Notes under the pieces: generated by a model | Databases searched by the model: none | The model's input: only the letters and a program-made list of their open reading frames with translations | Told to the model about the DNA's origin: nothing | Shown: positions 1 through 64,000 of the stretch, one piece after another | Layout: each line of letters starts with the position of its first letter | How positions within the stretch are numbered: the first letter of the stretch is position 1 | Made by a program: the position numbers and the translations under genes | Assembly (NCBI RefSeq): GCF_902652685.1 | Contig: NZ_CACRUY010000017.1 | Span: 1-64,000 of the forward strand | Source of the DNA: Mycobacterium sp. Marseille-P9652 | Lineage (GTDB): Bacteria; Actinomycetota; Actinomycetes; Mycobacteriales; Mycobacteriaceae | DNA length: 64,000 nt | Direction of reading: 5' to 3'

Positions 1-590
1 GCTCTCGCGGTGGCGGGGCCCACCCGAATGGGTTCGAACACATAGGGAATCGCCGCCGAGGCGTGGACCGCGCGCGCCACCGGGAAGTCGTCCGGGGTGA
101 TGCCGTAGTCGTGGAGGTCCCACGGAATGCGAACCAGCCGGCGCCGGGACAGGTCGCTCGCCGTCACCACCAGCGACCAGGCGAACTGTTCCGGTTCTTC
201 CCCGGTGCGCAGGTCGCCGAAGGTGTGCACGCCAAGATCGGCGAGCAGGCCGGCGAGGAGCCGTTCGAGATAGTCGCCGCGGTAGACACCGTCGGACATC
301 AGTAAGGACAGTCCCCCACCGATCAGCGGTACCCGCCCGATCATGCTGCGGTCCAAGAACTTCCGATAGTCGATCGTGCGCATCACCTCGGCGAGCCGCG
401 TCATCGGCTCGCCCGCCGCCTGCAGCGCCGCCACCAGCGACGCGACGATCGCGCCCGCGCTGGTCCCGGCGACGCGGGGAAACCGGTAGCCGGCCGCGGT
501 GAGGGCGTCCACCGCCCCGACCAGACCGATCCCCCGCACGCCACCGCCCTCACACACCAGGTCGACTGAGGACGCGCTCACGGACGGCAT
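1..590 (-). CDS. Patatin-like phospholipase, C-terminus beyond left edge (Rv2037c-like)
   Basis: The ATG at 590 opens a frame that runs off the left edge with 196 residues visible. The N-terminus carries the patatin oxyanion-hole loop GGGVRGIG (residues 15-22) and the nucleophile elbow GTSAG with Ser44. Further on, HASAAIPYVFEP matches the conserved Ser-x-x-x-Pro segment of bacterial patatins. Enzymes of this family cleave acyl esters of phospholipids or neutral lipids with a Ser-Asp dyad; the Asp lies outside the window. An AGG-containing ribosome site (gaggtcgtc) precedes the start. It lies downstream of the sugar importer operon on the same strand, as Rv2037c does next to Rv2038c in M. tuberculosis. 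The substrate cannot be judged from the sequence. Confidence 0.88.
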   Translation of the reverse strand, partial: MPSVSASSVDLVCEGGGVRGIGLVGAVDALTAAGYRFPRVAGTSAGAIVASLVAALQAAGEPMTRLAEVMRTIDYRKFLDRSMIGRVPLIGGGLSLLMSDGVYRGDYLERLLAGLLADLGVHTFGDLRTGEEPEQFAWSLVVTASDLSRRRLVRIPWDLHDYGITPDDFPVARAVHASAAIPYVFEPIRVGPATAR

Positions 591-883
591 GACGACCTCG
601 TCCGGAGGGCCTGGCGCGGGTGCCGGCCTGCCACGCCCGCAATCTCGGTCAGAGTCGCGGGTGGCTCCAGCTTGCGAAGCTCGGTGATGCGTCGGCACAT
701 GTCTACAACGATAAGCGCGTGTGCTCGTCGGCGGTGGTGCCGATCGAGCCCGCGCTCAGCGCACCGAACCTGCGCTCAGAGCGAAGATCCGCCCGCGCCG
801 ACGCGCTGGGTGCAGTTTCGGCGCGCTGACCGCAGTCTCGATGCGGGGGCCTTGCGAATGAAGGAGCGGGCCTCGGCGAATGC
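591..883. other. Intergenic gap upstream of the patatin gene
   Basis: This 293-base gap separates the end of the importer ATPase gene from the start of the patatin-like gene, both on the minus strand. It probably holds the patatin promoter. I see no convincing -10/-35 pair, RNA gene, hairpin or additional coding frame in it. Confidence 0.5.
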
Positions 884-1957
<1,074 letters not shown>

Positions 1958-1959
1958 GA

Positions 1960-2802
1960 CTACCCGTTCATTCCGGTGACGGCGATGCCGCGGACGAAGG
2001 ACCGCTGGGCGAAAGCGTAGATGACGACCAGCGGCACCATGATCACCATCGACGCCGCCATGATCACCGGCCACCGCGCGACGTACTCGCCCCGCAATCG
2101 CACCAGCCCGAGCGTAAGGGTTGCCAGGCTGTTGCGCTGCAGCATCAGCAGCGGCCACAGGAAGTCGTTCCACACGTTGACCCAGGTGAGCACCGCGAGC
2201 ACCATGACGGCCGGCCGCGCGTGGGGCAGCAGGATCCGCCAGTAGATCTGCCAGGGCGAGCAGCCGTCCAGGATCGCGGCCTCCTCGAGATCCGTGGGCA
2301 GTGTGCGGAAGAACTGGCGCATGAGGTAGGTGCCGAACGCGCTTCCGAACAGGCCCGGAACGATCATCGCCCACGGCGTGTCGACCCAGCCCAGGGTGCG
2401 CATGAGGATGAACTGCGGAATCACCGTGACGGTGAGCGGCACCATCAGCGTGCCCAGGTACAGCACGAAGAGCGTGTCGCGGCCGCGAAACTGCAACCGC
2501 GCGAAGGCGTATCCGGCGAGGGAGCAGAAGAACACCTGCCCGGCCGTGACGCAGGCGGCGTAGACGACGGTGTTGACGAACATGCGCCAGAAGGGCATCA
2601 GCGTGAAGACCTCGGTGTAGTTCGACCACCGCGGGTGAGCCGGCAGCAGCCTCGGCTCGGTCACTTCCCCCTCGTTCTTCAGCGATCCCGACACCGCCCA
2701 GGCGATGGGAAACAGCCAGCACCAGGCGATGGCGATCAGGGCGGTGTAGAGCAGGAGCCCCCGAAAGACGTTGTGCCTGAACACGCGCTCACCGGAGACC
2801 AC
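1960..2802 (-). CDS. Sugar ABC importer permease, inner-membrane subunit 2 (Rv2039c-like)
   Basis: This 280-residue protein has six hydrophobic segments, starting with LLLYTALIAIAWCWLFPIAWAV. It carries the MalG-type EAA loop: EEAAILDGCSPWQIYWRILLP (the EAA-x3-G pattern), which docks onto the ATPase. It forms the translocation channel with the other permease. The start at 2802 overlaps the 3' end of the upstream permease gene by 14 bases, indicating translational coupling within a four-gene operon. Length equals Rv2039c. The transported sugar cannot be deduced from the permease. Confidence 0.95.
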   Translation of the reverse strand: MVSGERVFRHNVFRGLLLYTALIAIAWCWLFPIAWAVSGSLKNEGEVTEPRLLPAHPRWSNYTEVFTLMPFWRMFVNTVVYAACVTAGQVFFCSLAGYAFARLQFRGRDTLFVLYLGTLMVPLTVTVIPQFILMRTLGWVDTPWAMIVPGLFGSAFGTYLMRQFFRTLPTDLEEAAILDGCSPWQIYWRILLPHARPAVMVLAVLTWVNVWNDFLWPLLMLQRNSLATLTLGLVRLRGEYVARWPVIMAASMVIMVPLVVIYAFAQRSFVRGIAVTGMNG

Positions 2803-3742
2803 GGGAGGCCTCCAGGGAGCGCTGCCGGGTGAGGCGCAGTTGGAGCACGGTGAGCACCAGCAGGATGCCGAACATCACCCACGCCAGCGCCGACGCGTAG
2901 CCGAACTCCAGGAAGGAGAAGGCGTGCTGGAACAGCATGATGCCCAGGACGTAGGTGGCGCTCTCGGGCCCGCCATTGGGGCCGTTGAGCACGTAGACCA
3001 TGTCAAAGGCCTGGAACGCGTGGATGATCGAGATCACCACCACGAACGACATCGCCGCGCGAATCAGCGGCATCGTGATGAACACGAACTGACGCACCTC
3101 CCCCGCGCCGTCGATCCGCGCGGCCTCGTAGAGGGTTTCGGGCACGCCCTGCATGGCGGCCAGCAGGATGACTGTGGCGAACGGGACGCTCCGCCACACG
3201 CTGACCGTGCACAGCGACACCATGGCCCACTTCGGGTCCACCAGCCAGGGGACCGGCCCGATGCCGACCCACCCGAGCATGATGTTGAGCAACCCGTTGT
3301 CGGTGTTGAACACGAACTGCCACACCACCGCCATCACCACCGACGAAATGGCCAGTGGCAGAAATACAATCGTCCTCACCACCCCGATCCCCCGGGCCTT
3401 GCGGTTGAGCACGCCGGCGACGACGAGGCTGATGAGCAGCGTGGGGACGACGGTTCCCACGGTGAAGACGGCGGTGTTGCGAATCGCGATCAGGAACAGC
3501 GGATCGGAGGTGAAGAGCTCGCCGAAGTTCTTCAGCCCCACATACTTCGGCGGCCGGAAGATGTCCCACCGCTGGAAGCTCATGTACAGCGAGAAGCCGA
3601 GGGGAAACAGCATGAACACCGCGACCGCGGCCAGGTTGGGGGCGACGAAGAGCCGGCCCGCGCGGCCGCGCCGGCGCGCGGGACCCGTTGCGCGCGTGCG
3701 GGTCACTGGCCCGGGTGTGGCGGGAGCGTCGACCGATGTCAT
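2789..3742 (-). CDS. Sugar ABC importer permease, inner-membrane subunit 1 (Rv2040c-like)
   Basis: This 317-residue permease has a basic, proline-rich cytoplasmic N-terminus (GPARRRGRAGR), then six transmembrane segments beginning LAAVAVFMLFPLGFSLYMSF. The EAA loop reads YEAARIDGAGEVRQFVFITMP, typical of MalF/UgpA-type subunits. The ATG at 3742 lies in an ATGA overlap with the stop of the binding-protein gene, so the two are translationally coupled. It pairs with the second permease to form the importer channel. Confidence 0.94.
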   Translation of the reverse strand: MTSVDAPATPGPVTRTRATGPARRRGRAGRLFVAPNLAAVAVFMLFPLGFSLYMSFQRWDIFRPPKYVGLKNFGELFTSDPLFLIAIRNTAVFTVGTVVPTLLISLVVAGVLNRKARGIGVVRTIVFLPLAISSVVMAVVWQFVFNTDNGLLNIMLGWVGIGPVPWLVDPKWAMVSLCTVSVWRSVPFATVILLAAMQGVPETLYEAARIDGAGEVRQFVFITMPLIRAAMSFVVVISIIHAFQAFDMVYVLNGPNGGPESATYVLGIMLFQHAFSFLEFGYASALAWVMFGILLVLTVLQLRLTRQRSLEASRGLR

Positions 3743-5061
3743 GGGGTGCGCAGCACCTCGTCCACGGCGGGCGACAGCGCGGCGAGCGACGTGGCCGGGC
3801 GGGAACCGCGCAGGACGGGGCCGAACCCGCGGTCCATGAGCGCGACGACCTTCTCCCACGCGGGGGTGACCGGGAGCCCGTCGGAATGCTGCGGTCCCTG
3901 CGTGAGCACGGCGACGTTGTGTAATCGCTGGTGCGCCTTGGCGAATCCGGCCGAATCGAGCGCCGAGCGGAGCACCGGTACGAAGAGGCTGGATTCGCCG
4001 ATCAGGGCCTGCCCCTCCGGTCCGGTCGCGAACTTCACGAACTCCCATGCCTGCTCCTTGCGCTGACTGCTCGCGGAGATCGCCAGGCCGGTGCAACCGA
4101 TGTTGGAGCGGGCGGGCTGCCCCGCACAGCGCGGCCCCACGGGAAGCACCGTCACGTCGAAATCCAGGCCCGGCGCCCGGATCAGGGTCTGATAGCGCCA
4201 GTGGCCGCCCATCGCCATCGCCGCCCTGCCCGACGCGAACAGGTCCGGAGTGGACATCGACTGCACCTCGGACGCGTCGGGCGCCACCTTCTGCCTGTTG
4301 GCCAGGTCGGCGTAGAACTGCACGGCCTCGATGAAGGCGGCGTCGTCGAAATTGAAGTGCGCCGGGTTCTTCAGCGGGGTGGACCACGGCACGCCGTTGT
4401 TCATGGCGAACAGGCCGGCCGAATAATACGAGAACCACATGTTGACAAAGCCCCACTGCGAAACCCGCCCGGCCCCGTCGCGCTTGGTCGAGGCCCTCGC
4501 CGTTTCGAGGAATTCGGCCCAGCTCCACGGGTGTTCCCAGGCGGTCGGGGGCGCGGGCACCCCGGCCTCGGCGAAATGGCGTCTGTTGAAGAAGAGGAAG
4601 TTGCCCGACCACTGCTCGGGCAGCGCGTACTGGCCCCCGTTGAAGGTGAAGCTGTCGTAGAGCGGCCCGATGCCGTCCGACCTGAGTTGGGCAGCGAAGG
4701 CCGGGTCGTGGGCCAGCAGCGTGTTCAAGTCCAAGAGCACTCCGCGTTCGGCCAGTTCGGCGTAGGTGAGGTCCCAGGCCATGAGCACGTCCGGGCATTT
4801 GCCGCCGGCGCAGAACGTCGACAGCTGCTGCATCACACCGGGCGCCGACAGCACCGGCCGGACCTTGATGTCCGGATGGCGGCGCTGGAATTCGTCGATG
4901 ATGCGGACCCTGGCGTCGCGCTCGTCTGGGTTGGCCGCGAAGAAGAAGGTCAACGCGTCGTCGCCTGGGGCGCAGCCGCCGGCCCAGGGCGCGAGCGAAG
5001 CCGCGGTGAGCGCCCCCGCACCCCGCAGCAGGGTGCGCCGCCCGAATGGCCTATCGAGCAT
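3739..5061 (-). CDS. Extracellular sugar-binding lipoprotein of the ABC importer (Rv2041c-like)
   Basis: This 440-residue solute-binding protein captures a sugar outside the membrane and delivers it to the permeases. The N-terminus has a twin-arginine-like signal (GRRTLLRGAG, Arg8-Arg9), a hydrophobic stretch, and a lipobox ending at Cys30 (WAGGC), so export via Tat and lipid anchoring are likely. The body matches family 1 extracellular binding proteins, e.g. DERDARVRIIDEFQRRHPDI near the start of the mature protein. The ATG at 5061 is preceded by GGGGAG and gives the proper signal peptide; longer upstream frames do not. It is the first gene of the operon, and its stop overlaps the next start (ATGA). 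Length is nearly that of Rv2041c. Confidence 0.93.
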   Translation of the reverse strand: MLDRPFGRRTLLRGAGALTAASLAPWAGGCAPGDDALTFFFAANPDERDARVRIIDEFQRRHPDIKVRPVLSAPGVMQQLSTFCAGGKCPDVLMAWDLTYAELAERGVLLDLNTLLAHDPAFAAQLRSDGIGPLYDSFTFNGGQYALPEQWSGNFLFFNRRHFAEAGVPAPPTAWEHPWSWAEFLETARASTKRDGAGRVSQWGFVNMWFSYYSAGLFAMNNGVPWSTPLKNPAHFNFDDAAFIEAVQFYADLANRQKVAPDASEVQSMSTPDLFASGRAAMAMGGHWRYQTLIRAPGLDFDVTVLPVGPRCAGQPARSNIGCTGLAISASSQRKEQAWEFVKFATGPEGQALIGESSLFVPVLRSALDSAGFAKAHQRLHNVAVLTQGPQHSDGLPVTPAWEKVVALMDRGFGPVLRGSRPATSLAALSPAVDEVLRTP

Positions 5062-5341
5062 GGCACTCCCCGTGGACGGCGACCGGTGTAGGCGACCGGC
5101 TTTCGCCATCCTTGGTACCCGATCGGCCTGAGATCTTCCTGGGTTTCGCTCGGAACACCGCGATGCGATCAAGAGGTCACCTTTTCCGCGTCCACGACGT
5201 CAACAAGGTGACCGCCTTCGTCGAGCTCTCTATCGCAAAGGGGACCGTGACCATGACGTCATCGATTGTGCGCCGCCACGCGCCGCGTGGCCATTCTGCT
5301 TACCGGCCCGGAAACGGCCGCCCAGCAACGGGTTGCCGGCG
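5062..5341. other. Divergent intergenic region with two inverted repeats
   Basis: This 280-base region separates the minus-strand importer operon from the plus-strand DoxX-like gene and must hold the importer promoter. It contains GGTCACC (5175-5181) facing GGTGACC (5207-5213), 25 bases apart, and a perfect 10-base palindrome ATGACGTCAT (5253-5262). Either could bind a regulator of the importer, but no regulator gene is adjacent. No coding frame here looks real. Confidence 0.35.
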
Positions 5342-5692
5342 ATGACCGCCGGGTACGCCGCGATCACGCTGGCGACCGCGGTCATCACCGCCGGGATCGC
5401 CGTCGCCGACCTCGTTCCCGCCGGTTTCGTGCTGGCCAACTCGGCCGAGGTGGGGGTGTCGCGGTCCTGGCTCCCGGCATTGGCGGCACTCAAGCTGGCC
5501 GGGGCCGTCGGTCTGGTCGCGGGGCTTGCCGGACTGCACGCCCTGGGCATCGCGGCCGCCGCGGGGCTGGTCCTGTTCTTTGTCGGCGCGGTCGTCACAC
5601 ATGTGCGGGCGCGGGTTTTCCACAACATCGCATTCCCCGGCGCCTACCTGGGCATGTCGGTCGCGACGCTGGCCCTGACGCTCGCGCACTGA
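5342..5692 (+). CDS. Small DoxX-like integral membrane protein
   Basis: A 116-residue protein that is almost entirely hydrophobic, with four predicted membrane helices. The spacing (VGVSRSWLPALAALKLAGAVGL, then HVRARVFHNIAFPGAYL) is typical of the short DoxX-like family common in mycobacteria. Function of the family is poorly defined; links to membrane redox or stress resistance exist for some members. The ATG at 5342 was preferred to a TTG three codons earlier. It ends 10 bases before the convergent SnoaL-like gene, and its upstream region is shared with the sugar importer operon. Confidence 0.75.
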   Translation: MTAGYAAITLATAVITAGIAVADLVPAGFVLANSAEVGVSRSWLPALAALKLAGAVGLVAGLAGLHALGIAAAAGLVLFFVGAVVTHVRARVFHNIAFPGAYLGMSVATLALTLAH

Positions 5693-5702
5693 CCGGCGGC
5701 GC

Positions 5703-6512
5703 TCAGGCGGGAAAGTAACGCACCCGGTCGATCGTCGCGCACTGCCATCCCACGTCGGCGAACAAAATCGCGCGCCGCCGACCCGAGTCCAGGGCGACGA
5801 CCACCGTGCGCCCCGCTCCGATCGTCTTGGTGTGGCGGGCCCCGTGGAGCCGGTCGACGAGGTCGGCCGTCTCGAGTGGGTCGTCATCGCCCAAAGTGAT
5901 TGACGCCGTTGGCGACAACGCGCGACCGGCGACGCGGCCGTCGCCCCGGGCGGCTGCGTCGAGGAACGTTCGCACCAGCTTCTGGTGCCGCGCGCCCACC
6001 CGCCGGAAGCCGGTTATGAAACCCGCCGCTCCCCCCGGGCCCTGGTTGCGCAACAACCCTCGCGACAGCTGCAGGGCGGGCGTTACGGCCCGCGACCCGG
6101 TCCGCAGGAACTGCAGCATCATCGCGGGCAGTTCCCAGTACGCCCGCAACTCGCCAATAAGCAAGCGACCGTTGGACTCTCGCAGGTCGTAGCGGAGGAA
6201 CGCAGGTATGCGCATGGTCACCGCGGCACTCATCGCCACCTCGAGCTCGAGGTCGCGCAGCACGACGTGGCCGGCCAGGGTGTCCGCCACGATGTCGAGA
6301 TCGCGATGGAAGGTGATGTGACGCGGACCGATGAAGGTGTCGTAGAAGCGGCCGATCTCCGCGTGCCCCACATGCGGCCGCGAACCCACCGGGTCTTCGA
6401 CCCTGCCGTCGGGCGCGAACAGCCCCACCCACGCCGCGCGGTCGTGCGCCGCGGCCGCCTGCGGGGACCGCTCGACCGCGGCCAGCAGTTCGTCCCGGCT
6501 CACCGCCGGCAC
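5703..6512 (-). CDS. SnoaL/NTF2-like protein (Rv2042c-like)
   Basis: A 269-residue protein that starts with GTG one base after the pncA stop, so the two are probably co-transcribed, as Rv2043c-Rv2042c are in M. tuberculosis. Residues 1-130 read as an NTF2-like cone: a leading helix (AAVERSPQAAAAHDRAAWVG), the LFAPDGRVEDPVG strand and GHAEIGRFYDTFIG. The C-terminal part (about 175-269) looks like a second, degenerate NTF2-like unit ending in VGWQCATIDRVRYFP. No catalytic residues can be assigned. Function is unknown; its link to nicotinamide metabolism is positional only. Confidence 0.8.
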   Translation of the reverse strand: MPAVSRDELLAAVERSPQAAAAHDRAAWVGLFAPDGRVEDPVGSRPHVGHAEIGRFYDTFIGPRHITFHRDLDIVADTLAGHVVLRDLELEVAMSAAVTMRIPAFLRYDLRESNGRLLIGELRAYWELPAMMLQFLRTGSRAVTPALQLSRGLLRNQGPGGAAGFITGFRRVGARHQKLVRTFLDAAARGDGRVAGRALSPTASITLGDDDPLETADLVDRLHGARHTKTIGAGRTVVVALDSGRRRAILFADVGWQCATIDRVRYFPA

Positions 6513-6513
6513 C

Positions 6514-7074
6514 CTAGAAGCCCCCGACGAGCTGCACGCCGGCGTCCCGCATCCCCTCGGCGGCCGCGGCGGCGGAGTCGGGCGCGACGGCCGCGGTCAG
6601 GTCCAGCAACACCCTGGTCTTCAGGCCCGCCCGGGCGGCGTCCTCGGCGGTGCGCCGGACGCAGTAGTCGGCGGCGATGCCGACGACGTCGACCTCGTCG
6701 ACGCCCCGCCGGCGCAGCCACTCGAGCAGCGGCGTCCCGTGCTCGTCGACGCCTTCGAAGCCGCTGTAGGCCGCGCCGTGTTGGCCCTTGCGGAAGACCG
6801 CCTCGATGCGGCTGGTGTCGAGGCGCGGATGGAACTCGGCGCCCACGCTGCCGGCGACGCAGTGCGCGGGCCAGGACGACCGGTAATCCGGCCGGTCCGA
6901 GAAGTGGGCGCCCGGGTCGACGTGGAAGTCCTGGGTCGCGACGACGTGCCGGTAGCCCGGTTCGGTGGACAGGTAGTCGTTGATGGCCGACACCACGGCC
7001 CCGGCTCCCGTCACCGCCAGCGAGCCCCCCTGGCAGAAATCGTTCTGCACGTCGACGATGATCAGCGCCCGCAC
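6514..7074 (-). CDS. pncA: Pyrazinamidase/nicotinamidase PncA
   Basis: PncA hydrolyses nicotinamide to nicotinic acid in NAD recycling and activates pyrazinamide to pyrazinoic acid. With the GTG at 7074 as start, the 186-residue product keeps M. tuberculosis numbering: catalytic triad Asp8 (IIVDVQNDF), Lys96 (FRKGQHG) and Cys138 (ADYCVRR), and metal ligands Asp49, His51, His57 and His71. All are present, so the enzyme should be active; the M. bovis-type H57D change is absent. A -10-like TAGGGT seven bases before this GTG suggests a leaderless transcript and supports the start over a second GTG at 7083. In M. tuberculosis, promoter mutations near -11 cause pyrazinamide resistance, which fits this geometry. 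Confidence 0.96.
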   Translation of the reverse strand: MRALIIVDVQNDFCQGGSLAVTGAGAVVSAINDYLSTEPGYRHVVATQDFHVDPGAHFSDRPDYRSSWPAHCVAGSVGAEFHPRLDTSRIEAVFRKGQHGAAYSGFEGVDEHGTPLLEWLRRRGVDEVDVVGIAADYCVRRTAEDAARAGLKTRVLLDLTAAVAPDSAAAAAEGMRDAGVQLVGGF

Positions 7075-7081
7075 GCACTCC

Positions 7082-7087
7082 ACCCTA
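7082..7087 (-). promoter_or_regulatory. pncA: Candidate -10 box of pncA (leaderless)
   Basis: On the minus strand this reads TAGGGT, matching the mycobacterial TANNNT -10 consensus, 7 bases before the GTG at 7074. This spacing places the transcript start at or next to the start codon. No good -35 box is visible. Confidence 0.5.
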
Positions 7088-7172
7088 TCGTCGTCCGCGC
7101 TACAGAGTGCCCCCTAGCTGGGGCGATAGGTCAGGCGGTTTGCTCACCGGCCTGCCGGGTAATTTGACTGCC

Positions 7173-8204
7173 ATGTTGATCCGCAGAATCGCGCGACCCC
7201 TTTTGTCAGCGGTATTCATCGGCCAGGGAATCGACTCGCTCCGCAATCCCAAACCGGCGGCGGAGGCCGCGGCGGCCGCCGTGGACGGGCTTCGGGCGTT
7301 GCCCGACCCGCTGGGCAGCAGCATCCCCAGCGACCCGCAGACGTTCGCCCAGATCACCGCCGCCGTGCAGATCGGTGGCGGCCTCCTGCTGGCCACCGGC
7401 AAGGCGCCGCGCGTGGCCTCGGCGGCGCTCGCCTTCACCGTGTTGCCGGCCAATCTCGGCGCACACATGTTCTGGAGCGAGAGCGACCCGCAGCGTAAGG
7501 CCGAGAAGCGTCAGGCCTTCCTCGCCGACCTGAGCCTGCTGGGCGGGCTGATGATCGCGTCGGCGGACACGGCCGGCAAGCCGTCGCTGGGCTGGCGTGG
7601 CCGCCGGGCGGCCGAGCGGCTGTCCGAGCGGGTCTCTTCCGCGCTGCCCGGGTCGCATGACGGGCCCGACGCCGACTTCGGCGAACTCGGGGAGAAGATC
7701 GTGCACGGCCTGCAGGTCGGTGCCGAGCGCGGACGCGAGCTGGCCAGCACCGCCGCCGAACGCGGCGCGCCCTACGCCGAGGCCGCGCTCGAACGCGGAC
7801 GCGAGCTGGCGAGCACCGCCGCCGAACGCGGCGCGCCCTACGCCGAGGCCGCACTCGAACGCGGACGGGAACTGGCCAGCACGGCGGCCGAACGCGGCGC
7901 GCCGCTGGCCAAGAAAGCGCGTAAGCGCGGTGAAGAGCTCGCCGACACGGCCGCCGACCGGGCCGCCTATCTGGCGCTCAAGGCGCGCGCACGCGGCGAG
8001 GAGCTCGCCGACGAGGCTGCCGACCGGGCCGCGCCGCTCGCAAAGAAGGCCCGCAAGCGCAGCGAGAAGCTGGCCAAGCAGGCCCGCAAGCGCAGCGAGA
8101 AGCTGGCCGAGGAGGCCCGCAAGCGTGGCGAGGACTTCGCCGACACCGCCCGCGCGCGCGTCGAGGACCAGGTCAGCACGGGCCGCCGGAAGCTCGGCGT
8201 CTAA
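7173..8204 (+). CDS. DoxX family membrane protein with C-terminal repeat tail
   Basis: A 343-residue protein in two parts. Residues 1-135 form a DoxX domain with about four membrane helices, from MLIRRIARPLLSAVFIGQG onward, with the family segment VLPANLGAHMFW. From about residue 185 the chain becomes an Ala/Glu/Arg-rich helical tail made of three 22-residue repeats (ERGRELASTAAERGAPYAEA type), then looser Lys/Arg-rich repeats (KKARKRGEELAD type). DoxX proteins sit in the membrane and in M. tuberculosis one member works with SodA and SseA in redox defence; whether this one does is unknown. The tail looks like an amphipathic apolipoprotein- or LEA-like helix that could lie on membranes or bind DNA. 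The ATG at 7173 begins the first helix. The gene is convergent with, and overlapped by, the read-through frame of gntK. Confidence 0.85.
   Translation: MLIRRIARPLLSAVFIGQGIDSLRNPKPAAEAAAAAVDGLRALPDPLGSSIPSDPQTFAQITAAVQIGGGLLLATGKAPRVASAALAFTVLPANLGAHMFWSESDPQRKAEKRQAFLADLSLLGGLMIASADTAGKPSLGWRGRRAAERLSERVSSALPGSHDGPDADFGELGEKIVHGLQVGAERGRELASTAAERGAPYAEAALERGRELASTAAERGAPYAEAALERGRELASTAAERGAPLAKKARKRGEELADTAADRAAYLALKARARGEELADEAADRAAPLAKKARKRSEKLAKQARKRSEKLAEEARKRGEDFADTARARVEDQVSTGRRKLGV
7725..8150 (+). repeat. Tandem 66-base coding repeats and degenerate tail repeats
   Basis: Three in-frame 66-base units begin at 7725, 7791 and 7857. Each codes for 22 residues of the type ERGRELASTAAERGAPYAEA; units 1 and 2 are almost identical and unit 3 diverges at its end. 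Beyond 7922 shorter, degenerate repeats of KKARKRxEELA continue to about 8150. Because the units are multiples of three, copy number can change without breaking the frame. Confidence 0.9.
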
Positions 8205-8259
8205 TTCGGACGGCCTTCCAAGGTCCGAACCACGAAGGCGCGAGGGCTCACCACGACCC

Positions 8260-8756
8260 TCAAAGCCCTCGCGCGCGAGGAAGTCGTCGACGATGGCACC
8301 GACGTCCTGGTTGACGTCGACGGCCGCGCCCGCCTCGTCGGTGCCCAGCGGCTCGAGGGCGGCCAGCTGCGATTGCAACAAGGTGGCCGGCATGAAGTGG
8401 CCGGTCCTGGCGGCCAGCCTTCGCCCGATGACCTCGGCCGAACCACGCAGGTGCAGGAACTCGACGCTCGGACAGTGGCGCCGCAACTGGTCGCGGTACG
8501 CGCGTTTGAGCGCGGAACAGCTCACCACCCCGCCGCCGCGGTGGTCGGCCAGCCACTGGCCGACCCTTTCCAGCCAGGGGTAGCGGTCGCCGTCATCGAG
8601 CGGTTGGCCGGCCGCCATCTTCGCGATGTTGGCCGGCGGGTGCAGGCTGTCGGCATCCACGAAGGGCACCCCGAGCCGCCGGGCGAGCTCGGCGCCCACG
8701 GTCGACTTGCCCGACCCGGAAACGCCCATCACGACGATCGGTGGACGCGCCCTCAC
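8260..8756 (-). CDS. gntK: Gluconokinase GntK with disrupted 3' end
   Basis: GntK phosphorylates gluconate to 6-phosphogluconate for the pentose phosphate pathway. From the GTG at 8756, which overlaps the upstream stop as GTGA, the product shows the P-loop GVSGSGKST (residues 11-19), FVDADSLHPPANIAKM, the lid-region CSALKRAYRDQLR, and RTGHFMPATLLQSQLAALEPL. Homology ends near 8271 (IVDDFLAR). In the frame as read there is no stop; it stays open to 7206, antisense to the DoxX-like gene. Removing one CG unit from the (CG)4 tract at 8270-8277 would give DDFLARGL and a TGA at 8260-8262, yielding a normal ~165-residue enzyme. I therefore place the natural end at 8260 and suspect a 2-base insertion or a sequencing error. 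Confidence 0.82.
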
Positions 8757-10756
8757 CGGTTGTCGGTCAGGTTGCGGTTCCACTCCAGCCACCCGACACC
8801 GCTGCGGCCGTCCGCCGTGCGGAAGGTCGCCCACACCCGGGGAAACTGGCTCACCCTCCCGTCATCGGCCGTCAGCAATACCGGCGCGTGACCCCGCACC
8901 GCCACGTCCGCGACGATCTCGCCCGGCCGGAGCGTCAACGTCGCCGCCTCCGGTAACCCGTTGGCGCCGAACGACTCCCGCGAGTCGACGGTCTGCACTT
9001 CGGTGACCTCGCCGTCGGCGCCCTGGATATAGCCGATGCTGAAGGCCGGCGCGCCGGGGATCCGGATGTTCACGCCGTGCAGGTGCGTCCCGTCGTCGAG
9101 ATGCAGCGCGCTCCAGATCCAGTCCATGCTCCACCAGTCGCGCACGCCCCACGAGTGGTCGCGCTGTCCGGGAACCGACTCGACGGCATAGCGGGTGCCG
9201 TCCACGGTGACGCTGCCCGACACCGTGCACGGGATCTCGTAACGCGTCGTGACCCGGTAGGTGTACGGGGTGCCGTCGGTCGCCCAGACCAGGTTCATCT
9301 CGAGCTCGACGGGAGTGCCGGGCTCACCGCGCAGCAGCGCCGCCGGATCGGCGTAGGCCTGTGCTTGGGCGCGCACGTCGACGCGATAGGTGCGCAGGGG
9401 GTCGGGGGCGGCGTGGCCGATCTCGAAGGTGTCGGCGCAGACGGCCCACGGGTCGGCCGGGAGCGGGACCTGCGCGTCGACGGCCACGGTCGGCAAGTCG
9501 GGCCCGCACAGCAGGGCGTGCACCCACGCCTGCCGCTGGTTGGCGACCAGGCCCAGGCGGAACCAGCCGCCCAATCCCTGTGCGGCGTCGACGAAGTCGG
9601 CGTACCAGCTCTCGCTCCACAGCGGCTCGTCGGTCGGGGTGTGGGCCAGCTCGTCGTCCTCCGACGGGCTCAGCGGCTCGGGCGCCACCGCCGCCGGCAG
9701 CGTGGCCAGCGCGTCGGTGTCCAGCACGTGATCGCAGTGCCGCTGCAGCATCGTCATGAACATCCGGTCGCCGCGCTCGGTGCGTTCGACCAGCATGGAC
9801 GAGACGATGGCCATCATCACGCCGAAGAAGCTCTGCCGGCGGACGCCCTCGGCGACGTCGGCGCGGGCGAGGGGCGCGTCGGGCCCGAGCGCCTCGTGGT
9901 ACGCGCTGAGCAGGGCGTCGTAGTGCGCGCGACGATCGGGGGTCGCGAGCGCGCAGCCCAGGAAGTAGGAGAGGTCGGTCAGCGCCGGGCCCCACGACAC
10001 GGTCTGCCAGTCCACCACGGTCAGCGGGCGGTCGGCGCCCTCGGTGCCGAACAACATGTTGTCGAGCCGGTAGTCGCCGTGCACCAAACCCTGAATCCGG
10101 CCCGGTTCCGACTCCTGCGCCACATAACCGTCGAACGCGGCCACGAGCCGCTCGCACACCACGCGGTGTTCCGGTGCGATCTGGTCGCCGTAGCGCTCGA
10201 CGAAGCCGGCATACAGCGGCGCGACGATCGCCTGGCTCAGCGGCGACTCGCGGTTGAGCCACGGCGCCTCGGCCAGCGCGGAGTCGCCGAGCAACGGCCC
10301 GTGCAGCCGGCCCAGTTCGACGACACCGAGGCGGGCCTGTTCGATGGTGGCGCCGGCGATTTCGTCGCCGACGACCGCGGGCCCGGCGTCGCCGAGCAGG
10401 AGGTCGAACGCGCCCGTCGCCGTGTCCACCGCCGCGTGATAGCACGGCGCGACGGGACCGCCCAGGCGCGGCGCGATGTCGCCGTAGAAGCGGACCTCGC
10501 GCTCGTAGAGTCCGAGTGCGGCGCCGGTCTGGCGGCTCACCGGATCGGTGGCCGCCACCTTCAGGACGACGGATGCCGGACCGGACGGCTCGGCGTCGGC
10601 GTAGGTGAGCCGGATGCGGTAGCACTCGCTCATCTGGCCCGTACCGATCCGCTCGACCTCGAAACCCGCGACGGGTCCCGCGCCCAGCGCCGCCGTCAGC
10701 CAGGCAGCCGTGAGGTCGCCGGGGCGTTCGATGATTTGCTCGGTCTCGGCGTGCAT
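8753..10756 (-). CDS. APH/ecdysteroid-kinase-like domain fused to a C-terminal beta-rich domain
   Basis: A 667-residue two-part protein. Residues 1-350 are an aminoglycoside phosphotransferase-type kinase fold: the catalytic loop GLVHGDYRLDNMLF near residue 225 and the Mg-binding TVVDWQTVSWGP just after it. Residues ~370-667 form a domain of unknown function seen C-terminal to such kinases in actinobacteria (EIGHAAPDPLRTYRVDV, then GQRDHSWGVRDWW). Such kinases in mycobacteria may act on acyl-CoA or alcohol substrates rather than on antibiotics; the substrate here is unknown. It lies between lipT (18 bases upstream) and gntK (4-base overlap), so all three are probably co-transcribed. Confidence 0.8.
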   Translation of the reverse strand: MHAETEQIIERPGDLTAAWLTAALGAGPVAGFEVERIGTGQMSECYRIRLTYADAEPSGPASVVLKVAATDPVSRQTGAALGLYEREVRFYGDIAPRLGGPVAPCYHAAVDTATGAFDLLLGDAGPAVVGDEIAGATIEQARLGVVELGRLHGPLLGDSALAEAPWLNRESPLSQAIVAPLYAGFVERYGDQIAPEHRVVCERLVAAFDGYVAQESEPGRIQGLVHGDYRLDNMLFGTEGADRPLTVVDWQTVSWGPALTDLSYFLGCALATPDRRAHYDALLSAYHEALGPDAPLARADVAEGVRRQSFFGVMMAIVSSMLVERTERGDRMFMTMLQRHCDHVLDTDALATLPAAVAPEPLSPSEDDELAHTPTDEPLWSESWYADFVDAAQGLGGWFRLGLVANQRQAWVHALLCGPDLPTVAVDAQVPLPADPWAVCADTFEIGHAAPDPLRTYRVDVRAQAQAYADPAALLRGEPGTPVELEMNLVWATDGTPYTYRVTTRYEIPCTVSGSVTVDGTRYAVESVPGQRDHSWGVRDWWSMDWIWSALHLDDGTHLHGVNIRIPGAPAFSIGYIQGADGEVTEVQTVDSRESFGANGLPEAATLTLRPGEIVADVAVRGHAPVLLTADDGRVSQFPRVWATFRTADGRSGVGWLEWNRNLTDNR

Positions 10757-10774
10757 GACGGTCAGCGTGCCAGG

Positions 10775-12280
10775 TCAGCGCGCCAGTGAGAAGCCGTCCC
10801 AGGCCATTCGGCGATGCGGATGCGGATCGAATTCGATGCGGCTCTTGCGGTCGAACACCATGACGGCGCGGTCCTCGACCGTGTAGGCGGGCCAGTCGTC
10901 GCCCGGCACCCCTGAGTGGCTGAAGGACCGCCACCGCCGTTGCACCTGGTTGCTGACCTTCAACGCGGCCCGCCGATCGGCCGCCGCGGTCAGCAACGCC
11001 CCGAACCTCGTGCGGTAAACGTCGAACACGGCCAGCAGCTCGGTCGCGTGGGTGGCGCCCAGACCCGACCAGCGCAGTGTGCGCGGCGCGTAGTCGTACC
11101 GGTAGAGGTAGGTGGGCGCGTGGGTGCCGTGCGCCTCGGCGATCTGCCACGCCGCCGAGCTGAACGCGAAGTCGCCGCCCAGCTGAATGCACGCCGACGG
11201 CGCGGGATAGTTCGGGTAGGCGGCCGTGATGCGTTCGCGCGCAGCCGGTTCCGCGTCGGCGAGCAGCTCCTCGATCATGGCCTGGTTCGTCGGCAGCATC
11301 CGCAGGAAGCGGGTGAACAGGCGTCCCTCCTCGGCGTTGGTCCCGACGATGAGCGGCACCCGATGCGCCCGTCCCGCGCGCATGGCCTCCACGGGGTCGA
11401 CGGGCACGCAGTCGTCCCCGAATACCGGTCCGATCGGGAAGGCACCCAGCCGGTCCTCCATGCCCTGGTCGATGAGCCGGTGCTGGGCGTCCACCAGCTG
11501 CGCGGCCGACACCTGCATGAGCGTCTCGGCGGCATTTTGGGGGCGAGCGCCGAGCAGCTCGGCGAACCGCGCCGCGAAGGCGGCGGCGGTCTCCCGCGAG
11601 CGCACCATCCCCGACGCCGGGCTCTCGGAGATCGCCCGGGCGAAAAGCCCTTCGGCGGCGGGCACCGCCAGCAGCGTGGCGGTGATGTGCGCGCCCGCGC
11701 TTTCGCCGAAGATGGTGACCCTTTCCGGGTCGCCGCCGAATTCGGCGATGTTGTCGCGAACCCACCGCAACGCCATCACCAAATCGCGCAGGTACAGGTT
11801 GCTGTCGATGGGCGTGTCGGGTGTCGAGAGCGAGGACAGGTCCAGGCAGCCCAGCGAGCCCAGCCGGTAGTTCACCGACACGTACACGCAGCCGCGGGGG
11901 GCAAGCGCGGCGCCGTCATACAGGGGCGTCGCCGAGCTGCCGAGGATGTAGCCGCCGCCGTGGATGAAGACCATGACCGGCAGCGGTTGGTCCGCGGGGG
12001 CCTCCGGGGTCACGACGTTGAGGGTGAGGCAGTCCTCGCTCATCGGCTGGTAGCGCCCGACCCCGAGCATCGTGTATTTGCGCTGCTGCGGTGCGCAATT
12101 GGCGAAGCCGTGACAGTGCCGGACGCCAGACCATGGCGCGGCGGGCTCTGGCGCCCGGAACCTCAGCCGCCCCACCGGCGGCCGCGCGTACGGGATCGAT
12201 CGCCACCGGTTGACACCGCCGCGGGTGAATCCTTCGACGGTTCCGGCGGTCGTGCGGGCGCGGACGGTGCGCTCATGCAT
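10775..12280 (-). CDS. lipT: Type B carboxylesterase LipT (Rv2045c-like)
   Basis: A 501-residue alpha/beta-hydrolase of the carboxylesterase type B family, expected to hydrolyse carboxylic esters. The oxyanion-hole motif HGGGYILGS and the nucleophile elbow GESAGA (Ser194) are clear. The acidic residue is probably Glu in GTNAEEGRLF, and the His lies in GATHATELLAVF. The N-terminal AGTVEGFTRGGVNRWRSIPY is the usual family opening. There is no signal peptide. The ATG at 12280 follows a TACCGT -10 box by 6 bases, so a leaderless transcript is likely; in-frame codons further upstream lack support. Synteny with lppI matches M. tuberculosis. Confidence 0.93.
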   Translation of the reverse strand: MHERTVRARTTAGTVEGFTRGGVNRWRSIPYARPPVGRLRFRAPEPAAPWSGVRHCHGFANCAPQQRKYTMLGVGRYQPMSEDCLTLNVVTPEAPADQPLPVMVFIHGGGYILGSSATPLYDGAALAPRGCVYVSVNYRLGSLGCLDLSSLSTPDTPIDSNLYLRDLVMALRWVRDNIAEFGGDPERVTIFGESAGAHITATLLAVPAAEGLFARAISESPASGMVRSRETAAAFAARFAELLGARPQNAAETLMQVSAAQLVDAQHRLIDQGMEDRLGAFPIGPVFGDDCVPVDPVEAMRAGRAHRVPLIVGTNAEEGRLFTRFLRMLPTNQAMIEELLADAEPAARERITAAYPNYPAPSACIQLGGDFAFSSAAWQIAEAHGTHAPTYLYRYDYAPRTLRWSGLGATHATELLAVFDVYRTRFGALLTAAADRRAALKVSNQVQRRWRSFSHSGVPGDDWPAYTVEDRAVMVFDRKSRIEFDPHPHRRMAWDGFSLAR

Positions 12281-12286
12281 ATTCCG

Positions 12287-12292
12287 ACGGTA
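12287..12292 (-). promoter_or_regulatory. lipT: Candidate -10 box of lipT (leaderless)
   Basis: TACCGT on the minus strand, 6 bases before the ATG at 12280. It fits the TANNNT consensus and leaderless spacing. It faces the equally spaced lppI box about 65 bases away. Confidence 0.5.
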
Positions 12293-12356
12293 ACCGACAG
12301 GGTCGCCGCGACGCGCGCGCAAGCCCCTGTGCGGGCCGTTTTCGGAAAGTGGCGGC

Positions 12357-12362
12357 TAGCCT
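12357..12362 (+). promoter_or_regulatory. lppI: Candidate -10 box of lppI (leaderless)
   Basis: TAGCCT, 6 bases before the ATG at 12369. It matches the TANNNT consensus with leaderless spacing and supports the chosen lppI start. No clear -35 box. Confidence 0.5.
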
Positions 12363-12368
12363 TGCGGA

Positions 12369-13043
12369 ATGCGGATCGCCGGGCTGATGGCAGCGTCGTT
12401 GCTGGTTGCCGGCTGCTCGCACGCGGTGGACGGCCACGCCGGGCAAACGCCGTCGACACCAGGGAGCGCCGCCCCGTCCACGGCGGCGCCGAGCGGGGCG
12501 CCCCCGCCGTCGAAGGCACCCGCCGCGGGCGCCGCGATGTCCGACGTCGTCGCCTGGATCGGCGCGGCCCATCCGGCGGACCCGGCTCGCTATCACAGCG
12601 TGGTGCGCGAGGGGGTGACCACGCCAATCGGCGACGACGTCGCCTTCACGGTGAAGGCCGCCCAGGCCTCGTGCACGACGGATGCCAAACACACCGGCGC
12701 GGCATTGGTCTGCCTGGTGAGCCTGACCAGTCCCCCGCCGCGACCGGAAACCGCCTACGGCGACTGGAAGGGCGGTTGGGTCCAATTCGACGGAACGGGC
12801 CTGCAGGTCGGCGCGGCGCGCGGCGACCCGGGCCCCTTCGTCAACGGTGACGGGCCCGAATTGGCCAACGGGGACAGCCTGTCCTTCGGCGATTACCGCT
12901 GCCGCGCCGACCAGGCCGGGCTGTTCTGCGTGAACTACGCCCACCAGTCGGCCGTACGGTTGGCCCCCGACGGCGTACAACCCTTCGGTTGCCTGCGGTC
13001 GGCGCCGCCGCCGGACGGCATCGGCATCGCATTCAGTTGCTGA
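12369..13043 (+). CDS. lppI: Lipoprotein LppI (Rv2046-like)
   Basis: A 224-residue secreted lipoprotein. The signal peptide is short (MRIAGLMAASLLVAGC) with a perfect lipobox ending at Cys16. A Pro/Ala/Ser-rich linker (about 24-55) follows, then a compact domain with several cysteines (SCTTDAKH, CLVSLTSPP, YRCRADQAGLFCVNY, GCLRSAPPP, FSC at the C-terminus), which probably form disulfides outside the membrane. Function is unknown. It is divergent from lipT as in M. tuberculosis. Confidence 0.9.
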   Translation: MRIAGLMAASLLVAGCSHAVDGHAGQTPSTPGSAAPSTAAPSGAPPPSKAPAAGAAMSDVVAWIGAAHPADPARYHSVVREGVTTPIGDDVAFTVKAAQASCTTDAKHTGAALVCLVSLTSPPPRPETAYGDWKGGWVQFDGTGLQVGAARGDPGPFVNGDGPELANGDSLSFGDYRCRADQAGLFCVNYAHQSAVRLAPDGVQPFGCLRSAPPPDGIGIAFSC

Positions 13044-13097
13044 CCCGACCCGCGCAAGGAGCTACGCAGGGGCGTCTGGGCGTGCGACGATTTGCCA

Positions 13098-13856
13098 ATG
13101 GACGCCGACGATCCCGAGCAACACATTGCCGAGCTGGAACATGAGCTGGCCCAACGGAGGCGCATCGCCGACTTGGAGCGTCAGATAGCCGAGGCGAAGG
13201 CGGCCGCCGGGCCGCCGGAGGCGGAAGACGGTGGCGACGCCCACGCGCGCCGGTACGCGGAGGCGCTGTGGGCGGGCTTGGCGTCGGGGCGGCCCGCGGG
13301 GCCCGACGGGCCCTCCGAACCGGAGCTGGCTCAGCACCGGGAGGCGTTCATGCGTGCCGCGGCGCAGGCGGGTCTGTCGCAGGAGCAGCTCGACGACATC
13401 TTCAAGCGCGGCAAGGCGACGATCAAGGTGAACCACTCGGTGGTCTACTCCGGCCCGCAGGCCACACCCTGGTACGGCGCCACTACCGCCGCGCGGCCCG
13501 GGATCCGGGACGGCATGCAGCGCGGCGCCAACCTCGTCGGGGGGATACTCGGGTTCCTCGGCATCTGCGTCGGAGGTGCTGCGGCACTGATTGCGGCGAT
13601 GCCGTCGAGCGCGTTGTGGATGAGCTCCATCGTGTGCAGCAGCGGCTACCACCTGACGTACGGGACCTCTGACTACAGCTACAAGCCCGGCCAGTCCGGG
13701 ACCAGTGTCAGCTTCGAATGCGTCGGCGGCGCCGACTCCTACAGCCCGGCCTGGTTCGTGATCGACTTATTCCAGTCGTTGTTGGTGATTTTGGTGGTTG
13801 GTGCCGCGGTGATCATCGGCCGGATCATCTGGAAACGGTTGCGGCCGAGCGGCTAG
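13098..13856 (+). CDS. Hypothetical protein: N-terminal coiled coil, two membrane helices
   Basis: A 252-residue protein I cannot assign to a named family. Residues 5-40 are a charged heptad-like coiled coil (QHIAELEHELAQRRRIADL). Residues ~75-115 form a helical segment (REAFMRAAAQAGLSQEQLDD). Two hydrophobic segments follow, near 148-170 (VGGILGFLGICVGGAAAL) and near 222-243 (LLVILVVGAAVIIGRIIW), with a Cys-containing 50-residue loop between them that may lie outside the cell. The stop shares CTAG with the convergent SDR gene. It is the first gene of the segment absent at this position in M. tuberculosis. Confidence 0.7.
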   Translation: MDADDPEQHIAELEHELAQRRRIADLERQIAEAKAAAGPPEAEDGGDAHARRYAEALWAGLASGRPAGPDGPSEPELAQHREAFMRAAAQAGLSQEQLDDIFKRGKATIKVNHSVVYSGPQATPWYGATTAARPGIRDGMQRGANLVGGILGFLGICVGGAAALIAAMPSSALWMSSIVCSSGYHLTYGTSDYSYKPGQSGTSVSFECVGGADSYSPAWFVIDLFQSLLVILVVGAAVIIGRIIWKRLRPSG

Positions 13857-14818
13857 TCACCCTGTTGCCCGATGACGGCGAAGAGCTCGCTCATCTCGTC
13901 GCCCGGACCGCTCGGCACGGTGTAGCCCACTTCGTCGCGGATCTCGTGCAGGTGGTCGCGGACGTCCTCCACGGACAGCCGGGAATGGTAGTAACCCTTC
14001 GTCCTGGCGATGAAGAACCGCGCGACATGCCCGGCGCCGACGGTGTAGATCTCTCCCGAGACCGGGCAATCCCGGTGGGTCAAGAACGCGGCCACCGGCG
14101 CGACCAGCGCCGGGTCGAGTTTCCGAAGATACTGCGCCACAAGGTCTTCCAGCACCGCTTGCGACGCCGTGTCGTGCGGCTGACCGGCCCCGGCGACGGA
14201 GTGCGCCAGCATCCGGGTGTACGCGATCGGCGCGATGGCGTTGACCTTGATGCCATGGGCGGCCCCCTCGGCGGCGAGCACCCGGGTGAAGCCGATCAGG
14301 CTCGTCTTGGCGGCGCCGTAGTTGCTCATGCGTTCGGCGCCGAGGATTCCGGCTGCCGAGCAGGTGTTCAGTATCCGGCCGTAACCCTTCTCGCGCATGC
14401 GTGTCCACGCGGGCCGCGTCACATAGACCGCGCCCTTGAGGTGTACGTCGATGAGGGGTTCCAGCCGTTCGGCGGTCATGTCCTCGAAAGGTGCGTCTCC
14501 GACGATGCCCGCGTTGTTGATCACGATGTCGACGCGCCCCCAGGCCTGCAGCGCGGTGTCGATGATCGCTTGTCCGCCTTCGGGAGTCGTCACGCTATGG
14601 GTGTCGCCGACCGCGTCGCCGCCGCGCTCGCGTATCTCGTCGGCGACGGCGTGAGCCGCCGCGACGTCGCCGCCATCCCCGGTCACCGACCCACCCGTGT
14701 CGTTGACCACGACGCGGGCCCCGCGGGCGGCGAGCAGCAACGCGTATTCCCTGCCGAGGCCACCACCGGCGCCGGTGACGACGGCGACCCGGTCGTCGAA
14801 GCGCAGCTCGTCGCTCAC
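13853..14818 (-). CDS. Short-chain dehydrogenase/reductase (hydroxyacyl-CoA dehydrogenase type)
   Basis: A 321-residue SDR. The NAD(P)-binding motif is TGAGGGLG (residues 15-22), followed by NNAGIVGDA. The catalytic Ser-Tyr-Lys set is in NTCSAAGILGAERMSNYGAAK. The long insertion GGSVTGDGGDVAAAHAVADE resembles the N-terminal dehydrogenase of multifunctional peroxisomal hydroxyacyl-CoA enzymes used in steroid or fatty acid side-chain oxidation. The GTG at 14818 overlaps the stop of the P450 gene (GTGA), so the two are one operon. A role together with the P450 in oxidising a lipid or steroid-like substrate is an inference from linkage. Confidence 0.88.
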   Translation of the reverse strand: MSDELRFDDRVAVVTGAGGGLGREYALLLAARGARVVVNDTGGSVTGDGGDVAAAHAVADEIRERGGDAVGDTHSVTTPEGGQAIIDTALQAWGRVDIVINNAGIVGDAPFEDMTAERLEPLIDVHLKGAVYVTRPAWTRMREKGYGRILNTCSAAGILGAERMSNYGAAKTSLIGFTRVLAAEGAAHGIKVNAIAPIAYTRMLAHSVAGAGQPHDTASQAVLEDLVAQYLRKLDPALVAPVAAFLTHRDCPVSGEIYTVGAGHVARFFIARTKGYYHSRLSVEDVRDHLHEIRDEVGYTVPSGPGDEMSELFAVIGQQGD

Positions 14819-16080
14819 CAGGTGACCGGCAGTTCTTTCATGCCGTAAATGTCCGCTTCTTTGAATGTGAGCCGATCCGGGGACACGGCGAGCTTCAGTG
14901 ACGGCAGCCGCCGCGCCAGCGTCGCGAAGGCGACCTGCATTTCGACGCGGGCCAGGTTCTGCCCGATGCATTGGTGCGCGCCATACCCGAAAGCCAAGTG
15001 GCCGCGCGTGTTCCGTTCCGCGTCGAGCTCGTCGGGATTGTCGACGAACTCGCCGTCCCAGTTGCCCGCCGGCAGGTTCATCACGACCATGTCCCCCGCG
15101 CTGATCGGCTGGCCACCGAGCACGAAGTCTTCCGTCGCCACCCGGTCCACCTGGGCGTGCACGATGCTCAGATAGCGCAACAATTCCTCGACGGTATTGG
15201 CGACGAAGTCGTGATTGTCGGCTTGTCCGAGTCGTTCGAAAACATCGGGATGCTCGAGCAGCGCCACGGTTCCCAGCGAGATCATGTTCGCGGTGGTTTC
15301 GTGGCCGGCCAGCATCATGATCGCACCGTTGAGCGCTGCCGTCCCCCGGTCGAGCTGGCCGGTCAGCACGTGATCGGTGACGAGGCGGCTGAGCAAGTCG
15401 TCTTGCGGCGATCGCGAGTCCGGCGCAGCCGGGCGACGCGGGTCGCCGCCATCGGGGATAGCGTCGTGCTCCCTGCGCGCGACCAACTCCTCGATGTAGG
15501 AAAACATCGCCCCGAGGGATTCCGCCCTCTGCGCGTCGGACGTCTTCGTCTCCAGACCGAGGGTGCTGTGGTGCTGAAAGAAGTCGAGGTCTTCCGGCGG
15601 CACCCCCAACAGGAGAGCGATCACCAGAGACGGAATCGGCAGGGCGAAGTCGCGTACCAGCTCGGCGGGCGGGCCCTTGCGGATCATCTCGTCGAGATGC
15701 TGGTCGACCAATTCCTGAATTCGCGGCCGCATCGATTCACAGCGTCTGAAGGTGAAGTCCCGAGTCAACATGCGCCGCAGTCGATGATGCTCGGGATCGT
15801 CGATCCGGGGAAACATCACCGGGGCGGCTTCCTCGGAGCCGGCCGGCTTCAATAACGCAGGAATGGTGTCGGCGGAGAGACGCGGATCAAGCAGCGCCGC
15901 TCTGATGTCCCGATAGCGGCTCACGATCCATGCGGGCCGGCCGTGGTACATCGCGCGTCGGAGCCCGGGTTGCGACCTCCAATCGGCGAATTCGGGCGGC
16001 GGCGCGAGCGGACACCGCGCGGCACGTGAGGCCGGGATGACTGGAAGGTCGGTAGCGGAGCACTCGGAAGTTGTTGACAT
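14815..16080 (-). CDS. Cytochrome P450 monooxygenase
   Basis: A 421-residue soluble bacterial P450. The I-helix oxygen-binding motif AGHETT is near residue 260, the K-helix ExxR is in EELLRY, and the heme loop FGYGAHQCIG has the ligand Cys371. The DPEHHRLRRMLTRDFT segment is the usual C-helix. It needs ferredoxin and a reductase, neither encoded nearby. It heads a two-gene operon with an SDR and is divergent from a TetR regulator whose likely operators lie between them. CYP subfamily and substrate cannot be assigned by reading. Confidence 0.95.
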   Translation of the reverse strand: MSTTSECSATDLPVIPASRAARCPLAPPPEFADWRSQPGLRRAMYHGRPAWIVSRYRDIRAALLDPRLSADTIPALLKPAGSEEAAPVMFPRIDDPEHHRLRRMLTRDFTFRRCESMRPRIQELVDQHLDEMIRKGPPAELVRDFALPIPSLVIALLLGVPPEDLDFFQHHSTLGLETKTSDAQRAESLGAMFSYIEELVARREHDAIPDGGDPRRPAAPDSRSPQDDLLSRLVTDHVLTGQLDRGTAALNGAIMMLAGHETTANMISLGTVALLEHPDVFERLGQADNHDFVANTVEELLRYLSIVHAQVDRVATEDFVLGGQPISAGDMVVMNLPAGNWDGEFVDNPDELDAERNTRGHLAFGYGAHQCIGQNLARVEMQVAFATLARRLPSLKLAVSPDRLTFKEADIYGMKELPVTW

Positions 16081-16093
16081 TCACCACGTTCCC

Positions 16094-16106
16094 GTTAACT
16101 GTCAGT
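16094..16106. promoter_or_regulatory. TetR operator candidate 1 (P450 side)
   Basis: GTTAACTGTCAGT, containing the odd-centred palindrome ACTGTCAGT (16098-16106). A near-identical 13-mer begins exactly 50 bases further on. It lies upstream of the P450 start at 16080, where binding would block that promoter. Confidence 0.6.
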
Positions 16107-16143
16107 GTTCTGCCAATTGAGCGTAGAGGCACGTTTATTGGCA

Positions 16144-16157
16144 GTCAACTGTCAGTT
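16144..16157. promoter_or_regulatory. TetR operator candidate 2 (tetR side)
   Basis: GTCAACTGTCAGTT, containing the 11-base palindrome AACTGTCAGTT (16147-16157). It abuts and overlaps by one base the -10 box of the tetR gene, so bound repressor would block its own transcription. Confidence 0.65.
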
Positions 16158-16162
16158 ATGCT
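16157..16162 (+). promoter_or_regulatory. Candidate -10 box of the tetR gene (leaderless)
   Basis: TATGCT, 6 bases before the GTG at 16169. It matches TANNNT with leaderless spacing and fixes the tetR start. Confidence 0.55.
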
Positions 16163-16168
16163 GACCGG

Positions 16169-16795
16169 GTGACCGCCGTCGAGGACCGGCCGTTGCGCGC
16201 GGACGCCGCCCGCAACGCGGAGCGCATCCTGCGCGCCGCGCGGGCCGTCTACGGCGAACTGGGTCCGGACGCGCCCATGGAGGCCGTCGCGCGCCGCGCG
16301 GGAGTCGGCGAGCGGACGCTCTACCGCCGGTTCCCCACCAAGGCCGACCTGGTTCGCGCAGCCCTGGATCAAGTCGTCGCCGAGGATCTCACCCCGGTGA
16401 TCGAGGCCGCGCAGTTGATGAACGACCCGCTGCGGGGCCTACACGAATTGATCGAGGCGGCAATAGGACTCGGCGCCGGCGAGCGCCACCTGCTGACCGC
16501 GGCGCACCGGGCCGGGTCGCTCACCGCCGACATCTCCGACTCACTGAATCAGGCGCTCGGCGAGCTCGCACGTCGCTGCCAGCAGGCCGGGCTCGTTCGC
16601 GCCGACCTGGTCGCGGACGACCTCCCGCGCCTGATCGCGATGCTCTACGCGGCGCTCCCCACGATGGACCCCGACAGCGATGGCTGGCGGCGCTACGTGG
16701 CCCTCGTCATCGACGGGATATCCGTCTCCGGAGCTGGCCCACTCCCCCCGGCCCCTCCCCTGCGGATCTCCGAACCCAGCAGCTGGCGGGTGTAG
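16169..16795 (+). CDS. TetR family transcriptional regulator
   Basis: A 208-residue repressor. The N-terminal helix-turn-helix is clear: NAERILRAARAVYGELG, then MEAVARRAGVGERTLYRRFP and KADLVRAALDQ (residues ~12-62). The remaining helices form a ligand-binding and dimer domain of unknown ligand. The GTG start at 16169 is supported by a -10 box at leaderless distance. It is divergent from the P450-SDR operon, and two repeated palindromes occupy the 88-base gap. It most likely represses both itself and the P450 operon until a substrate-like ligand binds. Confidence 0.93.
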   Translation: MTAVEDRPLRADAARNAERILRAARAVYGELGPDAPMEAVARRAGVGERTLYRRFPTKADLVRAALDQVVAEDLTPVIEAAQLMNDPLRGLHELIEAAIGLGAGERHLLTAAHRAGSLTADISDSLNQALGELARRCQQAGLVRADLVADDLPRLIAMLYAALPTMDPDSDGWRRYVALVIDGISVSGAGPLPPAPPLRISEPSSWRV

Positions 16796-16800
16796 GCGCC

Positions 16801-17622
16801 CTAGCTGATCGTGACCCCCGCGTCGACCTTGAACTGCAGTCCTGTCACCCATCTGGACTCGTCGGAGAGAAGAAAGAGGACTGCGTTGCTGACATCCACC
16901 GGCTCCACGGCCGGCGTGGGCATCGCGTTGACGAAAAGCGGGATCAGGTCGGACCGTTCCTCGCCGAGGAGAGGTCCAAACGATGGCGGGATCATCCCGG
17001 TGGGCACACCGGTCGGAAGAACGGTGTTGACGCGCACGTTCTGAGCGGCCAGCTCGTTGGCGAGCGCCAAGGTCAGTCCGATCACCCCGTATTTCGATGC
17101 GGTGTAAGGAGTCTGCAGCGGAAAGCCCTTGATGGCCCCGGCGGAGCTGATGTTGACCAAGCTGCCGCCTCCCTGGGCGAGCAGGTGCGGTATGGCGGCG
17201 GCACACGTATTCCACACCCCGATGAGGTTCACATCGACCACCGCGCGCCACTGGGCGGCAGTGGTCTTGTCCCACGCCGCCACCGTGAGCACCCCGGCGT
17301 TGGCGACCGCGCCGTCCAGGCCCCCCAACTCGGCGACGCCGTCGTCGACCGCGGAGCGCATCTGTTGCTCGTCGCGAACGTCCGCGACGCGGGTCACGCA
17401 GTGGCGGCCCAATTCCCGCACCAGGCGCGCTGTTTCGTGGAGATCCTGTTCTGTGGCCAAGGCATACTCGAGCTCGGGAAGAGATTGGCAGATGTCGACC
17501 AGGATCAGATCCGCTCCCTCTTCCGCGAGTCGCACCGCATGGCTGCGTCCCAAGCCGCGGGCCGCGCCGGTGATGAGAATGTGTTTGCCGGCAACACGTC
17601 CCCCCGTGGATGACGCCGTCAC
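16801..17622 (-). CDS. Mycofactocin-coupled SDR family oxidoreductase
   Basis: A 273-residue SDR of the subgroup that holds its nicotinamide cofactor tightly and is thought to pass electrons to mycofactocin. The opening GRVAGKHILITGAARGLGRS (TGxxxGxG motif) and the EEGADLILVDICQSLPELEY insertion are typical of that subgroup. ANAGV, ISSAGAIKGFPLQTPYTASK (Ser, Tyr, Lys) and VNTVLPTGVPTGM follow in the usual order. The GTG at 17622 overlaps as GTGA the stop of a 71-codon remnant gene upstream. It probably oxidises an alcohol; the substrate is unknown. It ends 5 bases from the convergent tetR gene. Confidence 0.9.
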   Translation of the reverse strand: MTASSTGGRVAGKHILITGAARGLGRSHAVRLAEEGADLILVDICQSLPELEYALATEQDLHETARLVRELGRHCVTRVADVRDEQQMRSAVDDGVAELGGLDGAVANAGVLTVAAWDKTTAAQWRAVVDVNLIGVWNTCAAAIPHLLAQGGGSLVNISSAGAIKGFPLQTPYTASKYGVIGLTLALANELAAQNVRVNTVLPTGVPTGMIPPSFGPLLGEERSDLIPLFVNAMPTPAVEPVDVSNAVLFLLSDESRWVTGLQFKVDAGVTIS

Positions 17623-17834
17623 CAGAACAGGCCCCGCATGGTCGCGGACTGGAAAATCTCCTCCGCAGCGATCAGTCCCTGCGGCGCGCGGGCTACCCAA
17701 TCGATCGCAGTAGCTGCCGATCTTCCCGGCACTGCCCGCGTGCATCCAACCAACTCGAGATCGGGTCCACCGATGATTGCGGGCAGCGAACGCCGCCCCG
17801 CGTTGCCGATGGATGATTGAATGGCTCTGCGCAC
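17619..17834 (-). pseudogene. Remnant of a dihydrodipicolinate-reductase-N-type dehydrogenase, internally deleted
   Basis: A 71-codon frame opens with GTG at 17834 behind a strong ribosome site (GAAGGAGAA). Its start, AIQSSIGNAGRRSLPAII then GPDLELVG, matches the first NAD-binding segment of the ~350-residue DHDPR-N family (typically VIQW-x-TGNVG). It then jumps to AATAIDWVARAPQGLIAAEE, which resembles the family's C-terminal segment (AMRVVNAIPAVxxAPPGI). About 280 residues between are missing. Even Trp in the first motif is lost. The stop overlaps the next gene as GTGA, so translation of this remnant may still feed ribosomes to the SDR. The match is by eye. Confidence 0.6.
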
Positions 17835-17949
17835 TAACGGTTCTCCTTCGCCACTTCGATCGGTAGTCAGGTACCGGCAGACGGTACGCCGTTTCGAGGT
17901 CCTCAACGTCGCGGCTACCGGTCGGGTTCGTGAATCGCTCGCCTCGAAA

Positions 17950-18264
17950 CTACAGTGATGCACGGTTTGATCCGCGGCTCCGCAGGACACGCTGCCGGTA
18001 CAACACGCTCGCGTTGAAATAGGTCAGGTAAACCACTGTGGCGGCCACGGCGGCTCGACGAGTGCGAGAATTGAGAAGCGCCAAGCCCAGGCCCGCTTCG
18101 ATGCTGCCGTTGATAAGCACGTGGGCGCGAATGCGGTCCGCGAAGGCCATTCGATTCACCGATTCGAATGCACTCGGGCGCAGCAGGTGCGCGATACCGG
18201 ACGCCGTGAGTCCCAGTCCCCCTAGCAATGCCCAACTCTCGGATCGGGTACGTCCGGGCTTCAT
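17950..18264 (-). CDS. Small DoxX-like membrane protein
   Basis: A 104-residue protein with about three to four hydrophobic helices (WALLGGLGLTASGIAHLLRP, VLINGSIEAGLGLALL, AAVAATVVYLTYFNASVLYR). The pattern SGIAHLxxPxxF then NGxxExxLG is seen in small mycobacterial DoxX-like proteins. Its ATG at 18264 overlaps the stop of the P450 gene upstream (ATGA), so both are translated from one message. No function is known; a membrane role next to a P450 is all the context suggests. Confidence 0.7.
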   Translation of the reverse strand: MKPGRTRSESWALLGGLGLTASGIAHLLRPSAFESVNRMAFADRIRAHVLINGSIEAGLGLALLNSRTRRAAVAATVVYLTYFNASVLYRQRVLRSRGSNRASL

Positions 18265-19568
18265 GGGGTCGACCTCTCGTGGAGAACGACGGGAAGGCGG
18301 GTGGGGCCACGCAGAGAGCTGTTGGTGGACCACGTTGTCGGTCCGGTGAGCGAGACGCTGGACACGCGGTTGACCAGTTCACGGAGAACGGCTTGCGCCT
18401 CCATCCGTGCCAGCGGCGCTCCCAGACACAGGTGTGGACCATAGCCAAAGCCGACGTGGTTCCGTGGATTTCGGTCCGCGCGGAAGGTGTTCGGGTCGTC
18501 GAAGACGAGTGGATCGCGGTTCGCCGCTCCAAATGACAAGAGCACGCGTGAACCCCATGGGATGGTGACATCGCCTACGTGGTAGTCGGCACGGGTGTAT
18601 CGGTAGAGGTTTTGAATGGGGCTGGTGTAGCGGACGTGTTCTTCGATGGCCTGAGGGATGAGGTCGGGGTTGGCGCGGATCATGTCGTATTGATCCGGGT
18701 GGTGGGCGTAGGTGTGGAGCATCCCTCCGAGAAGGTTGGTCGTGGTCTCGTTGCCGGCGATCAACAGCAAGATGGCGATGTAGAACAACTGGTTGTCCGT
18801 CATTGCACCATCGGCGCTGTGCGCCAACAGGCGCCCGAGGACGGTGTCCGATCCCTTGAGGTGTCCCTTCGCGAATTGTTTCAAGAAGTAGCGGCGCAAC
18901 GCTACTGCGGCCCGCATCGACCGGGCCGTACTCGCAACGCCTTTCACCGAAGGGGTGAAGTTGATGATTTGGGTGGCTTCGTCTGACCAGCGGCGGAAGT
19001 CGGCGATGTCGCTCTCGGGGACGCCGAGGATGGCGGCGATGACGCGAAGAGGCATCGGGATTGTCAGCCGCTGCACGGCATCGCAGTCGCCGGCGGCGAT
19101 CATGTCATCGACGAGTTCGGCGGCAAGATCATCGATGATGCTGCGCCAACTCTCCAGTGCACCTTTGGTAAATGCCGGCTGGACTTGTTTGCGCAGGCGG
19201 CTGTGCTGTTCACCGTCGGTGACCACGACAAGATCGGCGACCATCCGTACTCGGGTCACTCCATGGCTGCTGGTCACCTGATCTGTGTCGCGTAACGCTG
19301 CGCGGACGTCGTCGAGTCTGTGCAGAATCCATGTGGCACGCCGGGGGTTGTAATGGACACGTCCGCTGCGGTGCAGGGCGTCGTAGGCGGCGTGGGGCTG
19401 CGCCGCGACGGCCGGGTCCAACGGGTCATAGTCGGTGTTGATCGCACCCGTCCACCCCGGGTAGCCACGACTGCGTGTGCGGATCGCCGCCGCGACGTTC
19501 AATCGCCCCGCTGAAATGAACGGCGACAACAATGCGCCAGAACTCTCAGCGGCCTTCCCGAGCTTCAC
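18261..19568 (-). CDS. Cytochrome P450 monooxygenase (second)
   Basis: A 435-residue P450. The C-helix is EQHSRLRKQVQPAF, the I-helix motif AGNETT lies near residue 270, ExxR is in EEHVRYTSP, and the heme loop FGYGPHLCLGAP has the ligand Cys381. The start is uncertain; I chose GTG at 19568 because AAAGG lies ~10 bases upstream and the product length suits a soluble bacterial P450. The sequence upstream to 19805 is open but not P450-like. The gene and its surroundings contain more A/T-rich words than the flanks, hinting at acquisition. It is co-transcribed with the DoxX-like gene. Confidence 0.9.
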   Translation of the reverse strand: MKLGKAAESSGALLSPFISAGRLNVAAAIRTRSRGYPGWTGAINTDYDPLDPAVAAQPHAAYDALHRSGRVHYNPRRATWILHRLDDVRAALRDTDQVTSSHGVTRVRMVADLVVVTDGEQHSRLRKQVQPAFTKGALESWRSIIDDLAAELVDDMIAAGDCDAVQRLTIPMPLRVIAAILGVPESDIADFRRWSDEATQIINFTPSVKGVASTARSMRAAVALRRYFLKQFAKGHLKGSDTVLGRLLAHSADGAMTDNQLFYIAILLLIAGNETTTNLLGGMLHTYAHHPDQYDMIRANPDLIPQAIEEHVRYTSPIQNLYRYTRADYHVGDVTIPWGSRVLLSFGAANRDPLVFDDPNTFRADRNPRNHVGFGYGPHLCLGAPLARMEAQAVLRELVNRVSSVSLTGPTTWSTNSSLRGPTRLPVVLHERSTP

Positions 19569-19856
19569 GATGAGCGCACCTTTCGCGGCAGCAGTGGTCT
19601 TAGCGTCAGTTCCGGCCGCTGGGCGGTCAATAGCCGGCAGCGAAGTTGAGAACGCCGCGCACCGGGTTGAAAGGCACTTCTGGCCGCAAAATCGGCAGTA
19701 CCTGCGCACACCTATGAGACATTGAGCGCAATGTGTCTCGCGGTGAGAGAACGGATTTGTTGTTTCTCGGTGCCACACCTCGCTACGCAGACCGACCCGC
19801 CTCACTCGAGCCTGACCTAGACGACCATTGCTGGTGCGCCAAGGAGACCGAGCCAG
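19569..19856. other. Intergenic region upstream of the second P450
   Basis: This 288-base gap lies between the end of the SDR/PEP-swivel gene and the start of the P450, both on the minus strand, and should carry the P450 promoter. Apart from one inverted repeat (19719-19734) I see no firm element. The composition is less GC-rich than the flanks. Confidence 0.4.
19719..19734. promoter_or_regulatory. Inverted repeat upstream of the second P450
   Basis: ACATTG-AGCG-CAATGT, perfect 6-base arms with a 4-base centre, flanked by GAG and GTCTC that extend the symmetry imperfectly. It lies about 150 bases upstream of the P450 start and could be a repressor operator. No adjacent regulator gene is seen. 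Confidence 0.35.
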
Positions 19857-22430
19857 CTAAGTGGCCACGTCGAGCACTCGTATCTCGCCCGTCGTGCCGT
19901 CGACCTCGACGAGGGCCCCCGACGGCAACGCCTTGGTCGCCCCCTGGACGTCCACCACACAGGGAAATCCGAACTCGCGGGCTACCACGGCGGCATGCGA
20001 CATCGGGCCACCGAGTTCGGTGACGACGGCCGCGGCGTAGCAGAAGGCGGCGGTGTATCCGACGTCGGTGACCTCCGCGACGAGGATCTCGCCGGGTTGG
20101 AGGTCGTCGATGGTCTCGGGCCGAACGATCCGCACCCTTCCACGCACGCGTCCACCGCAGACGCCGACCCCGTGCAGGGTCTCTCCGCCGGACAGCGCGG
20201 GACGCGACGCCACGGTGGGCTGCCATCGCCCGCTGAACACCGTCGGCGGGGAGACGGCCGCGAGCCGGCGCCGGTCGGCCCGGCGCCGCGCCACCAGGGC
20301 TGCGGCATCCGCGGGGAGCGCGTCGAGCTCGTCGATCAGCAGATAGAACACGTCATCGGCGGTGCCGACCTCGCCCGCCGCGACCAACCTGCGCCCGTAC
20401 TCGCGCAGCAGGCCCCGCAGCACCCAGTTGGCGCGCACCACCTTGTCGCGCCGGACTTCGCGGTCACGGAGCTGGAAGGCCGCCAGCCGCCCAAGGGGTC
20501 TGGCGCGCAGCGGGATTCGGGGATGCCGGGGCTGCGGCGCGGGCGGCGCGCTCATCGCCCGGGACACCATCCGAATCAGAAGCTCGGGATCGTCGGCATA
20601 GCTGGGCGACAGCATCTCCAGCTCCGCGGGGCCGCGGTGACCGATCAGCGCCAACTCGCGTAGGACGGCGGCATGGAATTCGGGGGCGTCGACGGCCAGC
20701 TTGTCGAGGCGCTCCCCCGGTTCGGCCAGCAGCCGAACGACATTCGGGTCGCGTTCCGCGGCGCGCACCAGCCGGTGCATCGCCTCGACCGAGCGGGCGC
20801 TGGCCAGTTCGGGCCCCGCCGGTGGTGCGGTGCTTCTCCCGCAGAGGGCACGCAGCAACACGTTGAACGCGGCGCACAGCATGAACGACGCCGAGGCCAG
20901 CACCCAGCCGTGCACCACATGGTCGCGGGCGAGGACGATCAGGCTCAACAGGCGGCGGTCGTCGAGTTGGGCGAGGTCGTCACCGGCCAACTCCTCCAGT
21001 CGATCGACGTCGGCCACGAAGTCGCGAGTGTCGGCCGACGAGCCGGAACTCAGGCCCACCAGGTTCACCCCGAAGACCCCGATGTTGCGCACGGTACGCA
21101 ATTGCCTTCGCAGAGGGCCCGTTTCGGATTCCAGGCGCTGTTCGCCGAAGACCGGCAGCGACGCCATGCTGGGACCGAAGAACCCGCTGTTGCTGACGAT
21201 CATCGACGGCTTGGCGAACGGCACGGTCTCGGCCATGAAGTGCGCCGACGTGATCGCCCCGTAGAGCCGGTGGGCGAAGACGGCGACGGTGCGCATGGCG
21301 ATTTCGCGCTGGATCATGCCGCCGGGCCGCAGCCGTTCCGCAATGGTGACTCCGCCGGCGCGCAGCCCGCGCACGGTCGCCGACGCCGACGACGGCGAGA
21401 ACGGGCCGGGCAGCGCCTCGGAGAGGTTGGTGGCCAGGAAGGTCGGGAAGCGCGGGTCGATCGGGGTGTCGAACTCCCCGTTGTCCGCCTCGGGCCCGGC
21501 CAGTTCGGGCACCACGCCGTCGGGGGCCGGCGCGTCGACGGCGGGTAGGTCGGGAACGTTGGCGAGCCGCCAGGGCAGCGACAACGTGCGCCCGCCCATG
21601 GTCACTCGACCCCGCACGGCCAGCGCGAAATCCTCGACGCATTCGTTCGCGTCCCATGCCGGCCGGAATCCCCACCGCTCGCGCATCTTCGAGGTGTCCA
21701 TCAGCGGGGCGCCCTGCACATACCGCAGCGCCGCGGGCGCGGAGCCCGCACGGACGACGCGGCGCCCGAGCGACGCCGCGATCTGCCCGAAGGTGAGCTC
21801 GCCGGGGGCGGCGAGATTCACGGGGCCGCTGGCGATCTCGCGGTCGACGACCGCGCGGTTGATCAGCCGCAGGGCGTCGTCGAGGTGGACGACCTGCAGG
21901 CGGCGGTCGGCCGACCCGCCGGGAAACGCCGGCATCGCGAAGGCCCGGCGCACCCAGTTGTCGACGCCGCGGCCGAGGATCAGCGCGGAGCGGATCGCGA
22001 TCCATTCCACGCCCGACTCCGCGAGCATGCGTTCCACGTCTGCCGTCGATCGGCCGTCGGGGTCGGCCGGGGCGAGGGCGTCCCGCTCGGTGTGGAGCGT
22101 GCCTCCCCCGCCGTAGACGTGTGGCGACGACACGAAAACGATTCGCCGGACACCGGTCTCGGCCATCGCAGCCAGGACGTTGCGGGTGCCCCCGACGTTG
22201 ACCTCGTCGGCGCCTCGCGCCCACGCGCAGTGGGCGACGACGTCGGCGCCGGCGACCGCGCGGTTGACCGCATCACCGTCCCGGATGTCGGCCGCGACGA
22301 ATTCGGCCCCGCTCGACCAGCTTTCGGGTCGATGACGGGCCAGGCCGACCACCTCGTGGCCTTGATTGAGCAACCGGGCGGCGAGCCCGCGGCCGAGCAC
22401 ACCGCCGGCCCCGGTAATCGCGATCTTCAC
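19857..22430 (-). CDS. NAD-dependent epimerase/SDR fused to a PEP-utilising swivelling domain (Rv2047c-like)
   Basis: An 857-residue chimera. Residues 1-290 are an extended SDR: MKIAITGAGGVLGRGLA (GxxGxxG), ADVVAHCAWA, VFVSSPHVYGGGG. The catalytic Tyr-x3-Lys is not obvious, so it may only bind nucleotide. Residues ~310-740 resemble the middle part of rifampin phosphotransferase/PEP synthase-like proteins (IGHRGPAELEMLSPSYADDP near 600, DDVFYLLIDEL near 680). Residues ~755-857 are the PEP-utiliser mobile domain, with GGPMSHAAVVAREFGFPCVV and phosphorylatable His812. The ATP-grasp domain that normally partners it is replaced by the SDR. It starts 3 bases after pks12 ends, so co-transcription and a role in mycoketide handling are possible but unproven. 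Confidence 0.85.
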   Translation of the reverse strand: MKIAITGAGGVLGRGLAARLLNQGHEVVGLARHRPESWSSGAEFVAADIRDGDAVNRAVAGADVVAHCAWARGADEVNVGGTRNVLAAMAETGVRRIVFVSSPHVYGGGGTLHTERDALAPADPDGRSTADVERMLAESGVEWIAIRSALILGRGVDNWVRRAFAMPAFPGGSADRRLQVVHLDDALRLINRAVVDREIASGPVNLAAPGELTFGQIAASLGRRVVRAGSAPAALRYVQGAPLMDTSKMRERWGFRPAWDANECVEDFALAVRGRVTMGGRTLSLPWRLANVPDLPAVDAPAPDGVVPELAGPEADNGEFDTPIDPRFPTFLATNLSEALPGPFSPSSASATVRGLRAGGVTIAERLRPGGMIQREIAMRTVAVFAHRLYGAITSAHFMAETVPFAKPSMIVSNSGFFGPSMASLPVFGEQRLESETGPLRRQLRTVRNIGVFGVNLVGLSSGSSADTRDFVADVDRLEELAGDDLAQLDDRRLLSLIVLARDHVVHGWVLASASFMLCAAFNVLLRALCGRSTAPPAGPELASARSVEAMHRLVRAAERDPNVVRLLAEPGERLDKLAVDAPEFHAAVLRELALIGHRGPAELEMLSPSYADDPELLIRMVSRAMSAPPAPQPRHPRIPLRARPLGRLAAFQLRDREVRRDKVVRANWVLRGLLREYGRRLVAAGEVGTADDVFYLLIDELDALPADAAALVARRRADRRRLAAVSPPTVFSGRWQPTVASRPALSGGETLHGVGVCGGRVRGRVRIVRPETIDDLQPGEILVAEVTDVGYTAAFCYAAAVVTELGGPMSHAAVVAREFGFPCVVDVQGATKALPSGALVEVDGTTGEIRVLDVAT

Positions 22431-22433
22431 CGG

Positions 22434-25400
22434 CTACTCGTCGTCATCGTCGCGCAGCGCCGCGTTGACCAGGGCGTCGAGGTCCATGCCCGCGATGTCG
22501 GTTTCGGTGGTCGCCGCGGTGGACGCGGGACCGCCGCTGTCGGACTCATCGGCCAACGCGAGCAACAGGTCCAGCACGCCGGCCTGGCGCAGGCGCTTGA
22601 CCGGGATGGACCCCACCACCCGCTGGATCTCGGCCTCCCCCGGCGCGGCCGCCGCGACGCGCTCCTGCGACGAGCCGATGAGTTCGGAATACATGTAGCC
22701 GGCCAGGGCCGCCGAGTTCGGGTAGTCGAAGATGAGCGTCGGCGACAGCGGCAGTCCGGTTGCGGACTTGAGCCGGTTACGCATCTCGACGGCGGTCAGC
22801 GAGTCGAAGCCCAACTCCTGGAACGCCCGGTCCGGGTGAATCGCCTCCGGGCTCGAGTTGCCCAGCACCGTCGCGATGTTGGAGCGCACCAGGTCCAGCA
22901 GCACCGCCTGCTGCTCGTCCTCGGGCAGCCCTTCGAGGCGCTGCAGCAGAGCCGATTTCGACTTCGCGGCGGCGAGCGAGTCGTCCACCTGGCGCCGGGT
23001 CGGCGCGTTGATCAAATCGACGAACATCGGCGGCAGCGTTCCGCTGTCGAACTTGACCCGCAGGGCGGCAAGGTCGATGTGGGCGGGCAGCATGAACGGC
23101 TCGTCGACGATCAGGGCGGTGTCCATCAACGACAGCGCCTCGTCGGAGGACATCGCGACGATGCCGTCGCGGCCGAACCGGGCGCGGTCCGCCGCACCGA
23201 GCGCGCCCGTCATCGCACTGGCCGCATCCCACAGGCCCCAGCCCAGCGAGATCGCGGGCAGCCCCTGCCGGCGCCGGCGCACCGCCAGCCCGTCGAGGAA
23301 CGAGTTGGCCGCCGCGTAGTTGGCCTGCCCCGACGCGCCGGCCAGGCCGGCCATCGACGAAAACAACACGAACGCCGCCACATCGGTGTCCCGGGTGAGC
23401 TCGTGCAGGTTCCACGCCGCGTCCACCTTGGCCCGCAGCACCGCATCGATCCGTTCCGGTGTCAGCGAGGAGATCACCGCGTCGTCGAGCACCCCGGCGG
23501 CGTGGATCACCCCGGACAGCGGCCGCTGCACGGGAATGTCGGCGAGCACCTTCGCCAGCGCCTCCCGGTCGGCCGCGTCGCAGGCCACCACCTTGACGCG
23601 CGCGCCGCTTGCGGACAGCTCGCTGACCAACTCGGCGGCCCCGGGCGCGTCCAGACCGCGGCGGCTCACCAGCACCAGATCGCGTGCGCCGTGCCGCGAC
23701 ACCACGTGCCGCGCCAACGCCGACCCCGCCATTCCGGTCGCCCCGGTGATCAGCACAGTCCCCGCCACCCACGCGTCCGGCAGGGTCATCACGACCTTGC
23801 CCACGTGGCGGGCCTGGCTCAAATAGCGCAACGCCGCCGGCGCGCGCCGGATGTCGAACCGGGTCACCGGCAACGGCCGCAGCACGTCGTCGGCGAACAG
23901 AGCCGCGAGCTCGTCGAGCATCTCGGCGATCCGGTCCGGCCCGGCCTCGAACAGGTCGAACGCGCGGTAGCGCACGCCGGCGTGGTCCCGCGCGACGGTC
24001 TCCGGGTCGCGGATGTCGGTCTTGCCCATCTCCAGGAACATCCCGCCGGGGGCGACCAGGCGCAGGGAGGCGTCGACGAAGTCACCCGAGAGCGAATCGA
24101 GCACCAGGTCCACGCCTCGCCCCCCGGTGACGGCACGGAACTTGTCCTCGAATTCGAGGCTGCGCGAGTCGGCGATGTGATCGTCGTCAAAGCCCATGGC
24201 CCGCAACGTGTCCCATTTCCCGCGGCTCGCCGTGGCGAACACTTCCAGACCCAGGTGGCGGGCCAGCTGCACCGCGGCCATTCCCACCCCGCCGGCAGCG
24301 GCGTGCACCAGGACCCGCTGGCCGGCCGTGACACCCGCCAGATCGACCAGGGCGTAGCGCGCGGTGGCGAACACCACCGAGGCCGTTGCGGCCGCGGTGT
24401 GCGACCACCCGGCCGGCACTTTGACGAGCAGCCGATGATCGGTGACGGCGACCGTTCCCGTCCCGTCCGGGAACAGCCCCATGACGCGGTCGCCGACCGC
24501 GAAACGCCCGTCGGCGGAGACCGTTTCGACAACGACGCCCGACGCCTCGATGCCCATGACCGCGTCCGGGTCGGGATAGAGGCCGAGCGCGATCATGACG
24601 TCGCGGAAGTTGGCGGCGATGGCCGAGAGGGCGACGCGCACCTGACCGGGGCCCAGCGGCGCGTCGGCGTCGGGGATCCGCTCGATCCGGAGGTTCTCGA
24701 TCGTGCCGTGACTGCTCATGCCCAGCCGCCAGGCGCCGCCATCTGGCGGCACCAGCAGAGTGCCGACGGCGCGGCTGCCGAGCACCCGCGCGGTGTAAAC
24801 GGTTCCGTTGCGCAGCAGCACCTGTGGTTCACCGACCGCCAACACCGACGCGACCGCGTCGGCATCCAGCGGGGCATCGGTGTCGACGAGCACGATGCGG
24901 CCCGGATGCTCGGTCTGGGCCGACCGCACCAGCCCCCACACCGCGGCGCCCGCGAGGTCGGTGACATCCTCCCCCGGCAACGCCATCGCGCCGCGGGTCG
25001 ACACCACCAACGTCCCCGCGCCGTCGCGGGCCAGCCACGACTGCAGCACCGGCAGCACCGCCCGAGTCGCCGCGTGCACCTCCGTCACGACGTCACCGGC
25101 CACCGGCTCGCATTCGAACAAGACCGCCGACCGGTCTCCCTCGGCGCCGTCGGGTTCCGTTGCGCCCCAAGCACTTAGGGACACGGACTCCACCGCGGTC
25201 ACCGGCTGAGCCGACCAGACGACCTCGAAGAGCCGGTCGGGACCCGAATTCGACACGGCGGCAAGCAGTTGCCGATCGGTGACCGGCCGGGCCACCATCG
25301 ACGCCACCGACAGGACCGGCAGCCCCAACCCGTCGGCGAGTTCGATGGACACGGCCGACTCGCCCACCGGCAGAATCCGCGCACGCACCCCCGTCGCGCC

Positions 25401-28400
25401 AGCGGCGTGCAGGGACACCTGCTGCCACGAGAACGGCACCAGCATGGACCCTTCGGCGATTTCGTCGCCTTCGGACGCCAGGATCACCGCGTGCAACGCG
25501 GCATCGAGCATCGCCGGGTGGACGCCGAACCCGGACACCGACACACCCGCGTCGGCGGGCAGACTCACCTCGGCGAACACCTCGTCGCCGCGACGCCACA
25601 TCGACGTCAGGCCCCGGAACGCGGGCCCGTAGCCGTACCCGCGCTCGGCCAACCGCTCGTACCCGTCGCCCACGTCCACCGGAGTCGCACCGGCGGGCGG
25701 CCACGCCGACAGGTCCGCACCGGGCTGCACGGAGCCGGCGCGCAGGACGCCCTCGGCGTGCAGCAGCCACGCGGCGCCCGCCTCGGCACGCGAAAACACC
25801 GACACCGAGCGGGCACCCGAATCGTCGGCGCCGCCGACCATCACCTGAACCGCGACCGATCCGCCCTCCGGCAGCACCAGCGGGGCGGCCAGATTCAGCT
25901 CGTCGACGATCCCGCAGCCCACCTCGTCCCCGGCGCGGACCGCCAGCTCGACGAAGCCGGCGCCGGGGAACAGCACCACGCCACCGACGGCGTGGTCGGT
26001 CAGCCACCCTTGCGCCGACGGCGACAACCGCCCGGTGAGCACGACCCCGCCCGACGCCGGCAGCTCCACGACGGCGCCCAGCAGGGCGTGTTCGCCGGCG
26101 GCCAGCCCCAGACCCTCGGCGTCGGCGGGGGCGCCGTCGCCCGAGAGCCAAAAGCGCCGCCGCTCAAAGGCGTACGTGGGCAGCTCGACGAAATTCGCCG
26201 CGCCGAGCGGTCCGCGCCAGTCCACGTTCATTCCGGCGACGAACCCCTGCGCCACGGCGTTGACCAGCGTCGCCGGCTCCTCGCGGTCCTTGCGCAGGGC
26301 CGACATCGTCACGACGGGGGCGTCGGCCAGCAGTTCTTCGATCGATGCCGTCAGCCCGCTGCCCGGCCCCACCTCGAGGAAGCGGTTCCCGCCGGCCGAA
26401 TGCACGAACCGCACGCTGTCGGCGAATCGCACGGCTTCGCGCACGTGCCGCTTCCAGTACCCCACCGAGGCGAAGTCGTCGCCGGCCGGCTGGCCGGTCA
26501 CGTTCGAGACGATCGGGATGGTCGGCTTGCCGACGGCGAGTCCGGCCGCGACCGTGCCGAATTCGTCGAGCATCGGGTCCATTAGCGGCGAGTGGAAGGC
26601 GTGGGAGACCGACAGCCGGTGGACGCGGCGGCCGTCCGCGCGGAATCTGTCCGCCACCGCGGCCACCGCATCCTCGGCTCCCGAGATCACCACCGACGCG
26701 GGCCCGTTGATGGCAGCGACGCCCACTGCGGCTTGTTCAGCGGGGCCGAGCAGCGGCCGCACCTCGTCCTCGGTCGCCTCCACGGCGACCATCACGCCAC
26801 CCGCGGGCAGTGACTGCATGAATCGGCCCCGGGCGGCGACGAGCACCGCGGCGTGCTCGAGCGACAGCACGCCGGCGACGTGCGCGGCCGACAGCTCACC
26901 GATCGAGTGCCCCATGACGAAGTCCGGCCGCACGCCCCACGATTCGAGGAGCCGGAACAGCGCGACCTCGACCGCGAACAACGCGGGCTGCGCGAATTCG
27001 GTTGTGTGCAAGAGGCTTTCGTCGTCGCCCCACATGACGTCGCGCAGCGGCCGCAACAGGTGTTGGTCCAGCTCCCCCACGACCGTGTCGAAGGCCTCGG
27101 CGAACACCGGGTATGCGGCGTGCAGCTGCGATCCCATGCCCAGGGTTTGAGATCCCTGGCCGGGGAAGACGAACACGGTCTTGCCCCCGGGCGCGGCCGT
27201 GCCCGCGACGACGGAGACCGGCTCGCCGACGGCCACCTCGTCGAGGCCGGTCAGCAACCGTTCGCGGTCACCGCCGACCACCACCGCCCGATGCTCGAAG
27301 TTCGACCGGCCCGCCAGCGACCACGCGACGTCGGCGATGTCGAGCTCGTCGTGCCGGCGGAGGTGCCCGGCCAACCGAGCGGCATGAGCGCTCAACGCCG
27401 GCAACGACTTCGCCGACACCACCCACGGCACCACCGGCGGCGTGGGACGGTCACCGGCGGCCGGCGCCTCGACCGGCGCGGCTTCGATGATCACGTGCGC
27501 GTTGGTGCCGCTGATGCCGAAGGACGACACTCCGGCCCTTCGGGGCCGGTCGCCGGGCCATGCCCGCGGCTCGGTGAGCAGCGACACCGCCCCCGCCGAC
27601 CAATCCACGTGCGGGCTGGGCTCGTCGACGTGCAGGGTCGCGGGCAACAGCCCGTGGCGCATCGCGAGCACCATCTTGATCACCCCGGCCACCCCGGCCG
27701 CGGCCTGCGTGTGACCCATGTTCGACTTGATCGAGCCCAACCACAGCGGCTCGGCCCGGCCCTGACCGTAGGTAGCCAGAAGTGCCTGCGCCTCAATAGG
27801 ATCGCCCAGCATCGTCCCGGTGCCGTGGCCCTCGACCGCGTCCACCTCGGCCGGCGAGAGCCCCGCGCTGGCCAGGGCGGCGCGCACCACCCGCTGCTGC
27901 GACGGGCCGTTCGGCGCGGTCAACCCGTTCGACGCCCCATCCTGATTCACCGCCGAACCGCGCACCACCGCCAACACGGGGTGGCCCAGCCGCTGCGCGT
28001 CCGACAACCGCTCCACCACCAGCATGCCGCCGCCCTCGGAGAATCCCGTGCCGTCGGCCGCGCCGGCGAACGCCTTGCACCGGCCGTCGGCGGACAGACC
28101 GCGCATGCGGCTGAACTCCACGAAGATGTCGGGCGTGGCATTGACCGTGACGCCGCCGGCCAGCGCGAGGTCGCACTCCCCCGACCGCAGCGATTGCACC
28201 GCCATGTGCAGCGCCACCAACGACGACGAGCACGCGGTGTCCACCGACACCGCCGGGCCCTCCAGCCCCAGCGCATACGACACCCGGCCCGACGCGACGC
28301 TCGACGACTGCCCGGTGAGGCGGAAGCCCTCCGCGGCCGGCGCGGCGCCCATGCCGTAGCCCTGCGTGTAGACGCCGGCGAACACGCCGGTGGCGCTGCC

Positions 28401-31400
28401 CCGCAACGCGCCCGGTTCGATTCCGGCCCGCTCCAAGGCTTCCCACGACAGCTCGAGGAACATGCGCTGCTGCGGGTCCATGGACAGCGCCTCGCTGGGC
28501 GCGATGCCGAAGAAGGCGGGGTCGAAGTCGGCGACGCCGTCCACGAATCCGCCGGTGCGCGTGTAGCACGTGCCCGCCACATCGGGGTCCGGGTTGTACA
28601 GCCCGGCCAGGTCCCAACCCCGATCGGTGGGGAAGTCGGACAGGACATCGCGACCGGCGGTCAGCATGTCCCACAGGTCGTCCGGGCACGCCACCCCGCC
28701 CGGGTAGCGGCACGACATGCCGACGATCACGATCGGATCGTCCTGCGTGGACCGCACGACCGGGGCCTGCTTGATCTCCTGCGGCACCCCGGCAAGTTCC
28801 GTGCGCATGTAGCCGGCGAGGGCGTTGGCTGTGGGGTAGTCGAAGATCAGCGTGGGCGAAAGCGCAAGGCCGGTAGCGGTTTTCAGCCGGTTGCGCATCT
28901 CGACCGCGGTCAGCGAGTCGAATCCCAACTCCTGGAACGCCTTGTCGGGGTCGATCGTCTCGACATTGCTGTTGCCCAACACGGTGGCGATGTGCGAGCG
29001 GACCAGATCGAGGAGCACGGCATGCTGCTCCGCCTCGGGCAGCCCGTGCAGGCGGTGCGCGAGCGCCGACTTCGACTTCGCCGCGGCCAGCGAGTCGTCG
29101 ACGCGGCGCCTGGCCGGCGCGGTGACCAGGTCGGCGAACATCGGCGGTATCGCCGCGGCGTGGGCGCGCAGCGCGCCGAGGTCGATGCGGGCCGGTGCGA
29201 TCACCGGTTCGTCGACGATCAGCGCGGTGTCGAACAATTCCATCGCCTCGGCCGACGACAGCGCCAGGATTCCGTCGCGGCCCAGCCGCGCGAGGTCGGC
29301 GGCGTCCAGGCCGCCGGTCATGGCGCTGGCCTGGTCCCACAGCCCCCATGCCAGCGAGACCGCCGGCAACCCGTGCGCCCGACGGTGCGCGGCCAGCGCG
29401 TCGAGGAAGGTGTTGGCCGCGCCGTAGTTGCCCTGGCCCGCCGAGCCGACGAGTCCGGCCATCGACGAGAACATCACGAACGCGGACAGTTTGAGGTCGC
29501 GGGTCAGCTCGTGCAGGTTCCATGCCACGTCCACCTTGGCGCGCAACGCCTGATCGACGCGCTCGGGCGTGAGCGAGGTGACAACGGCGTCGTCGAGCAC
29601 GCCGGCCGCGTGGACGACGGCGGACAGGGCGCCCCGCTCGGCGATGCCGGACAGCACCGCCGCCAGCGCCGCGCGGTCGGCCGCGTCGCACGCGACCGCT
29701 CGCACCCGCGCGCCGGACGCCTCCAGCTCCGCGACCAGCTCGTCGGCCCCCGCCGCGTGCGGACCGCGGCGGCTCAGCAGCACCAGGTCCCGGACGCCGT
29801 GGTGGGCCACCAGGTGGCGGGCCAGCGTGGCCCCCGCCATGCCGGTCCCGCCGGTGATCAGCACCGTCCCGGACGCCAGCGCTGAGGGAAGGGTCATGAC
29901 GACCTTCCCGATGTGGCGGGCCTGGCTCAGGTAGCGCAGCGCGCTGCGCGCGCGGCGGATGTCGAACGTGGTCACCGGCAACGGGTTCAGCACCCCGGCG
30001 TCGAACAGCCCGGCCAGGTCGAGCATCCACTGATGCATGCGGGGACGGCCCGGTTCGAACAGGTCGAAGGCGCGGTAGCGCACACCCGGGTGCTCCCTGG
30101 CGACCGCGCCGGGGTCGCGGATGTCGGTCTTGCCCATCTCCAGGAAGATGCCGCCGGGGGCCACCAGCCGCAGTGAGGCGTCGACGAAATCTCCCGCCAG
30201 CGAGTCGAGCACGACGTCAAAGCCACCGCCCCCGGTGACCGCCCGGAACTTGTCCTCGAAGTCCAGGCTGCGCGAGTCCGCGATGTGGTCGTCGTCCAAC
30301 CCCATGGCCCGCAGGGTGTCCCACTTGCCGCGGCTGGCGGTGCCGAACACCTCGAGGCCCAGGTGCCTCGCCAACTGGACCGCCGCCATCCCGACCCCGC
30401 CGGCGGCGGCGTGGATCAGCACCCGCTGGCCGGGCCTGACTTCGGCCAGGTGGACGAACGCCATGTACGCCGTGGTGAAGACGGCCGAGATGGCCGCCGC
30501 TTCGGGATAGGACCAGCCGGCGGGCATCGGAACCAGGAGCCGCACGTCGCCGGCGACCAGGGTGCCGCTGCCGTCGGGGAAGAATCCGTAAACCGAATCA
30601 CCAACCGCGAATTCGGTGACACCGGGCCCGACCTCCACCACCACGCCGGCGCCTTCGCCGCCGAGCAGGGCGTCGTGGGTGAACATGCCCAGGGTGATCA
30701 TCACGTCGCGGAAGTTGGCGGCGATCGCGCGGAGCTCCACCCGAACCTGGCCCGGCTCCAGCGGCGCGCCGGCGTTGGGAACCGGCTCCAATTGCAGGTT
30801 TTCGAAGGTTCCGGCGCTGCTGATGCCGAGCCGCCAAGGCCCCTCCGCGGGAGGCGACATGATGCCGTCGACCGCGCGGCTGCCGCGCACCCGGGCGGTA
30901 TGGATCTCCCCGCCGCGCAGCAGGACCTGCGGCTCGCCGGTGGCGAGCACGGCCGCCACCGCTGAATCGTCAAACGGCGCATCGGAATCCAGCAGGACGA
31001 TGCGGCCCGGATGCTCGGTCTGCGCCGATCTCACCAGACCCCACACCGCCGCGCCCGCCAGATCGGTGACGTCCTCTCCCGCCAACGCCATCGCGCCCCG
31101 GGTGGCCACGATCAACACCGACGGGTCATCCGCGGTGAGCCACGACTGCACGGCGGCCAGCGCCTCGTGCGTGCGCTGGTACGTCTCAGTGACGGGATCC
31201 TGTCCGGTGTCATGGGATTCGAGCAGGCGGTACGAGGGAGGCGGGCCCGCAGGCTTTGGTGTGGGTGTCGCCTTGGACCAAACCACCTCGAACAGCCGGT
31301 CCGCGCCCGCGCCCGACACGGCGGCGCGCAGCTGCTGCTCGCTCACCGGGCGGGCGACCATCGCGGCCACCGACAGCACGGGCAGGCCCAGCCCGTCGGC

Positions 31401-34400
31401 CAGTTCGATCGACACCGCCCTCGAAGAGCCGCCCGCGGGCGCGATACGCGCACGCACGGCCGTCGCCCCCGCGGCATGCAACGACACCCCCTGCCACGCG
31501 AACGGCAACACGACTTCGGTTGCGTCGGTTGACGTTCCGTTCGCCACGATCATGGCGTGCATCGCCGCGTCGAGCAGGGCCGGGTGGATGCCGAACCCGC
31601 CGACCCCGCCGGCCGACTCGGGCAGGCGCACCTCGGCGAACACCTCGTCACCGCGCGCCCACACCGAGGTCAGTCCCCGGAAAGCCGGGCCGTAGCCATA
31701 GCCGCGCGCGGCCAACCGCTCGTAGCCGTCGGCCGCGTCGACCGCGACCGCACCCGTGGGCGGCCAGGCCGACAGGTCGGCGGCCGGCTCGACCGAGCCG
31801 GTACTCAGGATTCCCTCGGCGTGACACACCCACCCTGCGTCGGCGCGGGAGAACACGGAGACGGAGCGCGAGCCCGATTCTTCGCTCGCACCGACAACCA
31901 CTTGCACGGCAACCGAATCGGCGGCCGTCAGCATCAGCGGCGCTTGCAAGGTCAGTTCGTCGACCGTCGAGCAGCCGACCTCGTCGCCGGCGCGGATGGC
32001 CAGTTCGACGAACCCGGTGCCCGGAAAGACCACCGCACCGGAGACGGCATGGTCGGCCAGCCACCCCTGCAGGCGGGTCGACAACCGGCCCGTCAGCACC
32101 ACCCCGCCCGATGCGGGCAACTCCACGACCGCGTTCAGCAGCGGGTGCTCGCTGATCCCCAGCCCCAGGCCCGCGGCGTCGGCCGCGACGCCCTCGCCGG
32201 ACAGCCAGAACCGTCTGCGGTCGAACGCGTACGTCGGCAACTCCACGAAGGCGCCGCCCTCCAGCACGCCGCGCCAATCCACGCTCACACCGGCGACATA
32301 CGCCTCGGCGGCCGACGTCAGAAACCTCTCGAGCCCGCCGTCGTTGCGGCCCAGCGTGGGAACGACGATGGCCGCGGGGTCGTGGGCCGCGCAATCGCCG
32401 GCGGTCGCCTCGATCCCCGCGATCAGCGCCGGGTGCGGGCTGGACTCGACGAAGGTGCGGTAACCGTGCTCGCATGCGGTGCGCACGGCCTGGTCGAACT
32501 GCACGGTCTGCCGGATGTTGCGGTACCAGTATTCGGCGTCCAATCCGCTTGTGTCCAGGCGGTTTCCGGTGACCGTGGAGAAGAAGGCGGTGCGGGTGGA
32601 GCGCGGCTCGATGCCGTCGAGGACGTCGGTGAGCTCGCCGCGGATGGCTTCGACCTCGACCGAGTGCGAGGCGTAGTCGACGTCGATCCGCCGCGTCCGC
32701 AGGTCCAGGTCGGCGCAGAAGCCGACGAGTTCGTCGAGGGCGTCGACCTCGCCCGACACCACGACGGCGGACGGACCGTTGACCGCGGCGATGCTGACCC
32801 GGTTGCCGTAGGGCGCCAACAGTTCCCGGGCCCGCTCCGTGCTGCACGCGATCGACAGCATGCCCCCGGGACCGGCCAGCGACCGCAGCAACGCACTGCG
32901 CAGGGTGACCACCTTCGCCGCGTCGCGCAACGACAGCGCGCCGGCGACATACGCCGCCGCGATCTCACCCTGCGAGTGCCCGATCACGGCGTCGGGACGG
33001 ACTCCCACCGACTTCCACAGTTCGGCCAGCGACACCATCACGGCAAACAACACCGGCTGGACCACGTCGACGCGGTCGAGGCCCGGGGCGCCGGGCGCAC
33101 CGCGCAGCACGTCGGTGAGCGACCAGTCCACGAATTCGGCGAACGCCTCTTCACACGCGCCGATCTGTTGTGCGAATGCCGGTACGGATTCGAGCAATTC
33201 GACACCCATGCCGAGCCATTGCGAGCCCTGGCCGGGGAAGACGAAGACGGTCTTGCCGGCGGGCGCGGCGACGCCCTGAACGACGGACACGGGCTCGCCC
33301 GACGCCAACTCGTCCAGCCCGGCCAGCAACCGATCACGGTCGCCGGCGACCACCACGGCCCGGTGCTCGAAGGCCGACCGGCCGGCCAGCGTCCAGCCCA
33401 CATCGGCGGCCGTCAACTCGTCATGGGCACGCAGGTGCGCGGCCAGCCGCGCGGCCTGAGACCCCAACGCCGACGCCGACTTCGCCGACACCACCCACGG
33501 CACCACCGGCGGCGCCGAATGTGGCTCGCGCGGCGGCGATTCCGGCGCGTCCTCGACGATCACGTGCGCGTTGGTTCCGCTGATCCCGAACGACGACACG
33601 CCGGCCCGGCGCACATGACCGTCGGCCTTCCAGGCCCGCGGCTCGGTGAGCGGCGACACCGATCCCGCCGACCAGTCCACATGAGGGCTGGGCTGGTCGA
33701 CATGCAGGGTCGCCGGCAACGTGTCGTGGCGCATCGCCTGCACCATCTTGATCACGCCCGCGACACCCGCCGCGGCCTGCGTGTGACCCATGTTCGACTT
33801 GACGGAACCCAACCAGAGCGGCTCGGCCCGGTCCTGTCCGTAGGTGGCCAGCAACGCCTGCGCCTCGATCGGGTCGCCCAGCGTCGTGCCGGTCCCGTGG
33901 CCCTCGACCACGTCCACCTCGGCCGGCGAAAGCCCCGCATTGTCCAACGCGGCCCGCACCACCCGCTGCTGCGACGGACCGTTCGGCGCGGTCAACCCGT
34001 TCGACGCCCCATCCTGGTTCACCGCCGAGCCGCGCACCACCGCCAGCACCGGGTGCCCCAGCCGCCGCGCATCCGAGAGCCGCTCCACCACGAGCATCGC
34101 GCCGCCCTCGGACCAGCCGACGCCGTCGGCCGCCCCCGCGTACGCCTTGCAGCGGCCGTCCGGCGCCAGGCCACGGTGGCGGCTGAATTCCACGAAAACC
34201 GTTGGGGTGGCGTTGACGGTCGCGCCCCCGGCCAGCGCCAGGTCGCACTCCCCGGACCGCAGCGACTGCACCGCCATGTGCAACGCCACCAACGACGACG
34301 AACACGCGGTGTCCACCGACACCGCCGGGCCCTCGAGTCCCAGCACGTACGACACCCGGCCCGACGCCACGCTGGACGTCATGCCGGTGAGCCGGTAGCC

Positions 34401-34910
34401 CTCGATCTCCTCGGCCAGCATGCCGTAGCCCTGGACGATGAGGCCCGCGAATACGCCGGTCGCGCTGCCGCGCAGCCCGGTCGGGTCAATTCCCGCCCGC
34501 TCCAACGCCTCCCATGACAGCTCGAGCAGCATGCGGTGCTGCGGGTCCATCGCCAGCGCCTCGGTGGGCGCGATGCCGAAGAAGGCCGGGTCGAAGTCGG
34601 CCACCCCGTCGACGAAGCCGCCGGTGTTGACGTAGCACTTGTGCCGCGCGTCGGGGTCGGGGTCGAAGAGGCCGGCGAGGTCCCAGCCGCGGTCCGTGGG
34701 AAAGTCCGAGATCACGTCGCGCCCGTCGGCGACCATCTCCCACAGGCCTTCCGGAGAGTCGATCCCGCCCGGGAAGCGGCAGGACATACCGACGATGGCG
34801 ATCGGCTCGCTGGCCCGCTCCAGCAGCGCGCGATTGGTGCGCTTCAGGCGTTCCACCTGGACCAGCGCCTTTCGCAGCGCTTCGGTCGCATGCTGGAGTT
34901 GATCAACCAT
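22434..34910 (-). CDS. pks12: Two-module type I polyketide synthase Pks12 (mycoketide synthase)
   Basis: A 4158-residue synthase with two full reducing modules, KS-AT-DH-ER-KR-ACP twice, as in M. tuberculosis Pks12 (4151 residues), which makes the chain of mannosyl-phosphomycoketide by repeated use of both modules. Approximate positions: KS1 37-460 (Cys203), AT1 555-860 (Ser646, GHSQG), DH1 915-1200, ER1 1375-1670, KR1 1680-1860, ACP1 with Ser1999; KS2 2060-2485 (Cys2227), AT2 2575-2880 (Ser2669, GHSIG), DH2 2930-3220, ER2 3410-3700, KR2 3715-3900, ACP2 with Ser4037. AT1 has YASHS (methylmalonyl type); AT2 has HAFHS (malonyl type). Both KRs carry LDD, the B-type signature. An N-terminal coiled coil (residues 1-35) and an acidic C-terminal tail may dock consecutive molecules. 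There is no thioesterase. The ATG at 34910 follows a GAGG ribosome site. Confidence 0.97.
22741..34310 (-). repeat. pks12: Direct repeat of the two Pks12 modules, 6072-base offset
   Basis: Active-site positions in module 1 recur in module 2 about 2024-2038 residues later (KS Cys203/Cys2227; ACP Ser1999/Ser4037). Long stretches are nearly identical, above all the two KS domains around 33560-34300 and 27490-28235, and the ER/KR/ACP parts. The AT domains differ most, as expected from different extender units. Confidence 0.85.
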
Positions 34911-35279
34911 TCCCTCGCCTAACCCTTGCCTAACGTTGGCCGTCCGCTACCGCCGGGGTGCAACCACGGCGGCGCCCTGCCGAATCACGGAATGCGCTGC
35001 ACGAAACGGTGTCGTCGCCTGGTCAACGAGCGTCGTGCTGCTTTCCGACACAAGTTCGCTGGTGAGTATGTCCAAACACGGCACGATTTCACAACGTACG
35101 ACCCGTCCGCTAGCCGAGGACCGGCGTCGAGGGGAGGAACGCCGTGCCCGCGAAGATGTGGCGCTGCGCTCCCGACGCGCCCGCTACACACGGGTTTCCC
35201 GTACGCGTGCGGGCTCCCCGGTCCATGGCGCGACTGTACCCGGCGTGCCTGAGGCGCGGTCCGAGGCGGCGACGCCGCG
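34911..35279. other. Intergenic region upstream of pks12
   Basis: This 369-base gap lies between the start of pks12 and the end of the zinc-ribbon gene, both on the minus strand, and should hold the pks12 promoter. Two GCCTAAC-type words sit just before the ribosome site. I see no convincing promoter, RNA gene or conserved coding frame. Confidence 0.4.
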
Positions 35280-35642
35280 TCACACACCGGCCCGGCGCCA
35301 GCCGTCGGCGGCCCGGGCGGCGTTCATCAGCACGTCGCAGAGTTCGCGCAGTTCGGCCGGCGGGGCGCCCTCGTCCAGCGCGGTTGCGACGTCCTCGGCG
35401 GCGCATCGGACCTGGTAGATGCGGTCGGCAAGGTCGGCGGCGTCGTCGGCCGACAGCACCACCGCGTCGTCGGGCACGGCGGTCGAGCCCGCCCGGTGCG
35501 CGCCCTGGCTGAGCGAGGCCCGCTGTTCGTATGCCCGCTGGCGGCAGGACTGCCGGCAGTACTGGCGGCGCCGGCCCAGCCCGGCGTCGGCCACGTCGCG
35601 GCCGCACCAGCGACACGGCTGGGGGTGGGCGCGGCGGTTCAC
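35280..35642 (-). CDS. Small zinc-ribbon-like protein (Rv2049c position)
   Basis: A 120-residue protein. The N-terminus has a four-cysteine cluster, CRWCGRDV then YCRQSCRQRAYEQR, like the short zinc fingers that often bind nucleic acid. The rest is an acidic helical region (SADDAADLADRIYQVRCAAEDV). Function is unknown. The GTG at 35642 is preceded by TAAAGT at 7 bases, suggesting a leaderless transcript. It occupies the place of the hypothetical gene Rv2049c between pks12 and rbpA. Confidence 0.75.
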   Translation of the reverse strand: MNRRAHPQPCRWCGRDVADAGLGRRRQYCRQSCRQRAYEQRASLSQGAHRAGSTAVPDDAVVLSADDAADLADRIYQVRCAAEDVATALDEGAPPAELRELCDVLMNAARAADGWRRAGV

Positions 35643-35649
35643 GCCGCCG

Positions 35650-35655
35650 ACTTTA
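35650..35655 (-). promoter_or_regulatory. Candidate -10 box of the zinc-ribbon gene (leaderless)
   Basis: TAAAGT on the minus strand, 7 bases before the GTG at 35642, matching TANNNT. It supports the start choice. Confidence 0.45.
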
Positions 35656-35720
35656 GCGGGCCTGCTTGGCGATCACCGGTATCATTGAGGGTCGCGTCGC
35701 GCATCCTGGAAAGTCGCCCG

Positions 35721-35746
35721 GGAACTACCTGGGGCGTCTTGACGTT
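35721..35746 (+). promoter_or_regulatory. rbpA: ECF-type (sigma E/H-like) promoter candidate for rbpA
   Basis: GGAAC (35721-35725), 18 bases, then GTT (35744-35746), the pattern recognised by SigE/SigH-type sigma factors. It lies about 65 bases before the rbpA start. In Streptomyces the rbpA homologue is under the redox sigma factor SigR with the same kind of motif. A housekeeping promoter may overlap it (TTGACG at 35739-35744). Confidence 0.5.
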
Positions 35747-35812
35747 TGCTTACACGGAGATTGACTCATTTCGGAGCCGCGAAGGCTCGAGGGACCAGAG
35801 GAGTAGCACGCC

Positions 35813-36148
35813 ATGGCTGATCGCGTCTTGAGAGGCAGTCGCCTTGGAGCCGTGAGCTACGAGACCGACCGCAACCACGACCTCGCGCCGCGCCAGATCG
35901 CGCGGTACCGCACCGAGAACGGCGAGGAGTTCGAGGTCCCCTTCGCCGACGACGCCGAGATCCCCGGCACCTGGCTGTGCCGCAACGGCATGGAAGGCAC
36001 CCTGATCGAGGGCGACCTGCCGGAGCCGAAGAAGGTGAAGCCGCCGCGCACGCACTGGGACATGCTGCTGGAGCGCCGCTCGGTCGAGGAGCTCGAAGAG
36101 CTGCTCAAGGAGCGCCTGGAGATCATCCGCTCACGCCGTCGCGGCTGA
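35813..36148 (+). CDS. rbpA: RNA polymerase-binding protein RbpA
   Basis: A 111-residue protein that binds RNA polymerase and the primary sigma factor, stabilises the open promoter complex and raises basal rifampicin tolerance. The core RYRTENGEEFEVPFADDAEI and the linker plus sigma-interaction helix (THWDMLLERRSVEELEELL) match M. tuberculosis Rv2050 in length and pattern. The ribosome site AGAGGAG lies 9 bases before the ATG at 35813. It is convergent with ppm1. Confidence 0.98.
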   Translation: MADRVLRGSRLGAVSYETDRNHDLAPRQIARYRTENGEEFEVPFADDAEIPGTWLCRNGMEGTLIEGDLPEPKKVKPPRTHWDMLLERRSVEELEELLKERLEIIRSRRRG

Positions 36149-36151
36149 CCG

Positions 36152-36171
36152 CGCCCCGCGTTTCAGGGGCG
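36152..36171. terminator. Hairpin between convergent rbpA and ppm1
   Basis: CGCCCC (36152-36157) pairs with GGGGCG (36166-36171) around an 8-base loop, centred in the 28-base gap between two converging genes. There is no T tract, but mycobacterial terminators often lack one. It could stop transcription from both sides. Confidence 0.4.
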
Positions 36172-36176
36172 ACGCG

Positions 36177-36971
36177 TCACGCGTGGTCGTGGGCGCGGGC
36201 GTCCTTACCGCGATTGAGCCGCCCCTCGACGCCCCACCGGGTGACCTTGCCGAGCGCCTCACGGATGTTCGATCCGCTCATCTTGGAGACGCCCAGCTCG
36301 CGCTCGGTGAACGTGATCGGCACCTCGACGATGGTGAACCCGTTGCAGACGGTGCGCCAGGTCAGGTCGATCTGGAAGCAGTACCCCTTCGAGTCGACGG
36401 CGTCGAGGCCGATCGTCTCGAGGACCTCGCGCCGGTAGGCGCGGTAGCCGGCGGTGATGTCGTGGACGCCGATGCCCAGCGCCATGCGCGCGTAGGTGTT
36501 GGCCGTCCAGGACAGCGCCCAGCGTCGCCACGGCCAGTTGCGGACCGAACCCCCGTCGACGTAGCGCGAGCCGATGGCCAGATCGGCTCCCGCATCGACG
36601 GCGTCGAGCAGGCGGTGCAGCTGTTCGGGGGCATGGCTGCCGTCGGCGTCCATCTCGACGAGCACCGCGTAGTCGCGGCTCAAACCCCACGCGAAACCGG
36701 CGAGATACGCCGCTCCCAGGCCGTCCTTGGCGGTGCGGTGCATGACGTGCGTGCGACCGGCGTCGGCCGCGGCCAGCTCGTCGGCGAGCTGTCCGGTGCC
36801 GTCCGGGCTGCTGTCGTCGACGATGAGCAGGTGCACGTCCGGGCAGGCGTCCTTGAGCCGTCGGTGGATGACCGGCAGGTTCTCCCGCTCGTTGTATGTC
36901 GGGATGATCACCAGTACGCGCTGGCTCGGAAGGTCGCCGGGGACCCTGGGTGCCGGCTTTCCGGTGGTCAT
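36177..36971 (-). CDS. ppm1: Polyprenol monophosphomannose synthase Ppm1 (stand-alone)
   Basis: A 264-residue family 2 glycosyltransferase that moves mannose from GDP-mannose to polyprenol phosphate, the donor for lipomannan, lipoarabinomannan and protein mannosylation. Motifs: [22 protein letters not shown] (nucleotide-binding Asp pair), EMDADGSH (DxD metal site), IGSRYVDGG and YRAYRREVL. There is no membrane segment, as expected for domain 2 of M. tuberculosis Ppm1 (Rv2051c), where it is fused behind Lnt. Here it is separate: ATG 36971 overlaps the lnt stop as ATGA. The partners probably still associate. Confidence 0.95.
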
Positions 36972-38977
36972 GTAGCTCCTCTGTCTCGCCCGGATTCTGT
37001 GTGGCCGCCCTCGCCGGCCGGTGCCTCGTGCGTCGTCTCCGCGTCGTCGTCCGGTGGACGTGCGTCGCCGCCCCCGTCGGGCGCAATCTCGTGCGAAGCC
37101 TCGTCGGCGTCCTCGCCGGCGGGCGGATCGGCTCCGCCCTTCGGCCCGGGTCCGGAAGGCCCGGACCTGAGACGGAGCGGACGCGGGAACCATTCATTCT
37201 GCCGTATCCCGGCCAGAATGACCGCCCCGGCCGCCGCGACCAGAACCCACTGCACGATGGGCGCCCAGCGCGTCGCCGGCGTCAGCTTCGTCTTGAGCCG
37301 CACCTGGATGTCCAGGTAGGCCGGCTGGAAGAAGTCGGTGCGCACCAGCTCGGCGCCGTCCGGGGCGATCACCGCGCTGATCCCCGTCGTGCCGGCGACG
37401 ACGACGTACCGGTCGTGCTCGACGGCCCGCACCTTGGCGAAGGCGAGCTGCTGTTCGCTCATCGTCTGGTTGAAGGTGGCGTTGTTGCTCGGCACGGCCA
37501 GCAGCTGGGCGCCGTTGAGCACGGCCTTGCGGGGGGCGCGGTCGAAGATCACCTCCCAGCAGGTGGACACCCCGACCGGAACCCCGGCGATGTGCACCAC
37601 CCCGCTGCCGGTCCCGGGAACCATGTGTCCGGCCCGGTCGGCATAGCCGGAGAGGTGCTTGAACAGCCAGGGCATCGGTAGGTACTCGCCGAACGGTTGC
37701 ACGATCTCCTTGTCGTGCCGGTCGGCGGGACCGGTGCCCGGGTTCCACACGATGACGGTGTTGGTGTACTCGGGGTTCTGCGCCGGGCGCCCGGGCACGT
37801 CGAGCACGGTCCCGATGAGGATCGGCGCGCCGACCGCGGCGGCGGCTTGCGCAATCTCCTGCGCGGCGTCGGGGTTGGCGAAGGGGTCGATGTCGGACGA
37901 GTCCTCGGGCCAGATGACGAACTGGGGTTGTGGGGCGACGCCCGAGCGGACGTCCTCGGCCAGGCGCAGCGTCTCGCGGACGTGGTTGTCGAGTACCGCC
38001 CTGCGCTGCGCGTTGAAGTCGAGGCCGAGGCGCGGGACATTGCCCTGCACGGCGGCGATCGTGACCGAGGGGTCGCCGCCGGAGCCCGCCCCGGAGTGCC
38101 GGACCTGCGGCCAGACGGTGATCGCGGCGAGCAGGACGAGGCAGATGCACACGGCGGGCAGCAGCACCGCGGGCGCCTGCCCGGGATGCGTCGCGTCGTG
38201 GGCGCGGCCGTGGCGCAGCCACGCCGCGACCTCGCGGCCGAGCGCGGTCACGCTGAAGCCCACCAGCATGGTCGCGGTGGACAGCAGCGCGACGCCGCCG
38301 AGTTGCACCAACGGCAGCAGCGGGCCCTGCGCCTGACCGAACGCCACCGAGCCCCAGGGGAAGCCACCGAACGGGACGGCCGACTTCAGCCACTCCTGGG
38401 CGCCCCACAGCACCGCGAACCAGACCGGCCAGCCCGGCAGCCCCCGCGCCACGACGGCGAGCAGGCCGAACAGCGCCGGGAACAGCGCGCACGTCGTCGA
38501 CAACGCCAGCCACGGCACGGAGCCGACGAGGCCGCTGATCCACGGCAGCAGCGGCACATACAACGCCAGGCCGAACACCAATCCGTAGCCGAAGCCGCCC
38601 GCCAGCGTCGTCGCGCGGTTCGTGAGCACCCACCCGAACAGCGCGGCGGCGACGACGGCCGCCCACCACCAGTTCAGCGGGGGAAAACTCGCGCACAGCA
38701 GCAGTCCGCCCGCCACGGCCGCCGCCAACCGCGTCAGGCGGGGCAGCAGCCAGGCCCTGACGGCGGGCAGCCGGGCGGCCGCGCCCGCGCCCAGCCTCGC
38801 CGCGACCCGGCGCGGCGCCGGCTGCTCCGGCGGGGGGGCGACCTCGGTGGGCTCCTCGTCGCGGTCGGACTCGGCTTCGTCGCTGATCGGGTCGGTGTCC
38901 GGCGGGGCTGCGACGCCCTCGTCCCCCGGATCGGCATCGGCGGGGCCGGTCCTCCGCGGGAGCCACCCCCTAGCCAT
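36968..38977 (-). CDS. lnt: Apolipoprotein N-acyltransferase Lnt
   Basis: A 669-residue membrane enzyme that adds the third acyl chain to the N-terminal Cys of lipoproteins. An acidic, disordered N-terminus (residues 1-75) precedes about six membrane helices. The nitrilase-like domain (from about 330) has the catalytic Glu in [10 protein letters not shown], Lys in [14 protein letters not shown] and Cys473 in [10 protein letters not shown] last helix is followed by a ~75-residue Pro/Asp/Glu-rich cytoplasmic tail that would link to Ppm1 in fused homologues. It starts 8 bases before the amidohydrolase gene ends and overlaps ppm1 by 4 bases. It corresponds to domain 1 of Rv2051c. Confidence 0.94.
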
Positions 38978-40592
38978 GGATCACCGCGCCCCGGTGCACC
39001 GTGCGCAGGCAGCGCGGCAGGGGGTCGGTCGGGCCCAGCCGCGGCAGCGCCGGCACCCGGGAGCGCGGATCGGTGGACCATCGCTGGACCCCGTCGGGGG
39101 GAGCGCTGACCTCCAGCTCGCCGACGTCCCAGACGGCGTAGGAGGCGACCGCTCCGGGCACCAGGGTGCCGGCCGTCTCGTCGCGGATACCGGCGGCGCG
39201 CCAGCCGCCGCGCGTCGCGGCCGCGAAGGCGGCCCGCGGCGAGATGCCGCTGCCGGGAGTGCGGTGGTGCACGGCCGCTCGCACGCTCGCCCACGGCTCG
39301 AGGCCGGTCACGGGGGTGTCGGAGCCTAGCGCGAGGGGCACGCCTTGGGATGCTAACAGCGCCAGCGGGTTGAGCCGGCTGCCTCGCTCGGCGCCGAGCC
39401 GCCGCGCGTACATGCCCTCGGCGCCACCCCACAGCGCGTCGAAGTTGGGCTGCACGCTCGCGATGACGCCCCAGGCGCCCAGCTTGGCGGCCTGCCCGGG
39501 GGTGACCATCTCGGCGTGCTCGAGGCGGTGTCCGCAGCGCGCCACGGCCGGCACCCCGGCGTCGGCGACGACGCGTTCGAAGGCGTCCACCGCCGCCGCG
39601 ACCGCCGCGTCGCCGATGACGTGGAACCCCGCCGTCACCTGCGCCTCGGTGCACGCCCGCACGTGCGCCTCGACGGCATCGGGGTCCAGGTAGCAGGCGC
39701 CGACGCGGTCCGGCGCGTCGGCGTACGGCTCGTGCAGCCACGCGGTCCGGGAACCCAGCGCGCCGTCGACGAACAGGTCCCCGGCCAGCCCGCGGGCGCC
39801 CGTCTCGGCGATGAGCGCCCGGGCCTGCGCCGCGCTGCTCACCGCCTCGCCCCAATAGCCGATGACCTCCACGCCCTCATCGGTGGCATCTTGATCAATG
39901 GCACAGAGCCGGCGCCAGTCGTCAAGCCCGCCGATCTGGGGCCCGGCGCACTCGTGCACCGCGACGATCCCGCAAGCGGCCGCCGCCCGCAGCGCCGCGG
40001 CGCGGGCGTCGGCCAACTGCGCGGGGGTCAGCAGGTCCCGTGCGACGGCCCGGACCAGGTGGTGCGCGTCGCCCGCCAGCGGCCGCTCGGGGTCGAAACC
40101 GGCGGCCGAAGGCAGGTCGGGCACCAGCCGCCGCAGGGCCGTCGAGGCCAGCGCGGAGTGGACGTCGACGCGGGTCAGGTAGGCGGGACGGTCACCGAGC
40201 ACGGCGTCCAGGTCGGTGGTCCCGGGCGCGGCGCCCTCCGGCCACGACGATTCGTCCCAGCCGTGCCCCCACACCGGGAGGCCGGGATGGGCCGCCGCGT
40301 AGTCGGCGACCATCCGCAGGCAGTCCGCGCGGGACGCCGCCGGGCGCAGATCCAGCCCGATAATCGTCAGGCCGGTCGCGCTCAGGTGAACGTGGCTGTC
40401 CACGAAGCCCGGGGCCACGAAGTCGCCGTCCAGGTCCTCGACGTCGGCGTCCGGGAACTGGCCGCGGCCGACGTCGTCGGCGCCCAGCCACACGACCACG
40501 CCGCCGCGGACCGCCATTGCGGTCGCGTCGGGGTGCGTAGGGCTGTGCACCCTCCCGTTGACGAGCAGGGTCGTGGCGGGGCGATCGGTCAC
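38970..40592 (-). CDS. YtcJ-like amidohydrolase family protein (Rv2052c position)
   Basis: A 540-residue metal-dependent hydrolase. The metal-site motif GFVDSHVHL is near residue 65, another likely His is in GFHVIGDAA, then CGHRLEHAE, and the late Asp is in [13 protein letters not shown]. An N-terminal beta-sandwich ([20 protein letters not shown]) and the returning C-terminal part are typical of the superfamily. The substrate is probably an amide or ester but cannot be assigned. The GTG at 40592 follows TAGCTT at 6 bases, so the operon amidohydrolase-lnt-ppm1 likely begins with a leaderless message. Confidence 0.88.
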
Positions 40593-40598
40593 AGGCCC

Positions 40599-40604
40599 AA
40601 GCTA
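40599..40604 (-). promoter_or_regulatory. Candidate -10 box of the amidohydrolase-lnt-ppm1 operon (leaderless)
   Basis: TAGCTT on the minus strand, 6 bases before the GTG at 40592. It lies in the 19-base gap after the fxsA stop. Confidence 0.45.
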
Positions 40605-40611
40605 CGGGGGA

Positions 40612-41109
40612 TCAGACGCCGCCGGCGCGGCCGTTCGGCAGGGCCGGCGCGTCGACGTCGTGAACGTCGATGACCTCTCCGTCGATGTAGTCGCCGCCGC
40701 CCTGGTAGGCGCGAACGCGCGGCGCCCGGTAAGCCGTCGCGTACCCGAGCAGCGGAATCCGCCGGCGCAGGCCCCGCGCGGCAACCGGAGCCGCGATCAC
40801 CCGAAGGGGCGGCCACAGCAGCAACAGCCCTAACACGGTGGTCACCAGTCCCGGAACCATCACGAGCCCCATGGCCAGCGTCACCATCGCGCCGTCGCTC
40901 ACCAGCGCGCGCCGCTCGTTCAGGCCGGAACGCAGTTGCCCGATCCGGTGCACGAGGTGCGAACCGGCCATCGGGGCCAGGACGCCCCAGCCAAGCAGCG
41001 AGGTGGCCAACAGCACCAGCAGGGTCCAGCCCCAGCCGACCGTCGACACCAGCGCGATCACCGCCGCCAGCTCGACGACGGCGTAGACGAGAAACAGCCG
41101 CCACATCAT
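40612..41109 (-). CDS. fxsA: FxsA family membrane protein (Rv2053c-like)
   Basis: A 165-residue cytoplasmic membrane protein. It has the FxsA pattern: a first helix (FLVYAVVELAAVIALVSTVG), TLLVLLATSLLGWGVL, then GAMVTLAMGLVMVPGLVTTV and LLLWPPLRV. In E. coli FxsA relieves exclusion of phage T7 by F plasmids; the mycobacterial role is unknown. A cytoplasmic Tyr/Asp-rich tail (GGGDYIDGEVIDVHDVD) follows. The start is the first of two consecutive ATGs at 41109. It is divergent from the dienelactone hydrolase gene and ends 19 bases before the amidohydrolase gene starts. Confidence 0.9.
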   Translation of the reverse strand: MMWRLFLVYAVVELAAVIALVSTVGWGWTLLVLLATSLLGWGVLAPMAGSHLVHRIGQLRSGLNERRALVSDGAMVTLAMGLVMVPGLVTTVLGLLLLWPPLRVIAAPVAARGLRRRIPLLGYATAYRAPRVRAYQGGGDYIDGEVIDVHDVDAPALPNGRAGGV

Positions 41110-41182
41110 GTGACGCCAACGTCCCCGGACCGCACCGAAGTTCCCCTGTCGGCACCTGCGGCGGCTGCGATTAGATGACGGT

Positions 41183-41887
41183 ATGACAACGATTGAGCTC
41201 GACACCCCGGACGGACCGATCGACGCGCTCCTCGACGTGCCGGAGGGGCAGGGCCCGTGGCCGGGAGTGGTGGTGGTGCACGACGCGTTCGGCTACGGGC
41301 GCGACAAGCAGGCGCACAACGAGCGCATCGCGCGCGCCGGCTACGTGGCGATCACCCCGAACATGTACGCACGCGGCGGGCGCATGCGCTGCATCACCCG
41401 GGTCATGAAGGAACAGCAGATGCAGCGTGGCCGGGCTTTCTCCGACATTGAGGCCGCCCGCGATTACCTGAAGGCGCTGCCCGAATGCACCGGCCGGGTC
41501 GCCATCGCCGGTTTCTGCATGGGGGGCCACTTCGCGCTGCTGATGTCGCCGAAGGGTTTCGGTGCTTCCGCGCCCTTCTATGGCGCTCCCCTGCCGCGCC
41601 ATCTCGACAAAGCGCTCGACGGGGCGTGCCCGATCGTGGCCAGCTTCGGCGCGCGCGACCCGCTCGGCCGGGGAGCGCCCGAGAAGCTGCGGGCGACCAT
41701 CGATCGCAAGAACATCACCGCCGACGTGAAGGTCTACCCCGACGTCGGGCACAGCTTCGCCAACGACCTGCCCGCCCAGCCCCTGCTTCGCGTCGCGGGT
41801 TTCGGCTACGACGAGGCCGCCACCGAGGACGCGTGGCGCCGCGTCTTCGCGTTCTTCGGCGAGCATCTGGCGGGCACAACGCCGTAG
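41183..41887 (+). CDS. Dienelactone hydrolase family protein (Rv2054-like)
   Basis: A 234-residue alpha/beta-hydrolase. The nucleophile elbow is GFCMGG with Cys112, as in dienelactone hydrolase; the acid is in SFGARDPLG and the His in PDVGHSFAN. VVVVHDAFGYGRDKQAHNER forms the oxyanion region. The family opens cyclic dienelactones in chlorocatechol breakdown, but most mycobacterial members have unknown substrates. It is divergent from fxsA over a 73-base gap. Confidence 0.92.
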   Translation: MTTIELDTPDGPIDALLDVPEGQGPWPGVVVVHDAFGYGRDKQAHNERIARAGYVAITPNMYARGGRMRCITRVMKEQQMQRGRAFSDIEAARDYLKALPECTGRVAIAGFCMGGHFALLMSPKGFGASAPFYGAPLPRHLDKALDGACPIVASFGARDPLGRGAPEKLRATIDRKNITADVKVYPDVGHSFANDLPAQPLLRVAGFGYDEAATEDAWRRVFAFFGEHLAGTTP

Positions 41888-41894
41888 CGGCCCG

Positions 41895-42743
41895 TCACTT
41901 CAGCTTCCGTGACACGACCGCCGCGAAGGTGTGCGTGTCGCCGGGCCAGCGCGCCGATACGTAGTCGCCGTCGTCGACGACGAACGCCGCACGGTCGTCG
42001 GTCGCCGTGTCGCGGACCATTCCCGAGGACCTGAGCCACCGGTGCGGTGTGCCGTGGTCCACGTCGCGGAAATCCGCCGGATCCCGCAGCGCGCGAGTGA
42101 CTTCCGCCTGCACCGACATGTATCCGTCGGGCTGGCCCGCCTCTTCGGTGTAAGTCCGGTAGTAGTCGCGGTCCCAGTACCGGGTGACCCGGGTGAGCCG
42201 CCACGCCAGGCCCTCCATCGCCCACGTCAGCGCCGTGGTCCTGCGGCCGTAGAGCACCGATCGGCCGGTGCGCGGGTCGATGCTGCGCGCGGCGAGCAGC
42301 ACGCCGTGGCAGATGGCCGCGACGATCAGCCCGCGGGCGAAGGCGTCCACGACGAGCCGGTGCAATATCTCGCTGTCGATGTAGCTGCGCATGCCGCGGG
42401 CGCGGTGGCCGCCGGGCAAAACCAGGGCATCGATGCCGTCGAGCGTGGCGTCCCGCCAGGCGATCGGCTGCCGAAACTCGTTTGACGCCAACATCTCTCG
42501 GTAGGCGCTGCGGCCCGCCTTGTTCGCGCGCAGCGCCAGCCCGACGATCGGGAGCCCGCCGGGCAGCTTCGACCAGATGTCCAGGCCGCGGCCGGTCAGC
42601 ATGATGTCGTCCGCCGCCCCGGGCCGGCCGCTTTCGGTTGCGAAGACCACGCGGTGATCGTCGCGGGTCAGCACCCGCCAGCTGACCGCGACCTCGGTCG
42701 GGTCGAAGTCACGGTCCGGGATCGGGATCAAGACCGTGCCCAT
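41895..42743 (-). CDS. DJ-1/PfpI family protein
   Basis: A 282-residue protein of the class I glutamine amidotransferase-like superfamily. The nucleophile elbow AAICHGVLL has Cys145, and VLPGGHRARGM supplies the preceding loop. The N-terminal VLIPIPDRDFDPTEVAVSWR resembles longer DJ-1/PfpI proteins. Function could be a chaperone, glyoxalase-like or amidase-like activity; sequence does not decide. It sits where M. tuberculosis has the Rv2055c-Rv2060 genes, is 7 bases from the convergent hydrolase gene, and starts 3 bases after the Rv2061c-like gene ends, so these two may be co-transcribed. Confidence 0.85.
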   Translation of the reverse strand: MGTVLIPIPDRDFDPTEVAVSWRVLTRDDHRVVFATESGRPGAADDIMLTGRGLDIWSKLPGGLPIVGLALRANKAGRSAYREMLASNEFRQPIAWRDATLDGIDALVLPGGHRARGMRSYIDSEILHRLVVDAFARGLIVAAICHGVLLAARSIDPRTGRSVLYGRRTTALTWAMEGLAWRLTRVTRYWDRDYYRTYTEEAGQPDGYMSVQAEVTRALRDPADFRDVDHGTPHRWLRSSGMVRDTATDDRAAFVVDDGDYVSARWPGDTHTFAAVVSRKLK

Positions 42744-42746
42744 GGG

Positions 42747-43136
42747 TCAGCCGGCGTTCAGCCTCAGCTCGAGCCCGATGTTGTTGTTCGCACCGCCGCG
42801 CAGCTTGCTGACGAAGTTGAAGACCTTGCCGACGATGCCGTACCGCCTGCCGATCGCGTCGTACACGGCGGGCGTCTGCGACTTGTCGAGGACGGTCGCG
42901 GTGGCCTCGACGGCCTCGCTGGTCGACTGCCCGCGCATGGTGCAGGTCGCCAGCGTCACCCGGGGCGTGTTGCGAATTCGCTTGACCTTCCACGACTCTG
43001 CACCGGTGATGACCAGGAGCCGGTCACCGTCGCCCGCCGCCCAGATCGGGGTCGGCTTGGGCCGGCCGTCCTTGGTGAAGGTGGTCAGCAAAAGGTATTG
43101 CGACTTGGCCAGGTCGGCGAAGGTCGGGGTGGTCAC
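42747..43136 (-). CDS. PPOX-class F420-dependent protein (Rv2061c-like)
   Basis: A 129-residue split-barrel protein of the FMN/F420-binding superfamily: FADLAKSQYLLLTTFTKDGR, PTPIWAAGDGDRLLVIT and the WKVKRIRNTPRVTLATC strand. Mycobacterial relatives use cofactor F420 for redox reactions or bind heme or flavin. The start is unsure: GTG at 43136 was preferred to a TTG at 43145 (132 residues). It follows cobN in the same direction, but a strong inverted repeat stands between. Confidence 0.85.
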   Translation of the reverse strand: MTTPTFADLAKSQYLLLTTFTKDGRPKPTPIWAAGDGDRLLVITGAESWKVKRIRNTPRVTLATCTMRGQSTSEAVEATATVLDKSQTPAVYDAIGRRYGIVGKVFNFVSKLRGGANNNIGLELRLNAG

Positions 43137-43167
43137 GGGAGTCAACTTACTGGCAGCCGGCCTGCCG

Positions 43168-43229
43168 CGCGAGCAGACGCAAAGGCACGCGAATCCCCGG
43201 CGTGTCGCGTGCTTTTGCGTCTGTTCGCG
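43168..43229. repeat. Long palindromic element downstream of cobN
   Basis: Two 25-base arms (43168-43192 and 43205-43229) with only two non-matching positions, both compatible with G-U pairing on one strand, enclose a 12-base loop. The arm contains gagcagacgcaaa facing tttgcgtctgttc. Words of this kind recur between genes in mycobacterial chromosomes in my experience, so it may be a dispersed REP-like element; it would also work as a transcript-end hairpin for cobN. Confidence 0.8.
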
Positions 43230-43238
43230 GGAAGGAAC

Positions 43239-46200
43239 TCAGCCCTCCAGGTCGCCCTCGGTTTCCAGCAGCGCCTGGCGCAGGCCGTCGAGGGTCTCGG
43301 GCTTGGGCTGCGCCCACATGCCGCGGCCGGCCGCCTCCAGCAGCCGTTCGGCCATGCCGTGCAGCGCCCACGGGTTGGACTCGGCCATGAACTTGCGGTT
43401 CTCGGGGTCGAGCACGTAGCTCTCGGTGAGCTGCTCGTACATCCAGTCGGCCATCACCTGAGCGGTCGCGTCGTAGCCGAACAGGTAGTCGACCGTCGCG
43501 GCCATCTCGAACGCGCCCTTGTAGCCGTGCCGGCGCATGGCCGCCATCCACCGCGGGTTGACGACGCGAGCGCGAAACACCCGCGTCGTCTCCTCGGACA
43601 GCGTGCGGGTGCGGATCGCGTCGGGCCGGGTGTTGTCGCCGATGTAGGCGGCCGGCGCCTGCCCGGTCAGCGCCCGCACGGTGGCCACCATGCCGCCGTG
43701 GTACTGGAAGTAGTCGTCGGAGTCGGCGATGTCGTGCTCGCGGGTGTCGGTGTTCTTGGCGGCGACGGCGATGCGCCGGTATTGGCGGTTCATGTCGTCG
43801 ACCGCCTCGCGGCCGTCGAGGTCGCGGCCGTAGGCGAAACCGCCCCAGGCGGTGTACACCTGCGCCAGGTCGGCGTCGTCGCGCCAGTTGCGGCTGTCGA
43901 TCAGCTGCAGCAGCCCGGCGCCATAGGTGCCCGGCTTGGACCCGAATATCCTTGTGGTGGAACGTCGTTCGTCACCGTGCTGGGCCAGGTCGGCCTGGGC
44001 GTGCGCGCGCACGTAGTTGTCGGCGGCGGGCTCGTCGAGGCCGGCGACCAGCCGCACCGCGTCGTCGAGCATGGTGACGACGTGCGGGAAGGCGTCCCGG
44101 AAGAAGCCCGAGATCCGCACCGTCACGTCGATGCGCGGGCGGCCCAACTCGGACAGCGAGATCGGCGTGAGGCCGACGACCCGGCGCGAGGCGTCGTCCC
44201 AGACCGGCCGAACGCCCAGCAGCGCAAGCACTTCGGCGATGTCGTCACCGGACGTGCGCATCGCCGACGTGCCCCATACCGACAGGCCGACCGACTCCGG
44301 CCAGCGGCCGTGCTCGTCGCGGTAGCGCGTGAGCAGCGAATCCGCCAGCGCCACACCGGCTTCCCAGGCCAGCCGCGACGGCACGGCCTTCGGGTCGACG
44401 GAGTAGAAGTTGCGGCCGGTGGGCAGCACGTTGACCAGCCCCCGCAGCGGCGACCCCGAGGGGCCGGCGGGGACGAAGTGGCCGTCCAATGCCCTGAGCA
44501 CCTGCTCGATCTCACCCGCGGTGCCGGCGAGCCGCGGCACCACCTCGGTGGCCGCGAACCGCAACACGCGCGCCACCTCGGGATTGTCGGTGATCCGTTC
44601 GGCCGCTTGCGGATCCCAGCCGGTGGCCTGCAGCGCTGCGACGAGTCCGCGGGCCGCGCCCTCGGCGGCGTCCACCGAGGACCGTTCGTCGGTGCCGTCC
44701 TCGGCGAGCCCGAGCGCCTGGCGCAGGCCCGGCAGGACGTGTTCGCCGCCGAACAGCTGCCGGGCCCGCAGGATGGCCAGGACGAGATCGAGTTCGGCTT
44801 CGTCCGTGGGCCGTTGGCCGAGGATGTGCAGCCCGTCGCGGATCTGGACGTCCTTGATTTCGCACAGCCAGCCGTCGACGTGCAGCAGCATGTCGTCGAA
44901 GGAGTCCTCTTCCGGCCGTTCGGTGAGCCCCAGATCGTGGTCCATCTTGGCGGCGCGGATCAGCGTCCAGATCTGCTGGCGGATCGCGGGCAACTTGGCG
45001 GGATCCAGCGCCGCGACATTGGCGTGCTCGTCGAGCAGTTGCTCCAGCCGCGCGATGTCGCCGTAGGTTTCCGCGCGCGCCATCGGGGGGATGAGGTGGT
45101 CGACGAGCACCGCGTGCGCGCGCCTCTTGGCCTGCGTGCCCTCGCCGGGGTCGTTGACGAGGAACGGGTAGATCAAGGGCAGGTCGCCCAGGGCGGCGTC
45201 GGGCCCGCAGGCGGCCGACATGCCCAGCGTCTTGCCCGGCAGCCATTCCAGGTTGCCGTGCTTGCCCAGGTGCACCACCGCGTGCGCTCCGAAGCCCGAG
45301 TCGAGCCAGTGATAGGCCGCCAGGTAGTGGTGGCTGGGCGGCAGGTCCGGGTCGTGGTAGATCGCAACCGGGTTCTCGCCGAACCCGCGGGGTGGCTGCA
45401 CCATGAGGATCAGGTTGTCGGCTTGCATTGCGGCGATGACGATCTCGCCCTCGGGATCGCTGGTCCGGTCGACGAACAACTCCCCCGGCGGCGGCCCCCA
45501 GTGCTTCGTGACCGCGTCGGTCAGTTCTTCCGGCAGAGTCGCGAACCAGTCCCGATAATCCTTGGCGGACAGGCGGATCGGGTTTCCGGCGAGCTGCCCC
45601 TCGGTGAGCCAGTCGGGATCCTGGCCGCCCCGCTCGATCAGCGCATGGATCAGCGCGTCGCCGTCACCCGCCTCGACGCCGGGCACGTCTCCGACGCGAT
45701 AGCCGTGTTCTCGCATCGCCCGCAGCAGAGCGACCGCGCTGGCGGGCGTGTCGAGCCCGACGGCGTTGCCGATGCGGGCGTGCTTGGTGGGATACGCCGA
45801 GAACACCAGGGCCACCCGCTTGTCGGGCGGCGCGACGCGCCGCAGCCGGGCGTGCCGCACCGCCAGGCCCGCGACCCGCGCGCAGCGCTCGGGGTCGGCC
45901 ACATAGGAGATCAGCCCGTCGTCGTCGATCTCCTTGAACGAGAACGGAACCGTGATGATGCGGCCGTCGAACTCGGGCACCGCCACCTGGGTGGCGACGT
46001 CGAGCGGGCTCAGGCCGTCGTCGTTGTCGGCCCATTGCGCGCGCGGGCTGGTGAGGCACAACCCCTGCAGGATGGGGACGTCCAGGGCCGCGAGGTGTTC
46101 GACGTTCCAGCTGTCATCGGAGCCGCCGGCCCCCGCGTCCGCCGGTTTGAGGCCGCCGGCGGCCAGCACGGTGACGACCATGGCGTCGGCGTCGCCGAGC

Positions 46201-46814
46201 CGTTGCAGCAGTTCGGGTTCCGCGGTGCGCAGCGACGCGCAGTACACGGGCAGCGCTCGCGCGCCCTGATCCTCGATCGCGCGGCAGAGCGCGTCGATGT
46301 AGGCGGTGTTGCCCGCCAGATGCTGCGCGCGGTAGTAGAGCACCGCGATGGTTGGGTCACCGTCGGGACGCGCATGGCGCCGCTCGAGTTCGCCCCACGT
46401 CGGCGTTGCGACCGGCGGCGCGAACCCGAACCCCGTCATCAGCACGGTGTCCGACAGGAAGGCGTGCAGTTGCCGCAGGTTGTCCACGCCGCCGTGCGCC
46501 AGGTAGATGTGCGCCTGGACGGCGATGCCGGCCGCGGTCGTGGACAGGCCCGTCAGCTCGGCGTCGGCGGCCTGCTCGCCGCTGACGAGCACGGTCGGGA
46601 TGCCGGCCGCGAGCACCGTGTCGATGCCGCTCTGCCAGGCGCGGTAGCCGCCGAGGATGCGGACCACCACGATGTCGGCGTCGGCCAGCAGGTCGGGTAG
46701 TTCCACGTCGGCGATCCGCGACGGGTTGGCCCACCGATAGTTCTTGCCGCTGGATCGGGCGCCGATCAGGTCCGTGTCGGACGTGGACAGCAGCAGGATG
46801 GTCGGGTCAGCCAC
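43239..46814 (-). CDS. cobN: Cobaltochelatase subunit CobN
   Basis: A 1191-residue subunit (1194 in M. tuberculosis Rv2062c) that binds hydrogenobyrinic acid a,c-diamide and inserts cobalt in the aerobic B12 pathway, with AAA+ partners CobS/CobT or ChlI/ChlD-like proteins encoded elsewhere. Signature stretches include ILGGYRAWQSGID, VFSAYPTKHARIGNAVGLD, HLGKHGNLEWLPGK and PTGRNFYSVDPKAVPSRLAW. The last ~90 residues (GAFEMAATVDYLFGYDATAQ, LHGMAERLLEAA) are the conserved CobN end. The GTG at 46814 lies 3 bases after the upstream hydrolase stop. Confidence 0.97.
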   Translation of the reverse strand: MADPTILLLSTSDTDLIGARSSGKNYRWANPSRIADVELPDLLADADIVVVRILGGYRAWQSGIDTVLAAGIPTVLVSGEQAADAELTGLSTTAAGIAVQAHIYLAHGGVDNLRQLHAFLSDTVLMTGFGFAPPVATPTWGELERRHARPDGDPTIAVLYYRAQHLAGNTAYIDALCRAIEDQGARALPVYCASLRTAEPELLQRLGDADAMVVTVLAAGGLKPADAGAGGSDDSWNVEHLAALDVPILQGLCLTSPRAQWADNDDGLSPLDVATQVAVPEFDGRIITVPFSFKEIDDDGLISYVADPERCARVAGLAVRHARLRRVAPPDKRVALVFSAYPTKHARIGNAVGLDTPASAVALLRAMREHGYRVGDVPGVEAGDGDALIHALIERGGQDPDWLTEGQLAGNPIRLSAKDYRDWFATLPEELTDAVTKHWGPPPGELFVDRTSDPEGEIVIAAMQADNLILMVQPPRGFGENPVAIYHDPDLPPSHHYLAAYHWLDSGFGAHAVVHLGKHGNLEWLPGKTLGMSAACGPDAALGDLPLIYPFLVNDPGEGTQAKRRAHAVLVDHLIPPMARAETYGDIARLEQLLDEHANVAALDPAKLPAIRQQIWTLIRAAKMDHDLGLTERPEEDSFDDMLLHVDGWLCEIKDVQIRDGLHILGQRPTDEAELDLVLAILRARQLFGGEHVLPGLRQALGLAEDGTDERSSVDAAEGAARGLVAALQATGWDPQAAERITDNPEVARVLRFAATEVVPRLAGTAGEIEQVLRALDGHFVPAGPSGSPLRGLVNVLPTGRNFYSVDPKAVPSRLAWEAGVALADSLLTRYRDEHGRWPESVGLSVWGTSAMRTSGDDIAEVLALLGVRPVWDDASRRVVGLTPISLSELGRPRIDVTVRISGFFRDAFPHVVTMLDDAVRLVAGLDEPAADNYVRAHAQADLAQHGDERRSTTRIFGSKPGTYGAGLLQLIDSRNWRDDADLAQVYTAWGGFAYGRDLDGREAVDDMNRQYRRIAVAAKNTDTREHDIADSDDYFQYHGGMVATVRALTGQAPAAYIGDNTRPDAIRTRTLSEETTRVFRARVVNPRWMAAMRRHGYKGAFEMAATVDYLFGYDATAQVMADWMYEQLTESYVLDPENRKFMAESNPWALHGMAERLLEAAGRGMWAQPKPETLDGLRQALLETEGDLEG

Positions 46815-46817
46815 CCA

Positions 46818-47516
46818 TCATTCGTACCGCAGGGTGCCCGCGATGCGGGCGGCGACCTCGGCGGCCACCCGCCGCGCCTCTTCGCTCGTCCCGGGCACGT
46901 AGCGGTCGGCGGCGGCGTCGTAGTCGGCGCCGGCGATCGACCCATGGTCGGCCGCCAGCTCGATCAGCTCGACGGGCCAGCCGACCCGCTTCAGGTCGGC
47001 GGCGAAATCCCGGCTCGCGCTGACGGGCACGGCGTCGTCCGCCACACCGTGCAGCAGCGTGAACGGCGACCCGACGCGCGCGCAGGCCAGCATGTCGGTC
47101 AGCGGTCGGCCGGAGCAGGGGTCGGGGATCATGAACGCGCCGGCCAGGCACACGGTGTGCACGAGGTCGACGCCGTAGTGGCCCGCGTCCAGCGCGACGC
47201 CCGCCGCGGCGGCCCCGCCCATGGACCACCCGACGAGCACCAGGCGGTCGGCCCGTTCGCGGGTGAATTCGAGGGACGCCAACAGGTCGGCGCGCCCGCC
47301 GTCGTCGGCGTGCGAGTTCCAATCCGGCGCCACGACGGCGGCGCCCCGGTCCGCGACCAGGCGCGCCAGGGGCCCGACGGCGGCGCGGGCGTCGGTCTGC
47401 ATGCCATGCCAGAGCAGGACGGTGGGTTGACCCGCCTCGCCGAAGACATCGGCCAACCGCCCCGGCGCGTACTCGACCGTCTCCACGGGCACTCGTGTGC
47501 CCGCCGGGGCACGCAT
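46818..47516 (-). CDS. Alpha/beta hydrolase (dienelactone hydrolase/lipase-like)
   Basis: A 232-residue serine hydrolase. The nucleophile elbow is VGWSMGG with Ser98; the Asp is in HGVADDAVPV and the His in AADHGSIAG. VLLWHGMQTDARAAVGPLA gives the oxyanion loop. No signal peptide. The ATG at 47516 was chosen because the product begins shortly before the first strand. It lies 3 bases upstream of cobN on the same strand, so it may be co-transcribed with it, yet nothing links it to cobalamin. Confidence 0.85.
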   Translation of the reverse strand: MRAPAGTRVPVETVEYAPGRLADVFGEAGQPTVLLWHGMQTDARAAVGPLARLVADRGAAVVAPDWNSHADDGGRADLLASLEFTRERADRLVLVGWSMGGAAAAGVALDAGHYGVDLVHTVCLAGAFMIPDPCSGRPLTDMLACARVGSPFTLLHGVADDAVPVSASRDFAADLKRVGWPVELIELAADHGSIAGADYDAAADRYVPGTSEEARRVAAEVAARIAGTLRYE

Positions 47517-47527
47517 TCAATCTCGAG

Positions 47528-47571
47528 CGTGCACTCACGGCATTTGCGCCGATTCTCGCCGTGACTGCACG
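47528..47571. repeat. Palindromic element between divergent genes
   Basis: Arms 47528-47541 (cgtgcactcacggc) and 47558-47571 (gccgtgactgcacg) match with one mismatch around a 16-base loop; TCTCG and CGAGA extend the symmetry outward with gaps. It fills most of the 75-base gap between divergent hydrolase and SDR genes. It differs in sequence from the element at 43168 but has the same architecture. Confidence 0.7.
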
Positions 47572-47591
47572 TTCGGCGCGAGACTGTGCCG

Positions 47592-48416
47592 ATGAACACC
47601 GTCTCCGGAACAACCGTGGCCGTCACCGGCGGTGCGCGCGGAATCGGCCTCGCGATCGCCACCGAGCTGCACCGCCTGGGCGCCCGGGTCGCCATCGGGG
47701 ACGTCGACGAAGCCGCCGTCACCGAGGCGGGCCGCCGGCTGGGGCTCGAGGTGCACCGCAAGCTGGACGTGACGGATCGCGGTTCCTTCACCGATTTCCT
47801 CGACGCCGTCGAGCACGGGCTGGGGCCGTTGGCGGTGCTGGTGAACAACGCCGGCGTCATCGCCGTGGGCATGGCGGTCGACGAAACCGACGCGGCGACC
47901 CGGCGGGTGCTCGACGTCAACATCGGCGGCGTCATCCTCGGCACCAAGCTGGGGCTGCAACGCATGCTCCCCCACGGTCGCGGGCACATCATCAACGTCG
48001 GGTCGATGGGCAGTGTGCTGCCGGTCGCCGGCATCGCCACCTATTGCGCGACGAAGCACGCGGTGCTGGGCTACACCGATTCCGTGCGGGTGGAGAACCG
48101 CGGGCGCGGGCTGCACTTTTCGACGATCATGCCCGCGCTGACCAACACCGAGATGATCGCCGGGATCGGAAGCGCGCGGGGCATCAAGAACGTCGAGCCC
48201 GAGGACGTCGCGCGTGCGGTCGCCGACGCGATCGCCAAGCCGAAGCGGCGGGTGATCGTTCCCCGGTCGATGGGGACCGCGGCGGCGGTGCAACGCATGT
48301 TGCCGCAACCCGTCGCAGAGGCGCTCGGCCGCGCGCTCGGCACGGACCGCGGTTTCACCACCGACGTGCAACCCGAGAAGCGCGAGGCCTACGCGCGACG
48401 GACCGGGACGTCGTAG
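47592..48416 (+). CDS. Short-chain dehydrogenase/reductase
   Basis: A 274-residue SDR with TGGARGIG near the N-terminus, NNAGVIAVG, and the catalytic Ser-Tyr-Lys in NVGSMGSVLPVAGIATYCATK. The segment VRVENRGRGLHFSTIMPALTNT is typical of SDRs active on retinol-, steroid- or long-chain-alcohol-like substrates. The ATG at 47592 was preferred to a GTG two codons upstream. It is convergent with the flavin monooxygenase gene (3-base gap). Confidence 0.88.
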   Translation: MNTVSGTTVAVTGGARGIGLAIATELHRLGARVAIGDVDEAAVTEAGRRLGLEVHRKLDVTDRGSFTDFLDAVEHGLGPLAVLVNNAGVIAVGMAVDETDAATRRVLDVNIGGVILGTKLGLQRMLPHGRGHIINVGSMGSVLPVAGIATYCATKHAVLGYTDSVRVENRGRGLHFSTIMPALTNTEMIAGIGSARGIKNVEPEDVARAVADAIAKPKRRVIVPRSMGTAAAVQRMLPQPVAEALGRALGTDRGFTTDVQPEKREAYARRTGTS

Positions 48417-48419
48417 ACC

Positions 48420-49877
48420 TCAGGCGGTGCGCACGTCGAAGTCGGCGAGCACCGGTTCGCGCAACAGCTCGTGGTGAGCCTCGGGCGTCCAGGGGAAAAG
48501 CTCGGGCAGCCCGTCTTTGCCGAGGTACCAGCTGTTGCAGCCGCTCACCCAAATGGTCTGCGGCATAGCGGCTTTCATGTCCTCGTTGTACTGCTTGGTG
48601 GCCGCCTCGGTGGGCGCCGCGGCGCGCACGGTGCCGTCGCGCAGCCGCTCGATCCACCACATCACGTAGTTGGCCTGGTCCTCGGCGATCGGGATCAGCG
48701 ACTGGTTGCCGATCGGTGAGTGCGGTCCCATCATCATGAACATGTTGGGGAATCCCGGCACCGCGACCGACCGGTAGGCCTTGGGTCCGTCGGCCCAGGC
48801 GTCGTCCAGGGCGATCCCGCCCTCCCCGATCACCTGCATCGGGCGCACGTAGGCGCGCGCATCGAAGCCGGTGGCGAACACGAGCAGGTCGAGTTCGTGC
48901 AGGGCGCCGTCGGCGGTGACGACGCCGCGCGGCTCGATGTGGTCGATCGCGTCCGTGATCACCTCGACGCCGGGCTGCTGCACGGACCGGTAGAAGTGCC
49001 CGGCCATCACCTGCCGCTTGCACATTGGCTGGTATGTCGGCGTCAGCTTGGCGCGCAACTCGGGGTCGCGCACCGATAGCCGCAGGTTCCACCGGCACTC
49101 GGCCTGGGCCAGCCGGCGCTGCCACCCGGGGCGGATCGGCGCCCGGCCGAGCAGGTGCCGGAAGAGCCAGCCCCAGAACAGGTACGGCAGCGAGTTCAGC
49201 ACCGGCCACCGCGACAGCGCCGCGCGGGTCAAGCCCGAGTAACGCGGGTTGGGCATCGGGTAGACCCACTGCGCGGTGCGCTGGAATATCTTCAGCCCAC
49301 GCACCTTGCCACCGAGCTCCGCGGTGATCTGCACGCCGGTCGAGCCGGTGCCGATCAAACCGATCCGCTTGTCGGACAACGAAACCGAGTGATCCCAGCG
49401 CGACGAATGGAAGGCGGGTCCGGAGAAGGTGTCGCGCCCGGGGATGTCCGGGTAACGGGGAACCCGGAGCACTCCGGTCGCGGTGACCAGGACGTCGAAC
49501 GTCTCCTCGCCGTCGGGGGTGGTGAGCCGCCACGTGCCGTCGTCGTACCGGGCCGCGGTCACGTCGGTGCCGAACCGGATGTGCGGGCGGATGCCGCGCT
49601 CGTCGGCCACCTGCCGGAAGTACGCCTGGATCTCCCCGCCGGGCGGAAGCCAGTGCGACCAGTTCGGGTTGGGCCGAAACGAATACGAGTAGTACCGCGA
49701 GGGCACGTCGCACGTGAGCCCGGGATAGGTGTTGTCGCGCCAGGTTCCGCCGACGTCGTCCGCCTTCTCGAAGATGGTGAACGAGTCGATGCCGGCGTCC
49801 TGCAGCTTGGCCGCCATGCACAGGCCCGACATCCCCGCGCCGATGATGGCGATTCGCAAACAGCGCTTCTGGGTCAT
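48420..49877 (-). CDS. Flavin-containing/Baeyer-Villiger-type monooxygenase
   Basis: A 485-residue FAD/NADPH enzyme. The FAD motif GAGMSG is at residues ~13-18, followed by IFEKADDVGGTWRDNTYPGL. The Baeyer-Villiger-like fingerprint FSGPAFHSSRWDHS precedes the NADPH motif GTGSTG. FATGFDARAYVRP is the late FAD-contact segment. Such enzymes insert oxygen next to ketones or oxidise N/S atoms; mycobacterial EthA is a relative. GAGAGGCGGG precedes the ATG at 49877. The substrate is unknown. Confidence 0.92.
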   Translation of the reverse strand: MTQKRCLRIAIIGAGMSGLCMAAKLQDAGIDSFTIFEKADDVGGTWRDNTYPGLTCDVPSRYYSYSFRPNPNWSHWLPPGGEIQAYFRQVADERGIRPHIRFGTDVTAARYDDGTWRLTTPDGEETFDVLVTATGVLRVPRYPDIPGRDTFSGPAFHSSRWDHSVSLSDKRIGLIGTGSTGVQITAELGGKVRGLKIFQRTAQWVYPMPNPRYSGLTRAALSRWPVLNSLPYLFWGWLFRHLLGRAPIRPGWQRRLAQAECRWNLRLSVRDPELRAKLTPTYQPMCKRQVMAGHFYRSVQQPGVEVITDAIDHIEPRGVVTADGALHELDLLVFATGFDARAYVRPMQVIGEGGIALDDAWADGPKAYRSVAVPGFPNMFMMMGPHSPIGNQSLIPIAEDQANYVMWWIERLRDGTVRAAAPTEAATKQYNEDMKAAMPQTIWVSGCNSWYLGKDGLPELFPWTPEAHHELLREPVLADFDVRTA

Positions 49878-49949
49878 GGGTCACCCGCCTCTCGCGGGCC
49901 TGACGCTACGCCGATCGGCTCGGCGTAGCGACAGGTTTGGCCCCAGCGA

Positions 49950-50336
49950 TCATCCGGCCGCCACGCGCTTCGACCCGAAGACGCGTTCCTGCACGGCGGT
50001 GTCCCCGTACGAATGCGCCTCGACGATCTTGCCGTTGGCGAAGGTGTACACGTCGGCCTCCTGGGACGTCTCGTCCCCCACCGTCACCTCGCCCAGGACC
50101 ATCACGACGTCACCGTCGGCCAGGAACCGCTTTGCCTGCACCTTGGCGGACTTCTCCGCCATCCGCATGAGCAGTTCGGTGATCTCGGCCTTGCCGCGGT
50201 AGGTGCCGCCGATCGTGCTCTCGCCGTTGACCGTCCATACGGCGCCGTCGTCGAAGACGCTGAGCGCGGTTGCGAGGTCGCCAGCGTCGAAGGACTCGTA
50301 GCCCTTACGGGCCTGCTCGATGTTGTTGTTGGACAT
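49950..50336 (-). CDS. SnoaL/NTF2-like unit with its own internal start
   Basis: Alternative product of 128 residues starting at the internal ATG 50336, behind GGAAGGAAA with normal spacing. It has the NTF2-like plan: N-terminal helix (ARKGYESFDAGDLATALSVF), DDGAVWTVNG, GTYRGKAEITELL, and EADVYTFANGKIVEAHSYGD. Stand-alone proteins of this type are common. I list it because the signals for separate translation are better than those expected inside a true fusion. Confidence 0.55.
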   Translation of the reverse strand: MSNNNIEQARKGYESFDAGDLATALSVFDDGAVWTVNGESTIGGTYRGKAEITELLMRMAEKSAKVQAKRFLADGDVVMVLGEVTVGDETSQEADVYTFANGKIVEAHSYGDTAVQERVFGSKRVAAG

Positions 50337-51713
50337 GGGTTTTTCCTTCCATTCGTGTTTATCTGCCGGGACACCGCCGGGCCGGGGGAGATTGGCGCGG
50401 AGAACGCGAAACAGCATGGCCGGCCGCAGCAACCGGGTCGGTGGGTCGACCATCGCGATGACCCGCATGAATTGGCCGGCGACCACCGGATCGGATTCGG
50501 TGGCGCTCATCACCGGCTCGAGGAACGCATTGCTGATGCGAATCGACAGGGGGCGTCGACCCGTGACTTCGGGAAGGGCGAGGTCGGAGCCGACGGCGGT
50601 CTGCCAGGCCACCCGCACCTCCCGGGCGCAGGCCCGGAAGAAGCGCCGGTTCAGGTTGTGGTCCCCGCGGTGCAGGCAGTCGCGCAGCACCGTCGCCTCG
50701 ATCGCCGCGACGGTCATGCCCTGCCCGTAGATCGGATTGAAGCTGCACACGGCGTCCCCGACCACCAGCAGACCCTCGGGCGTTCGGCGCATCTTGTCGT
50801 ACCGCCGCCAGCGGTTCGATGGGACACGATGCTGAACCACCTCGCCCAGGGGTTCGGCCGTGCGGACCGCCTCGAGCACGTGCGCAGGGGCGAGACCGGC
50901 CGCGAAGTCGAGCATCTCGGCGAGGTGACGGGGCGGCTCGACCCCCGCCATGCCGCCGACGGCGAACATGGCGGTGCCGTTCTCGTACCGGATGAATCCG
51001 AACATCTCGGGGTGGCCCGGTTCCGGGAACAGGGCGATCATGTGCTCGTTCACCACGCCTGGCGCGATGCGCAGCAGCTGGCACGCGTAGGCCAGCCGCA
51101 CCGTCAGCTCGTCTTCGGGGGGGCGGCCGTAGCCGAGTTCGTCGAGGAAGACCGGGGTCCGGGAGCCGCGGCCCGTCGCGTCCACGACGAGGTCGGCGGA
51201 AAGCGTGAGCGGACGGTCCAGTGCGCGGTCCACGAGGCGCACCCCGGTGACGCGCCGGCGGTCCGGCGTCGCGGTCAGGCCGATGACGTCGTGGGCTTCG
51301 AGCAGCCGGACGTTGGCGATGCCACGCACCCGCCGGCGCACGTTCCATTCGAGGACGGGCCGGCTCGGGAAGAACACCACCGCAGGGTTGGGCGCAGTGC
51401 CGGAACGCACCATCTGGTGTCCGGCGAAGGCGAGACGCAACTTCGACAGGTCACCGCGCCAGCTCTCGACCCCCTGGGCGGTGAGGTCGTCGGCGAATCC
51501 CGGAAACAGCTCATCGAGGATCTGGGTGCCCCGGGCCTGGATGGCGTGGATGAGCCTGCCCTGCGGCACGCCCCTTCGGTTGACCGGGTCCGTGGGCAAC
51601 AGGTCACGTTCGACGACCGTCACCCGGTCGTAGCGGTCGGCCAACACCCGGGCCGCCAGCAGGCCCGCCATGCTCGCGCCGAGTACTACCGCATGATCAC
51701 CGCTCTTTGACAT
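49950..51713 (-). CDS. FAD-dependent monooxygenase fused in frame to a SnoaL-like domain
   Basis: A 587-residue frame in two parts. Residues 1-455 are an aromatic-hydroxylase-like flavoprotein: VVLGASMAGLLAARVLADRY (FAD GxxxxG), DLVVDATGRGSRTP, and GLLVVGDAVCSFNPIYGQGM (GD motif). Residues 460-587 form a complete NTF2/SnoaL unit starting MSNNNIEQARKGYESFDAGD. A good ribosome site (GGAAGGAAA) and an ATG at 50336 stand at the junction, so the second part was probably once a separate gene and may still be translated separately. A stop (TAA) lies in another frame just before the junction, so a small indel could have made the fusion. The ATG at 51713 follows GAAGGGGAT. Confidence 0.85.
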   Translation of the reverse strand: MSKSGDHAVVLGASMAGLLAARVLADRYDRVTVVERDLLPTDPVNRRGVPQGRLIHAIQARGTQILDELFPGFADDLTAQGVESWRGDLSKLRLAFAGHQMVRSGTAPNPAVVFFPSRPVLEWNVRRRVRGIANVRLLEAHDVIGLTATPDRRRVTGVRLVDRALDRPLTLSADLVVDATGRGSRTPVFLDELGYGRPPEDELTVRLAYACQLLRIAPGVVNEHMIALFPEPGHPEMFGFIRYENGTAMFAVGGMAGVEPPRHLAEMLDFAAGLAPAHVLEAVRTAEPLGEVVQHRVPSNRWRRYDKMRRTPEGLLVVGDAVCSFNPIYGQGMTVAAIEATVLRDCLHRGDHNLNRRFFRACAREVRVAWQTAVGSDLALPEVTGRRPLSIRISNAFLEPVMSATESDPVVAGQFMRVIAMVDPPTRLLRPAMLFRVLRANLPRPGGVPADKHEWKEKPMSNNNIEQARKGYESFDAGDLATALSVFDDGAVWTVNGESTIGGTYRGKAEITELLMRMAEKSAKVQAKRFLADGDVVMVLGEVTVGDETSQEADVYTFANGKIVEAHSYGDTAVQERVFGSKRVAAG

Positions 51714-51816
51714 CGGGCATCCCCTTCGACGAGACGAACTGCCCGAAGTGTCCGGCGGCCGGTGGCGGCGCCCTAGAGTAGTCGGCTACTCAATTCTGGG
51801 CGGTCGGGACGAGCCG

Positions 51817-51822
51817 TACCGT
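51817..51822 (+). promoter_or_regulatory. cobG: Candidate -10 box of cobG (leaderless)
   Basis: TACCGT, 6 bases before the ATG at 51829. It fits TANNNT with leaderless spacing and supports this start. No B12-riboswitch-like fold fits in the short upstream region. Confidence 0.45.
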
Positions 51823-51828
51823 GGGCTC

Positions 51829-52965
51829 ATGCCGAGGAGCCGTGACACCGACGCCTGCCCGGGCGCGCTGCAGGTGCATCAGGCCGCCGACGGCGAGCTG
51901 GCGAGGGTGCGTCTGCCCGGCGGCATGATCACCGCCGCCCAGCTGGCGACGCTGGCCCGCGTTTCGGCCGAGTCGGGTTCCGGGACGCTCGAACTGACCG
52001 CGCGCGGCAACGTGCAGGTGCGCGGCCTCACCGACGTGACGGCGGCCGGCGAGGCGATGGCCGGCGCGGGCCTGCTGCCCTCCGTGACGCACGAAAAGGT
52101 GCGCAACGTCGTCGCGTCGCCGCTGTCCGGCCGGGCCGGCGGCACCCGCGACGTGCGGGGGTGGGTCGAAGAGTTGGACGCGGCGATCTGCGCCGAGCCC
52201 ACGCTCGCCGGGCTGGGCGGCCGGTTCTGGTTCAGCCTGGACGACGGGCGCGCCGACGTGTCCGGACTGCGCGCCGACGTGGGTGTCCACGTGCTCGACG
52301 ACGCCTGTGCGCTGCTGCTGGCCGGGCGCGACACCGGCATACGGTTGGCGTTCGACGAGGCGGTCGAGGCGCTGGTCGCCTTGGCGCGACGTTTCGTCGA
52401 AATCCGCGGAAAAGCCTGGCGCGTCGGCGAATTGGGCGACCTGCGGGTGATGCTGCCCGGTGCCGAGCCGGCCGGGCCGTTATTCCCCGTTGTTACCAAG
52501 GGGCCGGTCGGGTGGGTCGGCCAGGACGACGGCCGCGTCACTCTGGCCGCCGGGGTGCCGCTGGGGATGCTGTCCGCCCGGGTCGCCGAGTTTCTGGCGG
52601 CGATCGAGGCGCCCATCGTGGTGACGCCGTGGCGCTCGGTGCTGGTGTGCGACCTCGAGGAAGCCGTCGCTGACACCGCTTTGCGTGTGCTGGCACCGCT
52701 CGGTCTGATCTTCGACGAGAACTCGCCCTGGCTGGGTGTCAGCGCCTGCACGGGCAGCCCTGGCTGCGCGCACTCGGCGGCCGACGTGCGCGCCGATGCC
52801 GCGCGATCGCTGGACGCGGACTACCCGGTGCACCGGCATTTCGTCGGCTGCGACCGCGCGTGCGGCAGCCCGCATGCCGGCGAGGTCCTGCTGGCAACGG
52901 GCGACGGATACCGCCCGCTATCCCGCGGCGAAGCCGGGCGAAGCGGATCGTCGCCGTCGTCCTAG
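51829..52965 (+). CDS. cobG: Precorrin-3B synthase CobG
   Basis: A 378-residue nitrite/sulfite-reductase-like protein that hydroxylates precorrin-3A to precorrin-3B with oxygen. It has two ferredoxin-like half domains (VRLPGGMITAAQLATLARV; the RGNVQVRGL strand) and the Fe4S4/siroheme cysteine cluster SACTGSPGCAHS plus GCDRACGSP near the C-terminus. I started at ATG 51829 because MPRSRDTDACPGALQVH is the usual opening and a -10 box precedes it; the frame is open upstream to 51748. It heads cobG-cobH-cobIJ. Confidence 0.94.
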   Translation: MPRSRDTDACPGALQVHQAADGELARVRLPGGMITAAQLATLARVSAESGSGTLELTARGNVQVRGLTDVTAAGEAMAGAGLLPSVTHEKVRNVVASPLSGRAGGTRDVRGWVEELDAAICAEPTLAGLGGRFWFSLDDGRADVSGLRADVGVHVLDDACALLLAGRDTGIRLAFDEAVEALVALARRFVEIRGKAWRVGELGDLRVMLPGAEPAGPLFPVVTKGPVGWVGQDDGRVTLAAGVPLGMLSARVAEFLAAIEAPIVVTPWRSVLVCDLEEAVADTALRVLAPLGLIFDENSPWLGVSACTGSPGCAHSAADVRADAARSLDADYPVHRHFVGCDRACGSPHAGEVLLATGDGYRPLSRGEAGRSGSSPSS

Positions 52966-52968
52966 GGT
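52963..52968 (+). promoter_or_regulatory. cobH: Candidate -10 box of cobH overlapping the cobG stop
   Basis: TAGGGT, whose TAG is the cobG stop codon, 6 bases before the GTG at 52975. This would allow a leaderless cobH message in addition to the operon transcript. Confidence 0.35.
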
Positions 52969-52974
52969 TATCGA

Positions 52975-53601
52975 GTGCTCGACTACCTCCGCGACGCCGC
53001 CGAGATCTACCGGCAGTCGTTCGCGGCGATCCGCGCCGAAGCGGACCTCGACCGGTTCCCCGGGGACGTCGCCCGGGTGGTGGTCCGGTTGATCCACACG
53101 TGCGGGCAGGTCGACGTCGCCGAGCACGTCGCCTACACCGACGACGTGGTCGCGCGCGCGGGCGAAGCCCTGCGCGCCGGCGCGCCGGTGCTGTGCGACT
53201 CGTCGATGGTCGCCGCCGGGATCACCGCCGCGCGGCTGCCGGCCCGCAACGAGGTGGTGTCGCTGGTCGCCGACCCGCGCGCTGCCGAGCACGCCGAAAA
53301 GGGGCAAACCACCCGCTCGGCGGCGGGCGTGGAACTGTGGGCCGACCGGCTGCCCGGCGCCGTGCTGGCCATCGGCAACGCGCCCACCGCCCTGTTCCGC
53401 CTGCTCGAGCTGGTCGACGAGGGGTTGTCCCCGCCGGCCGCCGTGCTGGGCGGCCCCGTCGGCTTCGTCGGTTCCGCCCAGTCCAAGGACGAGCTCATCG
53501 CCCGTCCGCGCGGGATGGCCTACCTCGTGGTGCGTGGCCGCCGCGGCGGCAGCGCCATGGCCGCCGCCGCCGTCAACGCGATCGCCAGCGAGCGCGAATG
53601 A
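52975..53601 (+). CDS. cobH: Precorrin-8X methylmutase CobH
   Basis: A 208-residue enzyme, the same length as M. tuberculosis CobH, that moves the C-11 methyl group to C-12, giving hydrogenobyrinic acid. The catalytic His41 is in [23 protein letters not shown] and [15 protein letters not shown] are conserved. It starts 9 bases after cobG and its stop overlaps the cobIJ start (ATGA). Confidence 0.97.
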
Positions 53602-55076
53602 CCGGCCGCGGCACGTTGTACGGGGTCGGACTCGGCCCGGGCGACCCGGAGCTGGTGACCGTCAAGGCCGCCCGGGTGATCGGCGAGGCCGACGTCGTCG
53701 CCTATCACAGCGCCCGGCACGGCCGCAGCATCGCCCGCGGCATCGCGGCGCCGTATCTGCGGCCCGGGCAGATCGAAGAGCACCTGGTCTATCCCGTGAC
53801 CACCGAGACGACCGATCATCCGGGCGGCTACGCGGGCGCGCTCGAGGACTTCTATGCCGAGGCCACGCGGCGCATCGCCGCGCACCTCGACGCCGGCCGC
53901 GACGTCGCGTTGCTCGCCGAGGGTGACCCGCTCTTCTACAGCTCCTACATGCACCTGCACACCCGGCTCACCGAGCGGTTCAACGCGGAGATCATCCCGG
54001 GCGTGACGTCGGTGAGCGCCGCCTCCGCGGCCATCGCCACACCCTTGGTGGCCGGCGACGAGGTGCTCTCGGTGCTGCCGGGGACCCTGCCCGTCGCCGA
54101 GCTGACCCGCCGGCTCGCCGATGCGGACGCGGCCGTGGTGCTCAAGCTTGGTCGTTCCTACGGCGCTGTGCGCGAGGCGCTTTCGGCGTCCGGACAACTT
54201 GACGGGGCGTTCTACGTCGAGCGGGCCAGCACGGCCGGGCAACGGGTCATGCCGGCCGCGGACGTCGACGAGAGCAGCGTGCCCTACTTCTCGCTCGCGA
54301 TGCTGCCGGGGGGCAGGCGGCGTGCCGGGAATGCGCCGGCCGGAACCGTGACGGTGGTGGGCCTGGGCCCCGGCGACCTGGATTGGATGACGCCGCAGAG
54401 CCGGCGCGAGCTCGCGGCCGCGACCGATCTCATCGGCTACCACGGCTACCTCGACCGGGTGCCGGCCCGCGACGGCCAACGCCGCCATCCCAGCGACAAC
54501 GCCGACGAGCCGGCGCGGGCACGGCTGGCCTGCGCGCTCGCCGAGCAGGGCTGCGCCGTCGCGGTGGTGTCCTCGGGAGATCCTGGCGTGTTCGCGATGG
54601 CGACCGCGGTGCTCGAGGAGGCCAAGCAGTGGCCGGGCGTGCGGGTGCGCGTGATCCCCGCGATGACGGCCGCGCAGGCCGTCGCCAGCCGGGTCGGGGC
54701 GCCGCTGGGCCACGACTACGCGGTGATTTCGTTGTCCGACCGGCTCAAGCCCTGGGAGGTGATCTCGGCGCGGCTCGGCGCGGCGGCCGCCGCCGACCTC
54801 GTCCTGGCCATCTACAACCCGGCGTCGAAGACGCGCACCTGGCAGGTGGGCGCGATGCGCGACATCCTGCTTGACCACCGCGAGCCGGGGACGCCGGTGG
54901 TGATCGGTCGCGACGTGTCGGGACCCGGTGAGGACGTCCGCGTCGTGCGCCTGGCCGACCTCGACCCCGCCGACGTCGACATGCGCTGCCTGCTCATCGT
55001 CGGGTCTTCTCAAACCCAGTGGTACGCGGACGATTCCGGCGACCGGGTGTTCACTCCGCGCCGCTACCCGGGGTGA
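53598..55076 (+). CDS. cobI: Bifunctional precorrin-2 C20-/precorrin-3B C17-methyltransferase CobIJ
   Basis: A 492-residue fusion of two SAM-dependent methyltransferases. Residues 1-240 are CobI ([45 protein letters not shown]). Residues ~245-492 are CobJ ([42 protein letters not shown]). CobI methylates C-20 of precorrin-2; CobJ methylates C-17 with ring contraction. M. tuberculosis Rv2066 has the same fusion. The ATGA overlap couples it to cobH. It ends 4 bases from a convergent flavodoxin-like gene. Confidence 0.97.
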
Positions 55077-55080
55077 CGGC

Positions 55081-55701
55081 TCACTCGTAGGGCGGATACG
55101 GATGCTCGCGCAGCGCGCCCGCCAGGTGCACCGCGTTGCGGGCCGCCGACTCGGTGGTGGTGGCGATGACTTCGGGCACCTCGTCGAGGTCGGTGAAGTC
55201 GCCGCCCTGCATTGCCTCGCCGTTCCAGTACGTGCAGCCCTGGGCGGGAATCGAGAAGCCGATGTCGTTGAGCCCCTGGAAGAGGTCGGCGACGATCTTA
55301 TGGGCGCCGTCCTCGTTGCCAACCACGGCGGCCAGCGCCACCTTGCCGAGCATCTTGGGCCGTCCTGCCTCGTCCTTGTCGGAGATTTCGGCGTCGAGCC
55401 GCTCCAGTACGCGCTGAGCGACGCTGGACATGTGCCCGACCCACGTGGGGGTCGAAATCACGACGATGTCCGAGGCCACGATCTTCTCGAGGAGTTGCGG
55501 CCACTCGTCCCCCGGCCCCATGTCGGCGTCCGTGCCGGGCAGCAGGTTCATGCCGACGCAGCGGACCTTCTCGCCGTCGGCGCCGTACTTGCGCAACTGT
55601 TCGAGCACCTGATCGGCCATCAGCTCGCTGCTCGAGGTGGCGGGGCTCTTCTTCAAGGTGCAGATCAACGCGATGGCGCGCAGTGGTGTGGCCGAGGACA
55701 T
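55081..55701 (-). CDS. Flavodoxin-like NADPH-dependent FMN reductase
   Basis: A 206-residue flavodoxin-fold protein. The opening AIALICTLKKSPATSSSELM is the FMN-phosphate loop; STPTWVGHMSSVAQRVLERL and VVGNEDGAHKIVADLFQGL are typical of FMN reductase/WrbA-like proteins. It probably reduces flavin or quinones with NAD(P)H. The ATG at 55701 gives the standard N-terminus. M. tuberculosis has Rv2067c and blaC in this interval instead. Confidence 0.87.
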   Translation of the reverse strand: MSSATPLRAIALICTLKKSPATSSSELMADQVLEQLRKYGADGEKVRCVGMNLLPGTDADMGPGDEWPQLLEKIVASDIVVISTPTWVGHMSSVAQRVLERLDAEISDKDEAGRPKMLGKVALAAVVGNEDGAHKIVADLFQGLNDIGFSIPAQGCTYWNGEAMQGGDFTDLDEVPEVIATTTESAARNAVHLAGALREHPYPPYE

Positions 55702-55747
55702 GGTGGGCGCATACCCGCGTACGGACACCGCAAACGAGGGGCCGCCG

Positions 55748-58693
55748 TCACTGCGACGGGTGACCGACAGGCTCCGGCCGCGCGACGACCGCACCGTTGT
55801 GTTCAGGTGCGGGATTGGCCTTGTCACCCAGCATGAGGGCGCGGACCAGGGGACGCGGCCCGAACGGCCGCAGCATGTAACTTGCCGGGCGCGGACGGAC
55901 TTTCAGCGGCCACCAGAACCAGCGGCCGAGCAGAGCGGCGATCGACGGTGTCATGAACGAGCGCACGATCAGGGTGTCGAACAGCAGGCCGAGCCCGATC
56001 GTGGTGCCGGCCTGACCGATCGAGCGCAGGTCGCTGGCGGCCATCGACATCATGGTGAAGGCGAACACCAATCCCGCCGAGGTGACGACGCCGCCGGTCT
56101 CGCCCATCGAGCGGATGATGCCGGTCCGCAAGCCCGCGCCGAGCTCCTCCTGGAACCGCGACACCAGCAGCAGGTTGTAGTCCGAGCCCACGGCGAGAAG
56201 GATGATCAGCCCGAACACCGGCGCGATCCAGTTCAAATCCAGACCCAGAATGTGTTGCCAGACAAGCACAGACAGCCCGAATGCCGCGCCCAGCGAGAGC
56301 AACACCGTGCCGACGATCACCAGCGAGGCGACCAGCGCGCGGGTGATGATGACCATCACCGCGAAGATGAGTGTCAGCGCCGCGATCCCGACGATCAACA
56401 GGTCGTAGCGCGAACCCGCCTGGATGTCGCGGTAGATGGCCGCCGTCCCCGCGAGGTAGAACGTCGCATCGGTGAGCGTGGTTCCCTTCACCGCCTGATG
56501 CGCGGCGGCCAGTTCGGGCTCGACCGCCGCGATGCCCTTCGGGGTCGCCGGGTCCGCGTCATGGGTGATGATGAAGCGCGCGGCCTTGCCGTCCGGTGAC
56601 AGGAAGAGCCGCAGACCGCGCTGAAAGTCCGGATTCTGGAAGGCTTCCGGGGGCAGGTAGAAGTAATCGCCACTCTTGGAGGCGTCGAAGGCCTGGCCCA
56701 TCGCGCTGGCCGTGTCGGTCATCTGGGTCATCTGTGTGACGAGGCCCGAGAAGCTGCTGTGCATCGTGAGCAGGGTGCCCTGCATGGATTTCGCGACGGC
56801 GATGATCGGCGGGAACTCGGCGACCATCTGCGGCATGATCGCGTCGACGTCGTTCATGTCCTTGATCAGCGTGGTCATGTTCTCGCTGAATTTGTCCACG
56901 CCGTCCATCGCCTCGAACACCGACCGCGTCGCCTGGCAGACCGGGATGTTGAAACAGTGTTGCTCCCAGTACAAGTAACTGCGCAACGGCCGGGCGAAAT
57001 CGTCGAAGTCGGCCAGGTGGTCCCGCATCTCGTCCAGGGTGGCCTGCATGTCGTGCATGGCGCCGACCATGTGGTGGGTCCGGTCGCTCAGCTGCCCCAC
57101 CAGGGCCTGCATCCGCTCCATCGAGGCGATCATGGCGCCGAGGTCGTCGCTCATCTTCAGCATGTCGTCCGTCCGGTCCCGCATGAACCGAAGGTTCTGC
57201 TGGATCGGGATCGATTGGGCGCTGATCTGAAACGGAATCGATGTGTGCTCGATCGGACCACCCAGCGGCCGCGTAATGCTCTGCACCATCGCGATTCCCG
57301 GTGACCGGAAGACGTCTTTGGCCACCCTGTCCAGAATGATCATGTCGCCGGTGTTCCGCATGTCGTGATCGCTCTCGACCATGAGGATGTCCGGATTCAT
57401 TGTCGCGGCGCTGAAATGGCGCTCGGCGGCCTCGTATCCGACGTTCGAGGGCAGATCGGCGGGTATGTAGAAGCGGTCGTTGAAGCTGAGCTTCATGCTC
57501 GGCATGATGGCGATCCCGACGAGGGCGATCAGCAGCGAGGCCACGAAGATCGGTCCGGGCCAACGGACGGTGGCGGTCCCCATCCGTCGCCAACCCCGTG
57601 TCTTGATCTTCCGTTTCGGGTCGAGCAGACCGAAGCGGCTCGCGACAGCGACCACGGCGGGGGCCGCGGTGAGCGCACCGGCGACGACGACGATCAGGCC
57701 CAACGCGGACGGGATACCCAGCGCCTTGAAGTACGAGAGCCGCGCCAAGTGCAGGCACAAGGTGGCGCCCGCGATGGTCAGCCCCGAACCCAGAATGATG
57801 TGAAACGTCCCGCGAAACATGCTGTAGTAGGCCGCTTCTCGATCCAGGCCGGCCTGACGGGCCTCCTGGTAGCGACCGATGAGGAAGATCGCGTAGTCGG
57901 TTCCCGCGGCGATGGCCAGCGACGACAACATGGCGACCACGAACGTCGAGAATCCCAGCAGATCCTTGCTGCCCAGGAGGGCGACCAACCCTCTGGCCGT
58001 GCCCATCTCGAACCCCACCATGACCAGGACGAGCAGCACCGTGCTGACCGAGCGATAGGCGAGGAAGAGCATGATCATGATGACCAGGCCGGTCACGCCC
58101 ATCATCACGAACATGCTTTTGTCGGCGGCCTCGTTCATGTCGGTGGTCAGCGGCCCCGGTCCGGTGACGTACACCTTGAGCCCCTTAGGCGGCGCCGACC
58201 GGTCGACGATTTCGCGCACCGCTTTGACGGACTCGTTTCCCAACGTGCTGCCCTGGTTGCCGGCCAGGTTCAATTCGACGTAGGCGGCCTTGCCGTCTCG
58301 GCTCTGGACGCCCGCCGCGGTGAGTGGATCCCCCCAGACGTTTTGAACGTGCTGCACGTGCTTGGGGTCGGCCCCGAGTTTCTGCACGAGGGCGTCGTAG
58401 TAGCGGTGCGCCTCACCCCCGAGGTCACCGAGGTCTTTGTCGCTCTCGAGCACGATCATCGCGATGCTGTCGGAGTCCGACTCGTGGTACTTCGCACCGA
58501 TGCGCTTGGCCGCGATCATCGCCGGCGCGTCTTGCGGCGACATCGTCACCGCGTGGCTCCGCGCCACCGATTCGATGGGCGGCACCAGCACGTTGAGCGC
58601 GACGGTCAGCAGCAGCCAGGCGATGATGATCGGCCATGCGAAGCGGTGCACGAACCGCATGAATGCTGGACGAGCATCGCTGCCGGCGCTCAT
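55748..58693 (-). CDS. MmpL family RND transporter
   Basis: A 981-residue mycobacterial large membrane protein that exports a lipid or siderophore using the proton gradient. It has the family plan: helix 1 (FAWPIIIAWLLLTVALNVLV), a periplasmic domain, five helices with AAGTDYAIFLIGRYQEARQA near residue 266, a second large helical periplasmic domain (~400-735) with a Cys pair, and the second helix bundle with AVGSDYNLLLVSRFQEELGA near 836. The two Asp-Tyr pairs are the proton relay. It is closest in style to the MmpL4/MmpL5 group, which works with an MmpS. The ATG at 58693 overlaps mmpS (ATGA). Confidence 0.95.
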   Translation of the reverse strand: MSAGSDARPAFMRFVHRFAWPIIIAWLLLTVALNVLVPPIESVARSHAVTMSPQDAPAMIAAKRIGAKYHESDSDSIAMIVLESDKDLGDLGGEAHRYYDALVQKLGADPKHVQHVQNVWGDPLTAAGVQSRDGKAAYVELNLAGNQGSTLGNESVKAVREIVDRSAPPKGLKVYVTGPGPLTTDMNEAADKSMFVMMGVTGLVIMIMLFLAYRSVSTVLLVLVMVGFEMGTARGLVALLGSKDLLGFSTFVVAMLSSLAIAAGTDYAIFLIGRYQEARQAGLDREAAYYSMFRGTFHIILGSGLTIAGATLCLHLARLSYFKALGIPSALGLIVVVAGALTAAPAVVAVASRFGLLDPKRKIKTRGWRRMGTATVRWPGPIFVASLLIALVGIAIMPSMKLSFNDRFYIPADLPSNVGYEAAERHFSAATMNPDILMVESDHDMRNTGDMIILDRVAKDVFRSPGIAMVQSITRPLGGPIEHTSIPFQISAQSIPIQQNLRFMRDRTDDMLKMSDDLGAMIASMERMQALVGQLSDRTHHMVGAMHDMQATLDEMRDHLADFDDFARPLRSYLYWEQHCFNIPVCQATRSVFEAMDGVDKFSENMTTLIKDMNDVDAIMPQMVAEFPPIIAVAKSMQGTLLTMHSSFSGLVTQMTQMTDTASAMGQAFDASKSGDYFYLPPEAFQNPDFQRGLRLFLSPDGKAARFIITHDADPATPKGIAAVEPELAAAHQAVKGTTLTDATFYLAGTAAIYRDIQAGSRYDLLIVGIAALTLIFAVMVIITRALVASLVIVGTVLLSLGAAFGLSVLVWQHILGLDLNWIAPVFGLIILLAVGSDYNLLLVSRFQEELGAGLRTGIIRSMGETGGVVTSAGLVFAFTMMSMAASDLRSIGQAGTTIGLGLLFDTLIVRSFMTPSIAALLGRWFWWPLKVRPRPASYMLRPFGPRPLVRALMLGDKANPAPEHNGAVVARPEPVGHPSQ

Positions 58694-59121
58694 GCGGCCT
58701 TCACCAAACAGAACGTCTGGGCGTCGCGTCCGGCCGAGGAGTGCTCGGCCTTGACCTCTCCGTTGACGGTGATGCGACATCCGATGGTGTCGCTGTTGCC
58801 CTGCGCCACCAGGTTGGCCATGACGGCCGGCACCGTCGTCTCGATGGTGTAGCTCCACGGGAGGTTGGTGAAGTCGGCCTGCTGGGGCTGGGCGTTCTTG
58901 TCCAGGTAGCTCACGCTGCCTGACGTCTCGCCGGGTCCGTAGACCTCGTAGGTCACCTGCTTGACATGTGACGGTTCGAGCGGCCTGGCGCTGCTGCCGG
59001 TGGCGGTGAAGATGGCGTCCGAGCCGAACACTCCGCGAAGCCGGTCGACGGCGACCCCACCGACGGTGACTGCCACGACGACCACGAGCGGGACCCACGC
59101 GCGCTTGACCAGGGTCAACAT
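58690..59121 (-). CDS. MmpS family membrane-anchored accessory protein
   Basis: A 143-residue protein with one N-terminal membrane helix (AWVPLVVVVAVTVGGVAVDRL) and a periplasmic beta-sandwich (VTYEVYGPGETSGSVSYLD, LPWSYTIETTVPAVMANLVA, CRITVNGEVKAEHSS). MmpS proteins assist MmpL transporters, as MmpS4 and MmpS5 do in siderophore export. GGAGAGGAGG precedes the ATG at 59121, an unusually strong ribosome site. Its stop overlaps mmpL. A CsoR-like palindrome lies in the promoter region. Confidence 0.94.
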   Translation of the reverse strand: MLTLVKRAWVPLVVVVAVTVGGVAVDRLRGVFGSDAIFTATGSSARPLEPSHVKQVTYEVYGPGETSGSVSYLDKNAQPQQADFTNLPWSYTIETTVPAVMANLVAQGNSDTIGCRITVNGEVKAEHSSAGRDAQTFCLVKAA

Positions 59122-59577
59122 CGTTGCCTCCTCTCCGTCACGGCCGGATCCCTCGCTGCGTAGTGTCGGCCCGCCGCCGAGGCGACCAATAGGGCCGATA
59201 GGCCCTGCACCGAGGGCCACGGGGAACGAAAACCCGATTGGTCACCGGCCCGGCATGGCATCACGCTCGAGGCGACACACTCAGATATACCATACCCCCT
59301 AGGGTATAGCAACGGGCGCAGAAGACCGTCCGCCGTTACCCGGGTAGTTCGCTTCGCCGCCCCGCCAGAGGCGCCTCGCTCACGCTCGCGGAGGACCCTC
59401 CGCCCAACCGCTCGGCAGCATCGGCAGGACGGGCCCGCCGCCACCCAGCGTCCTGAGGCCGACCGCCGGTGCGCCACCGGATTCGCCCGTCACACCGGCG
59501 AATCCGATGCGTCCGGCCCCGCGTTCGTTGCGCGGCACCTTTGGTTCCCGCGCGACTTCTTTGCGCCCGGACCGGCG
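59122..59577. other. Divergent intergenic region between mmpS and the zinc-finger/sigC gene
   Basis: A 456-base gap, among the longest in the window. It holds the palindrome-bearing mmpS promoter (59284-59312). The part from 59320 to 59577, upstream of the zinc-finger gene, has no clear promoter that I can see. No coding frame looks real. Confidence 0.5.
59284..59312 (-). promoter_or_regulatory. mmpS-mmpL promoter with CsoR/RicR-like operator
   Basis: On the minus strand: -35 TTGCTA (59307-59312), a 17-base spacer, -10 TATATC (59284-59289). The spacer holds ATACCC-CCTA-GGGTAT (59292-59307), a perfect 6-base-arm palindrome of the TACCC...GGGTA type bound by copper-sensing CsoR/RicR-family repressors. 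Repressor there would cover the spacer and block polymerase. No CsoR gene lies in the window. Assignment to a metal is inference. Confidence 0.6.
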
Positions 59578-60939
59578 ATGCGCAACGATGCAGGGATGCG
59601 GTGTGACGTTGCGCGCGAGGCGCTTTCTGCGCGGTTGGACGGCGAGCGCCCGCAGGTGCTCGCGCAGCAGGTCGACGCCCACCTCGAAACCTGCCGCGGT
59701 TGTCGATCCTGGCTGATCGGCGCGGCAGTGCAGACCCGTCGACTGGCCTCCGCCGGGCCCGGCCAGGCGCCGGACCTGGTGAACACGATCCTGGCGCGCG
59801 TCGGGGTTGCGTCGCCCGGCGGGGATGGTCGCTGGATGCGCGCGGTGCGATCACGTTACCGGCGCTTCGGACTGGTCGCGGTCGGGCTGTTCCAGGTGGC
59901 CATCGCGGCCGCCCAGATCGGCGGCATCGACTTCGGCATGATCTCGTCCCACATGCATGGGGCGATGTCCGGTGAGCACCTGATGCACGAGTCCACCGCG
60001 TGGCTGCTGGCGCTCGGGATGGCCATGATCGCGGCCGGCATCTGGCCCGTCACCGCGATCGGCGTCGCGGCGATCACCGGGGTGTACTCCGTGGCGCTCC
60101 TGGGTTACGTGATCGTCGACGCCTTCGACGGCGAGGTGACCGCGGCGCGCATCGCCAGCCACATGCCCCTGCTCCTCGGCCTGGCGTTCGCGGTGCTGGT
60201 CGCCCGGGAACGCGTCGGCGCGCACGGCGACCGCCCCGCCGACGCCTCCCCCGTCGACCGCAACCCGCCACGCGCCGCATCGCCCGCCGGGCGCCGGCGC
60301 GCCCACCTGTGGCCCATCAACCGGGCCGTCGCTACGACGACCCGTCGTAGGCTGGTCCGCCCGGCGACACTAAGGTTGTTCGGCATGACCGCGTCCAGCG
60401 ACGACGAGGCCGTCACCGCGCTGGCCCTCGCGGCCGCCGGCGGGGATGCCGGGGCGCTCGAGGCGTTCATCAGGGCCACCCAGCAGGACGTGTGGCGGTT
60501 CGTCGCCTACCTGTCGGACGCGGGCAACGCCGATGACCTGACCCAGGAGACCTTCCTGCGCGCGATCGGTGCCATCGAACGCTTCTCGGCACGTTCCAGC
60601 GCGCGGACGTGGCTGCTGTCCATCGCCCGTCGGGTCGTCGCCGATCACATCCGCTACGCGCAGTCGCGGCCGCGCGCGGCGGTCGGCGCCGATCCCGAGC
60701 ATTTCCCGCGCGGGGACGGCCACGCGCGCGGGTTCGAGGACCTCGTCGAGGTGACCGCGATGATCGCCAACCTCAGCACCGAACAGCGCGAGGCATTGCT
60801 GCTCACCCAGCTGCTCGGCCTGCCCTATGCCGACGCCGCGGCGGTGTGCGGCTGTCCCGTGGGCACGATCCGGTCCCGCGTCGCGCGCGCCCGCGACGCC
60901 CTGCTGGCCGACGCCGAACGCGAAGACCTCACCGGCTAG
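59578..60939 (+). CDS. Zinc-finger membrane protein continuous in frame with sigma factor C
   Basis: A 453-residue frame. Residues 1-50 are an anti-sigma-type zf-HC2 finger ([12 protein letters not shown]; likely ligands Cys9, His35, Cys39, Cys42). Residues 96-205 hold about four hydrophobic segments with a His/Met-rich loop [16 protein letters not shown] (123-138) that looks suited to bind copper. A basic, Pro-rich linker follows. From Met270 the chain is sigma factor C. Membrane zinc-finger proteins of this type usually hold an ECF sigma factor inactive; here the two would be one chain. M. tuberculosis sigC has no such neighbour. ATG 59578 is the first start; ATG 59596 gives [10 protein letters not shown], the usual zf-HC2 opening, and may be the true one. 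Confidence 0.75.
60332..60350. promoter_or_regulatory. sigC: Perfect hairpin/palindrome just upstream of sigC
   Basis: CTACGACG (60332-60339) and CGTCGTAG (60343-60350) pair perfectly around a 3-base loop. The element ends 20 bases before the candidate sigC -10 box, so it covers the -35 region. It could be an operator, or an RNA hairpin separating the zinc-finger message from sigC. Confidence 0.45.
60371..60376 (+). promoter_or_regulatory. sigC: Candidate -10 box of sigC (leaderless)
   Basis: TAAGGT, 8 bases before the ATG at 60385. It matches TANNNT and would give a leaderless sigC message independent of the upstream zinc-finger frame. Confidence 0.5.
60385..60939 (+). CDS. sigC: ECF sigma factor SigC (own start)
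   Basis: A 184-residue product from ATG 60385, essentially the length of M. tuberculosis SigC (185). Region 2 is [35 protein letters not shown] and [20 protein letters not shown]; region 4 is [20 protein letters not shown] and [20 protein letters not shown]. SigC directs a small virulence-related regulon in M. tuberculosis, which includes genes tied to copper acquisition. I think this is the functional sigma product, since a -10 box and a palindrome precede it. Its stop shares CTAG with the convergent cobK stop. Confidence 0.85.
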
Positions 60940-61661
60940 CCCAACCCCGCGACCCAGTCGGCCGCGTCCTGCACGGCGCCGACGGTCCGCACCCCCGGCG
61001 GCAGCGGCGGGCGCGCCACCATCACCACCGGAATATTAAGCGCCGCAGCCGCATCCAGCTTGGCCCGGGTCATGTCACCGCCGCTGTTCTTGGTCACCAG
61101 GGCCTTGATGTCGTGCTCGCGCAGCAGCCCCAGTTCGTCGTCGTAGCGGTACGGGCCGCGCGAGAGCACCAGCCGGGTACGTCGCGGCAGTACGGCGGCG
61201 TCGGGCTCCGTGACCGCCCGGATCAGGAACCATGCGTCGCTGCCGGCGAAGGCCTCGACGCCCGAGCGGCCCGTGGTCAGGAACACCCGCGGGTACCCTT
61301 GCAACGCAACGACCTTGGCGGCCTCGACGTCCGAGGCGACGACGATCGCGCCACCGGGGTCCCATGCGGGACGGGCGAGCACCAGTAGCGGTATCCGCAT
61401 CTCGTCGCACGCGAGCGCGGCGTGGGCGGTCATGGTCGCCGCGAACGGGTGGGTGGCGTCGACGACGGCGTCGATGTGGTTGTCCGCCAGGTATTGCCGC
61501 AGCCCGGGCACACCGCCGAAACCGCCGATCCGCACCGGACCGACCGGCAACGCGGGATCGGGCACCCGGCCGGCCAGCGAACTGACGATGTCGACCTGCG
61601 GGTGCAGCGCCTTCGCCAGCGCGCGGGCCTCGGCGGTGCCCCCGAGCAGCAGCACGCGCAT
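60936..61661 (-). CDS. cobK: Precorrin-6A reductase CobK
   Basis: A 241-residue NADPH-dependent reductase converting precorrin-6A to precorrin-6B. It has [53 protein letters not shown] and [18 protein letters not shown], all family signatures. The ATG at 61661 overlaps the cobM stop by one base (TGATG). It is the last gene of cobL-cobM-cobK and ends against sigC, as in M. tuberculosis. Confidence 0.97.
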
Positions 61662-62416
61662 CAGTGCCGGCTCCCCCGGGTTCGCCCGGTGGAGTACAGG
61701 TAGCTGTCGGTGAATCCCTCGGCGGCCAGCGCGTCGCCCACGACGATGACGGCGGTCTTGGTGATGCCGGCGTCGTGCACCTGAGCGGCGATGCAGGCGA
61801 GCGTGCCGCGCAGAACGGTCTCTTGCGGCCAACTCACGAAAGCAACGACGGCCGTGGGTGTTTCGGGTCGGTACCCGCCTTCGAGGAGTTCGGGGACGAT
61901 GGCGTCGATCTGGGCGGCGGCCAGGTGCAGGACCAGGGTGCCGCCGGACGCGGCAAGGGTGCGCAGTTCTTCCCCGGGCGGCATGGGTGTCGACAGGGTG
62001 GCCACCCGGGTCAGCGTCACGGTCTGGGCCACGCCGGGCACGGTGAGCTCGCGCTTCAGGGCGGCGGCCGCCGCCGCGAATGCCGGCACGCCCGGCACGA
62101 TCTCGTAGTCGATGCCCCGCTCGTCCAGACGCCGGCACTGCTCGGCCAGCGCGCTGTACAGCGACGGGTCACCGGAGTGCAGCCGCGCGACATCGTCACC
62201 GGCGGCGTGGGCGTGTGCGAGTTCGTCGACGATCTGATCGAGCGTCAGCGGGCCGGTGTCAACGATTTTCGCGCCGGGGGGGCACAGCGCCAGCAGGTCG
62301 TCGGGCATGATCGACCCCGCGTAGAGGCAGGTGGTGCATCGTTGCAGCAGGCGCTGGCCGCGGACGGTGATGAGGTCGGCCGCGCCGGGGCCCGCACCGA
62401 TGAAGTACACCGTCAT
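61661..62416 (-). CDS. cobM: Precorrin-4 C11-methyltransferase CobM
   Basis: A 251-residue SAM-dependent methyltransferase, the same length as in M. tuberculosis. VYFIGAGPGAADLITVRGQR is the N-terminal loop; LYAGSIMPDDLLALC, ARLHSGDPSLYSAL and YEIVPGVPAFAAAAA are the class III methyltransferase motifs. The ATG at 62416 overlaps cobL (ATGA). The frame stays open far upstream, antisense-like, so the start rests on homology. Confidence 0.97.
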   Translation of the reverse strand: MTVYFIGAGPGAADLITVRGQRLLQRCTTCLYAGSIMPDDLLALCPPGAKIVDTGPLTLDQIVDELAHAHAAGDDVARLHSGDPSLYSALAEQCRRLDERGIDYEIVPGVPAFAAAAAALKRELTVPGVAQTVTLTRVATLSTPMPPGEELRTLAASGGTLVLHLAAAQIDAIVPELLEGGYRPETPTAVVAFVSWPQETVLRGTLACIAAQVHDAGITKTAVIVVGDALAAEGFTDSYLYSTGRTRGSRH

Positions 62417-63582
62417 CGCGTCAGCACCCATTGGGTGACCGGATACTGCGGGCGCCAACCGGTGAAGCCGCCCAGCGGCTCGCCCTGATAGTGCTGGAAC
62501 CGGTGCAGCTGGCCGCCGTGCTTCGAATGATACTGTGCCAGAACCGCTTCCGATTCGGCGGTGACGACGTTGGCGACCAGCCTCGAGCCTTTCGGCAGGT
62601 GTTCCAGACACGCGTCGAGCAGGCCCAGCTGGGTCAGACCGCCGCCGATGAAGATGGCCGACGGTGCGTCCGCCCCGTCGAACGCGTCGGGCGCGGCGCC
62701 GCGCACGTCGATGCCGACTCCGAAGGCCGCCGCGTTGGTGGTGATGTTGGCGCGGCGCCGCTCGTCGCGCTCGAACGCCACCGCGGTGCATCCGGGCCAG
62801 CGCAGGCACCATTCCACGCTGATGCTGCCGGAGCCCGCGCCGACGTCCCACAACCGCTCCCCCGGCCGCGGTGCCAGGGCCGCCAGGGTGGCCGCGCGGA
62901 TTGCGAGTTTGGTGATCTGGCCGTCGCTGGCGAACGCGGCGTCGGGAAGTGGCGAGACGCGCTCGTCGGGCAGGTAGCGCACGGCGGTGACGTTGAGGTC
63001 GTCGACGTCGGGTGGGTCGGCTGCCCACTGACGGGCCGTCCCATCGCGGCGCCGCTCGGTTGGGCCGCCGAGGTGTTCGAGCACGGTGAACTCGGAGTCG
63101 CCGCGTCCGTGAGCGGCGAGCAACGACGCCAATTCCGTTGGGGTGGAGCGGTCGCGGGCCAGCACGACCGCCTGCCCACCCCGGCGCACCGCCGTGTGGG
63201 GCGGCGCGGTGACCAGGCTGATCACCTCGGTCTCCTGGACGGTCCAGCCCATCCGCGCGCACGCCAGCGTCACCGAGGACACGTGCGGCAGCACGGTGAC
63301 CCTCTCCGCGCCGTGCAGCCGGATCAAAGTGCCGCCGACGCCGTGCAGCAGTGGGTCGCCGCTGGCCACCACGTGGACGTCCTCCGTGTGGCGATCGGGC
63401 AGGCTTCGCAGGGCGGGCAGCATCGGCGACGGCCATTCGTGGCGCGGGGCGGACACGGTGTCGTCGAGCAGGTCGAGCTGCCGCTTCGACCCGTAAATGA
63501 CTGTGGCTCTGCGTAATTGGTGGCGTGAGCTTTCGGCCAGGCCCGCCATGCCGTCGGCGCCGATTCCCACGACGATGATCAT
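62413..63582 (-). CDS. cobL: Precorrin-6Y C5,15-methyltransferase (decarboxylating) CobL
   Basis: A 389-residue two-domain enzyme. Residues 1-205 (CobE-like: VVGIGADGMAGLAESSRHQL, VVASGDPLLHGVG) methylate C-5 or C-15. Residues ~230-389 are a Rossmann methyltransferase (LWDVGAGSGSISVEWCLRWP, AIFIGGGLTQLGLLDACLEH) that methylates the other position and decarboxylates the C-12 acetate. The ATG at 63582 gives the conserved N-terminus. It heads cobL-cobM-cobK. Confidence 0.97.
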   Translation of the reverse strand: MIIVVGIGADGMAGLAESSRHQLRRATVIYGSKRQLDLLDDTVSAPRHEWPSPMLPALRSLPDRHTEDVHVVASGDPLLHGVGGTLIRLHGAERVTVLPHVSSVTLACARMGWTVQETEVISLVTAPPHTAVRRGGQAVVLARDRSTPTELASLLAAHGRGDSEFTVLEHLGGPTERRRDGTARQWAADPPDVDDLNVTAVRYLPDERVSPLPDAAFASDGQITKLAIRAATLAALAPRPGERLWDVGAGSGSISVEWCLRWPGCTAVAFERDERRRANITTNAAAFGVGIDVRGAAPDAFDGADAPSAIFIGGGLTQLGLLDACLEHLPKGSRLVANVVTAESEAVLAQYHSKHGGQLHRFQHYQGEPLGGFTGWRPQYPVTQWVLTR

Positions 63583-63632
63583 TGCGCGCCGCTCCTCCCC
63601 ATCGCTTCGCTCTGCATCGTCGCCGGCGCGGA

Positions 63633-64000
63633 TCATCGCGGCATCCTGCGCCACACGGCCTGCGGCAGCAGCCGCATGACGAAGAAGGTCGGCTGCAGCG
63701 CCCACGGGATCCACACGGTGCGGCGGCCTTTCGCGAGAGCGCGCGCGGTCGCCGCGGCGACCTGCTCTGGCGTGCTGGACAGCGGAGCGGGCGTCATGCC
63801 CTGCGTCATGCGGCCGATGACGAATCCGGGGCGGGCGATCAGGAGCTTGACGCCCGTGCCGTGCAGCGCGTCGGCGAGCCCGCAGGCGAAGCCGTCCAGG
63901 CCGGCCTTCGCCGAGCCGTACACATAGTTGGCGCGGCGGACCCGGACGCCGGCCACCGAGGAGAACACTACGAGGGTGCCGCGCCCCGCCGCCCGCATCG
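63633..64000 (-). CDS. Short-chain dehydrogenase, N-terminus beyond right edge (Rv2073c-like)
   Basis: The last ~122 residues of an SDR; the start lies beyond the window. Visible are the catalytic Ser region VVFSSVAGVRVR, Tyr-x3-Lys in YVYGSAKAGLDGF, and KLLIARPGFVIGRMT. The C-terminal amphipathic end (PTFFVMRLLPQAVWRRMP) is typical of the DprE2-like group of mycobacterial SDRs. M. tuberculosis Rv2073c occupies the same place next to cobL. Confidence 0.88.
   Translation of the reverse strand, partial: MRAAGRGTLVVFSSVAGVRVRRANYVYGSAKAGLDGFACGLADALHGTGVKLLIARPGFVIGRMTQGMTPAPLSSTPEQVAAATARALAKGRRTVWIPWALQPTFFVMRLLPQAVWRRMPR

Follow-up and report, generated by a model that had tools for sequence, protein, structure and literature searches.

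Which regulator acts on a palindrome in the promoter of an mmpS-mmpL pair is the question raised by this locus. The initial annotation had placed a TACCC...GGGTA palindrome upstream of the pair, between TTGCTA and TATATC with 17 bases between them, and had taken it for the operator of a CsoR-family copper sensor. The window (the whole stretch of DNA that was analysed, 64,000 nucleotides) carries the features listed below. Papers are cited by PMC number.

55748..58693, minus strand: mmpL, an MmpL4/MmpL5-type RND exporter (PF03176, TIGR00833).
58690..59121, minus strand: mmpS (PF05423), with ATG at 59121-59119 and a stop that overlaps the mmpL start (ATGA).
59284..59289, minus strand: -10-like hexamer TATATC; the GGTA-type -10 region is conserved beside the operator.
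59290..59292, minus strand: TGG, extended -10 directly before TATATC and overlapping the operator end (from sequence and conserved Gs).
59292..59307, strand not assigned: candidate operator, the 16-bp palindrome ATACCCCCTAGGGTAT, of the TAC-8-GTA class.
59307..59312, minus strand: -35-like hexamer TTGCTA, sharing one base with the operator.
59578..60939, plus strand: divergent open frame with zf-HC2, DUF2275 and, at its end, an ECF-type sigma factor; not claimed as a target.

Promoter, palindrome and conservation at mmpS

The gene pair is of the MmpS-MmpL (RND) type, with a PF05423 protein followed by a PF03176/TIGR00833 protein. On the minus strand, TTGCTA (59312-59307) is followed by 17 bases and then TATATC (59289-59284), as initially annotated, except that 15 of the 16 palindrome bases lie inside the spacer and the remaining one overlaps TTGCTA. 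The palindrome halves, read from the sequence as ATACCC and GGGTAT on either side of TAGG (59292-59307), thus fall within the mmpS-mmpL promoter, and the operator ends about 170 bp ahead of the mmpS ATG (59121). Its G-tracts, its TAC/GTA inverted repeats and its location inside a promoter agree with the definition of a CsoR-family (PF02583) operator given in PMC3902906. The assignment to this operator family appears to be right. TTGCTA was rejected as a true -35 element, as it is not conserved in the mmpS promoters of relatives.

For conservation analysis, 26 named loci were fetched by the window's MmpS protein (25 named Mycobacterium and one bin, 'Actinomycetes bacterium'). Sites in relatives were searched as TACC[CT]-N4 or N5-[AG]GGTA, allowing one altered base per half. 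Of the 26 loci, 23 have a site with 8 bases between TAC and GTA (8-spaced) no more than 450 bp from mmpS, and none has one with 9 bases (9-spaced). The remaining three loci (L032, L040, L041) have an 8-spaced site with 1, 1 and 2 mismatches, respectively; in these, the CsoR-family gene designated reg3 lies upstream of mmpS in the same direction. Promoter rows were reduced from 45 to 35 distinct sequences, with loci lacking a site left out. Conservation of the half-sites in these rows is by construction, because the sites were picked using them. Outside the core, the preceding A is present in 35/35 and the following T in 33/35 distinct promoters, the GGTA of the -10 region is kept in 28-31/35, and G is found at +15 in 28/35 and at +16 in 31/35.

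The window's own genome has 13 mmpS-family matches; in the loci fetched around them (3.2-3.4 kb), such a site was present only at the window's mmpS. A tree of MmpL (27 rows; best matching stretch per MmpL only, with L022 and L036 matching in two pieces) grouped the genomic settings in part and gave the window's row no firm place, and was therefore used only for the statement that the settings are several. Some loci recur between the collections; L071 and L170, for instance, have the same coordinates and match.

Spacing class and regulator residues

Three PF02583 genes were found in the genome: RicR (C40; 192 bits on the NCBIfam RicR model, cut-off 175), a second copper-type gene (C1) and reg3 (G000:C8:106045-106311). 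Perfect ATACCCN4GGGTAT was found three times, before reg3 (C8), before mmpS (C17) and about 30 bp upstream of the ATG in the case of an Rv2466c-like thiol reductase gene (C18). These units are scattered over three contigs here, each keeping its operator. The reg3 promoter contains two TACCCN4GGGTA sites (TAC-8-GTA), the same class as at mmpS; TACCCN5GGGTA (TAC-9-GTA) was found at the ricR promoter, at a mymT-like gene (named by eye) and at seven places in a copper island. The palindrome at mmpS, which the initial annotation had proposed to check as a mark of csoR/ricR and copper efflux genes, was thus found at a regulator of the family, reg3, and at thiol-redox genes, and not at ricR or the second copper-type gene.

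The copper island (G000:C1:110302-119428, L064) holds the second copper-type CsoR/RicR, a Met-rich protein and the seven 9-spaced sites. As an exception, it also has an 8-spaced site at C1:119364 (1 mismatch in the 16-mer), about 35 bp from the 9-spaced site at 119414; the adjacent pair is a possible point of crosstalk.

Regulator promoters were compared across loci within 300 bp of the start. Loci fetched by the site pattern were excluded, repeated upstream sequences were counted once, and L089 was omitted for too little upstream sequence. Among 51 distinct reg3 promoters, 48 had an 8-spaced site (47 in the strict form) and none a 9-spaced site, the expected site being absent from three. Copper-type promoters showed the reverse, with 9-spaced sites in 11/17 and 8-spaced sites in 0/17; five of the six without a near site have a 9-spaced site farther off in the locus and one has none. 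This recount replaced a count that had included loci fetched by the 8-spaced pattern (reg3 52/55, copper-type 9/14). Loci fetched by the reg3 protein itself had the 8-spaced site in all 29 usable cases (of 30).

The regulators differ in the corresponding residues. C35, G60 and C64 are present in 53/53 reg3 proteins, with glycine at the position of the copper histidine; in copper-type proteins, Cys, His and Cys occupy these positions (13/13). In these residues, two cysteines but no His where the metal would be bound, the PF02583 protein reg3 resembles CstR, and the mmpS site, with 8 rather than 9 bases between TAC and GTA, departs from the RicR/CsoR copper operator (type 2). The best PDB match of reg3 was the nickel sensor InrS (54.4 bits), followed by 7mq1 (44.6 bits), which we take to be E. 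faecalis CstR (the PDB record names csoR), and CsoR chains (28-42 bits). At the position aligned to reg3 Gly60, 7mq1 has Asn and 7mq3 has Ala, neither carrying His. Against NCBIfam, reg3 scored far below the RicR and FrmR cut-offs and matched no CstR model.

These counts suggest a reading rule for mycobacteria, by which 9-base spacing would indicate copper-type sensors and 8-base spacing a thiol sensor; the rule holds for the compared loci only, because the layout of TTHA1953 and the site of M. tuberculosis CsoR differ. TAC-X9-GTA is the form of most copper CsoR sites; the site of M. tuberculosis CsoR does not have the TAC-9-GTA form (PMC3902906). TTHA1953 of Thermus, placed nearest CstR by its authors, prefers the layout TACNNTACNNNNGTANNGTA, and a one-base change of the spacer made binding about 10-15-fold weaker (PMC10318464); spacing thus matters in the family, but sulfur sensors do not all share the 8-base form. 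In S. coelicolor, ScCsoR detects sulfane sulfur via Cys37/Cys66 and binds ATACCn6GGTAT (PMC7533328). This consensus is not clean support for a sulfur-specific 8-base class, because RicR and Geobacillus CsoR sites were among its inputs (PMC7533328).

Association of reg3 with mmpS and its probable role

In 13 of the 26 named loci, reg3 lies next to mmpS in divergent orientation and is followed by genes for an Rv2466c-like protein (PF22234) and a DUF302 protein (PF03625); Pfam assignment of this operon was run on one locus, L016. Twelve of the 13 have two 8-spaced sites 32-33 bp apart, consistent with one site per divergent promoter. All 25 genomes behind the 26 loci (L030 and L022 share one assembly) encode reg3 (E ≤2.3e-29), including those of 9 loci in which reg3 is not near mmpS.

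Across the genus, TACCCN4GGGTATGGTA was found in 24 of 148 genomes, all of which have reg3 (E below 1e-25). At the same threshold, reg3 was absent from 22 genomes, and none of these has the strict pattern (hypergeometric 0.015, kinship ignored). The site lies in an mmpS locus in 21 of the 24 genomes, beside a reg3 operon without detected mmpS in two and beside neither in one. The strict mmpS-type pattern is absent from 102 of the 126 genomes with reg3, so mmpS control of this kind does not extend to the whole genus.

The operator class is shared by the regulator and sulfur/thiol genes, as in CstR systems: reg3, DUF302 and Rv2466c-like genes and, in relatives, thioredoxin, AhpD-like and SQR-like genes. 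Many reg3 loci hold thioredoxin and AhpD-like (PF02627) genes, with 8-spaced sites between thioredoxin and reg3. In L030 and L032, 8-spaced sites precede the probable start of a flavoprotein named SQR-like, a tentative name because it scored 59 bits on the SQR model (cut-off 525). The window's genome gave no match to this flavoprotein, and SQR was rejected as a further target there.

A cluster in Mycobacterium interjectum (L030:1354-9359, L195) contains thioredoxin, AhpD-like, reg3, DUF302, SQR-like flavoprotein and mmpS-mmpL genes with four 8-spaced sites; among the loci examined, it is the most complete form of the presumed sulfur regulon. The M. tuberculosis counterpart of reg3 is presumably Rv1766. 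This protein is annotated only as a putative transcription factor with structural similarity to CsoR (PMC8562490).

The mmpS-mmpL palindrome is probably the operator of reg3, which would act as a dithiol sensor of the CstR kind for persulfide or thiol stress and repress mmpS-mmpL. This proposal draws on the site, its conservation and spacing class, the regulator residues and the shared and split gene arrangements, all read from sequence. Reduced reg3 would bind the TAC-8-GTA site, covering the -35/spacer region, and prevent RNA polymerase from using the extended -10, so that mmpS-mmpL would stay silent. Modification of C35 and C64 by persulfides, polysulfides or other thiol-reactive stress would release reg3 from the DNA, and mmpS-mmpL would then be transcribed together with reg3-DUF302 and the Rv2466c-like thiol reductase; in relatives, thioredoxin, the AhpD-like protein and the SQR-like flavoprotein would be released as well. 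The exporter would move some substrate as part of a thiol/sulfur-stress response.

Among characterised systems, CstR (S. aureus cst operon) and ScCsoR (S. coelicolor SCO0620) share with reg3 the two cysteines without His at the Gly60-aligned position, the 16-bp ATACCn6GGTAT frame, autoregulation and linked sulfur/thiol genes. Their targets differ, being rhodaneses, persulfide dioxygenase, a sulfite exporter and SQR (PMC7533328, PMC10318464); the target passages of these papers name no MmpS-MmpL exporter, DUF302 protein or Rv2466c-like reductase. No description of an MmpS-MmpL/reg3 regulon was found in titles or abstract beginnings within a partial coverage of the literature.

Cargoes of MmpL exporters include siderophores and lipids, among other compounds, and it is often unclear which signal induces an exporter; a conserved operator that joins an MmpL4/5-type exporter to a sulfur-reactive sensor would provide a specific, testable signal. 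The window's MmpL matches the MmpL4 (1263 bits) and MmpL5 (1176 bits) PDB chains over nearly the whole length, and the difference from the siderophore exporters MmpS4-MmpL4 and MmpS5-MmpL5 lies in regulation, the site class being present at one of the 13 mmpS-family matches. A further-reaching version is rather unlikely: slow-growing mycobacteria would answer sulfane-sulfur/thiol stress through a regulon governed by a CstR-like sensor, with a dedicated MmpS-MmpL exporter as its effector, which would remove a sulfur-carrying or thiol-damaged molecule from the cell. A persulfidated low-molecular-weight thiol or lipid would be an example of such cargo, and the pair would then be an RND-type export arm of reactive-sulfur defence. 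The Rv2466c-like reductase, DUF302, thioredoxin and AhpD-like genes form a gene set for a cargo search.

Control of the site by reg3 in response to another signal (formaldehyde or another electrophile, disulfide stress, or another metal held by the two cysteines) is possible, if doubtful; it is a variant of the preferred explanation, and the probabilities of the two overlap. The family includes formaldehyde and nickel/cobalt sensors (PMC5016687), and InrS, the best PDB match, is a nickel-responsive repressor (PMC4235346), but reg3 has no His where InrS and CsoR have one. General thiol-redox genes (thioredoxin, AhpD-like, Rv2466c-like) are among the neighbours besides sulfur genes. Sulfur sensing is favoured by the SQR-like gene with the same operator class in some relatives (L030, L032) and by the spacing of the two invariant cysteines, 29 residues apart as are Cys37 and Cys66 of ScCsoR (PMC7533328).

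Copper control, in which the mmpS palindrome would be occupied by RicR or by the second copper-type CsoR until copper releases it, is quite improbable. The regulators belong to the same structural family and the TACCC...GGGTA half-sites are near-identical, but the sites are 9-spaced at ricR, the mymT-like gene and most copper-island places versus 8-spaced at mmpS. The genome does hold two copper-type regulators with Cys-His-Cys and one 8-spaced site with 1 mismatch within the copper island; across loci, however, no copper-type promoter (0/17) had an 8-spaced site and no mmpS locus (0/26) a 9-spaced one. The 8-base class precedes reg3, which lacks the copper histidine and is divergent from mmpS in half of the named loci, and copper-type neighbours such as the mymT-like gene belong to the RicR/CsoR regulons. 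A connection of some MmpL systems to copper is shown by M. bovis, in which loss of TbD1 (mmpS6-mmpL6) altered copper-responsive gene expression (PMC9048740). MmpS6-MmpL6 resembles the window's pair as an MmpS-MmpL pair, and is tied to stress, namely oxidative stress, hypoxia and copper (PMC9048740); the terms palindrom-, motif and operator are absent from the main text of that paper. Because of spacing and regulator residues, copper control was rejected as the leading reading, and the copper-sensor assignment of the initial annotation is probably wrong.

A chance or non-regulatory origin is extremely improbable, given an 8-spaced site (≤2 mismatches) upstream of mmpS in 26/26 named loci in several genomic settings and three full ATACCCN4GGGTAT sites at functionally linked genes versus 0.018 expected in the 5.7-Mb genome. 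The palindrome is real, non-random and conserved. The exact 16-mer at ≤3 mismatches occurred once in the window versus 0.07 per shuffle; the expected counts for the genome were taken from a first-order Markov model of the window. The shorter core TACCCN4GGGTA has 8 perfect places in the genome (0.49 expected), two of them inside coding sequence (C4:44734 and C14:73919; ftsH-like and msrA-like genes, named by eye); no clear target gene was found for C37:48146. With 4 to 6 middle bases, the exact core was found at 19 places versus 3 for the control. Mismatch scans were less specific: the core at ≤1 mismatch was not enriched (65 places versus 120 for the reversed control), and the 16-mer at ≤2 mismatches gave 57 versus 29, which was too noisy, so the regulon was not extended by that scan.

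The divergent sigma-factor frame

The frame at 59578-60939 (+) has 453 codons and begins with zf-HC2 and DUF2275 membrane domains. Its ECF-type sigma factor is taken to be SigC from its sequence and the cobalamin-gene neighbours. SigC was rejected as the reason for the operator: sigC was found near mmpS in the window and in 3 of the 26 named loci, and the site is kept in those where it was not found.

The frame is stop-free (451-460 codons) in 15/15 loci; the window is one of these, and at least two genomes occur among them more than once. For the N-terminal part of the frame, matches (E up to 0.001) were found in 39 of 60 genomes of the genus. Most loci have an ATG with an AAGG-type ribosome site before the sigma part, which leaves either a fusion or an overlap. 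From its sequence, the zf-HC2/DUF2275 part is a candidate anti-sigma factor for SigC. For M. tuberculosis, no SigC anti-sigma factor had been identified according to PMC7924339, in which SigC is linked to copper starvation. The DUF2275 region contains a His/Met-rich stretch (59938-59994, +) that could bind a metal such as copper.

By eye, from translations, cobalamin biosynthesis genes seem to flank mmpS-mmpL-sigC at 52860-55076 and 60936-63714. Similar cobalamin-type genes adjoin mmpL in L022 and L029.
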